Positions 1 through 64,000 of a stretch of DNA of 64,000 nucleotides are shown here, one piece after another (positions within the stretch are counted from its first letter, which is position 1; each line of letters starts with the position of its first letter). The position numbers and the translations under genes were made by a program. The DNA is from Dermatophagoides farinae (taxonomy: Eukaryota > Arthropoda > Arachnida > Sarcoptiformes > Pyroglyphidae). Below the pieces are notes generated by a model. It was not told where the DNA came from. It saw only the letters and a list, made by a program, of their open reading frames with translations, and ran no database searches. The DNA is taken from contig NC_134683.1 in the NCBI RefSeq assembly GCF_024713945.1, positions 3,659,501-3,723,500 of the forward strand, given 5' to 3'.

Positions 1-179
1 GATGATGTTTTAAATTTAATTGTCAATTAGTCATTGGTAAAATAGTATTGAAAATTTAAAACAAAACCAAAACCAAAACCAAAAAATCACGTCAAGTTGT
101 AATCGAAACTAATAAAGTGATTCAAATTCGAAAAAAAAATTTTTTTTTTCTTCAAATCAAACAACGATGACATGACCAT

Positions 180-210
<31 letters not shown>

Positions 211-529
211 ACACAACATTCGAATATAAATATCAATTTCGAATTTGTATGGTTGCCATTTGACAATTTTTTCTCTTTACAATCTTCACAATATTTTTTT
301 TTTCATCAAATTTTTGATTATTAAAAAGTTATAGAAAATCGTTTTTGTTGAAATTTTTTTTTGTTAATTTTTTTATTATTATTATAATTTCATCCATGTA
401 TCTGTTCGTTATGTTAGCTTTATTTTGATGACAACTGTGTTTGTCTGTGTGTGTATGTGTGTGTTTATGCATGTATGTATTGACAAAATTTTTAACGATA
501 GAATTGATTTTGAACAAAATAAAAAAAAA
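1..529. other. 5' flank of the Bicaudal-C-like gene
   Basis: No convincing coding sequence is seen. The stretch holds A and T runs, an (AC)11 microsatellite at 187-208 and a TG-rich patch near 437-475. An open frame continues upstream of the chosen start at 530 as far as 425, but its translation is a repetitive Cys/Val/Met string from the TG repeat, so it is probably 5' UTR or promoter. Confidence 0.6.
187..208. repeat. (AC)11 microsatellite
   Basis: Perfect AC dinucleotide run upstream of the first gene. Confidence 0.9.
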
Positions 530-2807
530 ATGATGATGGAATCAAGATCCACCATATTGCAACATCAACAACAACAACAACAACAACCAATGCCGACAAC
601 ATCATCTATTTCATCATCGATGCTTGTTGGTAGTAAATCTAATTCATCATCATTGATTACGACGACAATGATAACCGATTCTTCACCAAATACAAGCAAT
701 AGTAGTAGTAGTAGTAGTAGTAATGGTAGTTTAGAATCGGATTCATTATTCTATGAAAAAGATCTTAAAGTGGACAAAAAAATATTGGCTATCATGAATC
801 AAGGTAAGACCCATAATGTTGTGATTTATATATTTGAATTAATTTTGCATCCGAAATTATACAATCAGGTGGCAATGACTATCATCCATCATTGAGCCAA
901 TTTCTATCTCGTATATCGATTGAAACAAATTGCCATGTAGATGTATCGAATTCATTAAGAGATCGACAAGGTAATGAAATACCGGTGCTAAAAGTAAGAG
1001 CGTGCAGTCAAAAAAGTTTAGAGGTTGCATCAGCTCTTATTATGGAACGACTGGATCCTCATCGTGACAAAATGACATTCAATATCGACGTGCCCTATAA
1101 TGACCATTCATATATCATTGGTAAAGATGGTACCCGTATTAAACAATTATCTCGTATGACTGGTTGCCATATTCATTTACCTGATTGTAATAAAACTAGC
1201 AATAAAAAATCGAATAAATTATCGATTGCTGGTACGGATTTTACAGCCATTGATAAAGCTCGTGATCAGATTCGAAAATCATTACCATTGAATATTGGAT
1301 TCAAAGCACAGATCAAATCCGGTAAATTTGTCATTATTGATACGGCAAGCGCCGAAGTACAGGCTGTAAAACGAAAATATCGTGTTGATGTAACATTCAC
1401 AAATGTTATTGCCGATACTCGTAATCCAGAAGTGACAATCAATGTTAAAGGTGGACGTGCACAACTGGAAGAAATTGAATCTGCCACTCGTGAACTGTAT
1501 CAATTTGTTACTGAAGAAAAATTGACCAATGATTCACATGTAATGTTTGCAATAACAATTGATGTAAGCCATTCACATCATCAATATGTGAAGGGAAAGA
1601 ATAATTGCAATCTTAAAGTTATACATCAACGTTCCGGTGCCATGATAATATTTCCATCACATGAATCCAATTGTAACCAGGTAATAATACAAAGTAGAAA
1701 TCTTCTATCAACCGTAATGGGATGGCAAGAATTGATGGGCTATCTGCCATTATTATTGTCATTTGATATTAATTTCGATATTAATGGCCATCAATCACAA
1801 TTACAAAAATTGGAAAAAGAATTTGGTGTTGGTATTCGTACACGTGAAAAATTATCGGGCCATGTTTATACGGTTCTGATTAAAACTCAGGAACGTCATT
1901 CGACTTATTTACAGGAGATCCGACAAAGAATCTTGAATTTTAAGTATATGAATGAAAACAATTTAATCAACGAAAACAAAGCCGTCTTGACATTAGCGAC
2001 TATTGATCATCATCATCATCAACAAAAACAACAACAGCAGCAGCAACAACAACAACAACAACAACAAGAATTAGCTGCCAGTATGGCTTTGATGAATTTC
2101 GCCGCTACTTATCGTAATTCATTTCCACCAAATGTTCTACAACCAATGATTGACAATAATCTGAAATCGATCAAATCTAATCATTCGAATTGCCAATCAG
2201 TCAATAGCAATGGTTTTCATGATCAATCTCCGAGTTGTTCACTTTGTCAAACCGTAAGTAAATCGATTGTAAATTTATGTGATTAACATATTCATTGTTT
2301 TAGAGTTGTCTAAATGGATTTTTGAGCAACGATACAAGTCTGACATCATTGAATGATTCATTACCGTTTTGTTCATCATCATCAACATCATCTTTTAATC
2401 CATTTAATTTTCGTGAAAATTTTGAACTTACTACCGGTCAATCGAATGCTTTTGGTAATAAATTGAATACATTTAATAATCAGATGTGTAATGGTCTTTC
2501 GAATGGCGGTAATCTACATACAACAACGAATAATAATGGTCATCAATCATCATCATTATCGGGATTCGTCAACGGTACAATTGGAACATCATCATCGACA
2601 AATCATAATTCATCATGGCCATCATTGGTAACAACAAATGGTATTGGCAACAACAATAATCATATTCACCAAAATAATGATCATCATCATAATAATAATA
2701 ATAATGATTATTATTATAATCAATTACAATCAAATTTTTTAAAATGTTCAACATATGATGAAACGGCAAGCCAAATGAAAAGTTATTCAAGTGTTTTTAA
2801 ATATTGA
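530..2807 (+). CDS. BicC: Bicaudal-C-like KH-domain RNA-binding protein, without SAM domain
   Basis: Three exons are seen: 530-803, 869-2253 and 2304-2807, with 65 and 50 nt introns in phases 1 and 0, giving 720 aa. The start is the Met-Met-Met at 530; the upstream in-frame extension is repeat-derived. The KH array occupies about residues 80-480. One module keeps a proper GxxG loop (IIGKDGTRIKQL, followed by GCHIHLPD, close to the BicC family IGKGGNNIKKV...GCHIHFPD). The equivalent loop of the next module reads GKNN, and the first module has no GxxG, as in known BicC proteins. A polyGln run lies near 2025-2070. The C-terminal third is Asn/Ser/His-rich and low complexity. BicC proteins bind mRNA and recruit deadenylation machinery; the usual C-terminal SAM domain is not found here. 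The KH identity is strong; one-to-one orthology with BicC rather than another multi-KH protein is likely but inferred. Confidence 0.82.
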
Positions 2808-3352
2808 TTATTGAAATCGAACCATTTCATTACTACAAATGGGTAACAATTGGTAAATTTTTGAATATATCTATCTAAGGTGTGCCGATATGAATTGTGA
2901 ATGCCAATAATGATGATCCATGATATACAATGACATTTGTTATCAATATTTTTTCAAAATTTCTTTTTTTTTGGCAATATGAATGTTGTATTTTATAATA
3001 ATTTCTATCAACAAACAAAAAAAAAACAAAAATCATTTTGGATGAATGAATGAATGAATATATGAATCACAACACATCCATATAATAACTGTGAGTTCCT
3101 TTGATATATTTATAGATTTTTATTGTTATTGAACAAAAAAAAAAATTTTCTGTTATATTCAATTATTTTGAATTTTCAATAATAAACGTTTGAATGTTTG
3201 AATCACACTTTGTGTGAATACGATTATTTGTATTTTTGAACGATGTGAAAAATAGATTACCTTTTTCTATAAATAAATTTCATTATTATTGAAATCCATC
3301 ATATTTTACACACAGATGTTTTTTTTCAAATTCTGTACATTTTTTTTCCCAA
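2808..3352. other. Shared 3' region between convergent genes
   Basis: The 545 bases between the stop of the BicC-like gene and the stop of the cadherin gene hold AT-rich UTR-like sequence. An AATAAA hexamer on the + strand at 3181-3186 could end the BicC-like transcript. No SAM-coding exon is visible here. Confidence 0.6.
3181..3186 (+). terminator. Candidate poly(A) signal of the BicC-like gene
   Basis: AATAAA 374 nt after the stop codon at 2807. The hexamer is common in AT-rich DNA, so support is only positional. Confidence 0.4.
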
Positions 3353-6300
3353 TTAAATATGCATTATTGTTTGATTTGATTCAGATGATGAAATATTTTC
3401 TCGATGTTCAATACCATCATAAGCAATGGAAAATATACTACGTCTATGCATTGTTTGTGGACAAATCTGTAACATATCCGTGCCAATCATTCGATTTGTT
3501 GATGATTTATTTAGATTACTTGCCTGTTTATTTAATTGTGCAAATTTTGTACTTTGATTGATGGCCAAATCAATATTTGATTGATTTTTACCCTCTTGTT
3601 GTTCGATCGTTTCATATGGCCTAACGGAATTTTTTTTCCTTGGAAACAGACGATGATGTTCCACTTTAGTCGCACCATTTTCCAGATTTAAAATGTCCAC
3701 TTGTCGTGAATGTTCTGGTTGTTGTTGTTGTTGCTGTTGATTTGGCTTAGGTCTTATGATTTTCTTACTGATACAATATGACATTGTACGTGGTGTATTT
3801 GAATATTTTTTTTCTTCTTTAATCTCATATTCAACATCTCCATCTTCGCCTTGAAGTTTTTGTTCCAATGCTTGAAACCAATCATTATCATGATGTCCAT
3901 AACTTACAATGGATGATTCTTGTTTAGCCAGTTGTTTTGAATGTTGTTGTTGTTGCTGCTGTTGCTGTTGCTGATTTGAAATAGTCATTACTTTACTTTC
4001 ATTTCGTTGTTTTCGATGTTGACTAACATGATGACGTTGATTTGGATGATTTTCGGTCATTCGTCGTTTTCGTTTCTGATATTTATCGCTACTGTTATGA
4101 TTTTGTAGGAACCAGATATTTTTCCAATCAAATAATGTTTCGGAATCCCTTCAATATCAAGTAATTAGCTATAAACAGAATAAAATTACTTTCAAATTGC
4201 TTACCCTTTGCTCCAACAATAACAACAACAAAGAAAACAAAGAAAAATGAGAAACATAAGAATCAAGGCCAATAGAAAATACATGAGAAAGTTTAAAAAT
4301 CCAACAGTGGACGAAGTCCGTACAACTAATGGATCACTATTTTCCTGGCCTTGTTCATCAGATTGTTCATCATTGTAATCAGCCACATCTTGATGACTAT
4401 TTGATTCGGTTATTCGATCTCTTGAAATTTTCGATGATGATGATGATGATGAGGAACTGGAATCCACTTCATGATGATGAGTTCTACTGATGAATGTATG
4501 CTGTTGTTGTTCATTGATATTTTTACTTGTTACAACTGGAACAGTAACTGGAATATTAGTGGCATGGATAGATGGAATTGTTGATGATGATGATGATAAG
4601 TTTGGTCGTAAAACTAATGTTGGTGTTTGAGGTGGAATATAGAACAAGTTTTTATATGCTGATGCTAGATTGTCAAGATCGACTATTGAAGAAATAAAGA
4701 TTAATTAATTAATGAACCAGAATAAAAGTATTACGATAAAAAAACCTCATAAATGACTTACTAATATTTTCATTTTGATAACGGACCATTGTAACAATTT
4801 TTATTGGTTCATTGGGCGTTTCAGGTGAACGTAACTCTTTCACTGTTACGTTACCACCGGTAATTAAGCTCAAAGATCTTTATAGGTAGAAACGGAAAAA
4901 ATTTTTAAAAACTTTTTAAAAAATAAAAATCATGGTCATACTTTTCTAACGAACTGTTTCCATTACGAATATCGAGTATTTTATTCGTGGAAAACAATGT
5001 TGGCAGATATGTTGGCGTATTCTGCAAAAAAAGACAAGAATTTAATTTATATCAAAAGCTAATCGAAAACAATCAATATACCAGAACATAGATGAAAACT
5101 TTGACCAACGATGACAATTGTGGAATACCAAAATCATATGCACGAACAGTCAAACTTATTAAGCTTGGAATGGCATTCAATGTGGATGATCGTTGATCAT
5201 GAACATCGTATTTTGTAAGTTTTATACCGCCACTTTGTCGATCAATTTCGAACATATTTTCAAAATTTCCCTGTAAAATTTCATAGTTCACCATACTGTT
5301 GGTTGTATTTATTTGATCAATATCTATTGCTGAAAAAAACAAGATTTATCAATCATGAAAAATTAATTTAAATTCTTACCATCTAATTTTAATGGATGAA
5401 TAAATTCCTTGAGATCATTTTTAAGAATTCCCACATAATATGGCTGTAAAAATAATGGTTGATTGTCTACATTGTTGTGAAATAAAAATGAATGAATTGC
5501 AAACTTTAGATTAAATCAAATTCGTTTTTTACCATTGACATCTAAAATTTGTAAATATAATTCGGTAGTATTACGATTTCCTTGGCCATTGTTATCACGT
5601 GCTTCGATTGTTAGAAAAATTTCTTCCATACTTTCACGATCGATATCATGATTGTTGCTAATCAAAATGATTGTCCCGGTTACAGGATCAATCTTGAAAC
5701 TTTATAAAGAAAAAATGTGGCCAAATTAAAATTCAGGAAATTATTCCATGATTTTACTCACTTCTGTGCAAAAGGACCACGTATTTCAGTAAAACGAATG
5801 CGGCCAAAATCACCAGTATCTTTATCAGTGGCCGATAAAGTGGTCACAGTGGTTCCTTCTACAGCATTTTCCAACATTGAACTATAGTATCTATTTTGTG
5901 TGAATTCGGGATAATTATCTGAAAAAAATATGAAAATCAAAACCGTCACTTGAGTAACAATACCATAGAATAGAATACCATTAATATCGTTGATAAAAAT
6001 TGTGCATGTTACATTCGATGAAAGAGGCTGTTCTTCGGATGTATCTTGTACGCTAAGATGAATGCTTAGATTATGATATTTTTCATAATCCAATGAATTA
6101 GAATCATTAACCAACAATGTAAATGTAAGATTTTTATAGCCAATCATTGGTGATATGATGAATGTATTTGTAGGATCATAAGCTCGAAGAACAAACGTTC
6201 CATTGAAACCATAATCTGGATCCGATACCATTGGATTGTGGCCATTTGATGATGACCAACGAACTGAAGTCAAATATGGACTATGTTCATCAATGTTGGC

Positions 6301-8080
6301 TATAAATTGTGGCTGTGAAAAATGAGGTTTTCGATTATTCAAATTGAATATGATTATCAGATGTGATTGAGATGATGTGGATGATGAATTATTATTTTCG
6401 GCCAAATTATTTGGCAATAAACTTTGTTTTACAATTTCATTGGCTTCAATCATTAACGTTATCGGTGTTCGTATATCATATAATTCATTCAATTCATCGA
6501 AAGATAATGGCGTTGATATGGTTCCATTGGAATTGATTTTAAAAAATCTATCATTTGGTTCTATTTAAAAAAAAACATGATAATTATTCATGAGGAAAAA
6601 AAATCCAAATAATTTCCATACTTTTTATCTGATAGATTAAATCTCGTTTGTCGATGACATCACCATCTTGAGCTTGAACAATAAACAGAGTTTGATTCTG
6701 AAATTGGAAAAAAAAATTTTTATTCAAAAATTAACATTAAAAACATTCCATTTCATCATTGTCGACATCTACCGGACGATACGAAGCATTGATATGAGTG
6801 GTTTGTGGCAAATTTTCAAATTTCGGTGCTGTATCCTGTACATCTTTGACCACAATAGTCAAATGTGTTTGATGTACATTTCTTGTGTCGATATCTTGTC
6901 TAGTTTTACCATTCTTTAGAGAGAGAGAGAGAGAAAAAAAAATCAGAACCAAAGTAATACCATCTATAAATAAAACTTACTAAAGCTAATATGGTTAAAA
7001 TGTAAAGATTTTGTTGTTCATAATCCAATGGTTTTAATATGGTAATTTCAGCTATAGTAATACCACGAGGACCAAATATATAACGGAAATGAAAAATATT
7101 TCCATCCTCCTGTCCAAAAATAAAAATCATATCAAAAATAACTTAAATTAATTTTTTTTCGTTTGAACTAACCAATAATTCGAACGTGACCGGAAGTTCA
7201 CTTGATTCTTGTTCATGGGCTTTAATTATGGCAATCGAATTGTTGAGCGATACATTCTGAGTTAATGGCAAAAAAAAAATAAAATAAACAAAATTGACTA
7301 TATCAAATTATGCTGAACAAGGAGAATGAACCAAAAAAAAAATCACCTCAAACACATAAATTGGATCGTTATCGATGACAAATGGAATAAGTTCTTCGGC
7401 GGCAATTCCATCAATATCGGTTGCAATTAAACGTGATTCAATATATGTTGATTCATCACCACTATTCGCATAGATTGTTAGATTATATTCAGAATCTTTC
7501 TGTTTGAGACAACAAATGAACAAAAGAAGAAAAAATGAATACGAATCGAATGAATGTGGATCGATAAAGTTTCATCATTGAACACAAAACACAAAAAGAG
7601 AGAGAGACAAAGACAATGGTACATACATTCAATGGACACAAAAGAATAACATTTGCTTCGTTTGGATTAATCTTATCGAAACGTATCAATGTTTTTCCAT
7701 AATCTTCAAGAACGTCTTTACAAAACGGGTGACGAAAAAAAAATTCAAATTCAAAACGTCTAACACCACTACTTACCAAAAATAATATCATCATTATCGG
7801 CATTGCTGGCTTTGATTCTTGAGTGACCAAACAAACAAACAAACAAACAAACGAATGAATTGAATTTCCGGATAAATTAACATCACTTTACCAATTACCT
7901 GTAAACAATGGTACCCGGTTCGGTTGTATATGGAATTTTTAATATACGCATTATATGTGAATAATGTATGATCGGTGGATATGCAATGGTTGATTCGATT
8001 GAAATAAAAATTATCGTAATGAATAATATGGCCGAATAGATCACAATAGTTGATAATAATGATGAATAATGTGAATCCAT
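3353..8080 (-). CDS. Non-classical transmembrane cadherin
   Basis: Seventeen exons were joined by GT-AG ends: 8080-7899, 7817-7777, 7715-7627, 7499-7347, 7256-7173, 7109-6981, 6913-6773, 6697-6622, 6560-5979, 5918-5762, 5699-5533, 5466-5380, 5329-5082, 5021-4942, 4877-4762, 4682-4205 and 4148-3353. They total 3606 nt, a whole number of codons (1201 aa). An in-frame Met at 8122 would add 14 residues. The N-terminus is a hydrophobic signal peptide, then EPGTIVYR. Cadherin repeats are recognised by calcium-site motifs such as VQDTAPKF, AQDGDVIDKRD, NDNYPEF, SATDKDTGDFGRIRF and LDVNGNQ-type linkers. A single membrane segment rich in Leu, Ile, Phe and Cys is coded near 4210-4320, followed by a tail of about 270 residues with two polyGln tracts. 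The VQDT-P-F linkers recall Cad74A/86C/87A/99C-type invertebrate cadherins, which are usually 1700-2000 aa, so this one is short. No catenin-binding region is apparent. Subfamily is not resolved. Confidence 0.85.
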
Positions 8081-8122
8081 AATCAAAAATTCGAATATAA
8101 GTTGAAATAGTGAAATAATCAA

Positions 8123-9490
8123 TAATAATTTTCGAAACTATACTATTCATCTAATCGATCGATCTTGTATCGATTCTTTGTCGATTTCATAATTTTCATT
8201 TTTTTTCACAATTCAAACTTGGCCTTAATACCACATATAACAAACAAACAAAAAAATATTCTGTGCGTTTATGTTTTCGTGTGTGTGTTTGTGTGTGTGT
8301 TTGGCAGCGAATAAAGTTTGAAACAGAATAAATTCTTGTTGTTTTATTTTTTTTTATTGTGTTTGTGGAACACTATTTGATCGACTGACTGACTGACTGA
8401 ATATTTGACAAGGTAATTGTATATCCCAAATGATGATCAACTGAACTAGATACCATCACAGAATATTTTCATATTTGCCCTAGAATATTCAGATTGACTA
8501 CCCGCTGGTTGGCTGTTGTATTGGTGGTGGCTACTGGCAACCGATCAGAAAAAAAATGTATTATTTTTTTTTTTTGCTTTGTTACCGTATTATAGGCAAG
8601 TTGGCTACTGAAATTATTTAATGATTCATACCTGAAAAAAAATGTCAAAATTATTATGATTGCCATTCATAATGGAAATTTGTGCCAAAACGAATAACGA
8701 ATAATTATAAATCGGGCCATTGGCCATTTTATATGTTTTCTGCTTGTTTGTTAATATATAACCAGAAAAAGTCGACCCGAATTATTTGGAGATTGACCAT
8801 TTGGTGACGAATTTCACCAAATCTAGATTTTTATTTCTTGTTTTTGTTTTGTCACTAATGAAATACGACAAACCAAAAAAAAATCTGGGTCATTTTTATA
8901 CCTGGTACGTGTTATCAGCCAAAAAAACCAAAAAAAACCAATTTTTTTGGCTTGGGTCAATCATCTTTCGGTTATTATCTTGGTTCGATTATCATCATCA
9001 TCATAAAAATCATCGAACCAAATCTTTTGAACCCTTCGATTCGGAAATTAGATTTCAAAATCGAATATGATCACGTTCGCATATCAATAAAAAAAAGAAC
9101 ATCAAAAACAACAACAAAAAAAATTGGTACTCAATTTGCTTTTATTTGTATATATATTCGATATATAATGGTAAAGAAGAAGAAGACAAAAGAAAAAATT
9201 CATTTAAAACATCAAAAAGGAACGAACGAAACAAGAAAAAAAAATTTTAAATCACCTACAAAATTTAAAAAAAAGAAAGATATTTTGAGCAATAGTTTTT
9301 GGTTAGGATTGTTGAATAGATAGATAGAAAAAAATGAAGAACCTGGAAAAAGGGATAGGAAGGTTCTGTTGTTTTTGTTGTTGTTGTTCAAGCTCGAAAC
9401 CGGGATATCGTTTTTTTTCTGAGATGAATATTGTTCTGTCGTTGACTGAGCATCATAATATGAATGATGATGATGATGTAAGTAGATCGA

Positions 9491-9526
<36 letters not shown>

Positions 9527-9680
9527 TTGTCGATTGATAATAAATCATCACAAGAAAAAATAATTAATTTTAAACTGCCAAATACCAAAAAAAAATTGAC
9601 AATGATTATATATGAATGAAATGATGATCGATGTATGTTTGTGAATCATTCCCGTAATAAATTGTTTTTTTTTTGGCACT
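8123..9680. other. Intergenic stretch between cadherin 5' end and tolloid 3' end
   Basis: AT-rich sequence with TG repeats near 8279-8302, T and A homopolymers, and a 30-nt T run at 9496-9525. Open frames here are short and repeat-derived. It probably holds the cadherin promoter and the tolloid 3' UTR. Nothing further can be supported. Confidence 0.5.
9496..9525. repeat. Poly-T run (30 nt)
   Basis: Uninterrupted T run. It could be the A tail of an old retroposed sequence on the - strand, but no element body or target duplication is visible. Confidence 0.85.
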
Positions 9681-12600
9681 CTATACGTAAAATTTTCTTC
9701 GATGAGGTTGTTGTGGATTTCGATGATAATGATGATTATTATTATGATTATGATGTCGATGATGATAACGAGGAATTGTTGAATGATGTATAGATAATGA
9801 TGATGATGACGGCATTGGTGATTGTGATGGTGATGGTTGTGGATAAAAAAATTTCGAAATCAATTGATTTTCCAATTGTTTACGTTCTTGTTGATTAATA
9901 AATTGTTCCTGTTCATCAGCTTCAACAGATGAATATATTAATGTAAATCCTTTATTATGGATTGAATCATCTGTACGAAAACGTATTAGTAATGAATCAC
10001 CTGATGAGATCATATCGTTTGGCATCTAAAATTATTAATAATTAATAAAATGGTCAATTTTTTTTTGTTTTGATTTTTGCAAGAATAAATTACTATATAC
10101 TACCTGATTACCACAGAAACGTCCTAATGATGGTGCAGTATCATCACCACCATCAAATATTTCAACAAAATCATATGAACAATTATTTTCATGTTCCAAT
10201 TCGAATGTAACAAATTTTAGATAAACTTTTTTATCATGTCCAGCCGTTACTAGATGCCAATCACAATCTTCTTTTTTATCATAATTTGCATCACCAAATT
10301 TAAAATGTGAATACAAATGTTCAAATGATCCTGTTGCTAATAATCGTCCACCACATACTATAGTGAGAAAAAAAAATAGTGAGATAAATTTTAATAATTG
10401 ATCGACTATAATTTTACAGCAACATACCTGTATAGTATCTTGCTTTAAAACCTTTTCGTTGGACGGATGCATCAGTTTTAAATACCATTAATGCCTTGTT
10501 AGATGATGATACTAATGGATGTGGTTCTTTACTACCACAGAATCTACCCAATGTTTGTCCAGAAGGTGTATCACCATCATAAATGGCAACAAAATCATAT
10601 GCACATTCTTGTTGTGGTTCAAGTTCAAAATCTTCAAATACAATTTTAATACGATGTCCAAGTGTTGCAATAAATAGCCATGTACAATCTTTTTTACTTG
10701 GATATTCTTCCGGATATTGTGGACTAACAATCTCAGCATTCGAACTAGTTATCTGATATGAACAGCTACCTTCTTTACAATCATGTTTATTTTCATGTAA
10801 AACATAACCACTATTACATTCACAGACATATGATCCGATTTTATTTCGACAAACATGTTGACAACCACCATTGTTGATGACACATTCATCCAGATCTATC
10901 AATTAATCAGTTAAAAAAATGAATTTTAGTTTTAAAGAAAATTGTAATTAAAAAAAAACTTTGTTTACCAGTGAAAAAATGCAAATGAAAACCACCACGT
11001 TGTACGGAATTATCCGATGTAAATGCCATAAGAAGATTATGTCCTTGTGATGTTATGATCGGTGGTAGACGTGATCCACAGAATATTCCATGTGGGCTAT
11101 AATGATCGTTCAGTTTGCTTTTGATATCCAATTTATCATATTCACAATCTTGCTAATCGAAAAAGAAAAGAAAAAATAATTAATGAAACAAAACAAAACA
11201 AAAAATGAGACAATTATTCACCAACATTGTTGCCTTCCAAATCGAAAAATGTAAAATTCAATAAGATTCGAAATCCTTCGGGCGCAACAATTTTCCATAT
11301 ACAATTCTTATTCGGTGGATATAGATCAGGAAATGATGGTGATGATATTGTTCCATTTGATGATTCAATAAGGCCACCACATGCATCTTCACATTTTTTA
11401 CCATCCGAATGTAATTCATAACCAATACGACATTCACAATGATAACCACCATATGTATTGATACATTCATGTTCACAACCATGATTTGAATCCAGACATT
11501 CATTCATTTCTTTGATGAATGTAGCGGAAAATCCAGCTTTACTTACGGATGAATCGGAAACAAATTTTACATATAAATGATTTGTCGACGAACGTATATC
11601 GGCAGGTATTTTATGACCACAAAATCTGCCCAACATTGGGCTAGTATCAGTATAACCATCTTTGATTTCCAGATAATCATAAACACAATTATCATGATTT
11701 TCAATTTCAAATGATTGAAATTTCAATGCTACTTGATAGCCATCCGGTACGGTTATATGCCATATACATTCTTTATTTGGACGATATTCATCTGGATAAT
11801 AAGGACTTTGTAAATAGCCATTTTCGGCAACAATTTCACCACCACAAACGACTATAATGAAATGGATGGATGAATGGAAGAGAAAATGAAAACAAAAATT
11901 AACATAATGTTTGTTTCTGTGTGTGAGTGTGTATGCAAAAAAAACAACTTTCAATGAAAATGAATAAATTGAAAAAAACAAACAAACCTTCATAGGTGGC
12001 ATTGAAACCACGATGATTATGTTGATTAGGTGTAACCATATAGGTGATTAACATACGATGTCCTTGTGATATGATTGATGTTGGTATTTTACCGCTACCA
12101 CAATATTTACCAATTAATGGTGATTTAAACCAATAACCATCACGAATTTCGATATAACCATTTTCACATTTATTCGTTTCATAAATATCGATATCGGTAA
12201 TATTCAATATGATTTTCTCACCATGTGTTGCCGTTATACGCCATTCACAATATTCACCTTCAGGTGGTGGTGATGATTGTGGATAATTTGGTGATATAAT
12301 TTGTCCATATTCATCCTGTATGGTATGGCCACATTCTTTGTAATGAAAAATTATTTATTTAATCATTTCTATTTTAAAATTCCATCTAGACACACTTACT
12401 TGGACAACGATATAATAGTTTAGTTTGAGCAATATCACCCTGACTTAGCCGTATACGTTGACCAATTTCAGGCCTATTTGCTGGATCCATATCTCCTACT
12501 GCAGATAATTTCGGTAATATTGTATCCAGATGAATGCTTTTGGAGAATGTATTCCTTGAATAATGCATAATACTATCGAAATCATATTTGATACCCAATG

Positions 12601-13706
12601 AATTGACTTCATCTTCGGTCAGTTTGTTGAAATTATACTCCTGACCTTACCCACATGTACACGGACCATGTTCGATGGAATTGAATTGAAAATTGGAATT
12701 TATATAATTTAAAGAAATGAAAATAAAAAAGGAAAACATAAACAGAATTTTCGATTAGTGTACGATTCTCTCTTTCTCACTTGATTTATATTCTGTTTTG
12801 AAAATTCTAAAAAAAATGAGAAAAATCCAATGAACATACCAGGCATAATATTGTGATTCATAATGTGAACATTTTCGTCACGGTCGGGTCTGGTGTGTTC
12901 ATGCCAAAAACCTATAGGGATAAAAAAAAATTTTTTTTATTAGGCCAGAAAATTGCGGAAATCCTCCCTGGAAATATCTGGTGAAACTAACCTACAACAT
13001 GACCAAGTTCATGTACAACGATACCGAATTTATCACAATTTTTTCCAATCGAAATAGCTTGTGGTCCATTACCACGTTTTCCAACATATGAACAACAGCT
13101 TTGATTTGTTGATTCGATGTCGAATGAATAAATGAATTTTGAATCGAAAAAAAAATGAAAAAATTTCAAATAAAAGAAAGAAAAATCCAATAAATATAAA
13201 TAAACATACCCACAAGGACGTTCAGTAAATATAATATAATTAGGATGTTCAGCAGTACGTTCAACAAATTTAACGCACGTATTATTTTCCCAATGTTTCA
13301 TTGCTTGTTTGAATAGGGCACGATGATCGCCACTGAAATTGGATTCAATTTCATATGGAATGACACCATAATCCCAGAGACGTTCTAAACGTGCTGTCGC
13401 TGCACGTTTTGGTCGTTGTTGTCCAATAAAATTGATTGTCTGTTGTTCCAATGGTACATTACGTAATTGATATTTAAAATTATCTTCCTGTTCGATATAA
13501 TAGAATTCTGGTTGCTGTTGTTGCTGATGCCGCTGTTGTCGTTGTTGTGATGAATCGATAGTATCGATTATCGTTGCCGAATGTTTTATTCTTATTCTTG
13601 AACATTGAATATTCGTTGATGATAAACTTGTGATTATGATGATAATAATTAATATGATGATTTTCATTAATAATATCGATACAATTTTTTGATTTGGATC
13701 GATCAT
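9681..13706 (-). CDS. tld: Tolloid/BMP1-type astacin metalloprotease
   Basis: Ten exons: 13706-13210, 13098-12992, 12911-12840, 12645-12400, 12335-11988, 11851-11226, 11152-10969, 10895-10428, 10357-10104 and 10025-9681. They give 1048 aa, near the 1057 of fly tolloid. Order: hydrophobic signal; Gln-rich propeptide ending in a furin-like RPKR; astacin protease domain; then CUB1, CUB2, EGF1, CUB3, EGF2, CUB4 and CUB5, the exact tolloid plan. The zinc motif [12 protein letters not shown] is made by joining exons 2 and 3, and the Met-turn SIMHY follows in exon 4. The Cys-rich CGCCSYVG loop spans the exon 1-2 junction. Both EGF modules have the calcium-binding start ([10 protein letters not shown] and [11 protein letters not shown]). 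Family members act outside the cell, cutting chordin/Sog, procollagen and pro-TGF-beta ligands. The C-terminus is a His/Asn/Ser/Pro-rich tail. One donor (GTTGG at 11225-11221) is weak but is the only join that restores the CUB3 frame. Orthology to fly tld versus tok cannot be separated. Confidence 0.93.
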
Positions 13707-15787
13707 TTTTGGATCATTTAATCAATTATCAAATGATTTGATTTTGGGATGATCAATCCTTGTTTTTTTTTAAGTTGTTACAAATGAAATAATACAAATG
13801 ACGATGATGATGATCGTTTTGATGAAGATGAGAATAAAAAATGGCGTCGACAACAAATTAAAAACAACATATGATGGTGATAATGGTGATGATGATGAAT
13901 ATCGGGTTCATTGGACTTTTAAAGTCAAAACAATAATAATCTACCAAAATTTTATATATCGAAATGAATGATGGCAGTGTACAGTGTATGGTGTGTGATG
14001 ATTATCATGAATAATAAAAATAAAAATTTGTTCGACGAATTGAGAATATGACGACAAACAATCAAATGTTATTGAATCAATTGCTATCAGTAATATCAAT
14101 CATCATCATCATCATATCGACAAACAAATCGTAATTGAGAAAATGATCTTGATAATGTTTACCCAAGAAACAAAATAAAAAAAAGTAAGTTGTTGTTGTT
14201 GTTGTTGTTGTCAATAAGGAAAATTGGTTTTTGTTTTCTTCTATTTTGTCAAACAAATCGTAAATAGAAATTGCCTTCGGCCTATTGTTTGATTATAATC
14301 ATTATTATTATCGTCATTTTTTTTTATCATGGCCAAAAAGAATAATAAAAACAACAATAACGTTTTGAGATCACTGATATTCGAATGTCACAATCGAATA
14401 ATTTGACAAACGAATTCAAAGTTTAAAAATCAAATTCTGAAAACGCAAAAAAAACAGACGATTCTTTACTTGACGGCAATGGCAATGTTCTTTGGTGATG
14501 ACAAGTGATGATATATTTTTTTTTTGTCTTATTCTGACTTAAAAGAAGATTCTTTTTTTTCGTCATCAAATTCACTTCAAGAGAATAATGTATGCATCAA
14601 TAAACCATATCACCAAAAACGAAATTGACGAACAAACCAATCAAAATGAATGAATGAATGAATGAAAAAACAAATTACAAAACAACATAAAGAATTCCAA
14701 TCATAGTGCCAATCATCAACATCACAAACGACGACCATCGAAATTCGTTTTTATGTTTCTGTATCGAAGAACAGAACTTGAATTTAAGCCAAATACTTTT
14801 GCTATACAATACACACACACACACACACACACATACATTGAAGATATCTTTCTTGATAGTGAAATTGATGCGCTTCTTCTTTATTCGTTCGTCATTTTTT
14901 TTTTGTTGTGTTTAAATGATAATGATTATAATCAAACAAAATACGTATAGAAAATCAAACCATCATCATCATCATCATCATCGAATCATCGAATCAAATC
15001 GGTTTTTTAAGAAGAAAGAAAAAAAAATGGTCTGCAATCGCAATTGATCGTTACACATATACATTTGACGACGATGACGGGTTGATGACAACAACAACAA
15101 CAACAACAACAAATGCATAAATATTGAAAACAGAAGAAAAGAAATCTTTTTTTTTTCTTCTGTATATATGTGTGTGTGTATGTGAATTGTATAAGTTTGT
15201 GTTTGCTTCGTGTTTCTGGGGTTTTGAGCCAAATAAATATTATATTATTATGTGTGTTTGTACCGACTCACATACATATATGGGCCATATTGGTCCTCAG
15301 TAATACATACATTGGCTTCATACAGTCAATATGTATGTTTGTGTGTGTGTGAATCCAAAGAGAAGGACCAGACCAAACAAAAAAAAAATTTGAGATTTTT
15401 TTAGAATTGAAATGTTCCAAAATTTAAAACTGTTCCAACTGTGTTTTTGTGTGTGTGTGTGTTATGTGTTGTTTTATATTTGATAAACGCACGGGTTGGT
15501 TGGTTCGACAATCCAATTTCATTATTATGGGATTGAAATCATTTTTTTTTTCGTATGCGTAATAAATAAATTTTTGATTAATTTTTTCTTGATTTTTATT
15601 ATTAATAAAATATTATTATTCCAATTGATTATAAATTCAGTCAGTCAGTCAGTTATTACGATAAGTCTTTGCCAATATACAACAGCAAGAACAAAAAAAA
15701 AATTTCGAAAAAATCATCATTGATAATAATATGATGAGGTTAGACTAGAAATAAAGAGGCAAACAAAAAAAAATGTTGATGACCGAA
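13707..15787. other. Intergenic: tolloid 5' flank and 3' flank of the RA-domain gene
   Basis: About 2.1 kb of AT-rich DNA with (CAT)n, (TTG)n and (AC)n microsatellites (AC run near 14810-14831; TG runs near 15168-15182 and 15446-15460). No open frame has non-repetitive composition. Confidence 0.5.
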
Positions 15788-17315
15788 TCAAAATGATATA
15801 ACACAGGACCCTCTTTCTTGTCGAAGGGAGTGTTGTTTTAAATATACAGAACTTTTCCGGTCGTAGTTGTTGTTGTTGTTGTTGTTTGATGATGATGATG
15901 AATGTTGATGCTGCGGTAGCTGTAACTGTGGATGTGATCGATAATGAGGATAATGGTGGTTGTGGTGGTGGTAGTGATTTCGATTTTCCGTTGCAATAGC
16001 CATACTATTATGATTTGTTGTTGTGGTTGCTGCACCCAGCAAATTCATAGTAAATTCAGATTTGAAATTTTTTCGAAAATCAGCCATTATCAAACGGGAA
16101 TCGTTACTGCTGTTGTTGTTGTTGTTATCAATGTATTGGTGATGATGTTGAATTCGACATGATGATGGACGAATTTCGAAACGATTAAAATCTTGATTTG
16201 GCCATTCCATACGTATGGCTAATGGTCGATCGGTTGGTGACAATTTTTGTTCAACTAAAAAAAAAAACAAATAAATAAAATTGTCATCATACAATTATGA
16301 TTACTGGTATTGAACTAGAAATAGCCACTTACTTTTACAAGAAGGTGAATAAACATAAAGTTCATATTGTTTATCTATAGTAGGTAAATCAAGTATACCG
16401 GTAACCAAATGAGTTAACTCTTCAACATTCGTCCTTTCCGATATGAGAATATTTACAGTGGATGGCTATTTGGATGGAAAAAAAATATTACATCACCAGA
16501 AACAAAAATAAAAAAAACAAACATACAAACAAATAACCACTTACCCCATGTTTACATTGATTATGAATACGAACATTTTCACCACGACGCATTACTAAAG
16601 TGAATTTAAGATCTTTTTGTCGATAACATGATTGTAATAATGCTGGACATGCATCATCATCTAATGCCATAACACTACGTATTGGTATACCGGTTTGTTT
16701 AATCCATGCTTCAAGGGTTAAATAAAAAAGATTAGGATCTAGATGATTGAGACGAAATTTTTTCAATATAATCTGTACAATTTCTTGACTGGTTGTATGA
16801 TTAGATATGGATAATGTTTTATATTCAACATCTGTACAAAGAACACGTGTAAATATTTTTATTACAAATTTACGATCAATCGTATTTGATGATGTTGATG
16901 TTGGTGATGATGAAACAATTTTATTCTGATGATCATCATTATTATTTATTGATTTTGTTGGTAATGATAATTGAACATTATCCGTTATTAGACTAGGTAA
17001 TGATGATGTTGATGATGAAGATGAACTCCATGAACGATGATGATGATGGTGATTAACAACAGGAACTAATAAATGATTCGTATGATGATGATGATGATGA
17101 GTGATGGGCGATTCAATAGAATCATTCATTATCGATGATGATCCATTCGAAATACTATCAGAACTATTCAATGAAATTGAATCCGATGATGTTGATGATG
17201 ATGATTGTCGTTTAAGATCGACATCAAACATTGTTGGATTATTTGAAGCTGATAATGATGATGATGGTGATGTTGAATATGATAATGGCATTGGTGTTGA
17301 AACGTATTTGAGCAT
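15788..17315 (-). CDS. Ras-association (RA)-like domain protein
   Basis: Three exons (17315-16545, 16465-16333, 16254-15788; phases 0 and 1) give 456 aa. The first ~145 residues are Ser/His-rich low complexity. Residues about 149-243 (starting RKFVIKIF) have the ubiquitin-fold RA pattern: a hydrophobic strand, VEYKTLSIS, TTSQEIV, a helix, a long LDDDACPALLQ segment and a final FTLVMRRG strand. A second RA-like run covers about 257-330 (VNILISERTNVEEL, YELYVYSP, LSPTDRPLAIRMEW), so the protein looks like a tandem RA module. The tail is His/Asn-rich. RA domains bind GTP-loaded Ras/Rap proteins; no GEF, GAP, kinase, PDZ or myosin part is present, which points to an adaptor or effector. The exact family was not recognised. 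Confidence 0.72.
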
Positions 17316-18795
17316 GATTCAAAAAAAGGTGTGATTATATGGTCGTCTGAAAAACAATTTGAAAACTAAAAAAAATTAGAAAAAAAATTGGTTTTAGAAT
17401 ATCAACTAAAGAAAAAAAAATCAAAAACACATTTTAAATGGTGATTAATAAAAGTCATCATCAAACCAAACCATTTCATCATATGCTACCACCATTGATT
17501 ATATATAGTAATTGAATTGCAATATATGATTGTCATTTCCCAGAAACAACAACAACAACAACTACGACGACAACAACAACAGCAGCAACAAAATAAAAAA
17601 CAAAAACTGGAGCGGAAATAGACATCACGTATACATGATAATAATAATAATAATAAATCATAGATCAAAAGATATACAACCAATAGAAAAAAAAACACTC
17701 AAACCAAATTGATATCACTCAAACACGTAGAGATTCAAAAGATTATAATCGATTGTGACATCGATTATTATTAAAAATAATAATGATATTTAATGTTCAT
17801 TTGATGGTATCTCAGAGTCAGAATCATATACACACACACACACACACACACAAAAACGCACATAAATCTAACAACAACAACAACAAAAAAGTTTTTTTGT
17901 TTTTTTTTCATCTAGGATTGAATGGATTACAAATATGACCTGACACATTGATCAATTTGTATATGGAAAAAAAATGAATGAATGAATGTTGTGTTTATAT
18001 ATAGCTTGTGATGTGTGTTTGTGTGTGTGTGTGTGCTTTATGTGATATGTTTGTTTGTTTATTTGAATCGAATGAATGGCTATTTTTGAATTATTTTTCA
18101 TTATGTGTATATTTGGTTTTTGCATTTGTGTGTGTGTGTGTGTGTGTTGGTGGTGTTAATGGAGATGTAGAAAAAAAAATGGGGAGAGAGAGAGAGACCA
18201 CTGACATTTACCTTGGTCAATATATATGAATATGAATATATAAATAGTAAAGCCGGATGATTATAATGATGATGATAACATATATTAATGATGGTGACGA
18301 TTGGGTTGATTTACAATACAATACAAACAATTGGCAGAAAAAAGAGAGAGAGAGAAATAGAATAAACAAAGGAGAAACTCTTTCTTTCTTTTTTTTTTTT
18401 TTTTTTTTTTTGGTTAAATTCAATTATATGATGATAATGATGATAATAATTTTTTACAATGCAAATCGACAGAGAATTGTCAACAAAATAAATATCAGAA
18501 AAAAAATGTAAATGATTATTATTATTAATGTCAATGGAAATGAGAAAATAGAACGAGAAACTTGCAAATGTCAAAGTGCAAACCAAAACACACACACAAA
18601 CAAACAAAAAAAATCTGTCCGCTGAAATACCTATCATCAGAATTCTGTTCTAAATGTGATAATGAATACAAAATATCATCATCATCATTGGTGTCCAATT
18701 ACCATAGTAATTATTATCAATAACAAAAGACAAGATAAACAAATTATTAGTGATTTTGGTGGTTGAAGTTAAAGTTATCAATTATTAATATCCAC

Positions 18796-18798
<3 letters not shown>

Positions 18799-18828
<30 letters not shown>
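18799..18828. repeat. (AC)15 microsatellite
   Basis: Perfect dinucleotide run inside the gene-poor region. Confidence 0.9.
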
Positions 18829-18831
<3 letters not shown>

Positions 18832-20666
18832 ATTGACATAGAAAATAAAATATAAGCTAGATATATCTATTGGCTTTTTTTTGATTATTTCACAACAATT
18901 TTGGAACATTACCACCACCACCACCACCATCAATAAAGACTATGGATGAGTGATACGGAAAAAAAGTGTCAAAGTCAATTGATCAAAAAACACAAACACA
19001 AACACAGACACACACACACAAAGAGAAATGGGAAAGATTTTTTGAAAAATTATCACCGGCAAATCATAATGGATGATAATACAAATGTCGGAAGTGTTAT
19101 CTCTGCATATTTCACACACACACACATGCACATATACACACACCCATCGTGTATATTATCATATCCAGGAATAAAAAACGAAGATGATAAACAAAACAAA
19201 ACAAAAAAAAAAAACAAACACCAACAAAAAAAAATGACAAATGTCAATACAATAATGACCAGACACCCAATCAATTATGACATATCATATCATATACTAC
19301 TTTATTAAAAGAAGATAGTTTGTTGTTGTTGTTGTTGTGTGTGCTGTTCGGGTTCAATTCGTTTTTTTTTCTTGTCTGTTTTTTTCGTCGGTTGTGATAT
19401 GATTTGAATTCCAACAAAACACACACACACACACATACAATGAGATAGGAAAAAAAAGAAACAGAGCAATAATTGTGTAAAAGAAAAAATAGAGAGAGGT
19501 AACAGGAAACCAACATAGGATATTATAAAGCTGTTTTGGTTGAGATAAAATTTCATTTAGCAAAAAAAAACCAAAAAAGAAAAATCATATTGAGGTCTAA
19601 AGAATATCTATGTAGATGGATTGGATCATTTTTCTTTTTGGCATTAAATTAACACCACAAAATATGATTGAAATGACGCATACAAATGGAAAAAAATGGA
19701 AAAAAGTTTTAAATGAGAACACATTCAATACAAAAAAAAAAATCCACCACATATGTTTTCTATGGAAAAGAAAAAATCTTAATTTTTTTTTATCTTAATG
19801 GCAAAATGAAATGAAAGAAAAAAAAATTAAGCAAAAAAACGGCTGGAAATGTTTCATTTCCGTTTTTTTTTTGGATAAATCCTAATGGCAATGATTCATT
19901 GATTCAGAACTAAAAAACACAAGACACTTGATTCATTGAAGATGATGATGATGATTAGTAGACAATGATAATCTTGTATCATCAAAAATTAGCAGAGAAA
20001 ATTTCTTTTTTTCTTCGTACCATTGTGAAATGCTGAATGAACAAGAACAACAAAAAATTCAGACCACATTAAGAAGAAGAAGAAGAGAAATCCATTTGAC
20101 ATAATTATAATGGCGTTTTATGTTTGTTGATGGTACAGAAGAATAGAAAAAAAACACAATGACAAACTGTTGATTAAATATATAAAAACAAAAAAAAAAT
20201 TAACGACTTGAAAATGAAATTTACATTCAAAAATCAAAAAAAAAACAAAGCAAAACCATTGATGATTGTAATCATCATGTTATTTTTTTATAATGATGAA
20301 CAATGAGATATAATCATCTCAAGTTATCCAATCTTTACATTCATTCATCCATCATATGTAAAATGTAAATGCAAGTCCAATTGCATATATGTTTAGTTAT
20401 AATGACCATTGCGAACAAAAAAAAAACTGACATCAACAGGTACATATAATAATTATTATTAAATCACATATAAACAATAAATTAAATGACCAAAAGTTCA
20501 TCTTCATATGACATATGTCGATGTCATCAATAAGATGATAACGACAAAAAAAGAGTCAAAATGTTTGCAAACTCGACACATTTTCATAACATACAATTCA
20601 CATATATTTACATAATTTGCAATTTAATTTGAATATATATAAAAAAAGAAAATTTTTCTTAATCGT

Positions 20667-20698
20667 GAGAATCTTTATTGTTTTTCAAAAAGATTCTC
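20667..20698. repeat. Perfect 10-bp inverted repeat, 12-nt loop
   Basis: Arms gagaatcttt and aaagattctc at 20667-20676 and 20689-20698. RNA from either strand could fold into a short hairpin. No gene context. Confidence 0.7.
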
Positions 20699-21470
20699 GT
20701 CCTTGTTTTGTTTTGTCTTTTGAATGCTATCGCTCACCCTGTAGTCTAATGTTTAAAATTTCTCGCACATCGTCATCATCATCATCATCATGAATAAAAA
20801 TATCAAGATTGCCGGACAAAAAAAAATCAAAACAAAAACTTTTCAACCATTTATATTTATCTATATTATGAAGTAAACAAAAATAACTTTTAATGATGAT
20901 GATGAAAACATCATTTAGACAGGACGAAAAAAAAACAAAACAAAACCAATTTAATTAAAAAAAAAGATACAGCTTGCCTCTGAGAATTTTTTGTTTTCAT
21001 CTTCTTACATTCATTCATTAAATTCTGAGAATAAAATTAGACCAAAAAAAAACAAAAAGCCAGTAAAAAAAATGAAATGAAATGATTGTGTAGGCGTCAT
21101 TGGCTGATGATGATGATGATGATCACCGTCATCATCAATTTGCCATTGACCCTCCCCCCACACCTACCTAACACCCCCAATCAAATTGGCTTTTATTATA
21201 ATATATAAAAGTGATGACAGATGGACATTATTATCATTATTATTGCTTATGTATTTATAACTAAAAAAAAAATTTAGTTTCAAACATCATGATTATATTC
21301 CATTTATATTCATTCAATGAAAAGAATGAACAGAAAAAAAACCCTCACATAAAAATATATAGAATGATTATACAGATGTAGACATCATTATCATGATGAT
21401 GATGATTACGTTTAAGGCAATCAATAGCTTCAAGGCATCATCGTTATGATCATCATCATAATCATTGAAT

Positions 21471-21511
21471 GTTTAGATTCTAATCAATAATCTAAACAAT
21501 TGATTAGAATC
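21471..21511. repeat. Overlapping alternative inverted repeats
   Basis: Two perfect stems share sequence. Stem A pairs gattctaatcaa (21476-21487) with ttgattagaatc (21500-21511), 12 bp with a 12-nt loop. Stem B pairs gtttagatt (21471-21479) with aatctaaac (21489-21497), 9 bp. They cannot both form. Confidence 0.7.
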
Positions 21512-24500
21512 ATCATCATCATCATCAGCTAAAAACAAGAGGGCGTACATTATTTATATAGGCTAATCATCTTGTTGTTGTTGTTGTTGTTTTTGATTCA
21601 AATATAAAAGCCAAAAATGCGGCTTCCGTTTGTCATGTTTTTTTTATTAATTAAAACAATTTTATTATTATTATAGCCCTGACTACCAACGACAAACACA
21701 CACACACCAATACCTTATTTAGAATGCATACATTTTTTTGTGCGTGGATTATAATGATTCTTGATGGGAAAGAACAAAAAAAAAAAAAAAATTCAAGATG
21801 ACTTTATAGCCATGGTATGATGTTTGAATAAATGATTGATTGATTGATTGATTCATTTGATTTGATTTGATTTGATTTTTTCTTTCATTCATTTGCAAAT
21901 ATAATTGAAAAAAAACTTACCTTTTAGGCTCTCATAGAAAATTTCAAAGAGTTTTCATCAATAACATGTGCCTTATTCGGCGATGATGTATTTTTCAAAA
22001 CTTGTTGTTGTTGTTGTAGCTGTAGTTGTTGTTGTTGTTGTTGTTATTGGAATTTGAATTCAAATCGATTATGTATGGATTTTCTGTCGTTGTTGTTGTT
22101 GTTGTTATTGTATAACTTGTATAATAATGATAATAATTATACTTGAATACAAGAAAAAAAAAGACCAACAGGTTTTTTTTCCTCTGTATTTTGAATATTT
22201 AATTTAGATTTTATTTCTTGGTTATGGTTTTTGTTGTTGCTGTTGATCGATTGAATCGGTTAAGTTATTTTTTCCTTTCTTCCTGCTGTTTTTTGTTGAA
22301 TTTGAAATAAAAAAAATTCAGCAGCAGGTGAATGATGAATATATGAATGTGATATGAACGTTTTTGTTGTTGTTGATGGTTAAATACAAATGAACAAAAA
22401 AAAACCACGAAACACACGAAAACAAAACAAAAAAAAATTATGGACGTCGTTAATTTTGATGATGATAATGATGATGATGGTGTGATCGATGGAATTCAAT
22501 TTTTCATTTCAATTGTATATGATTATTATTTCTTGTTGATTGATTTGAATGATCGTTGCATGTGAATGAAATGAATATTCTCCACTATGTACATGCACAC
22601 ACACAAAAATAATGTTTATGATTGAATGTCAAAACAATGAAAAATAAATCACTAAAAACAATCGGTTGTGTATTTTCTTGATTGATGTTTCAGTGGCAAA
22701 TAATTCGTGATCAAAAACAATCAAAACATTATTTTTATACGAAATCGAAACCAAAAAAAAAAAAATTCGTCATTCACAAATCACATTCAAAATCAAAAAT
22801 GAAAAAAAAATTTCTGATCAATTCTTTGGTCGTAATCGTGCAGCTGTGTGTATGTTTTTGTTTGTTTTTTTTTCGATCGAAGATCAATCAATGTATGTTT
22901 GAATTGAATGGAAAAAAAATCAAATGGTGGTGGTGTAATGCCAAAGCAGGAGGTCTTATTTGTGTGTATGTGTGTTTACACAATTCGGACGACAAAAGAA
23001 AATATTTTGTTTGTTTGGATATTTAAAAAATAAGATTTACATGAATAAAACCGGCAATCAAACACAAACTAAACATACACATGCACACACACACACATAT
23101 AAATATATTGAAGAATTAGAAAACGAAATCAAAAAAATTGGATCATCAAAATGCAATGAATTGGAAAAGTGTAGCAGCAAGGGAAAATCCAAAAGAAAAA
23201 CCGTTTTTTTTTACTTTTTTTTTGCTAAATTTGTGTATGTTGTATTGGGATTTTCCAATATTTTGAAATGAAATGAAATGAAATTCCAGAAGTCAAAAAT
23301 AAAATTGCAGATGTACACACACACACACACACACACAATATGTTTGCAAAACTGTGTGGCTTTTGAATATTTGAATATGGAAACGAAACAAAAAAAAATT
23401 TTTTTTTTTTTTGGATTGAAATGTCTGAATGATGATGATCAATGTGAATGTGGATGAATCAACATAAGAAGATGGGAATGAAAATTATAACGGGGAACAT
23501 TTTTTTTTCTTTTTCTTTCTTGACAATTATGAATTTTTTTTTCTTCTTCACTCCACTACTTTTTAATAATGATTTAATCAAATTACATAAGAAAAGAGAC
23601 AACAGAAAGAAAATATCCAATGCACAAAGATGGATATCAAAGGAAATGAAATGGTCACCAAACACAGATAGACAGACATACACACACACACACATACATA
23701 CATACCACAATCAAAGAAAATAAAAAAAAAATCAAACGAATCTTGAATCTAAATTCACACGAGACATAACAACACACAGATGTCTTTTTTTCTCTAAATG
23801 ATCGTTTTTATTTTTATTTTTATTTTTTTGGATTTACTGTCTTTCTTTGCTTATGATGATGATGATGATGAGACCGAATAGAGGCCATGGGAGTTTTTTA
23901 TTCTCACAATTTTTAGGCCAAATACAAAACAAACAAAATTACAACCATATACACATACACATACAAACTTGTAGTTCATATGGTTCAATTCAATTTTTCA
24001 TTCACAATTATTATTTTCATGATATGATAATGATGATCTTTGTTGTTGTTGTTGTTGTTGTTGTCCATATTGACCATACATACATACATAAATGCACACA
24101 CAATTCACGTTAATGATAATTACACGAACAACATAGGAATGGGCACATATGGTCATAACATGGTGGATAATGATGATGATGATGATGAGTCGGTATTTAG
24201 GCGGTCGGTGGGTGGAGGTGTGACAACCAGAAAAAAAAACAAACGGATGTATATAATATGATATGAGTGGATTTATGATCAAAAAAAAATAAAAATAAAA
24301 ATTTTGGTCCTTAGTTCCGATATCACATGCACACAGCAAATGTGGATTTTGTCAAACAAAATATTCAAATATTGGTGACATTCAAAGGACAAATTTTAAC
24401 CATCAAAAAAAAAAAAAAAAAAAAAAGAAAAGAAAAAACATCTGTTGCTGTGTTCATCATCCATATGGCAGCCAATCGACTAGTTCGTTTGGTTCCGTGT

Positions 24501-25473
24501 GAAAATCAGAAATAAAAAAAGAAAAAGAAGAAGAAATCTTTGACTGTATCTCGTTGTATATCAGACGACGACCGTTGTTTCGCATGTGTGTGTGTGTGTG
24601 TGAATATGATGCTAACTTTGTGATGTTTGATTGTTTGTTTGTTAACAACAACTAAATGAAATAAAAAAAAAAGAAAAGAAAAGAAATCTTTTTTATAATC
24701 AAACAGAAAACGGATTATTATTATCATTGATGATGATCATCATTACAAATGAATGGGAAAGAAAGAAAAGGAGAAAATTCGAATGAATCGTAATGAACTA
24801 TTTTCACATGTCCATTTGTGCAAAAATGTTGTTGGCGAATTTGTGAATTTAAAAAAATACAAAAAAAATAAAAAAAAATAAAAAACATTCACAATGAGAG
24901 AAAGAAAAGGTCTACTACTACTACTACTACCCATCCTCTCTCTCTCTTCTTATGAAGATGTGATGATGCAGGAAAAGAAATGTCAAAAAAAAAATGCCAA
25001 ACCTACCTATAGGTATTATTCGCATTACCAGGGTACCTACCTGTTTATATGTGTGTGTGTGTGTGTGCCGGTTTTGGATGAATTTTTGTTTTGTGTATGA
25101 TGGTATTCAAGCAATGTTTATATTGAATTGCTTGATGGCGTTGATTCTCACACATTTTTTTTCATCAGAGATTCAGGTAGATTTTTGTTGTTGTTGTACA
25201 TCTAACCTTGTCTATGAGCCGCATCATCTCTGGAATGTATGATGAAACAAACTAGAGAGAGAGAGAGAACGAGGGAAAGAAACCATCAAATATTTGAAAG
25301 ATAACACCATGATGATGATGATGATGATGATGGATTCCGAGGTAAAAGTTTACATTTATCTTTTGTATAAAAGCATAACGAAAGTGAAATTACATTTGAC
25401 CTGTGTTCATTGTGGTAGTTGAAAGTTTGGTTTTTGATATTTTTCGTTAACCTTGTCGACCTTAGCACACTTG

Positions 25474-25485
25474 ATTATTATTATT

Positions 25486-25520
<35 letters not shown>

Positions 25521-25530
25521 AATGATAATG
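25474..25530. repeat. Trinucleotide (ATT)n/(GAT)n tract
   Basis: A short ATT run passes into a long GAT run with interruptions at its 3' end. It is typical of the many GAT/ATC tracts in this window, several of which also code for Ser, Asp or His runs. Confidence 0.85.
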
Positions 25531-27045
25531 GTGATTGGTGAATTTCTTAATTCGGATGCTTGATGTTTAAAGTTGATTTTTTGTCGTTGATAATAATACA
25601 ACAACAACAACAACAAGTGAATGAATGAATGAATAGAATTCGAATCAAGCAGAACGGAAATAGCCAACATTCTATTTTAGCTACTGCTGCTGCTGCTGCG
25701 TTGATGCTGTCGAACCCTCAAGGCTATTTTGCATCATTCGAATGTTTTCGTTCTTTTTTTTCATTTGAGATTCAAATTTCCTGTCCATTTTGGTTTTCAC
25801 CTTGAAATTTTTGCTGTTTTTTTTTGTTAATTTTTGGCGTGGTTTTGATGATCATGATCATGATCATGATGATGATGAATCAAAAATTTTTGAATTGAAT
25901 TAAATTTTTTTTTCTTTGATTATAAAATCACTTTAAGAAGATGAACACGAATCATCATCATCATCGATGACACAGACACAAATCGAGGTAAAGAATCTTT
26001 TAAGACGATTTTTCTTTATTTTTGATCATTTTTCTTACTTATTTTTCAACATAGCTCTCATATATATCGGGTGTTTCTGACTTTTTTTTGGAGAAAAAAA
26101 ACCATTTTAATAATCAACTTTATGACTGTATGATGAAATTTGAGTACACTGGGATATAAATTTTTTAAAAATGTCAATTCGATTCGATTTGGACATTCGA
26201 CACTTTTTTTATATCGTGTATGTGTGCATGTGAATGGATTAAATTTAATATATACATGTCACACATGCACACCGCATACATTCGGCCATTGGTCATCTGT
26301 GTAACAATTTTTTTTTTCTCGTTTCAAGTCAAAGTAAGTAAATAAGTAATCCAGAAAGAAAATGTGACAACTTTATTTTCTTTTTCTCCTCAAAAAAAAA
26401 ATGTGACATTGTAAATTTTGTCTTTTAACATTTTGTCAAATTTGTATCTTAGTGTGTGTGTGACCAATCGACCAACGATAATGATGATGATGATGATGAT
26501 GAAGATCAAGTTCATTCATCAATTCTACTTGTCATCAAAATGTTTTTGTCTTTCAAAAAAGACACAGAGAGAGAGAGAAAGAGAGAAACATTCGAATCAA
26601 TCGAAAGTTTTTTCCCTTCATCATCATCATCATGATGATTATGACCTTCGACCTTTATCATCATCATCATCATCATCGTTTTTGGGCTATATAATTATCA
26701 TTCCAGAATGAAATAATCTTCTCAACAAAAAAAATGATTATTGTTGTTGATGTTGTTGTTGTTGTATGCAAAGAATCTTGCTCAACAAGTTTAGATTTTC
26801 ATTCATTGAATGAATGAATGGTCAAAAAAAAAAAAAAACACAATGGGCCAAGATTATCAATGCAAAATGAATATACCGGATTTTTAGTTTCAATGAATGT
26901 CGGACAGATGGTGCTGTGTTCGATTTAAATTTTTGTTTTTAATTCGACACACACAAATTGAGCATTCTTGGTGAATGTGCGTTGTTTTTTTTCTGTTTGT
27001 TTATTTTTGAGCAATTGAACATTGAAAATTAAAAATTCATTATCA

Positions 27046-28749
27046 ATGATGATATTTTCCGTTTTATCTGATTTATTATCATTAATCGATGATAATAATA
27101 ATATCACAACAGATGGTAGTGGCAGTGGTGGTGGTGCTGGTGGTGGTACTATGAATGGTCAATCAACAATGACGAATGGACAAATGACAGCGACAGCATC
27201 GGCAACATCGACAAATCGAAATCAGAATAATTTGAATTTGAAAAACAAATCCTATCGTTCAATGTTCAATATTGGTGAAAAAATGGATTTAATGTCCATT
27301 TTGATCAATTCATCATCCGGTACATGGACCATATCACAAATGATTGAAGCAATTCGTTATTATGTACAAGATTTACAACGATTACCAGAACGTATTGAAA
27401 AAACAAAAGAATTGGCCAGTGAAATTCATACCTGTTATCGTTGTGTACAGCCATGTACGGCCGAAACAGTGCATTATGTTTGTTCACATTGTCATGAAGT
27501 AATATTATGTGAACAATGTGAACAACGAAGTGAAGAATTACATCCATTTGATTTTATTAAAATCAAACCTAAATCTTTAAATTCGAATAATACAATAACA
27601 AATCCAATAGTTAAAGCTACACGTCCAGCTATTGAAATGTTTCGAAAAAATCTTATCCTATTGCTTGGTGAATTACAACGTGATCTATCGATTGCTGAAG
27701 ATTGTTATGAACAATATACACCTGGTACACGATTCACAAAAATCTGGCATATTGGTAATAATGGTAATTTTGATTGGCCAATGGGTACTGAACTTCGTTG
27801 TCTTGGTTCAAATATTGATCCAATTGATGGAAAAAAATCTATACCATTATCATTGCAAGCAGATGAACAATATGATGTTCAAATGGATTTTATGATACCG
27901 GCCGATGTTTGTGAAGAAAAAATTTTCTATAGTGTATGGCGTTTCTGGCATGATGGCCAATATTTTGGACAAACAATTCAGATGCGTGTTAAAGCCGTAC
28001 CGAATGTTGCACAGATTGAAAAATTTGGTGAAAAAACTATTGTGGCCATTAGTGATGATGATGATGATGTTTCTAATGACATTGGAAGAGAAAATGATAA
28101 AGATGACGAGAAAGTGATAATGTTTACACCGGAAATGATTCCATATCCAGATTGTTTCAATTTGACCATTCCATTTGTTAAACATGATGATCAAGATCAT
28201 GATGATACCGATGATAATACTGATGTTATTGGGTCAAGTCAAAATATCGTGAATCATGAGTGTGATGAAAAACAATCGGAACAAGAAAAACAACAGCAAC
28301 AACCGGAACAACAACAACCGGAAGAGAAACAACAAACTGAAAATAAAGAGAAAAAACCGTCGTCAAAGAAAAAGACCAGGTCAAATGAACGAGAACCATT
28401 GATATTGCAAATTTTACGATCACAAAAAACATTGGACAACATGGTCAAAGCTAGTAAAGAACGATCATCGATCATTATGGGAAAACAGCAACAACATCCG
28501 CAAAAATCGAAATCAATACGTGAACCTTTTCCTTTTCAATTTCCGGCCACTTCGGCAATGATAGATATTGCCAATAGAATGATAAATAAACATCATCATC
28601 ATTCGTCAACAAAATCACCATCATCATCATCAACAACAACAACAACAACAAATAATGAACGAATTAATCAACGGCATTTATCTACAGGAATGGCGAAAAC
28701 AATTAAGATTCGTCGCCGAAATTTGGTTCATTCAAAACATAACATATGA
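27046..28749 (+). CDS. ZZ-like zinc finger + FW (NBR1 central) domain protein
   Basis: A single open exon of 567 aa. An in-frame stop at 27016 and no AG before the first ATG at 27046 fix the start. The N-terminus is low complexity (Gly/Ser/Asn). At about residues 130-180 lies a Cys-rich finger with CYRC, CSHC and CEQC pairs and a single His in LHPFDF, resembling ZZ fingers but with one usual His ligand missing. Residues about 220-330 match the four-Trp FW domain: PGTRFTKIWHIGNNG, FDWP, YSVWRFWHDGQYFG and a final hydrophobic strand. The C-terminus is Asp/Gln/Lys-rich. ZZ+FW is the core of the selective-autophagy receptor NBR1; ILRUN also has FW. There is no PB1 at the N-terminus and no recognisable UBA at the C-terminus, so autophagy function is only a possibility. 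Confidence 0.82.
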   Translation: MMIFSVLSDLLSLIDDNNNITTDGSGSGGGAGGGTMNGQSTMTNGQMTATASATSTNRNQNNLNLKNKSYRSMFNIGEKMDLMSILINSSSGTWTISQMIEAIRYYVQDLQRLPERIEKTKELASEIHTCYRCVQPCTAETVHYVCSHCHEVILCEQCEQRSEELHPFDFIKIKPKSLNSNNTITNPIVKATRPAIEMFRKNLILLLGELQRDLSIAEDCYEQYTPGTRFTKIWHIGNNGNFDWPMGTELRCLGSNIDPIDGKKSIPLSLQADEQYDVQMDFMIPADVCEEKIFYSVWRFWHDGQYFGQTIQMRVKAVPNVAQIEKFGEKTIVAISDDDDDVSNDIGRENDKDDEKVIMFTPEMIPYPDCFNLTIPFVKHDDQDHDDTDDNTDVIGSSQNIVNHECDEKQSEQEKQQQQPEQQQPEEKQQTENKEKKPSSKKKTRSNEREPLILQILRSQKTLDNMVKASKERSSIIMGKQQQHPQKSKSIREPFPFQFPATSAMIDIANRMINKHHHHSSTKSPSSSSTTTTTTNNERINQRHLSTGMAKTIKIRRRNLVHSKHNI

Positions 28750-29015
28750 ATGATGATGATGATGATTTTTTTTTAATATTTTCGATTCTATTTTGACCTT
28801 ATTTGTTACACACACACACACACAAAAAGTTTGAGTTTAAAATTTTTCGAATGTTGATTTTTCTTTTCATTTCATTTTTCGTTTGTTTCTTTGATCTTGA
28901 CAATAATAACAATTTTGTTTTTTCTTTTCTTTTCAATTTTATCGAAATTCTGAATCATCATTATCATCATCATTATTATTATTATATAACCAACTACCTT
29001 GTCAATTTAAATTTG

Positions 29016-29021
29016 AATAAA
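29016..29021 (+). terminator. Candidate poly(A) signal of the ZZ/FW gene
   Basis: AATAAA about 267 nt after the stop at 28749. Confidence 0.35.
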
Positions 29022-30557
29022 TTTACATTTATATCTTCAAATAGCAAACAAAAACAAGCAGTAACAAAAAAACATACATAATGATCTATTTTTTGTTGAA
29101 AAAAAATAAAATAAAATTCAGTTCCTGCTGTTGTTGCTGCCCAATGGGGTTTTTAAAAATTCAAGACCTCATAAAACTTCGAAACAACAAAAAGCAAAAA
29201 AAAAATGAAGAAAAAATTCAAGTGTCTGGTCATGACATTAGAATTTTCGATTTTCACGAAAACAAAAACTGAATAGTGTTGAGAAAGAGAGAGAGAGAAA
29301 AAAAAGTAACATCATCAATTTGATTCCGGATGGAATTGTCATCATCATCATTCATTCATTCAAAACATTCGATTCGATTCGATTTTCAACAAACTATAAA
29401 ATGAAATTGAACAAGAATTTTCAAGTGTTGAAACAAAATTTCGAATCCAAAATTCATTTATCTCAACACACACACATGCAATGTCTGTGAATGAATAAAT
29501 TCTCTTCAATGCATATGACCAAAATGACCATGAAATTGTCATTTTTTTTTTGTTGTTGCCAAAAAAAAAAGAAAATTCAAGAAATAATAATGTAATCGAT
29601 ATTTTATTCTCCTCCAACATGTATCTGATGATGATGGAACATGGTATGTTTGATTCCAACGATATAACGAGCCAAAAAAAAAATTCAATCGAATCAATTT
29701 AGCCACATTAATTGATTTATTTATATATTTCTTTTTGATCTTTTTTTCCTGCAGATTTTCTCCTCAAAATTATTTCTATATCATTGGTTTTCACATTTCG
29801 AAAACAGAATATCGATTCTTCAATGTTCAAACATTGCGACAATTTTCAATGATTGGTGGCCAATAAAAAAAAGCTATGCTTGCAATAATGACTATACTTT
29901 CTGCTTGTATATGAATGAATGTCCCCGATGGATTCTTTTCTATTCCATTTATTGATATCATTCTTCATGTTCGTTTGTGTGTGCGTGTGTATGTTTTGGA
30001 TCCGGATTCGAGTTCAAGTTCTACGAACTATGACTACACTATACTATCGAATATTATGAATGGCAAAGAAAAAAAAATGTAATGAATCCTATTATATTAC
30101 CCCTGCCATCATCATCATCATCATCATCATCATCATGTCATCCATCTGATTTCAGAAACACACACACACAGGCAGATAATTTAGCTTCAAATATATTTCC
30201 AAGAAGTTCTTGTTGTAAATGGGTAAACTTATCCGTTCTTTCTCTCTCTATCTCGCTTAGTTAACTAAAAAAAACGATAGACTTATTCATTTCATTTCAT
30301 TGAATGAATAGAAATGAATGAATGAAAAACTGAAACACTGAATTGGAACCAAAAAAAAAAAAAAAAATTTCTGGGTTTGGTTGACAAAACAAACTATCGG
30401 AAAAAAAATTGAGAGGTGGTTGATATGACAGCCACCCTATTTTTATATTGTGGTTATTTGAGGGTGTGTTTGTGTGTGTATGCATGCGATATATTACAAC
30501 AAAGTTTGCGAAAAGAAAAAAAATTCCTTCAAATTCGGGCCATTGTACCCGGGAGAA

Positions 30558-30581
30558 TGTGTGTGTGTGTGTGTGTGTGTG
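30558..30581. repeat. (TG)12 microsatellite
   Basis: Perfect TG run. Confidence 0.9.
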
Positions 30582-32705
30582 CTACTACCACTATTACCGT
30601 TTTGTTCCATCAGAATTTTTTTTTTTTTGGTATTCTCAGCTATATGAACCAGAATCGGTTTTTTTTTTTGACGTTGCCACACATAGTGAGATGAATTTTT
30701 TTATTTTTTTTTTTACAAACAATGTGTTCTATAGAGAAATAACGACATCACCAAATATACTCTATATATATATGGATGTTCCAGATATAGATAGACAAAC
30801 TTTGTAACGAGAGATACATATGAACAGAATCTAAATCAAACCAAAGAAACAAATAATAAAAAAAAAGAAAAGCTAAAAAAAGAAAAAAAAAATTTTGGAG
30901 CCACTTTGATCCATATTTTATTATTGTAGTTGTTGTTGTTGTTGTTGTTTGGATAGTCGGTTCGATTCTCAAGTCTGGTCGCTAGTAGTCGAATAATAGC
31001 ACACACACACTTCATGATTCTTCTGGAAATGAGTCGAGTCAAAGAAAAAAAAAAAATATTCTTCCATCAATGTATGGTATGGGTATGTTTCACTTCTATT
31101 CAGTTCATTCATTTTATACTTTATTATGGCTTGATGATAGTATACTGCAATAGGTTTGTTAGTGATAGATTCTCATTTGGATTTTCATTTTGATTCTTCA
31201 ATTTTTTCTTTCTTTCTTTCTTCTTTTTTTTTTCCAAACACACAGAACTTAGTGCCATAGTAGTCGTTTCGATTTCATTGTTCTTCTTGGTCTTGTTCTT
31301 GTTCTTCTTCTTTTTGGTTTTTTTTATATTCGTTTTATCCATACTGCAAACAAACAAAAAAAAAATGGATATGAAGAACTTGAGTGAACTAAATAGTTGA
31401 ACTCACCATTATCATCATCATCATCATCATCGAACACTTTATCTTTTTTTTCACTATTTCATGAGTTTTTTTTTATTATTCATTTTTGGTTCATTGATAA
31501 TGAATGAATGAATGAATGCATAATCTTCATGATGATATAACAACAAAAACGCCAACACTGTCATTATCATCATCATCATCATCATCATCAGTGATCCATT
31601 TGAATATAGATCCATTCTGTGTCGCTTCGTGACCATTGAATTTTGTTGTTGTTGTCGTCGATGATGATGATGATCCATCCGGTCCAATAATGATGATGAT
31701 GATGAATACAATGTAACTCGTTCATATATAGATGAAATTTTTTTTTTGTTGCAATCCAAAATTTCAACCCAAAAAAAAAGTTTTTTTCTTCTTGAATCAT
31801 CATAAAATAAGAAATCTGCAAAATAAAAACATCAAACGATGAGCAACAAAACAGCAAAACATTCGAAATTTCAAAACATTCGAATTTTTAAATGTCACCA
31901 GTGATGACGATGTTGATGATTGTTTGTTGGAAATTTTTTATCAATTTCACATGTTTACTGAGGATAGTTAAAAAAAAAACTTTCCCATGATGATTGAATG
32001 AATGAATTCATCATCGGTCATTTGTTTATTATTTGATTTTCAATCATCATCATCATCATCGTCATTATCAACTTTCCAATGTTTTTTTTCTCGATGTTTA
32101 TTTTGTTTATTATATTTGTGTTCCACAGATATTCCATTGTTGAACAACAAATTGAATAATCATGTAATTGCTCATGCAATTCTCTTCTCGGCTGTGTGTT
32201 CATCTGATTTTTTTTTTTGTTCTTTCGGCTTTTTTTCCATTTCTTTTTCTCAATTCTTCTTCTTCACAACAACAACAACAACACCATCACCACCAGTACT
32301 TTAACAACGAAACCCGAAAACCTAATTATTAGACCGTTGTAGTAAACTTTTTGTTTCTCTCTCTCTCTCATTGTACTAACAGAGAAAAAGTTTTTTTTCC
32401 ATCTTCTGTCAATTTGTTTGGTTACAACAACACAAAACAAAACAACAGAGAGAATAATAATATGTCGTCCAAAAAAAATTGTTTTGGATAAATATAGAGA
32501 ATGAAAGAATGGAAAAACAATATTGTCGCCTTATTGACGATTGATTAACTATTGAACACCCATTATTATCAACATTATCGTGTGTGTGTGGGGGGGCGTT
32601 CCTGATCCCGTTATTCATTTTCATTATTTTATTATCTAATTATCAGCATCAAGAAAGAATCCAAAGAATTCAAACATAAACAAACCAAAATAGAAAAAAA
32701 AAATC

Positions 32706-35700
32706 ATGTCATCATATCGTACGGATCCAGCCTATCAAACAGAGGCGGTTAATAAACAACAACAACAACAACAACATCAGCAATCATATAATTCGATTAA
32801 TAAATCAACGGCTGATATCAAAACTAATCGTCGAAATAATAATAAAAATGTTGGCAATAATAATAATATTGTACGAAGGCAATGGAATTTTTGTTTTAAA
32901 TTTTTTGCCTTTATTTTTTCACATATTGGCCTTGGTTGTCTAGTGCTTGCCTATACTATTATTGGTGCATTTTTATTCCGTCATTTTGAAGGTAAGTAAT
33001 CAATATATATTCAAATCAATTGATTGATTTGAATCATTATCATTCAAAAAATAAGTAATTTGTCTTTGATTATCCTGATTATTGTTATTATTATTGTTGT
33101 TGTTAGTAATGGTAATTTTTCGATTGAAAAAAAATCATTGAATTGATGATGATGATGATGATGATCATCATCATCATCATAAAAATATTGTACAAATAGG
33201 TCCCTTGGTTCACCTTTTTGTTGTTGTTGTTGTTTTTTACCAGGAAACGAAAAAAAAAACCAATTTTCTTCGTTATTCTGATTTACAGTGAAGAAGAAAA
33301 AAAAATGTTCCACATTCTCATCATCATCATCATCATGACGATGAACATTAACATTTTATTTTTATTTTTATTTTACCTCCCCTCCATCACACATTACAAA
33401 CACGTATTGAACTAAAAATATTAAAAAAAAACAAAACAAAAAAAATGAACTTATGTTATTAGTCTGATGTTGGTGGCAATGGAAAATGATGATGATGATG
33501 AACCTAATGAACCACAGGAACACCCGCGTGTTTCCAGTAATAATAATAATAAACAATAAACAATAAAAAACGATGAAAGAAAACAACAACAACAATAACA
33601 AAAAAAAAGATAAGAACCAGCGAACAGAATATATTCACTATTGATTGTCTTTTTTTTTTTTTTTTTTTTGGGTTGGGGGCCATCCCCTTATACGGCCGCT
33701 GCCGTCAACGTTGTTCAAGAATGTTTGATAGAAAGAATGAATGAATGAACCAAAAAAAAAAAAAAAAAAAAAACAAAACAAAACAAAAGATCAGAAATAT
33801 ATTCTAGATATATACCCCAGAATGGTATTTGATTTGACTTTTGCTGTTGTTGTTGTTGTTGATTGTAAATAGCCATGTATGTTAATACTGATATAATGTG
33901 TTGATGTTAATGTTATAATGATGACAGTAAATATATCGGAACAGCGGCAATTTTTTTTCTCTCTCTTCTCTCTATCCAATTCTCAATATTCTTGTTGTTT
34001 TTTTTATATTTATACCGTAAATAATAGATGATGCTAATTTAACAAAAAGTAAAATTCTCTGTCTGTCTGTCTGTTTCTTTTTCTCCGTTTTTTTCCCATT
34101 TCGTCAATATTATCGATATTTTATACTTGCATTGGCTGATGTTTGATGATTTTTTTTTCTCATTTCTTTGAAATTCACGATCTTTTTTTTTGGTTTTTTT
34201 TCTATTCCTGTTTTGGGAAAATTTTTTTTTTCGTTAATTTGAAAATTAACCCAAAACAAATAGAACCAAACATTATCGAAAGAAATCGTCTTATTGAACG
34301 TATACGTAATGAAACAGTGGATCGTTTATGGATTGAAACATATAAATTAAATGTATTATATAAAGAAAATTGGACAACAATGGCAACAAAAGAGATTGAA
34401 CAATTTCAACGTACATTGATTGATTCATTTAAAGATGGTTATTGGCCAATGGTTTATGATCTTACTGGTACATCATCAACAACAACAACAACAATAAACA
34501 ACGACGATAATGTAGATAATGGTGATGATCAACAATCAATAGAACATCATCAACAGAATTCTGATGATCAACAACAACAACAACATTATCAATATTCTAA
34601 TCATCAACATCTTTATACACGTTGGTCATTTATTGATTCATGGATGTATAGTATATCGATTATAACGACAATCGGTAATGAATTGAATTGTGTTTTTTTT
34701 TTGTTATAAATTTTCATTGATTGATTAATTTTTTTAGGTTATGCAAACCGTCCATTAACTGTGGAAGGAAAATTAACAACAATAATTTATGCATTATTTG
34801 GCATACCAATAATGTTATTATTTTTATCCACAATTGGTAGCCTACTTGGCCGTGGTCTTAAATATCTATATCAATTCTGTTGTCATTGTAATCCAAATGG
34901 TGTGGATTCATCATCATCATCATCATTACAACATTCATTTCAAAATTTACCAACACCAACCACAACAATAGGAGCAACAACAACGACGACGACAACACCA
35001 AATAATAATAATAATAGCCAAGATCATTTACATCATTTACAACAACATCATCATCATGATAATTATCAAATACATCATATTGCATTGAATAATATTGGTG
35101 GTGGTGATAGTAGTGGCCTATTATCTACATTAGATATGAATAATATTGGAAATAAGACAAAAAATTATGCTCAATTAAATTCCATTTATCCACCTGTATC
35201 AGGCACTGGTACTGGACATTATGATAATCGAGCCTGTTCATGTGATCTTTTGGATCCAAATGCCGCTGCCATCACTACCACTACGGCTATTACTGATCCA
35301 ACAGCTAAATTATCCGATCCATTAGTTATGGATCATCATCATCATATTTGTGATACAAAATTTCAAACCTATCCAGGTACTGGTACAACATTGGATCCAC
35401 ATCATCATTTTAGTACTGGTGTTAGTGGATGTGATGGATCGCCATTTAATACAGCATTCCATCATCCAATTCATCATCAATCGACAAATAAATTAGATCT
35501 AGATCTTCATCATCAACATTTACATCATCATCATCATCATCATTTGTATCATAAATTACATCAATCAGATTCATCGAATTTTGGTTTCGATGATTTTGGT
35601 GCAAACAATAGTCGCCAGGCAACGGATAATGTACCATTTTATTTCTGTTTCCTATTGATTACATTGTATATAATGGCCGGTAGTGTTATGTTTCATATTT

Positions 35701-36354
35701 GGGAAGGATTACCCATTCTTGATGGTGCCTATTTTTGTTTTGTTACACTCAGGTTTGTTTCAACAATTTTGATTTACATAATTATCCATAATTTAATTAA
35801 TTTATTATATTTCCTTTTTTTTCAATAGTACAATTGGTTTTGGTGACATATTGCCCGAAAAAACATTATCATCATCATCATCAACAACAATAGCAACAAC
35901 AACAGTGAATCAACCAAGCCAGACAGAATCGAAAAAACGAATAATCATCATTGTCATCTATATACTTGGCGGTATGACATTGGTAGCAATGAGTTTCAAT
36001 CTAAGTAAGTTTCTCATCATCATCATCATCATTATATTTTGATTTTCGAATATTATATGAATTTAATTACATTACATAATATTACTAATGATCTTCCATT
36101 TTCTTTTGCATTATATATCTCTCTCTCTCTCAGTATATGAACAATTGGCATTCAAATTCAAAAAGATTGGATATAAAATACAATTACAACAGCAACGTCA
36201 TCAACAAAGAATGGATGAAATAATAATGAAAGAAAATTCAATGAAAATGATGAATCATCATCAACATGGATCATCATCATTACAACAATCACATCAGCAG
36301 CAGCAGCAACAACATCAATCGAAATTTCAAACAAATGAAGATATCGATGTCTAA
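32706..36354 (+). CDS. Two-pore-domain K+ channel with TIGYA first filter (paralogue 1)
   Basis: Five exons (32706-32991, 34264-34674, 34738-35752, 35829-36004, 36134-36354) give 702 aa. TM1 is at about residues 60-95 (FIFSHIGLGCLVLAYTIIGAF). The extracellular cap holds RIRNETVDRLW and YKENW. The first pore helix ends in ITTIGYAN, where K2P channels have TIGYG. TM2 follows (IIYALFGIPIMLLFLSTIG), then a cytoplasmic loop of about 245 residues, very rich in His, Asn, Ser and Thr, coded by 34880-35625. Then come TM3, a normal second filter TLSTIGFGD and TM4. The protein ends in a Gln/His-rich tail. K2P subunits dimerise to give background K+ current at the plasma membrane. Intron 2 splits the first Gly codon of the P1 filter (phase 1). 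The first intron, 1272 nt, is the longest in the gene. Compared with the paralogue downstream, the P1 change and the loop are the main differences. Confidence 0.93.
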
Positions 36355-37000
36355 TGATGATAATCTATTGGAACATTTGTTTTTTTTCTCTCTCTCTCTT
36401 GTAAATGTGATAGATTCGAACAAATATGAAAAGTGAACACACAAACATACATACACACACACATTTTTTACTTCCTTTTCGAAAAATTTTTATGAAAATT
36501 CGAAAATTTTTTTTGTTGTTGTTTTTCCTCATTTTCCATATATATGCAAATAATCAAATCAACCTTTCATTATGATCAAATTTAATAATTGTTAAGAAGC
36601 CTATGATCAAAAAAAAATTGAAATGAAATGAAATGAATAAATCGTTTACACAAAACCAAATTCAACAATTGAATTTTGAAATTCTATAGTCGATGTGTAA
36701 TGTAAGCCAAAGCCTTAGATTTGTTTTGTTTTTTTTTTGCTACACACATGTATGTGTGTGTATATGCTGTTGGCAAGAGTGAACCAAAAAAAAAACAGTT
36801 TGATTCTTTGGATTTGATCCAAAAGATGATGATGATGGCAGCGGCAACAAGAATCCACTCAAAGTTCAGTTGAGTTTTCTATTTAGTTTTGCAATGTTTT
36901 TATTTCTCATTTTATTTTTCACTTATTTTTCTTTTCTGTCAAATTTTAGTAATTTCCAAATTTTTTTTCTGGTTTCGTTTCTGACCCAAAGAATATTATT
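36355..37000. other. Spacer between tandem K+ channel genes
   Basis: 646 nt of AT-rich sequence without an open frame of note. It must hold the 3' end of the first channel gene and the promoter of the second. Confidence 0.5.
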
Positions 37001-38468
37001 ATGAATCAAAATCAACAGCATCATCATCATCAATTGAAAGAAATTAATTATCCATTACATTCGAATACTAACAATAATAATGTTGGTCACATGATAACGA
37101 CGGCGTCGAAAACAACAACAAAAACAAGACAACAACAACAACAACAATCAAAATCAAAATCCTGTAAACCACGTAAACCACCACCACCATCAAAATGTCG
37201 AATTTGTTGTCGAAAATTTTTCGCATTTCTTTTATCAAATGTTGGACTTTGTGTATTGGTTGTTGCCTATTCAGTTGGTGGTGCATTCATGTTTCGTGCC
37301 ATTGAATCACCATTCGAAGTGCAAACAGTTAAACAGGTGAATGAATTACGTAATAAGATTATTTTGAATCTTTGGAATATAAGTATGTTTATTATGAACT
37401 TATTATTATTGACTTAGTAAATTTAAAGATTCACTTTAATAGCATACAATACAAATATTTTGTATCATGAAAAATGGAATGTCCAAGTAACCGATACGAT
37501 AAAATTATTTCAACGTGAATTATTGAAATCAATCAAAGATGGTTATGAAGGACAACAAAGCGAAGGTCGTGAACAATGGTCATTTTCTGGTGCATTTCTA
37601 TTCAGCCTGACAGTTATTTCAACTATTGGTTATGGAAATATTAGTCCACGTACGGATCGTGGAAAATTAATGACCATATTGTATGCCATTATTGGCATAC
37701 CATTAATGTTATTATATCTTACTAATATTGGTGATATTTTAGCCAAATCATTTCGTTATGTTTATGGTGGCCTATGTTCATGTAAACAATCATCGACCAC
37801 ATTGAAACAAAGAAATCGTTTATTATTACAACGTGCAGTATCTGCTCCAACTGGAATCTATAGGTTTGTTGTGGTTTGGATAGTCGATCGATCAAAGTCA
37901 AATTTCAAATTTTTTGTTTTTATTTTTGTTTTGATTTTTTGATTTTTTTCCATTCAGTATGACCAATCATACCAGTCAATTGACACCGGAAATAGGTGTT
38001 GGCGTTGGTTTTAGTTATGATCCAACAACAATGACAATGATGACTACATCGGCACCACCATCAACTACTACAATTAAATTCAAAGAAAATAATCGTGTCC
38101 ATGTACCGATTACACTTTGCCTTTTAATACTTGCCAGTTATGTTTGTGGTGGTGGCCTTTTGTTTTCTATTTGGGAAAATTGGAACTATTTGGATGGATC
38201 ATATTTTTGTTTCGTAACATTAAGTACAATTGGTTTCGGTGATCTTGTGCCCGGTGCATCCGTTGTTGAAAGTTCAGGTTCACAAGAAAAATTAGTCATA
38301 TGTAGCCTATATTTATTGGCCGGTATGGCATTATTAGCCATGTGTTTTAATCTAATGCAAGAGGAAGTGATACATAAAGTTAAACAATTAGGACGACATT
38401 TAGGTATTGTCAATGATGATTATGATGATCTAGATAATATTGAATTTACAATCGATCAAACTGCTTAA
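37001..38468 (+). CDS. Two-pore-domain K+ channel (paralogue 2)
   Basis: Three exons (37001-37382, 37443-37863, 37958-38468; phases 1 and 2) give 437 aa. The N-terminus is Gln/Lys-rich, then TM1 ([24 protein letters not shown]), a cap segment with [11 protein letters not shown]1 with a canonical [14 protein letters not shown]2 ([15 protein letters not shown]), a cytoplasmic loop of about 75 residues, TM3, P2 with [11 protein letters not shown], and TM4 ([15 protein letters not shown]). The short tail has a basic [10 protein letters not shown] segment. It lies 646 nt downstream of the first channel gene on the same strand and shares TM1 and GIP-LL motifs with it, so a tandem duplication is inferred. 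It resembles invertebrate TWIK/TWK-type channels; no exact orthologue is claimed. Confidence 0.94.
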
Positions 38469-38587
38469 CCATCTATCTATCTATCAATCAAACGTATTGT
38501 TGTTTTTTGACCATTTTTTTTCTCCATAAAAAATCATATCGATTTTGTTGTTATATTGACCAACACAATGGATTTTATGAATTTTGA

Positions 38588-38593
38588 AATAAA
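38588..38593 (+). terminator. Candidate poly(A) signal of K+ channel 2
   Basis: AATAAA 119 nt after the stop at 38468. Confidence 0.5.
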
Positions 38594-38693
38594 ATTTTAA
38601 AAAAATAATCGATTTTTTTTGGATCAACAATAATCACGTTTGATGATGATGATAATGATGGCCAGGACATTGATAATAATTATAATAGATCAA

Positions 38694-38719
38694 CAGCAGC
38701 AGCAGCAGCAGCAGCAGCA
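38694..38719. repeat. AGC trinucleotide run
   Basis: About eight CAG/AGC units outside any gene. It is GC-richer than the surrounding microsatellites. Confidence 0.85.
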
Positions 38720-39488
38720 CTAGAAACGTAATTATCATCGTTGTTATAATTATAGAACGAAAAAATCTATTCAAAGATGTGTGTTTCTCTTGTTATTTCT
38801 CTGCCATCCACTACAAATGTGGAGATATTATCATCATCATAATAATCATGACCTGATTTTTTTTATTTTTAAAGGGATTTCTTTCTCGATTTTTTTTATA
38901 TACATGGCATCACGTTGTTTATTAACAATCCCTTTTCCATCGCTGAAAAAAAACAAAAAAAAAAGAAAAAAAGAAAAACAATCTACGATGTGTGTGTGCG
39001 ATGTATATGTATGTGTAGTTCATTTTGAGTTTTATTTTTCGGCTTTTTTCATTTTTTTATTTTTATTTTTTTTCAATCATCAATTTCAATTTTTTTTCTC
39101 TGATTGATATGATTATATTTGATAAAAAAATCATCATCATCATCATCATCAATACAAACAAACAAACGCAAACTCGTTTATTTTACATTCATCGTTATCA
39201 TCATCCTTTTTTCGATTATTATTGTTGTGATTCCAATTATTCCTGATTATCCTGATTATATATTTATGAATCATAATAATCTACTACTATTTATCGTCCG
39301 TATTCGGATTTGAATACGACGACAATTTTGTTTTTAGATTGTAAAAATTTAGATTTTAGATATTTTTCTGTTCTGTTCTGTTGTTGTTTTCGTTGTTTTC
39401 ATTGTCTGTGTTATAAACGTTTGAACCAAAGTGAAAAAAATTTTTTTATTTGCCTACAAAAAAAAAGAATCCAAAGAAATTATCCGCA

Positions 39489-41144
<1,656 letters not shown>

Positions 41145-41906
41145 TTACACGTACACACACACACACACGCAAACACATACAATTGTTTTGTTTTGTTTAT
41201 TTAAATAAACTATTTAATTCTGTCGTTTTATTAATCATATATACCTTATATATTTTTTTTTTGTGAAATCAAATCGTTTATAAAAATTCTGTTTTAAAAC
41301 AAAAAGAAAAATACTGAAATCAATTACACCCACAGACACATTGTATGCCTATAGAAGAAAAAAAAACAAAAATTTTTGTTAAAATTTAATGTTGCCTTCT
41401 TTGAATTTACATAAAAATACATTCGTTTAAAAATGATGAAATTTTCAAAAAAAAAGATGAATTTGAAAAATAGCCGAATCGTAGTTTTATTCAATAGATG
41501 GCAGCACTTTCATAAATTGAAATTAAATACCAGTGATGATGATGATTTTAAATTATAAAAATGGAGAAAAACATGAATGAAAATTTAATTAAAAATTCAT
41601 TGATCATCAGTTCTTTATTATAAATTCATTGAAAATAAACAATTAAGATAAGATAAAAAAAAGGTAGTCCAACCATCCGATGAAATAGCAAACGAATTAC
41701 CATCGTTAATTTTGTACTGGCCAAAATATTGCAGAATGGAAAGAATGTATAAATAGATAGTTGCATAAATCTCATCTAAAAACATCGTACATTGTAAACC
41801 ACATAGGGCCAGTGGTATGCAACGTGCCAATGTGATGCCATGGAAAAAATTTTTTGTTGGCACTCAACTACCAAATGGTTGCCGACTCATGATATATACC
41901 TTATGA
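41145..41906. other. Shared 3' region between S6k and YRDC
   Basis: Convergent gene ends. AATAAA on the + strand at 41204-41209 suits S6k. A motif agatggcagcac at 41496-41507 resembles the one upstream of YRDC. An open - strand stretch at 41618-41863 has no acceptable start and is not called. Confidence 0.5.
41204..41209 (+). terminator. Candidate poly(A) signal of S6k
   Basis: AATAAA 60 nt after the stop codon at 41144. Confidence 0.5.
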
Positions 41907-42572
41907 TCATAATAATCGTTTAAGGTGATAACTATCAATCAATTGCTCAGTGGATTTAAATGCACAACCATCACGTAGAATGCGATAATGTCCTTCAGTA
42001 GAAAAATCGACGACCGTCGAACCTAATCCTTGTGGATCCTGATGTCCAAGTTGCCCACCATCAAATATACCATCGATCAATGGCCATAAATGTTCGAATT
42101 CTTCGACTTTTAAACAACTAGGTTCTGAGCTCACATTAGCGCTTGTTAATGCAATTGGACCAGATTGTCGACATAATTGACGAACAAATTCATTATTGGG
42201 TATTCGAATGCCGACTAGATTCGTTTCTGGATTTAATGATGGATTTAATTTTAATGTTCGTTCAAAAATTACAGTGATAGCACCAGGTAATAATTGATAT
42301 AGTAAACTTTTCGGAATGGTTATCTTGCCATATTCGGCTATATCGTCGACATCGGCCACACAAATGGCTAATGGTTTATTATAATCTCGTGATTTGATTT
42401 CATATAAACGATTGATTCCTTTCGTACTGTCAACATGTGTAGCCAATCCATAAATGGTATCTGTTGGTAATGCAATCACTTTATCACACATCAGTAATGA
42501 TTTGGCCACATTGATCAATGGTATATTTGACATGAGTGTTGATTTTAATTTGAATATTTTCTTCGAACACAT
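41907..42572 (-). CDS. YRDC: Threonylcarbamoyl-AMP synthase (YRDC/Sua5 family)
   Basis: Intronless, 221 aa. The YrdC domain fills nearly the whole protein: IALPTDTIYGLA near residue 33, YEIKSRDYNKPLAI, LLPGAITVIF, GIRIPNN and LTSANVSSEPS, covering the Lys/Arg/Ser/Asn residues that bind ATP and threonine. The enzyme makes threonylcarbamoyl-AMP from Thr, bicarbonate and ATP, the first step of the t6A modification at position 37 of ANN-decoding tRNAs. It lacks the extra C-terminal Sua5 domain, so it is the animal YRDC type, and is shorter than the 279-aa human protein mainly at the N-terminus. A second Met at residue 14 could be the start for a cytosolic form. Confidence 0.95.
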   Translation of the reverse strand: MCSKKIFKLKSTLMSNIPLINVAKSLLMCDKVIALPTDTIYGLATHVDSTKGINRLYEIKSRDYNKPLAICVADVDDIAEYGKITIPKSLLYQLLPGAITVIFERTLKLNPSLNPETNLVGIRIPNNEFVRQLCRQSGPIALTSANVSSEPSCLKVEEFEHLWPLIDGIFDGGQLGHQDPQGLGSTVVDFSTEGHYRILRDGCAFKSTEQLIDSYHLKRLL

Positions 42573-43059
42573 TGGATTAATTTATCAAAAACTCTAAACC
42601 ACATGGGCCAATTATGTGATGTTTTGATTGTTAATGTAAAACATCACACAAAACTAGATGGCGGCACATAAGACTCGACAACTCGCGATGGTTTACTGTT
42701 GGAACGAAACACGTTCGAAATATGGAAATTGATGATAAAGTTGGAATTTTTTTTCAAGTTTCATAGTTTTTATAATTAATTCAACATAAAGAAATATTAG
42801 CATATATAAATGGTTATCAAATATTAAAAGTTACAAATGAATGTAAAAAAAAATATATAGAGACATATATAACCGACAGATATATATAGTAGAGTGGAAA
42901 AACGAAGAAGAGACCAGTCTTGATCAATCAATCAATCAATAATGATCATAAGCAAGTGTATGAAATTTTTTTTTGTTTTGTTTCAGTTTCAAGTAAAAAT
43001 ATGGAAAAAATCAATTATCACAAAATTGAATTATCTTCGAATCCAATTGGCCAATTTTT
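42573..43059. other. YRDC promoter region and Rme-8 3' flank
   Basis: 487 nt. The part nearest YRDC (about 42640-42720) is less AT-rich than usual and contains an AGATGGCGGC element. The remainder is AT-rich 3' flank of Rme-8. Confidence 0.5.
42656..42665. promoter_or_regulatory. YY1/Pho-like AGATGGCGGC element
   Basis: The sequence agatggcggc lies 84 nt upstream of the YRDC start. It matches the core of YY1/Pleiohomeotic sites that are common near housekeeping promoters. Position supports it; function is inferred. Confidence 0.35.
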
Positions 43060-46000
43060 TTACTCTTCAATCGGTGGTGGTACCAATGGTAATGTTTTTG
43101 CTGAACTTTGTTTCAGATAACCGGCAATATTGACAGTGGAATCTATAAACAAAATAATAATTACGATTATAAGATGGAATTATCAATTTTATAAACAATA
43201 ATATATAAAATTACTCACTTGTCAAAAGATGAGTGGCATTAGTGCTGGCAATGAAAAGATCATGTTTTTGATCTTTATAATCTTTCCAGATATTTGAATT
43301 ATTTAAAACTTCGCTTATTTGTGAATTATATTCTGAATCAAGTACTGTTTGAAACATCTGCACCACTTTTGCTTTAGTTGATTGACTAGCATTTGAATCG
43401 AGTACTTTCAATAGATTATTAATCAAACCAGTACTAATTGATTGATGAATGAATTCTTCATTTTTGGCTTCGAATATTTTCACCAATGAATCGCATAATA
43501 ATTCAATCAAAGTTGGATGTGTTTCAATGATTGTATTGAAATTTTTAGCCAATTTACCTGTTACAATCATATCGTTTAAACAGGCAGGATTCAATGAGAA
43601 TTTATGTATTAATGATAGGCACGTTTTGGATACATTCAAATTATTATTATCCAATTTATTGATGAATATTGGAATATAACCAGTAGGAGGTATAAGAATG
43701 AGGAGATCCGATTGTGTTGTCAACAGAATATGCAATGCATTATTGATCATATCAAGTTTTTCTTCCTGAAATTCAGAAAAAAAACATTATGAAAAAAAAT
43801 GTCAAACAAAACAGGCAATAACTTACATCAATATCTGATATATCACAAGCATTTTTGGCATATTCCAATAATTCCAATAAAAATTCTTTCGGTCGACTAA
43901 GAATCCAACCAGGGCTTTTATTATACAATCGAAGATAAACACCTGATATCTTAAATTCATTATCATCTAATGAACATTTAAATTCACAATCAGCATTGAA
44001 TTTCCATGAATGTAATGGATTTGAGATCTGTTGTGTATACAGGTCTTCAATTAGATCTCTGATATGTTTATTTAGCCGTAGCCTTGCATCTTCAGTCCAT
44101 ATCAATTCCGGATTTTCTTTATTCTCATCAAAAAGATTGATGGCACTTTGTGGAGCATCTTTCATGGCATTCAAAAATAATGTAGGTAAAAAATGTGACA
44201 ATACCCACGATGAATATTGTCCATTGAGTACATCGCCACTTATTTTAATCAACAATTGTGCTGCTTTCTCACGTACCGTATTAAAATTGGGCATAATGAA
44301 CAGATGGAGAACATAGAGAAGAATACCTTTTCCAATACCTTCTTTAACTAGTTCACTATTTGTGGTGAATGATAGCAATATTTCCAAAATATCCATATAT
44401 GGTTTTGATCGTTGTTCAGTAATTCGTGACGTTATATGTAACATGAGCAACAAATTAATCAAAACATTTGAATTGGAAATATCATTGATACAATCCTTAT
44501 TGGTGGATAATTTCATCAATAATCGTAACACCAATGATTGAACTTCTGGTTCTGATTCTAAACGTAACAGGCTAAAAATATTACGAAAATGACCAACAAA
44601 ACAATGTTCAATACCAGCATTATAATTCAATAGATTAATCAATGCAGTTAAACATTGTTCAATAGTATTACGACGTTGTTCATCCATTTGAAAATCTTCT
44701 TTAGTTGGAAATGATATTGCATTAACTGTATGTAAATATTGTGCATTCGAACCAAGATTATCCAACAATGCCAATACAAATTGTTTAACATTATTCAATG
44801 GATAATTTGGCTGTTTATTATATATTCGTACGAATATATCGCTAATAATAAGCTCTTCTTTATGGCAACTATAAACAAATTTTGTACCATATGATTCATC
44901 CATACAAACACCGCTACGTAATAATTCTTTTTCCTGTGTCTGTAGATAATTCAATAATTCAGCACGTGATGCATTATTCCAAATAAAATATGGATTTTCA
45001 ATATTTGAATTGATTAATTTCAATAATTCTGGTACAGCTTCCATATTCAATTGATTAGCAATATATGGTGTTAGTAATGAATATATTGCTTGTCTTATAA
45101 GTGAATAATCATCCAATAATGATTTATCTTCTAAACCTTGTGCACAATCAAATCGATTATCGAACAATGCAACACAAGCTGAAAGACTTTTTTTCGCCAA
45201 TGAATTTGCAACAAATTGTTTGCTTACTTTTTCATTTGCACCAATAGTTTCGGCATTTTCTTCCAACGTATAATCATATTTAAATATGAATTGTATCAAA
45301 CTGAATAGACAACCAGATTTGAATAATAACATTTGTAGATATGGATCATTGGAAAAATATATGACACAATCGATTGCAGCCATTGATAATTTTGTTAGAT
45401 GTTTATAATTCAATATGTAGAATATATTCTTAGCCAATGATGGCATTTGATAGAAAAATGATCGACATGCAGGAAATTCAGCGGATACACCAAATGTTGA
45501 GATAATGTATTTACAAACTTTAGTACATAAATCTTTTGATGTTGATGATGATGACAATACCGAAACACAACGATTGAGTATATCATAAAGCATTTGTAGA
45601 CCATTTTCACGACGTAATTCTTCAGCATTCAATGCCGAACATTTCACTGTATAATAAACAGTTTTACATGCATGTGCCAATAGAGAATCAGTTTTTGAGA
45701 ATAAATATTGATCATTCAATTCTAATTCCAATGTTTTCAACAACATTGGATAACCAGCATATTTATATTGATATAATTCTACATTATAACGTGAAAACAA
45801 TATGCTTTGTGTTTTCAATATCAATATAATATTCTGTATATCAGGACCATTTGATTTATGTTTAGCACGAAATAAGTAATAATATGCTTCATTAACTTTT
45901 TCAAACATTTCACGACCATCGGCATTTTTATCTGGATGATAACGTTGTGCTTGTAAGTAGTAACGTTTACGTATCATACTTTCAAATTCATGACCTTTTA

Positions 46001-49000
46001 ATGGTCCATTATAATCTTTTATGCCCAATATTTCGAATGCATCTTCAATTTGCATTGAATTCGGTTTTTTTGAAATCTCCAATTTCCACATTTCCAATAT
46101 ATCACGTAAAAATGTAACAGGATCTTTGATTTTCCAATCATTAAATCGTTTTGTATCGCATAAATTTTTTAGATAATAAATATTGCAAAATAATTCATTT
46201 TCCAATTGTTGATAACGAATAGGTGGAATTGGACAGTATTGATAGATGGCACGTACATTTGAATATAATCGTGGACTAAAATCAACAATATGGGCGGATA
46301 TTTTTTCAATCATAAAACGACGCATTTCATAATTCCAAATCACTTCAGGTGTATCGAATTCACCAAGAAATACTTTAGAAAATTCTTCCGGACCATAATT
46401 TTCTAGATAACAAACCATTGCTTCTGGTATCATTTGACTCAAGATACTACGCTGTAGAACGGTTTGTTGTTGATTTTGATCATCACTTTTGAAAGATTGT
46501 TTCATATGTGTCAAATGAAGAACTCGACTAATTGGTAGAATATTCGATCCAGTATACATTAGAATGAAATAAAACATTCCAGTCTGATGAAGAAGTGAAA
46601 TTCGTGGATTATCTTCGATGATTAGATAAATTAAAGTTGCAATTCTTTCGACGATTATCGGATCAAATGTTAACAGAAGATGGACAATATGTGGTAGACA
46701 ACTTTCATCCGATAGAATTTGTTTCACTTTTGGAATAGGTCGAATGATTGCATTATCTGGTACCGTACGACTAGGATAACGTTCACAAATTCGTATCAAT
46801 GTATCCAGAATATAGATGGTCATATTATTCTCTTGAAATATTGACAATCCTTCAGCCATTAATGTCCATTTAAGTTGAGCAATTTCCGAAACTTTACGCC
46901 ATGAATTATAACCTTGTGCCCAGCATTTGGTTTCTCCAGAAATTTTATCATCTTTCCATAGATCTTTTAAATCAGCAAAACTTATTGCAACATCTTTTGA
47001 TACATGCCATTCTTTTTCCATTGAATCACGTGCCATTTCAGGTGATGCTTCAATAACATTTGTTTGTGTTGGAATAACAGCACGATTTACATGTAAATGT
47101 GAAAGTGTAGCCAAATCAATCAATATCAATAGACCATCAGAACGAAGTAATGTACGAATGTTTGTTAGTTGTTTGATAATTTTTCCGATAAACTGTACGA
47201 TTCGATCACGTAATGTTCGATTTCGACAACCATTCAGAATGTTTAGTAGGAAATTTACATCGCTAAAGGCACCAATTTCTTCATCATATTTTTCATAGAT
47301 TATTGACATTGCCTGTAGACAATCGGCTTTCATTTGAACATTTGAATTCGATAGAAATCGATGATATAGTGCATTGAAAAATTCAACCGGTGATTTAATG
47401 TATAATGATCCATCAATATCTGTTGCCGATGATGGATTAGTTGATGATGATGATGATGATCCTTGACTCAACAAAAGTCGAAGATAATAGTTACCAATTT
47501 TAAGCTCTTCATCCAATGAAACATAATGAACTTCGAATTCATCAAAATTCCATGACAATAATTGGACAGAATGTAATTCACGTTCATTCTTGAGAAAAGA
47601 AATTTCCTTTTCCAATGATTCACGAAGTTCTTCACGTGTTTTATGATTCCATATAAGATCTGGTTTCGAATGATTCTGTGTGAATTGATAGAAAAACATG
47701 TTCCAATTGAGGCTTGATTTTATAAATTCACGACGTCGTCGTAATACGATTGGATGAACAGATTCACCAGCATTAGCGGTCGATACGATTCCAATTCGTT
47801 TGCGCCAATGATTGAACGCATTTTCAAGATGTCGTTCAACATTACGAACAACAGCATATTGATCACGAATTTTTTGCAGATTTGAAATTGGTTTCTGTGA
47901 AAGATCTTGAGCAATTTTTAGATTATCTCGAGAATTAAGTGCCGCTAATGCATCAGCTGGTGGCTGTTCATTTGACTCAAAATAATTCAACAATCCTAAT
48001 GGGAAAATATTCTGCAATATTGACCAACCGGTATCATTATCAACGGTCCATAAAGAAATTAATTTTCTTGATAGAATTTGTATTGGTAAAAATTTTTCAC
48101 GTGTAACAATCGGATAAAGTGATGCATGTAAATGGAATAAAAATGTACCTTCTGCAAGTGCTAATTTTTGCATTTCATTAGCAATGGTTGGATTACCTTC
48201 TTCAATCATAGCTTTCATCAGTAGACAGGTTGCCTTCACAATCGACAATGATTGATGATCAAAAAGTCGGAATAGACAACGACCATATTGTGATACTAGA
48301 TTCAATAATTGATCAAAATGACCACCATCAGTTGTTTCACTATATGGAGCACATAATGCATATGTAAGAAAATCTAATATGGCCGATATGATTAATGCTC
48401 CGGTTCCTTTATTGATATGATATTGCATTAGATCCAGAATGATTGGTAGGAAATTTTTCGAACTAAATAAAAATCCTTTATTTTTCTGCTCATAAAACAG
48501 ATCATTTTCATCGTGAACAGGCTAAATCAATTGAGAAAAAAAAACAAAATAAAATCAATAAAAAATATGGAAAAAAAATTACCTGCATCAAAGTTGAAAG
48601 CATATCGATAGCAGTAAAAATGATTACATCATTTTCTCTATCAAAAGCTTTTTTTACTTTTTTAAATAATTGTTCAATTTCAACGGATTTATATTTCTTA
48701 TCCGTACCGATGAAATAAGCAAAACCGGCACGTGTTGTAAATAAATTTTTCAATACCAATAATTTTGTATTGAATTCGGCCATATCTTGATCACAATGAT
48801 CTTCGAATAATAATTCACCAATAGCATTATGTATGAATTTTTCCTGTTCTTTTTGATTACGTTTTGATTCATTTTCAAATACAACACTGGTGATGGTGAA
48901 AAAACTTGTTTCAATAAAAAAATCCAATGCTTGTATTAGATCTTTATTACGTGAATTAATAAAACGTGCAACTTCAATTTCTGGTTGTGATATCACTTTA

Positions 49001-50139
49001 TGATGATTATAATCCAATTTCATTGAAACATTTGCATTGCCCGATGATCGTACACTGTCCAATAATGATGCTAATAATGAATCACGTTCAGTTGATGTAT
49101 AAAAACGGCGATCACCATTTAGATAAAGTATTGCAAATTTTTGTGAATGATTTATTGGTCTTACGATAGCATAAACTTCAATCAAACGTCGTACATTAAT
49201 CAATGTATTGGTTGTTGAATCACGTTCAATTAGGCAATTATCGGTGAATGCTAACATTATTTTTTTACATTGTTCCGTTGAACCATTGTTCACTAATATT
49301 TGATGATTTGTTTTGATTTTATTCACAACAAACAGATGTATAGGTAAAGCCAAAGCTGATCTAGGAATACCGAAACAATTTTCTTGATAATGAGCAAATG
49401 TCATCGGTTCATTTGATACCGGTATTACGACACCGATATTTTTTCTTGCAATCAAACGAATTCGATCAATCATTTCCTGTGAATTATTACCATCTTGCAT
49501 GATGAAAAGATGAAGACGTTCATTTTCCGTTGTCGATATTACGATTGCTGCACCGTATTCAGAATCACGTACATGAATCAATCGATAAATATCTTTATAA
49601 GCATATGATGATAGAATTTGATTGGTTTTCGAATGAATTTTATTCACACCATAAATTCCAATTTCAAGAATGGCTTTATAATTTTCACCAGACCATCGAT
49701 GTTTCAGCACATTATAACGACGAACATTTTCCGAATATTTTGGCAATATATTCGGACATGTTTTAAATAGATCGGTCAAAATATCTGAACGATATTTTGA
49801 TTTAAATTTCATTTTATTATTAGGAAAATTGATGAGAAAAAATTGATCAGCACCGGTCATGACTGTCATTGATTCTTCTTCATTGATTATTGGTTGAAAT
49901 TCACGAATATCATTACAAAAATAACTATTTGTTAATTTATATTCAGCCAGATCATATGTGGCAACATTCGGCGGTTCAATAACCAATAATCTTCGAAGGC
50001 TAGTAATAATAACAATAACAATGACAATGACAATGTAATATTTGAACAAAAAAACAAAATCAACTTACTTTCCACGCCATTGATGACTTTTGATGACAAA
50101 ATAACGGGAACCATTTTTAAAATCTGTTTTTGAATTCAT
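43060..50139 (-). CDS. Rme-8: Rme-8/DNAJC13 endosomal J-domain protein
   Basis: Five exons (50139-50069, 49999-48583, 48521-43827, 43765-43219, 43142-43060) give 2270 aa, against 2243 in human DNAJC13. The N-terminus (SHQWRGN, then VATYDL) matches the family start SWRGKYKR...ITTYN. The J domain lies at about residues 1310-1370, with RYHPDKN carrying the HPD tripeptide that stimulates Hsc70. Four IWN-type repeats are visible: LIWNHKTREEL, VIWNYEMRRFM, FIWNNASRAEL and LIWTEDARLRL. The rest is Armadillo-like helical sequence. The end, STVNIAGYL then LVPPPIEE, parallels the AGYL...LPPP end of the human protein. Rme-8 binds PI3P on early endosomes and acts with Hsc70, SNX1 and the WASH complex in retromer-dependent recycling. 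The 4.7-kb third exon is unusually long; the family is multi-exon in most animals. Confidence 0.97.
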
Positions 50140-50679
50140 TTGTTGATATAAATTAAAACTACGAATAATGGCTATTCATTAGATTGAATAATAAATGTGG
50201 GGTGGTTTTTTTTAGATGAACCAGAACAAAATTGAAATCGAAATTTATTTATTTCGATCAAACGATGATGATGACAACAACAGCTACGACAAACATCAAT
50301 CCGAGATAAAAATACACACACACAATACACACAGACACAGCAACAACTTAAACGCCCAGACAGACAGACACGATCGAATTTTTTTTTCATCAAAAAAAAA
50401 AAAAAAAAAAATTTACGCAGGACATACTTAACCACAACAATCATCAATAAAAGGATATCTTCGGCTATTTCGATCCAAATAAAAAAAAAAAATTTTTTGT
50501 TTCTGACCGCATCAATTTGATTGCAAAAAAAAATTTTAATTTTTCAATTGAAAAAAATTGCGTTTATTTTTCAAAAAACACACAAAAAAAAAGAAAATTT
50601 ACAGGCAATATATATGTCTACAATTTATTTTTTTTCAATTTGGAAATTAAGAAATATATATGATGATGATGACATCAAT
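50140..50679. other. Rme-8 5' flank and mRpS21 3' flank
   Basis: 540 nt. Two genes run head-to-tail on the - strand. Poly-A and poly-T runs and short repeats. AATAAA on the - strand at 50624-50629 suits mRpS21. Confidence 0.5.
50624..50629 (-). terminator. Candidate poly(A) signal of mRpS21
   Basis: AATAAA (TTTATT on the + strand) 51 nt beyond the stop of mRpS21. Confidence 0.5.
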
Positions 50680-50943
50680 TTAGAAAATATAAGCCGGATT
50701 TGGATTCGTACGATTTTTACGTGAAACAAATCGTATTTTTCTTTCCATATCTTCATCATATATTGCTTTACACATTTGCCAGCTAACACGTCTTCGTGTA
50801 TTGAATGGTTTTTCATAATATCTTGTACGGCGATAAATATCAAACAAACCTTCTGAGCCCATTATACGATTCAAAACACGAATAGAACCATCAACATCAC
50901 CATCACGTACAATAACGGTTTTTCCAACAAAACGATTCAACAT
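50680..50943 (-). CDS. mRpS21: Mitochondrial ribosomal protein bS21m
   Basis: An 87-aa protein, the same length as human MRPS21. It matches the family across its length: FVGKTVIVRDGDVDGSIRVL, LNRIM, RRTRYYEKP, RRRVSWQMCKAIYDEDM and a final RKIRFVSRKNR. It is a small-subunit mitoribosome component made in the cytosol and imported. The open frame extends 12 codons upstream to a Met at 50979, but that stretch contains TTTTAG, an intron-acceptor-like sequence, and the family starts at the Met chosen here. Either an upstream 5' UTR intron ends near 50955 or the longer form is used. Confidence 0.9.
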   Translation of the reverse strand: MLNRFVGKTVIVRDGDVDGSIRVLNRIMGSEGLFDIYRRTRYYEKPFNTRRRVSWQMCKAIYDEDMERKIRFVSRKNRTNPNPAYIF

Positions 50944-52056
50944 ACGGCTACGACTAAAACAAATTGTGGTCAAAAACATTTTCTATTCCAACTATTATAT
51001 TGAAATATGATGGTGGAACAAAAAAAACACAAACAAATGATGATCATATGGTCAACTATTTCGACTCAAACAGATGAAAAATAAATTTCCAAAATTTTTT
51101 AATTTTTATTTTCAATTAAAAATGATGATCATCATATTTACACAAATCGAAAAAAAAATTAATTTCGACAATCAATGAAAAATGATGATGAGCTTTTTTC
51201 TTTTCTTAGCAGTTTATTTTTTTTTGTCACAATTGAACAAAAGAAAAAAAAATCAAGAAAAAAAATATTTACAAAAAAAAAAATAGAAAATAAAATCCAA
51301 ATAAAGATGGGTATGTGTGTGTGTGTTTGTTTGTTTCTGTCCAGACAAATATTCATATGCATCTATGTATGGGTGGTGTGGTGTATTTTCGGTGTGAAAA
51401 AATAAATATATTTTTCATTCAAATTTTTGTAATTGAGGTGTTTGTTTAACTTGGGAGGATTGGTAGTGTTGTTGTTGTTGTTGTTCTGTTTTTACTGAGT
51501 GCTACATTTAAATTGAATTTTAAAATTTTAAATAAATCATTTTGTTTGTTGTTGTTGTTGCTGATGATGATGATGATGAATAATAAATGAAAAAAAAAGA
51601 AAAACTAGAACAAGATAAAATGGACTGGATTTGTATCTGGAGAATTTTTTGTCTTTCTGTTGTATTTTTTTTTTTAAGAACAAATTCATGTATCTGACGA
51701 TAATGATGATGATGGCTGATAAACGATGATCAAAAGTGACAAAAAAAAATTATTTTGATACAGGTATGCTTTTTTGCCAAATGTATCTAGGTGTGTGTGT
51801 GTTTGTGTGACAATGTATATATTGTCTGTACAAAAATTAATGAATTTCACAAGAAAATTGAAAAGTTTCGCGATGAATTTGAATGCAACTTGAATAATAA
51901 TGTATGAATTTCATCACATCAAAGAGAAATTACTGTATGTTTTGTAGAAAAAAATGAAAATTAGTTGGTTGCTTGATTTTTTTTGTCGATGAATTGAGAG
52001 AGTTTTATTTGTAGAGGATTGGAAAAAAAACATTTTTTCCATTTATGATGTACACA
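50944..52056. other. mRpS21 5' flank and Wac 3' flank
   Basis: About 1.1 kb of AT-rich sequence with TG, GAT and TTG repeats and A/T homopolymers. No credible open frame. The Wac 3' UTR should occupy the part nearest 52056. Confidence 0.5.
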
Positions 52057-54269
52057 CTAAGAATAGTTTGCAAATTGTTTACTTTTCCATTCTTCAACCG
52101 TTTTGATTTGTTGACTGGCAAACAGAATCCTATATGGAATAATAATAATAATAATAATATTTGATTTGGTAATGGAATTATGTTACATGAAAAAATTTAA
52201 TTAAATTTAATTTACCTTTGTTTTTGTAATGTTTTCTGTATCTCAGTTAATCGTACTAAACTTCGGGCATTTTTTAATTCAGTCAAAATTCTTGTACATG
52301 AATGATTACCAATATGATTGGCTTGTTCAAATAATGAATTTGCCTAAAGAGAAAAAAAAACAATAATAAATAAATTCCAATATCAATTAAAAATTAATAA
52401 AAATTACCTGTTTTTCTAATTGTTCGGAACACCAACCGGATACATGATTAATCAGATCTACATTATATAATTTAAAAAATCTCGATAGATCAGGTAATGA
52501 ACATTTATTCTGTGCAATATTTGAACTTGTTATCGATGAAATAGCCGATGTTAATGATGATGATTGATTGTTTTGGCTACAATTATTCACACTTTTTGAA
52601 TCTGTTGTTTGCTGTGGTGTTGGTGGTGGTGGTGGTGATTCGGCTGATTGTTGATTGATAATTTTTTTAGATAATTGATCTAAATCTTGACGTATACCAT
52701 CAGAACTATTTAAAAGATTATGTCGAGAACTATTGTTATTATTGTACAGCTGATGTTGTTTATTCATTAATTTTACATTCTGTGGTGAACGGCTTGAATT
52801 TTTTAATGTAGTAGCAGATTTTTGTTGTAATTTTCTCAAAAGATTCAATATTTCTTCCGTATTTGATAGATTAATACCTTGTGAATTTATATTAAATTGT
52901 CGTAATAATTTGGCAATCATATGATGAAGGCTATTATTATTATTATTCGATGGTGATGTTGATGATGATGATGATGATTGTGATACTATCGATGTCATCG
53001 CTTTCATTAAAAATGCGGATAAATTTAGAATCTGGTGAACATGCATCCAATTTACTATTTGAATCTTTAATCTTTGTCACATTATCCGTTATTTTATGGC
53101 TTGAATCGTTATTGTTATTATTATTAAGGTTATCCAAAGAATTATCTTGATGATGGTGATGACGATTATCGATGGAATTATTTGTTAATTTTGAATGCAC
53201 ATTAGAACCACCAACATCAACATCACCATCATTATTATTATCAGAATCATGATTTAATGAATTTCTTGATTGTTCTGTTGATAATTTATCCATTTTACTT
53301 CTACTATTACTCCTATTATGACGATGATGATTAGTAATTAGATCATCATCACTTTCATCAGTATAATCATCATCATCATCATCATAATGACGACGTCTAT
53401 TATGATGAGATCTTGATGATGATGAACTATGATTATGATAGGAATAATGTGTCGACGGACTACGAGATCTTTGTCTCGATGTTGATCGATGTCTTGATGT
53501 TGATGATCGATTCCGATGTTGGTGATGTTGTTGTTGATGATGATGTGAATAATGTCGATCATTATTATTATTATTATTCGAAATTGTTGATGATGAATGC
53601 TCGGATGGTGAATGATTTGAGTATGCATAGGACTTCGGTTGTTGATTGTTACTACTACTATGGTCATATTTATCATTATGATGATGATATTTACTACCAC
53701 TATGATGATGATGATGATTATCACGATCACGATGATTCAATGTTGAGGAATTATATCTACTTGTAGATGATGATGTTTCCCTTGTTGAATTTCGTTGTTC
53801 TTCCCATTCTATCCATTCTTTAGGTTTTTCCCATTGTGATATTTCTGTTTTACTATTATAATAATAAAGTTTCCCAGATGAACTATATTGTTCGGACCAA
53901 TTTCCAAAATATTTTTTATTCGATGACGATGACGTCGAAGAATGATGATTTGAATGGTGATGATTATTATTATGACGATAATGGCTACTATGACCATTAT
54001 TATAATAAGGAATTTCTTGTATCATCATATCTAGATCTTTTTGTTGTTGATGAAAATTTATTCGACGTTGATCTATGATGATTAAAATGATGATAATCAT
54101 TATGTCTATTATTATGACCACGGCTATTTATCATCGACGATGATGATTGAAGTGGTGGTGATCTTGATGTTGATAATCTTATATATTTATTACTTTTACT
54201 TGATGTTCGTTCATAATACTTGCTATTACGATTATTATTATTATTGTTAATCGAATCAATATCATCATC

Positions 54270-54302
<33 letters not shown>

Positions 54303-54710
54303 TTCGTCATCATCATCATTTATTGGACTTCTTTCACGTCGACGAATATTATGATTATTACTACTGTTATTACGATCTGAATATTTATTTACATGATTTG
54401 AATGATTATATCGATGATGATTGTGGCCACTTTTACTACCACCACGACCATCGATATCATCATCATCACCACGTGATCTTGGACTCCATGAATCTTGTGA
54501 ACTATGGCGGCTACTACTTTCTTCACTACTATGATCTCTAGATCGACATCTTGATATTGATGATGATGATGGTGGTGGTGATGAATATTCACGTCTATGT
54601 TTTGTTATTGTTGATGAAGATGTTTTTGTTGGTGTATGATTATATGAATCATATGTTGTTGTTGTCGTCGTCGTCGTAGAATGTGACCGTTTTGTTGAAT
54701 ACTTATTCAT
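52057..54710 (-). CDS. Wac: WAC: WW-domain adaptor with coiled coil
   Basis: Five exons are proposed: 54710-54119, 54072-53056, 53000-52408, 52343-52216 and 52129-52057, giving 800 aa (human 647). The N-terminal half is Ser/His/Arg/Asn/Asp-rich. The WW domain reads [19 protein letters not shown] and then [16 protein letters not shown], very close to human WAC. The C-terminus carries the conserved helical region [44 protein letters not shown] and [13 protein letters not shown], matching the WAC coiled coil. WAC brings the RNF20/40 H2B ubiquitin ligase to elongating RNA polymerase II and supports TORC1 and autophagy. Introns 1 (46 nt) and 2 (55 nt) are inferred because the open frame switches there inside low-complexity sequence. 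Their lengths give the right phase, but exact sites need RNA evidence. Confidence 0.92.
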
Positions 54711-57677
54711 TTTTTGGATTTATTTTCTTTGAAAAAAAATGTAACCACAAATTCAAATAGATTTTGTTTTCGTTTTTTTTTCAATTACGTTTTTCTATCA
54801 AATTCGATTGATTTGCATTATATTTGAATACATGTGTGATTGATTTCATTAATGTTATATTTTTCTTTCTTTCATATATAGTTTAACTGTTTAAAAATGG
54901 GCAAAAAAATGACCAATTAATACATGTTGATTACATATATTTTTTTTAATGAAAAAAAAAATTCAATTAACAAATGTTATTGGAATCGAATCAGAATAGA
55001 TTCAGAAAATCGTACGTACCCAAATCATAGCCAATCTATATATGTATAATCAAATCAATGAATTGGTAGTAAATTACCGATTTGGAATCTAAAAAAAACG
55101 AAAAAAAAATCGAATTAATAACAATTTCTACGTATTTTTACATATAATAAATTCTTTTGAATTCCATTTTCATTCTAATTTTTCCAACCATAGAAAAAAA
55201 AGGCTTGCCACACACACATACAAACATATAAAGATTGTGTGTGATTAATATGTTGTATTTGTAATGTATCCACAATTATTAAGAAAAAAAAACAACAAAT
55301 TGTGGATAAATTTTCTTTTATTGATGCTGATGATGATGATGATGGTTGTCGAGTCGAATAAAATAATAATAATAAAATATAAATTGATTGATATGAAAAA
55401 TAATACACGGACAGAAATCAAAAAAATTTTTTTTTTTATTTTAATATAGCAATCGAATACGACAACGACAACAACAACAACAACAACGAATGATGATGAT
55501 GATGATGACGATAAAGCGATGTGAGCTGAAGGATTCGATTGTTTTTTATATTGTGTTGAGAATTATAATTTCTTCTTCGTGTGTGTGTCTGTGTGTTATT
55601 CGTGTAAAGGGGAAAGCAGCAATTATACACATTATTATATTGTGACCATTACGGAAATATAAAAGTTGTTGTCGTTTTTCCTCAATTCATAATTCATTGA
55701 TAAAAAAAAAATTGAGCCATTAAGGTAGTGGTTCATGTTATGGAATTTTTTTTTGTTTTGGAGAAGCAAAATGTGTGTGTGTGTGTGTTTGATGTTTCAA
55801 GCCACTACCACCACCACCACTACTACCACCACCACCACCACTACTACCACCCCCATCACCACCACAACCCAATTTTCACATTATTAAACAAAAAGTGTTA
55901 TAGAAAATGCTACTATCCTAAAACGTAATTTACCCGGTAATATATGTGTTTGTAAATATGAGCATATGAAATATGATATAATCATAATCAATATATATAT
56001 ATATTGTGACTATAACCTAAACAAAATTTGCTGCTCACACACACCACCATATATAAATAAGAAAGTTTGTATGTAAAAAAAAAGAAAAGATGAAGCCAGT
56101 TAACACTGTGCATAATTTTTGATTGTATGATGTGTTCATTTCCGGAACCAAACGATTTCTCGATTTGAATCAACAATCTGATTAATGTTGTTCATTTCAG
56201 CCTTCATCCACATCAATCGAGATAATAGAATTGTTGTTCCAATGAAAGAAAAAAAAAATTCTTTCAATTATCAATGTAAAAAAAAATTAATTTAAAAAAT
56301 AAATAAACTTACAACGTATAAATCAGATTTTTTTTGTTTTGTTTTGCAGCTACTATTTATATTTATATATTGATTATCATTGAAAAAAGAAGGTACATTC
56401 AACTTTACGCATGCGTCTACGTTTAATTTTATCATATCATATCATTGGGAGGGGGGAAGATCGGATATTTCATCCATATGGTGGATAAATTAATACCTCT
56501 ACCACTCTCTCTCTCATTATACATTTCACTTGATCATGTTCTCCAATCAAATATTAAAAAAAAAAGAACGAATGATGATGATCGAATTGTATATATCGTG
56601 TATATACACGATGATGATTTTTTTTTCTTGTTGTTTTGTTTATTGTTTGTTTGTTGAAGAAACAAAAAAAAACCACTTTAATGGCAGTGGTGATCTTCAT
56701 CGACATCGACAACGATCGTAAACGACGACGACGACGACATAAAATGTGAATAAATATGATAAATATCTCCATCACATATGTATCGAAAATTGGTTTGATC
56801 ATATCATATCATCAGAATGTAGAATTTTTTTTTTTTTTAATTTGTCTTCACTCGAATTATTATATTGTGTTTATTATATTATATTCAATTTTAAATGCTG
56901 CTTCACACACACACGCAATATATCCACCCCCCCCATAAGAATCGAAGAATAAAAAAATTGTGCGTATGAGTGTGAATGTAAAAAAAAACAAAATAATAGC
57001 CATTCTCATTATCATCAATGTGCTACACCAACAAACCAACCAACCAACCAGCAAGCAAGCATTAATTTACAAAAACAAAAATAAATGAATCCTGAAGAAA
57101 AATAGATTCTGTCTGTGTTGTAATCATTATAACAAAGTTTGTTTGTGCGTGTGTGTGTGGAATTGTTACCAAGAACATCCTTCGTTTGTTGATTGAAGAA
57201 TAAGAAATTTGCTCTGGATCAATTTAAGCGTCTCGTCTTGTTTTTTTTTCTTCTTCTTTCATGATCTAGTCTGACTGTTTTTTTTTGCCTTCATTATCAT
57301 CATCATCATCATCGTGTAAGTTTCAATAAATAGCTAGTTTGTTGATTTGATGGGAGTTTATCCATACATACATTATTTTTATTATTGAAAATTTAGATCG
57401 TTTTTTTTTGTTCTTTATTCGAACAAACAACAAATATCGTCTATGGATATCATCATCAAATGAAAATGTGTCTGTGTGTGTGAGCCATACTTGAAATGAT
57501 TCGAAAATAGATCCATATCCATTTGTTTGACATTCGAATTCTCCATATTCACATACACATATTTTGACATGACTTGACTACAAACCCTATGACCTTCTAT
57601 CACCATCACGATCATTTTTGATTTTTTTTTTTTGGTTTCGTTATTTGTGAAAAACAACAATCAAATCAAATTATTTG
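54711..57677. other. 3-kb gene-poor region between divergent Wac and the type I receptor gene
   Basis: AT-rich with (GAT)n, (ACC)n near 55803-55865, (AC)n/(TG)n and homopolymer runs, including a run of C at 56926-56934. Open frames are repeat strings. It should contain both promoters. Confidence 0.5.
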
Positions 57678-60600
57678 ATGATGATGGCATCATCAAATAC
57701 ATATGATGATGATGATAATCAATGTCATCATCAACATCCTAATCAAAATCGACAATATCATCGTTCATCATGTCCATCATCATCATCATTATCAAATAAG
57801 AAAATATTCATCTATAATACTATTCTGATACTTATAATTTGTACCAAAACGATTGTCGTTGGTAAGTCTTATTTGATTATTATTTTATAAATTAAATTCC
57901 ATTAATTTGATTTGACCATTTGTGAGGAAAAAGAATGAATGAAAAATTTTTTTAAATAAGCATATAAATGTCGTTGATAGATTTTTGTTGAATTTGTTGA
58001 ATTAGTTTTTTCTGATTTGGAAAGAGTTGTAAAAAAAACATGTCATCAGATAAAGAATGTAATAATAATAATAATCCAGCATTCATAGAACGAGCTGATT
58101 CATTAACCAAACATTTTCAATTATCACATGAAGATTTTGAAAAAATATCTGGATTATTATCAAAAGAATTTGATCGTGGCCTAAGATCAACAAAAGATTC
58201 GATTGTAAAAATGTATCTAACATATGTTCGATCATTACCGAATAAAGAAGAACATGGCCGTTATTTAGCATTAGATTTAGGTGGTACAAATATACGTGTT
58301 TTATTATTAAAATTTCATGGTCCTGGATCAGATACATCATTAGTGAAACAACAACAACAGCAACAACAACAAGAACAATCTGAAAAAATTGAAATAATCG
58401 ATTCATTATGTCAACCATTGCCAACAGAATTATTCTATGGAACTGGACAACAATTATTTGATTTTATAGCTGAACTTATTGTTTCATTTGCATTACGTAA
58501 TAAATTGGCTGGTGTACGTATTGCTCTTGGTTTTACATTTAGTTTTCCAGTTGTACAACATGGCCTGGCTGAGGCAACATTAGTTACATGGACAAAATCA
58601 TTTGTTTGTTCAGGTGTCGTTGGTTTTGATGTTGTACGTTTATTAAAAGCATCATTGAAACGTAAAATGCATCATTCAATTCCATATATTGATGTTGTTG
58701 CCATTATCAATGATACAACTGGTACATTAATATTTGGTGCATTACAAGATAAAAATTGTGCCATCGGTTTGATCGTTGGTACTGGCAGTAATGCATGTTA
58801 TGTAGAACAATTACATAATATTGAAAAATGGCCATTTAATTATAGTGATCCAAAACAAGTTGTTATTAATTGTGAATGTGGTGCATTTGGTGATAATCAT
58901 GTTATTGATTGGGCATTAACACGTTGGGATCGCGGATTAAATTATGAATCACTTAATCTTAATAAACAGATACATGAAAAATTAATTAGTGGAATGTATT
59001 TGCCAGAAATTCTACGACGTTGTTTGCTAACATTAATTGAATTGGGCATATTGTTTGATGGTCGTCCACCATTAGAATTGTTTCGTCCATATTCAATTAA
59101 AACAAAATATATGTCACAAATTGATCAAGATGATGGCAATAATAATGATTTTCTACATACAAGAAAAGCAATGCAAAATATTTTTGGTACAGAAAATCCA
59201 CGTTTTAAAAATGGATTCCACGATTCAGATGTAAAAATCATACACATGATTAATCAACGTATTACACGTAGATCGGCAAATTTTGTTGCTACCGCCTTGT
59301 GGACATTAATGTGTCGTATTAATCGTGAAGATATTTCCATTGCATATGATGGATCATTAATTTGTTTACATCCACATTATCGTCAATGGGTGGAAAATAA
59401 ATTGAATGAATTTATTGCCAAAAGTGGACGTATAAAACGTTTCAGTTTGATACATGCAAATGATGGTAGTCTTTATGGAGCGGCTATTGTTGCCGCTATT
59501 TGTTATCGTGAAAAACGGCCAAAATTTATTAAAAAACATGGAAAAGTTTATGAAATTACAAGATTTTAAACAAAATTTTGATTTTTTTCCTTGATATTTT
59601 ATGTTTATAATAATAATTAAAATTTTCTAAAATTGACCACCACTGTTTTATGTTATTGGATAATGTTTTTTTATCTTTGATTTTTTCAGGTCTACTTTGT
59701 CACTGTGATATATGTGAAAAAAACAACAATACCTGTGAAACGGATGGTGTTTGTGCAGCAACACTATATAAAGAATCGGGTAAAATACGTACATCATATA
59801 GGTAAGTCATCATTTTATTCTGTAAAATTTAGTTTCTAAACACTATAGAGAAAAAAAACAAAATTGTTAGTTGTTTAGGCTCATTAATTATATTTTTTAT
59901 CTTATTTGTTTTCTGTCTGTGAAATTTTTCTTTTCGTAAATCTCAACAAAAACAACAACAACAACAACAAAAAAAACAAAAGATGTTATGACAAAAGAGA
60001 TCTATTACCGCCAGAAAATCCGGTACATTGTCAATATTCAAAACGTTTACAACGTAACGTCGATATACATTGCTGTGTAGATAGAGATTTTTGTAATAAA
60101 AATTTTCATTTTAATCCACAATTATTTAATAACAATGATGATACGGATTCATTGGATTCCGGTAAGCAATTTTTGATTTTTCAGTAGATTAATTTTTTTT
60201 TTTGCTTTTTTCTTTTTCTTTCTCTTTTCTTTTTTATATATATATGATTCTGTCACACTTTTTCATGTTGTCACAAAAAAATTTTTTTTTTTTTGCTTAA
60301 ATTGCATGTGCTCTTTGTGGTGTGTTTATGCTTGCCTGCCATTCTTCGGTTTTGAAAACAAAAAACAAAACAAAACAAAAATGCTTTTTTTACCTTGCAC
60401 ACACACACATCACACACTCAAAATAAAAAAAAATCATCGTTTAAATAGATGTATGAATAGATATACATTATTTCCAACGGATAATCCATCATGGTGTAAA
60501 AAATCAAGCACTAAACAATTTATACATAGCTGTTGTAATGATAATGATTATTGTAATCTTTTCATATCATTTGATGATGATAATGATGATGTTTTTAATT

Positions 60601-62357
60601 ATAATTTTAATAATGATGAGGATTCTAATCAAGGTAAGCTTTTCTTGTATCACCTTATATCACCTGTGTAATTGTTATTTTTATTTATAATAATCCAACC
60701 AAAAAAAAAATTGATAAAAGCGTTACTAACACAAACAAAAAAGCATGACCAAAATTGTCAATTTGTGTTTGTGTGGTGGGCATGACAACTCCTCCCCTTT
60801 TTTTCTGATTGTTTTTTTTGTGACAAATTTGCTTTTCCTAAAAATGCCAATTATAATTAATACCTCCTTTTATTTGCTAAAATGTTTTATGATCTGTTTA
60901 TTTAAATTTTCAATTTGAGATTTTGTTTTTTTTGCACTAATTTGATTAATTTTTTTCTCTTTTTCTTTGTATTCCAAATAGTTGCATCAAATTATTTTAC
61001 CAAAAATTTACCAATCATCATCAGCAGTATAGCTATATTATTCTGTTTGATATTCATATTGATAGTCATAATAATATATCGTCGTAAAACACAAGTGAAA
61101 ACGAAAAAGAAACATTTCATCAATGATGTTGAAGGTAGTGTTGCTAGTTGTGATCCATTAATACCAGGACAATTATTGAAAGATCTTCTGGATCATACAT
61201 CATCTGGTTCGGGTCTGCCATTACTTGTACAACGTAGTATAGCAAGACAGATACAATTATTGGAAATTATTGGTAAAGGTCGTTTTGGTGAAGTATGGCG
61301 TGGTAAATGGCGCGGTGAATGGGTTGCAGTGAAAATATTCTCATCACGTGATGAACAATCATGGTTTCGTGAAGTGGAAATATATCAAACCGTTATGCTT
61401 CGAAATGATAATATTCTTGGCTTTATTGCTGCCGATAATAAAGGTAAAAGATATTACCTGTATTTTCATTGTTTGCTAATTGATTGATTTTTTTTGTGAA
61501 AATAGACAATGGAACATGGACACAATTATGGCTTATTACTGATTATCATGAACGTGGATCATTATTTGATTTTTTAAGTAAAAATACTGTCGATATAGCT
61601 GGCATGTTGAAGATGGCTTCATCCATTGCAAATGGTTTAGCTCATTTACATATGGAAATCCTTGGTACACAAGGAAAACCGGCCATTGCACATAGAGATT
61701 TAAAATCAAAAAATATTCTTGTCAAAATGAATGGAACATGTGCCATTGCTGATCTTGGTCTAGCTGTTCGTTATGATTCTTCAACAAATTCAGTGGATAT
61801 ACCACCAAATCCACGTGTAGGAACTAAACGTTATTTAGCACCCGAAGTACTTGATGAATCAATCAATATTAATCATTTTGATTCATTTAAACGTGCGGAT
61901 ATCTATTCATTTGGTCTTTGTATATGGGAAATTGCACGTCGTTGTAATGTTGGTGGTAAGTGATCGATATATTATTTTAATGAATTTATATACTTCATCA
62001 TTATCGTTGTAACACACATATAGGAATACATGATGAATATCAATTACCATATTATGATGTCGTTCCATTTGATCCAACAATTGATGATATGAAAAAAATT
62101 GTTTGCATTGAACGACAACGGCCACAAATACCAAATCGTTGGCAATCATGTGAGGTAAATATCTTTGAATTTAGCTTTTTAGTAGTTTGACAGTATGATT
62201 TATCCATAACTCATTTGTATTTTTCACACAGGCACTACGAGTAATGTCAAAAATAATGAAAGAATGTTGGTATCATAATGCTGCTGCACGATTAACAGCA
62301 TTACGAATAAAGAAAACAATTGCCAATCTTGAAGCACAAGAAGATCTCAAAATGTGA
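57678..62357 (+). CDS. babo: Activin/TGF-beta type I receptor kinase (baboon type) with two alternative ectodomain exons
   Basis: Exons: 57678-57861, 59690-59801, 59983-60161 (3a) or 60449-60633 (3b), 60982-61443, 61506-61955, 62024-62154 and 62232-62357. The 3a form has 547 aa and the 3b form 549 aa. Exon 1 is Ser/His/Asp-rich, then a hydrophobic signal segment. Exon 2 opens the three-finger ectodomain ([12 protein letters not shown]). Exons 3a and 3b each supply its end, with the CCx4CN signature (CCVDRDFCN or CCNDNDYCN). Exon 4 codes the membrane helix, the GS box ([17 protein letters not shown]) and the kinase P loop ([13 protein letters not shown]). Later come [21 protein letters not shown] and [15 protein letters not shown]. 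The L45 loop reads ADNKDNGTW, the type that selects Smad2/3, so signalling through Smox/Smad2 is inferred. The receptor is a membrane Ser/Thr kinase activated by a type II partner such as punt. A hexokinase gene lies in intron 1. Exon 1 is linked by phase and hydrophobicity only and is the least certain part. Confidence 0.93.
58040..59569 (+). CDS. Intronless hexokinase nested in intron 1 of the type I receptor
   Basis: 509 aa, one exon, same strand as the host gene; it fills most of the 1828-nt intron. Hexokinase fold motifs appear in order: [15 protein letters not shown] (ATP phosphate loop, near residue 78), [14 protein letters not shown] (sugar Lys), [11 protein letters not shown] (catalytic Asp near 223), [20 protein letters not shown] (sugar Glu kept) and the C-terminal DGSLICLHP and [12 protein letters not shown]. 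It deviates from animal hexokinases at several usual residues: FSFPV for [14 protein letters not shown] for NTEWGAFGD and DGSLYGAA for EGSGRGAA. It also has a polyGln insert after residue 100. The family phosphorylates glucose to glucose-6-phosphate. The frame is long, intact and includes the catalytic Asp, so it is probably expressed. Lack of introns suggests a retrocopy, which is inference. Activity and sugar preference are uncertain. Confidence 0.93.
   Translation: MSSDKECNNNNNPAFIERADSLTKHFQLSHEDFEKISGLLSKEFDRGLRSTKDSIVKMYLTYVRSLPNKEEHGRYLALDLGGTNIRVLLLKFHGPGSDTSLVKQQQQQQQQEQSEKIEIIDSLCQPLPTELFYGTGQQLFDFIAELIVSFALRNKLAGVRIALGFTFSFPVVQHGLAEATLVTWTKSFVCSGVVGFDVVRLLKASLKRKMHHSIPYIDVVAIINDTTGTLIFGALQDKNCAIGLIVGTGSNACYVEQLHNIEKWPFNYSDPKQVVINCECGAFGDNHVIDWALTRWDRGLNYESLNLNKQIHEKLISGMYLPEILRRCLLTLIELGILFDGRPPLELFRPYSIKTKYMSQIDQDDGNNNDFLHTRKAMQNIFGTENPRFKNGFHDSDVKIIHMINQRITRRSANFVATALWTLMCRINREDISIAYDGSLICLHPHYRQWVENKLNEFIAKSGRIKRFSLIHANDGSLYGAAIVAAICYREKRPKFIKKHGKVYEITRF
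60449..60633 (+). CDS. babo: Alternative ectodomain exon 3b of the type I receptor
   Basis: This 185-nt exon is flanked by TTTAAATAG and GTAAGC. It enters in phase 2 (AG|A, Arg) and leaves in phase 1, exactly like exon 3a at 59983-60161. It codes [17 protein letters not shown] and then [11 protein letters not shown], which aligns with [17 protein letters not shown] and [10 protein letters not shown] of 3a. Joining 3a to 3b would shift the frame, so a transcript can use only one. Fly babo is known to use alternative exons for the same part of the ectodomain. Confidence 0.85.
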
Positions 62358-63126
62358 TGTTGATTGATTGATTTATTGACTGATTTGATTCAATTAAATT
62401 AATCAAATCAATGATATTGACGAATAATTGATGCATAAATAAAAAAAAACACTCATACACAGATGACGACAATAACAACAAAATTAACCCACCATTATCA
62501 TTTCATCATTTCATTATTATTATTATATTCATTTAAAATTGTTCTAAACAAATTTATTAATTTTTAACTTTTTTTTTCTTTGTTTGATTTGTTAATAACG
62601 TATAGTTTTCACACAAAATGACGCACACACACACCTATAGTCAAAAAAATTTTTTTTGTTTTGTTTCGTCAAATTCAAAAAAAAAACACTACTCACAAAT
62701 CATTGTCTGAGATTACTGGATCCGTTGATCAAAACATGCCCAAGACAATATCCGTTGTTCACCCACACAACCCCCCCCCCCACACACACACACCGCCAAT
62801 CCACATCCACTCTATGATATATCAACAAGAGTCTAAACAAAAATTTTTTCCCGTTCGAAAATTATTATTATTATTATATGATTATTATGATAATTTTTAT
62901 ATGAAAAAAAATTTCATGAATTCAAATATTTTCTTCATTTGTTTTGGGCGGAGAGAGATAGAGAGCGACAGAGTTTTGTTTATGTTTTTGTTTGTTACAG
63001 AATTAATGTTTCAATGTTTCAATATGCCAGATAAAAGTAGTATAAATGGATGGATAGATGTTGAGCGAATTTTCATTATTATTATTGTTGCTGTTTGTTT
63101 GTTTTGTTTTTCATTTTTTTTTTATT
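62358..63126. other. Shared 3' region between the receptor gene and Fkbp14
   Basis: Convergent gene ends. AATAAA on the + strand at 62438-62443 suits the receptor. A CA/C-rich run lies near 62764-62793. The open frame across 62661-63173 is repeat-derived and runs into antisense Fkbp14. Confidence 0.5.
62438..62443 (+). terminator. Candidate poly(A) signal of the type I receptor gene
   Basis: AATAAA 81 nt after the stop at 62357. Confidence 0.45.
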
Positions 63127-63842
63127 TCAAAGTTCATCATGTTTTGGACCGGAAAATTCTTCATGTGATATGAAACCATTTTTATCACGATCTTCATGTT
63201 GAAATATATCTTCAACCAATTTATCTTGATCTGGTAAATCATGTGTACCGGCTGCACCTTCTGGCACTTGTTTTTTAAGATAATCACTTAATTCTTCACG
63301 TGATAATTGATTATCATTATTTAAATCAATTTCTTTGAATATATTCACTGGTGCTGGCCCATCTTCAATGGCTAAACATTCAACTTCAAATATTAATGTT
63401 GATTTTGGTGGTATTAATTCACCGGCACCAATATCACCATAACCAAGATGTGATGGTATGGTCAATTTACGTCGTTCACCAGGACAAACACCCAACAGAC
63501 CTTCATCCCAGCCTTTGATTACTTGACCAACACCCAATTGAAATTTAAATGGTTCACCACGTTTATAACTATGTGGAAAAAAAATAGAATTCCATTAGAA
63601 TTAGAATTAGTCAAATCAAACATGGCAACTTACCTTGAATCAAATTCAATACCTGATTCTAATGTACCTTTATAATGCATTGAAAGCATGTCACCTTTTG
63701 CAGCCGAACGATCACATTTATCCGATTTAACCAAGGTTTCAATTTTTAATTCCGTTACATCATCACCACCATTATTATCATCAGCGATAGCCATTCCAAT
63801 GATGAAAAGAATGGTAAAAAAATTCTTGATAAATGAATTCAT
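63127..63842 (-). CDS. Fkbp14: FKBP14-type ER peptidyl-prolyl isomerase with EF hands
   Basis: Two exons (63842-63634 and 63568-63127, phase 2) give 216 aa, close to the 211 of human FKBP14. Order: a signal peptide ([17 protein letters not shown]); an FKBP domain with [49 protein letters not shown] and [12 protein letters not shown]; then two EF hands ([12 protein letters not shown] and [13 protein letters not shown]). The end is HDEL, an ER-retrieval signal equivalent to KDEL. The protein speeds proline isomerisation in the ER, in vertebrates notably of collagen chains. The start is the only Met giving a signal peptide. Identification is secure. Confidence 0.96.
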
Positions 63843-64000
63843 TGTTTGAAATGTTTGAATTTTTGTGGCCTCACAACAACTACAGCAAAAAACTGGCAGG
63901 AACTTTGAAAAACAAATGATGATGAGCTACAAAAGTTGACAAAAAAGAATCAATCAATTTCCCTGATTTATTGTGACACGCAAGCAAACAAACTCTCTCA
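63843..64000. other. Fkbp14 5' flank
   Basis: The last 158 nt of the window lie upstream of the Fkbp14 start and should be 5' UTR and promoter. No other gene is seen. Confidence 0.5.

Follow-up and report, generated by a model that had tools for sequence, protein, structure and literature searches.

The window, a 64,000-nt stretch of Dermatophagoides farinae contig NC_134683.1, carries a gene whose predicted product resembles activin/TGF-beta type I receptors. The mite origin is borne out by the genome itself, in which one gene is identical to Der f 2 at 120 of 122 aligned residues, as expected of D. farinae or a very near relative. The receptor gene is referred to here as babo, and its exons, together with three features of the intron between exons 3a and 3b, are listed in Table 1.

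Table 1. Parts of the mite babo gene, in window coordinates
Feature	Position	Strand	Basis
babo exon 1, coding part from first in-frame ATG; signal-peptide-like; ends in phase 1	57678..57861	+	putative start: ATG after upstream stop; in frame with exon 2
babo exon 2, common; first half of ectodomain, 5 cysteines	59690..59801	+	splice sites, frame; aligns to TGFBR1
Exon 3a, alternative second half of ectodomain	59983..60161	+	phase 2 in, phase 1 out; Activin_recp with exon 2; TGFBR1
TTAAT, candidate site of a distant branch point; its A (60192) lies +31 from 3a donor	60189..60193	+	YTNAY scan
Pyrimidine megatract, 43 nt, 42/43 C/T	60193..60235	+	top-scoring pyrimidine tract of window, either strand
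AG exclusion zone, 259 nt, up to 3b acceptor	60188..60446	+	0 AG
Exon 3b, alternative second half of ectodomain	60449..60633	+	phase 2 in, phase 1 out; homologous to 3a
Exon 4: transmembrane segment, GS box, kinase start	60982..61443	+	PF08515
Exon 5: kinase	61506..61955	+	open spliced frame; kinase match
Exon 6: kinase	62024..62154	+	open spliced frame; kinase match
Exon 7, coding part: kinase end and stop	62232..62357	+	open spliced frame; kinase match

An earlier note on this DNA had read the gene as a baboon-type receptor, and profile and similarity searches agreed. The ectodomain encoded by exons 2 and 3a matched Pfam Activin_recp (E 7.9e-10), exon 4 contained a GS box (PF08515, E 1.3e-10), and the kinase scored 554 bits against TGFBR1 compared with 480 for BMPR1B, 455 for ACVR1 and 259 or lower for type II receptors. 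With its GS box and a kinase that is nearer to the ALK4/5 group than to BMP type I or type II receptors, assignment to the baboon class of activin/TGF-beta type I receptors is supported by these comparisons. Among solved structures, human TGFBR1 (ALK5) and ACVR1B (ALK4) came closest to the ectodomain formed with 3a; TGFBR1 also came closest to the kinase, for which no ACVR1B kinase chain was among the 34 matches.

Two further type I receptor genes were found in the mite genome. In both, a single exon encodes the CC...CN end together with the transmembrane segment, and the 9.9 kb covered for each showed no tandem copy with this layout. A 32-codon frame of L012 gave one loose CC-x6-CN match that lacked the rest of the layout.

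Two homologous exons and one reading frame

The coordinates, splice sites and phases reported earlier for 3a and 3b were all correct on rechecking. Exon 2 ends in the donor AG/GTAAGT, exons 3a (179 nt) and 3b (185 nt) share the borders AG/A ... G/GTAAGC, and exon 4 begins after the acceptor AG/TTGC. Both alternative exons are 2 modulo 3 in length, and splicing 2-3a-4 or 2-3b-4 gives in each case one open frame that reaches the stop codon in exon 7. As the earlier note had proposed, the frame is broken by using both exons or neither: 2-3a-3b-4 splicing runs into a stop at 60454-60456, the third codon past 3a if the split codon is included, and direct 2-4 splicing into a stop at 61085-61087, ahead of the kinase. 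By itself, phase only renders double or zero inclusion unproductive. The pair has the sequence properties of mutually exclusive tandem exons, being adjacent homologues of similar length and identical phases, in a frame that needs their exclusive use.

That 3a and 3b encode homologous ends of the ectodomain was borne out by their alignment, in which 17 of 40 residues are identical. When 3b was shuffled with its cysteines fixed and scored against 3a, none of 20000 shuffles reached the observed score, and the similarity therefore does not come from the cysteines alone. The two exons were reciprocal best matches among the five sequences compared, and the score of 3b against TGFBR1 was reached by 1 in 20000 cysteine-fixed shuffles. 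Both have five cysteines in the same order, in the common layout RC ... P-x2-NP-x2-C ... CC-x5-CN, so that the proposed shared arrangement stands; the CC-x4-CN signature ascribed to them was a miscount, since five residues separate CC from CN in both CCVDRDFCN and CCNDNDYCN. Human TGFBR1 differs from the mite exons in this respect, with a CC-x4-CN spacing in the alignment. At the DNA level, the CC-x5-CN pattern matched five times in the window, two of these being the exons (0.31 matches expected; at least five in 0/100 shuffles). The CC-x4-CN pattern matched neither exon in the window and was discarded for its wrong spacing; across the genome, its frequency did not exceed that of a reversed control pattern. 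Exons, phases, homology and motifs can all be read directly from the DNA.

Several results for exon 3b count against this picture. Pfam Activin_recp matches 3a alone as well as exon 2 with 3a; at E<=1, it gave no match for 3b alone, 3b with exon 2, or 3b with exons 2 and 4. In a PDB search with 3b alone, TGFBR1 appeared at E 1.2-1.4, ranked under unrelated lactalbumins (0.36-0.55). The G+C content of 3b (0.238) is intron-like, and a 61-codon open frame has a chance of about 1% per frame at this base composition. In a genome search with 3b, exon 3a came up at no better than E 0.043, and a short, unexplained match at E 0.005 (C7:1965430) ranked ahead of it. This match, which reads KKN*KNFAHSQCNDESFCNVFFSI, was rejected, as its CC pair is incomplete and a stop is present; inspection of the 3.1-kb locus revealed no exon of receptor type, and the match is probably due to chance. 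Searches for relatives yielded 12 pattern stretches in viral contigs and 105 in prokaryote genome contigs, none of which was confirmed. A whole-genome Pfam Activin_recp scan gave no match, yet its controls were also silent, and it is hence uninformative.

Layout of the 3a-3b intron and a proposed basis of exclusion

The intron between 3a and 3b contains a branch-site-like TTAAT, whose A lies at +31 relative to the 3a donor. Directly after it comes a 43-nt tract with 42 pyrimidines (+32 to +74). The nearest AG upstream of TTAAT lies at 60186-60187, and the 259 nt before the 3b acceptor hold no AG, compared with 7.0 expected from base composition. An AG-free run of equal length arose in 3 of 20000 mononucleotide shuffles of this intron; in the window, 9 of 3748 AG-to-AG gaps were at least 250 nt, and 8 of those 9 exceeded the 3b zone. 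Branch motif, tract and zone were sought after the sequence had been seen, and the window and shuffles serve as the comparison. Within the last 50 nt ahead of 3b the best pyrimidine score is 3; two other acceptors, those of 3a and of the constitutive exon 6, have weak runs too (score 4 each).

This layout is like that of vertebrate OGDH exons 4a and 4b, where a branch point close to the upstream donor is joined with a large pyrimidine tract and an AG exclusion zone extending to the downstream acceptor (PMC7969005). As described there, human OGDH owes the exclusivity of 4a and 4b to branch points located +25 to +41 from the 4a donor, a single major branch point lies at 30 nt in Xenopus, and the steric threshold for the donor-branch distance is about 50 nt, a value that the mite candidate at +31 falls below. 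AG exclusion zones are described as marking exons with distant branch points, and zones of at least 100 nt as accompanying more alternative splicing (PMC1431707); the mite intron combines a zone of at least 100 nt with a pyrimidine tract near the upstream donor. OGDH is an unrelated gene and its branch point was mapped experimentally, whereas that of the mite is predicted only. Of the YTNAY motifs, those at +31 and +15 lie within 50 nt of the donor and the others at +75, +104, +167 and +231. The intron thus has a layout resembling that of distant branch points, one that would physically block splicing of 3a to 3b.

Our preferred explanation, held with moderate confidence, is that 3a and 3b are mutually exclusive, that steric hindrance and quality control exclude their joint use in two layers, and that the isoforms probably differ in ligand preference. 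The gene would make two receptors that share their transmembrane and kinase parts and are distinguished solely by the second half of the three-finger ectodomain, and 3a and 3b would be tandem duplicates, only one of which enters each transcript. In the physical layer, splicing to 3b would use a distant branch point some 31 nt into the intron that follows 3a, backed by the megatract, and the second step would scan the AG-free sequence to the 3b acceptor. Because such a branch point would be too near the 3a donor for joint use, 3a could not join 3b. This steric lock would fail if a branch motif beyond about +50 served instead, and +31 may be little below the distance tolerated in the mite, since a candidate branch A occurs at +36 in the intron that follows exon 4, which is only 62 nt long. 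In the quality-control layer, transcripts with both exons or neither would meet an early stop. We take the second half of the ectodomain to include the loop with which vertebrate type I receptors contact activin; as the swap would replace this presumed contact region, the two isoforms probably favour different members of the mite's activin-class ligands. What we infer is that both exons are used, where the branch point lies and how ligands are chosen.

Exclusion might instead operate only through the frame, RNA decay and regulatory proteins, with 3b using an ordinary branch point nearer its acceptor, which we regard as possible though somewhat unlikely. The frame rule does hold, TTTAC at +231 is a candidate 56 nt from the 3b acceptor amid a T-run and a CA repeat, and both the eight longer AG-free runs elsewhere in the AT-rich window and the weak pyrimidine runs of some constitutive acceptors fit this reading. 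It is at odds with the window's strongest pyrimidine tract beginning at +32 while the stretch directly before 3b scores so low, and with the rarity of so long an AG-free run among the intron shuffles. A choice made by competing intron-intron RNA pairing of the docking/selector type is very improbable: pairing of the 3a-3b intron with the 3b-4 intron gave a best duplex of -24.5 kcal/mol, which 1 of 40 shuffles reached, but the remaining two of the three intron pairs tested were ordinary (4/40 and 7/40).

If 3b were a decaying or rarely used duplicate and the working receptor used 3a, the greater distance of 3b from its Pfam and PDB relatives, its intron-like G+C and D/N-rich tail, and the closer match of two short fly isoform fragments to 3a than to 3b would find an explanation. 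We consider this improbable, as 3b keeps its frame, both splice sites, matched phases, five cysteines and similarity outside the cysteines. Exclusive use of 3a and 3b, with a steric and a quality-control layer, remains the explanation that we prefer.

Fly baboon, mite ligands and evolutionary meaning

The parallel with fly baboon drawn in the earlier note is real, as Drosophila baboon is described as having three mutually exclusive fourth exons that encode distinct ligand-binding domains (PMC11195991, PMC7371420). Like the mite exons, 4a, 4b and 4c belong to an activin type I receptor, are exclusive ligand-binding exons, hold the Cys box inside the exon and exit in phase 1 (PMC11195991, PMC7371420, PMC12124520); according to a figure legend, the last g of 4A/B/C completes a common D codon (PMC12124520). 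They differ in number, with three in the fly and two in the mite. Fly qPCR primers translate to GFCFTSV, taken as common sequence, and DQLPPE from exon 4c, which places the fly entry boundary probably in the same stretch as that of the mite.

In other arthropods, the words isoform and exon are absent from the text of a Tribolium babo paper (PMC10703416), as is the word isoform from that of a crustacean paper (PMC8256442); dipteran receptors are treated in PMC3863949. Among the papers listed by a literature search, mainly of open-access work, no title or abstract beginning concerned babo in mites. That exon switching arose independently in the two lineages, mites and insects, at one and the same gene position, with the mite version hard-wired by a distant branch point, seems unlikely to us.

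The mite genome encodes one protein nearest to inhibin beta A and one nearest to GDF11/GDF8, and its activin-class ligands comprise two clear members and one split candidate. If both isoforms are used, a splicing switch of the activin receptor's ligand-binding end would not be confined to insects, and would either predate the chelicerate-insect split or have been invented twice. The mechanism of fly babo alternative splicing is called unknown in a 2025 paper (PMC12124520), and the mite sequence proposes one; if true, the distant branch point would be the first concrete mechanism for separating the ligand-binding exons of a baboon gene. Two receptor forms would also let one ask how a single receptor gene serves several ligands.

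Reading frame and homology of the alternative third exons

Seven coding exons per transcript, with standard splice sites and two alternatives for the third, make up the babo gene, and splicing and translating exons 1, 2, 3a or 3b, 4, 5, 6 and 7 gives a single open frame. The ectodomain with 3a resembles TGFBR1 and activin receptor type-1B and matches Pfam Activin_recp, a GS motif lies in exon 4, and the kinase is closest to TGFBR1 (554 bits; BMPR1B 480, ACVR1 455), so that the baboon class assigned in the earlier note is upheld. An intronless hexokinase reading frame (Hexokinase_1, Hexokinase_2) occupies the first intron on the same strand, and an FKBP-type isomerase with EF hands, presumably FKBP14-like, lies directly downstream. 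Elsewhere in the genome, a group 2 allergen gene shares 120 of 122 aligned residues with Der f 2 (271 bits; Der p 2, 247 bits), identifying the source as Dermatophagoides farinae or a species very close to it.

Coordinates of features at and beyond the babo locus
Feature	Position	Strand	Length (nt)	Donor
babo gene	57678-62357	+		
Hexokinase frame	58040-59569	+		
Common exon 2	59690-59801	+		
Exon 3a	59983-60161	+	179	GTAAGC
AG exclusion zone	60188-60446	+	259	
Candidate branch A (+31)	60192	+		
Pyrimidine megatract (+32 to +74)	60193-60235	+	43	
CA repeat	60400-60420			
Exon 3b	60449-60633	+	185	GTAAGC
Stop if 3a and 3b are joined	60454-60456	+		
Stop if 3a and 3b are skipped	61085-61087	+		
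FKBP-type isomerase	63127-63594	-		
L016, 3b-like stretch	C7:1965430-1965516	-		
L004, kinase frame	C8:1126410			

Both alternatives are entered at the third position of an arginine codon and left after the first position of the following codon; as had been claimed, including both or neither breaks the frame and leads to a stop. The cysteine signature, in contrast, had been miscounted as CCx4CN and is CC-x5-CN in both exons. Their protein ends share 17 of 40 aligned residues, and among 20000 cysteine-fixed shuffles of 3b none equalled the real score against 3a; the real score was reached by one of 20000 against human TGFBR1, by 20 of 20000 against the type I receptor L011 and by 3397 of 20000 against the type I receptor L012. 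Use of 3a and 3b as exons with mutually exclusive frame logic is very probable. Because Pfam gives no match to 3b and its G+C content is 0.238, compared to 0.30-0.35 for 3a, exon 2 and exon 4, 3b is by these sequence measures the more diverged copy.

A protein search of the whole genome with 3b returned 3b itself, the L016 stretch on the babo contig (E 0.005) and 3a (E 0.043, beginning 466 bases upstream of 3b). L016 (FAHSQCNDESFCNVFFSI) resembles the end of 3b, scoring better than 3a itself, has a stop nearby and lacks one cysteine of the CC pair; no receptor-like neighbours were seen within 3.1 kb. In each of two additional type I receptor genes (L002/L011 and L003/L012), a single exon encodes both the CC...CN end and the transmembrane segment. 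No second CC...CN end with the 3a/3b layout was seen in 9.9 kb per gene among frames of at least 30 codons, a threshold that shorter exons could escape; a 32-codon frame in L012, rich in cysteine, matches only the loose pattern CC-x6-CN. Having this end on an exon of its own, and in duplicate, therefore seems to be particular to babo in this genome, as in flies. L012, by eye of BMP class, shares its contig and strand with babo and is located about 105 kb downstream of it. L004, by eye a type II receptor, has a CC..CN-bearing frame upstream of its kinase frame.

A candidate steric lock in the 3a-3b intron

The reading frame alone renders wrong products useless without preventing their production. 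Between 3a and 3b lies a 287-nt intron of unusual layout: the candidate branch A belongs to a TTAAT, 3' of which 42 of 43 bases are pyrimidines; this tract has the top pyrimidine score on either strand of the 64 kb (39, n=1), where nine tracts score 30 or more. From just before TTAAT to the 3b acceptor AG is absent, where composition predicts 7.0, and when the intron was mononucleotide-shuffled 20000 times, an equally long AG-free run arose in 3 cases. The final 50 bases before 3b have a pyrimidine score of 3, versus 19 before exon 4. This layout closely matches that of OGDH exons 4a/4b, for which PMC7969005 describes branch points at +25 to +41, under a steric limit of roughly 50 nt, accompanied by large pyrimidine tracts. 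By analogy, the predicted mite branch point would be too near the 3a donor, sterically blocking 3a-to-3b splicing.

Two observations speak against the lock. Motifs resembling branch sites are also present at +15 and from +75 onward, and in the 62-nt intron that follows exon 4 a candidate branch A stands at +36, so that the steric limit in the mite may differ from about 50 nt. Altogether, a steric distant-branch-point lock between 3a and 3b seems moderately probable. Exclusive exons and lock combined are rated a shade lower, because eight of the nine AG gaps of at least 250 bases in the window (3748 gaps in all) exceed the one in this intron, and the acceptors of 3a and of constitutive exon 6 score only 4 each. 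The stretch from the megatract to the 3b acceptor contains a CA repeat, and CAA repeats stand immediately 5' of the 3a acceptor; regulatory elements of distant-branch-point exons are described at a position like that of the CA repeat in PMC1431707.

Fly exons and ligand choice

The parallel with fly babo holds. Flies have three alternative fourth exons, giving receptors described as differing only in the ligand-binding domain (PMC7371420, PMC11195991), and according to PMC12124520 exons 4A/B/C exit in phase 1, as do mite 3a and 3b. The entry boundary probably falls in the same stretch, since fly isoform qPCR primers listed in PMC7371420 translate to GFCFTSV, DQLPPE and KDRDF in the expected order. 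In a comparison covering fly B and C only, with fragments too short to decide between an ancient and a twofold origin, the B fragment (flanking cysteines inferred) has 6 of 7 residues in common with 3a but 4 of 7 with 3b; for the C fragment the counts are 5 of 6 for 3a and 1 of 6 for 3b. These very short fragments are compatible with 3a being conserved and 3b having diverged, the latter perhaps specific to mites.

Four TGF-beta-family ligands of the mite genome exceed the Pfam cut-off: L029 and L030, BMP-type by eye, L031, nearest inhibin beta A, and L032, nearest GDF11/GDF8. L031 and L032 lie on opposite strands of contig C9, about 32 kb apart. A fifth, seemingly split ligand on C4 (L033/L034; GWNNWILQPPGYNANYC and NLPNMVVKSCDCA, exons about 5 kb apart) scores below the cut-off. 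Activin binding is linked in PMC12415261 to the beta4-beta5 loop of a type I receptor, a loop described there as extended in ALK4 and ALK5. In the mite receptor this loop would presumably fall inside the swapped exon. For Dawdle in S2 cells, PMC3341346 describes activation of the C form only. Given this exon-dependent response in flies and several mite ligands, differing ligand choice is a reasonable expectation, and the 3a and 3b isoforms of the mite receptor likely differ in ligand preference.
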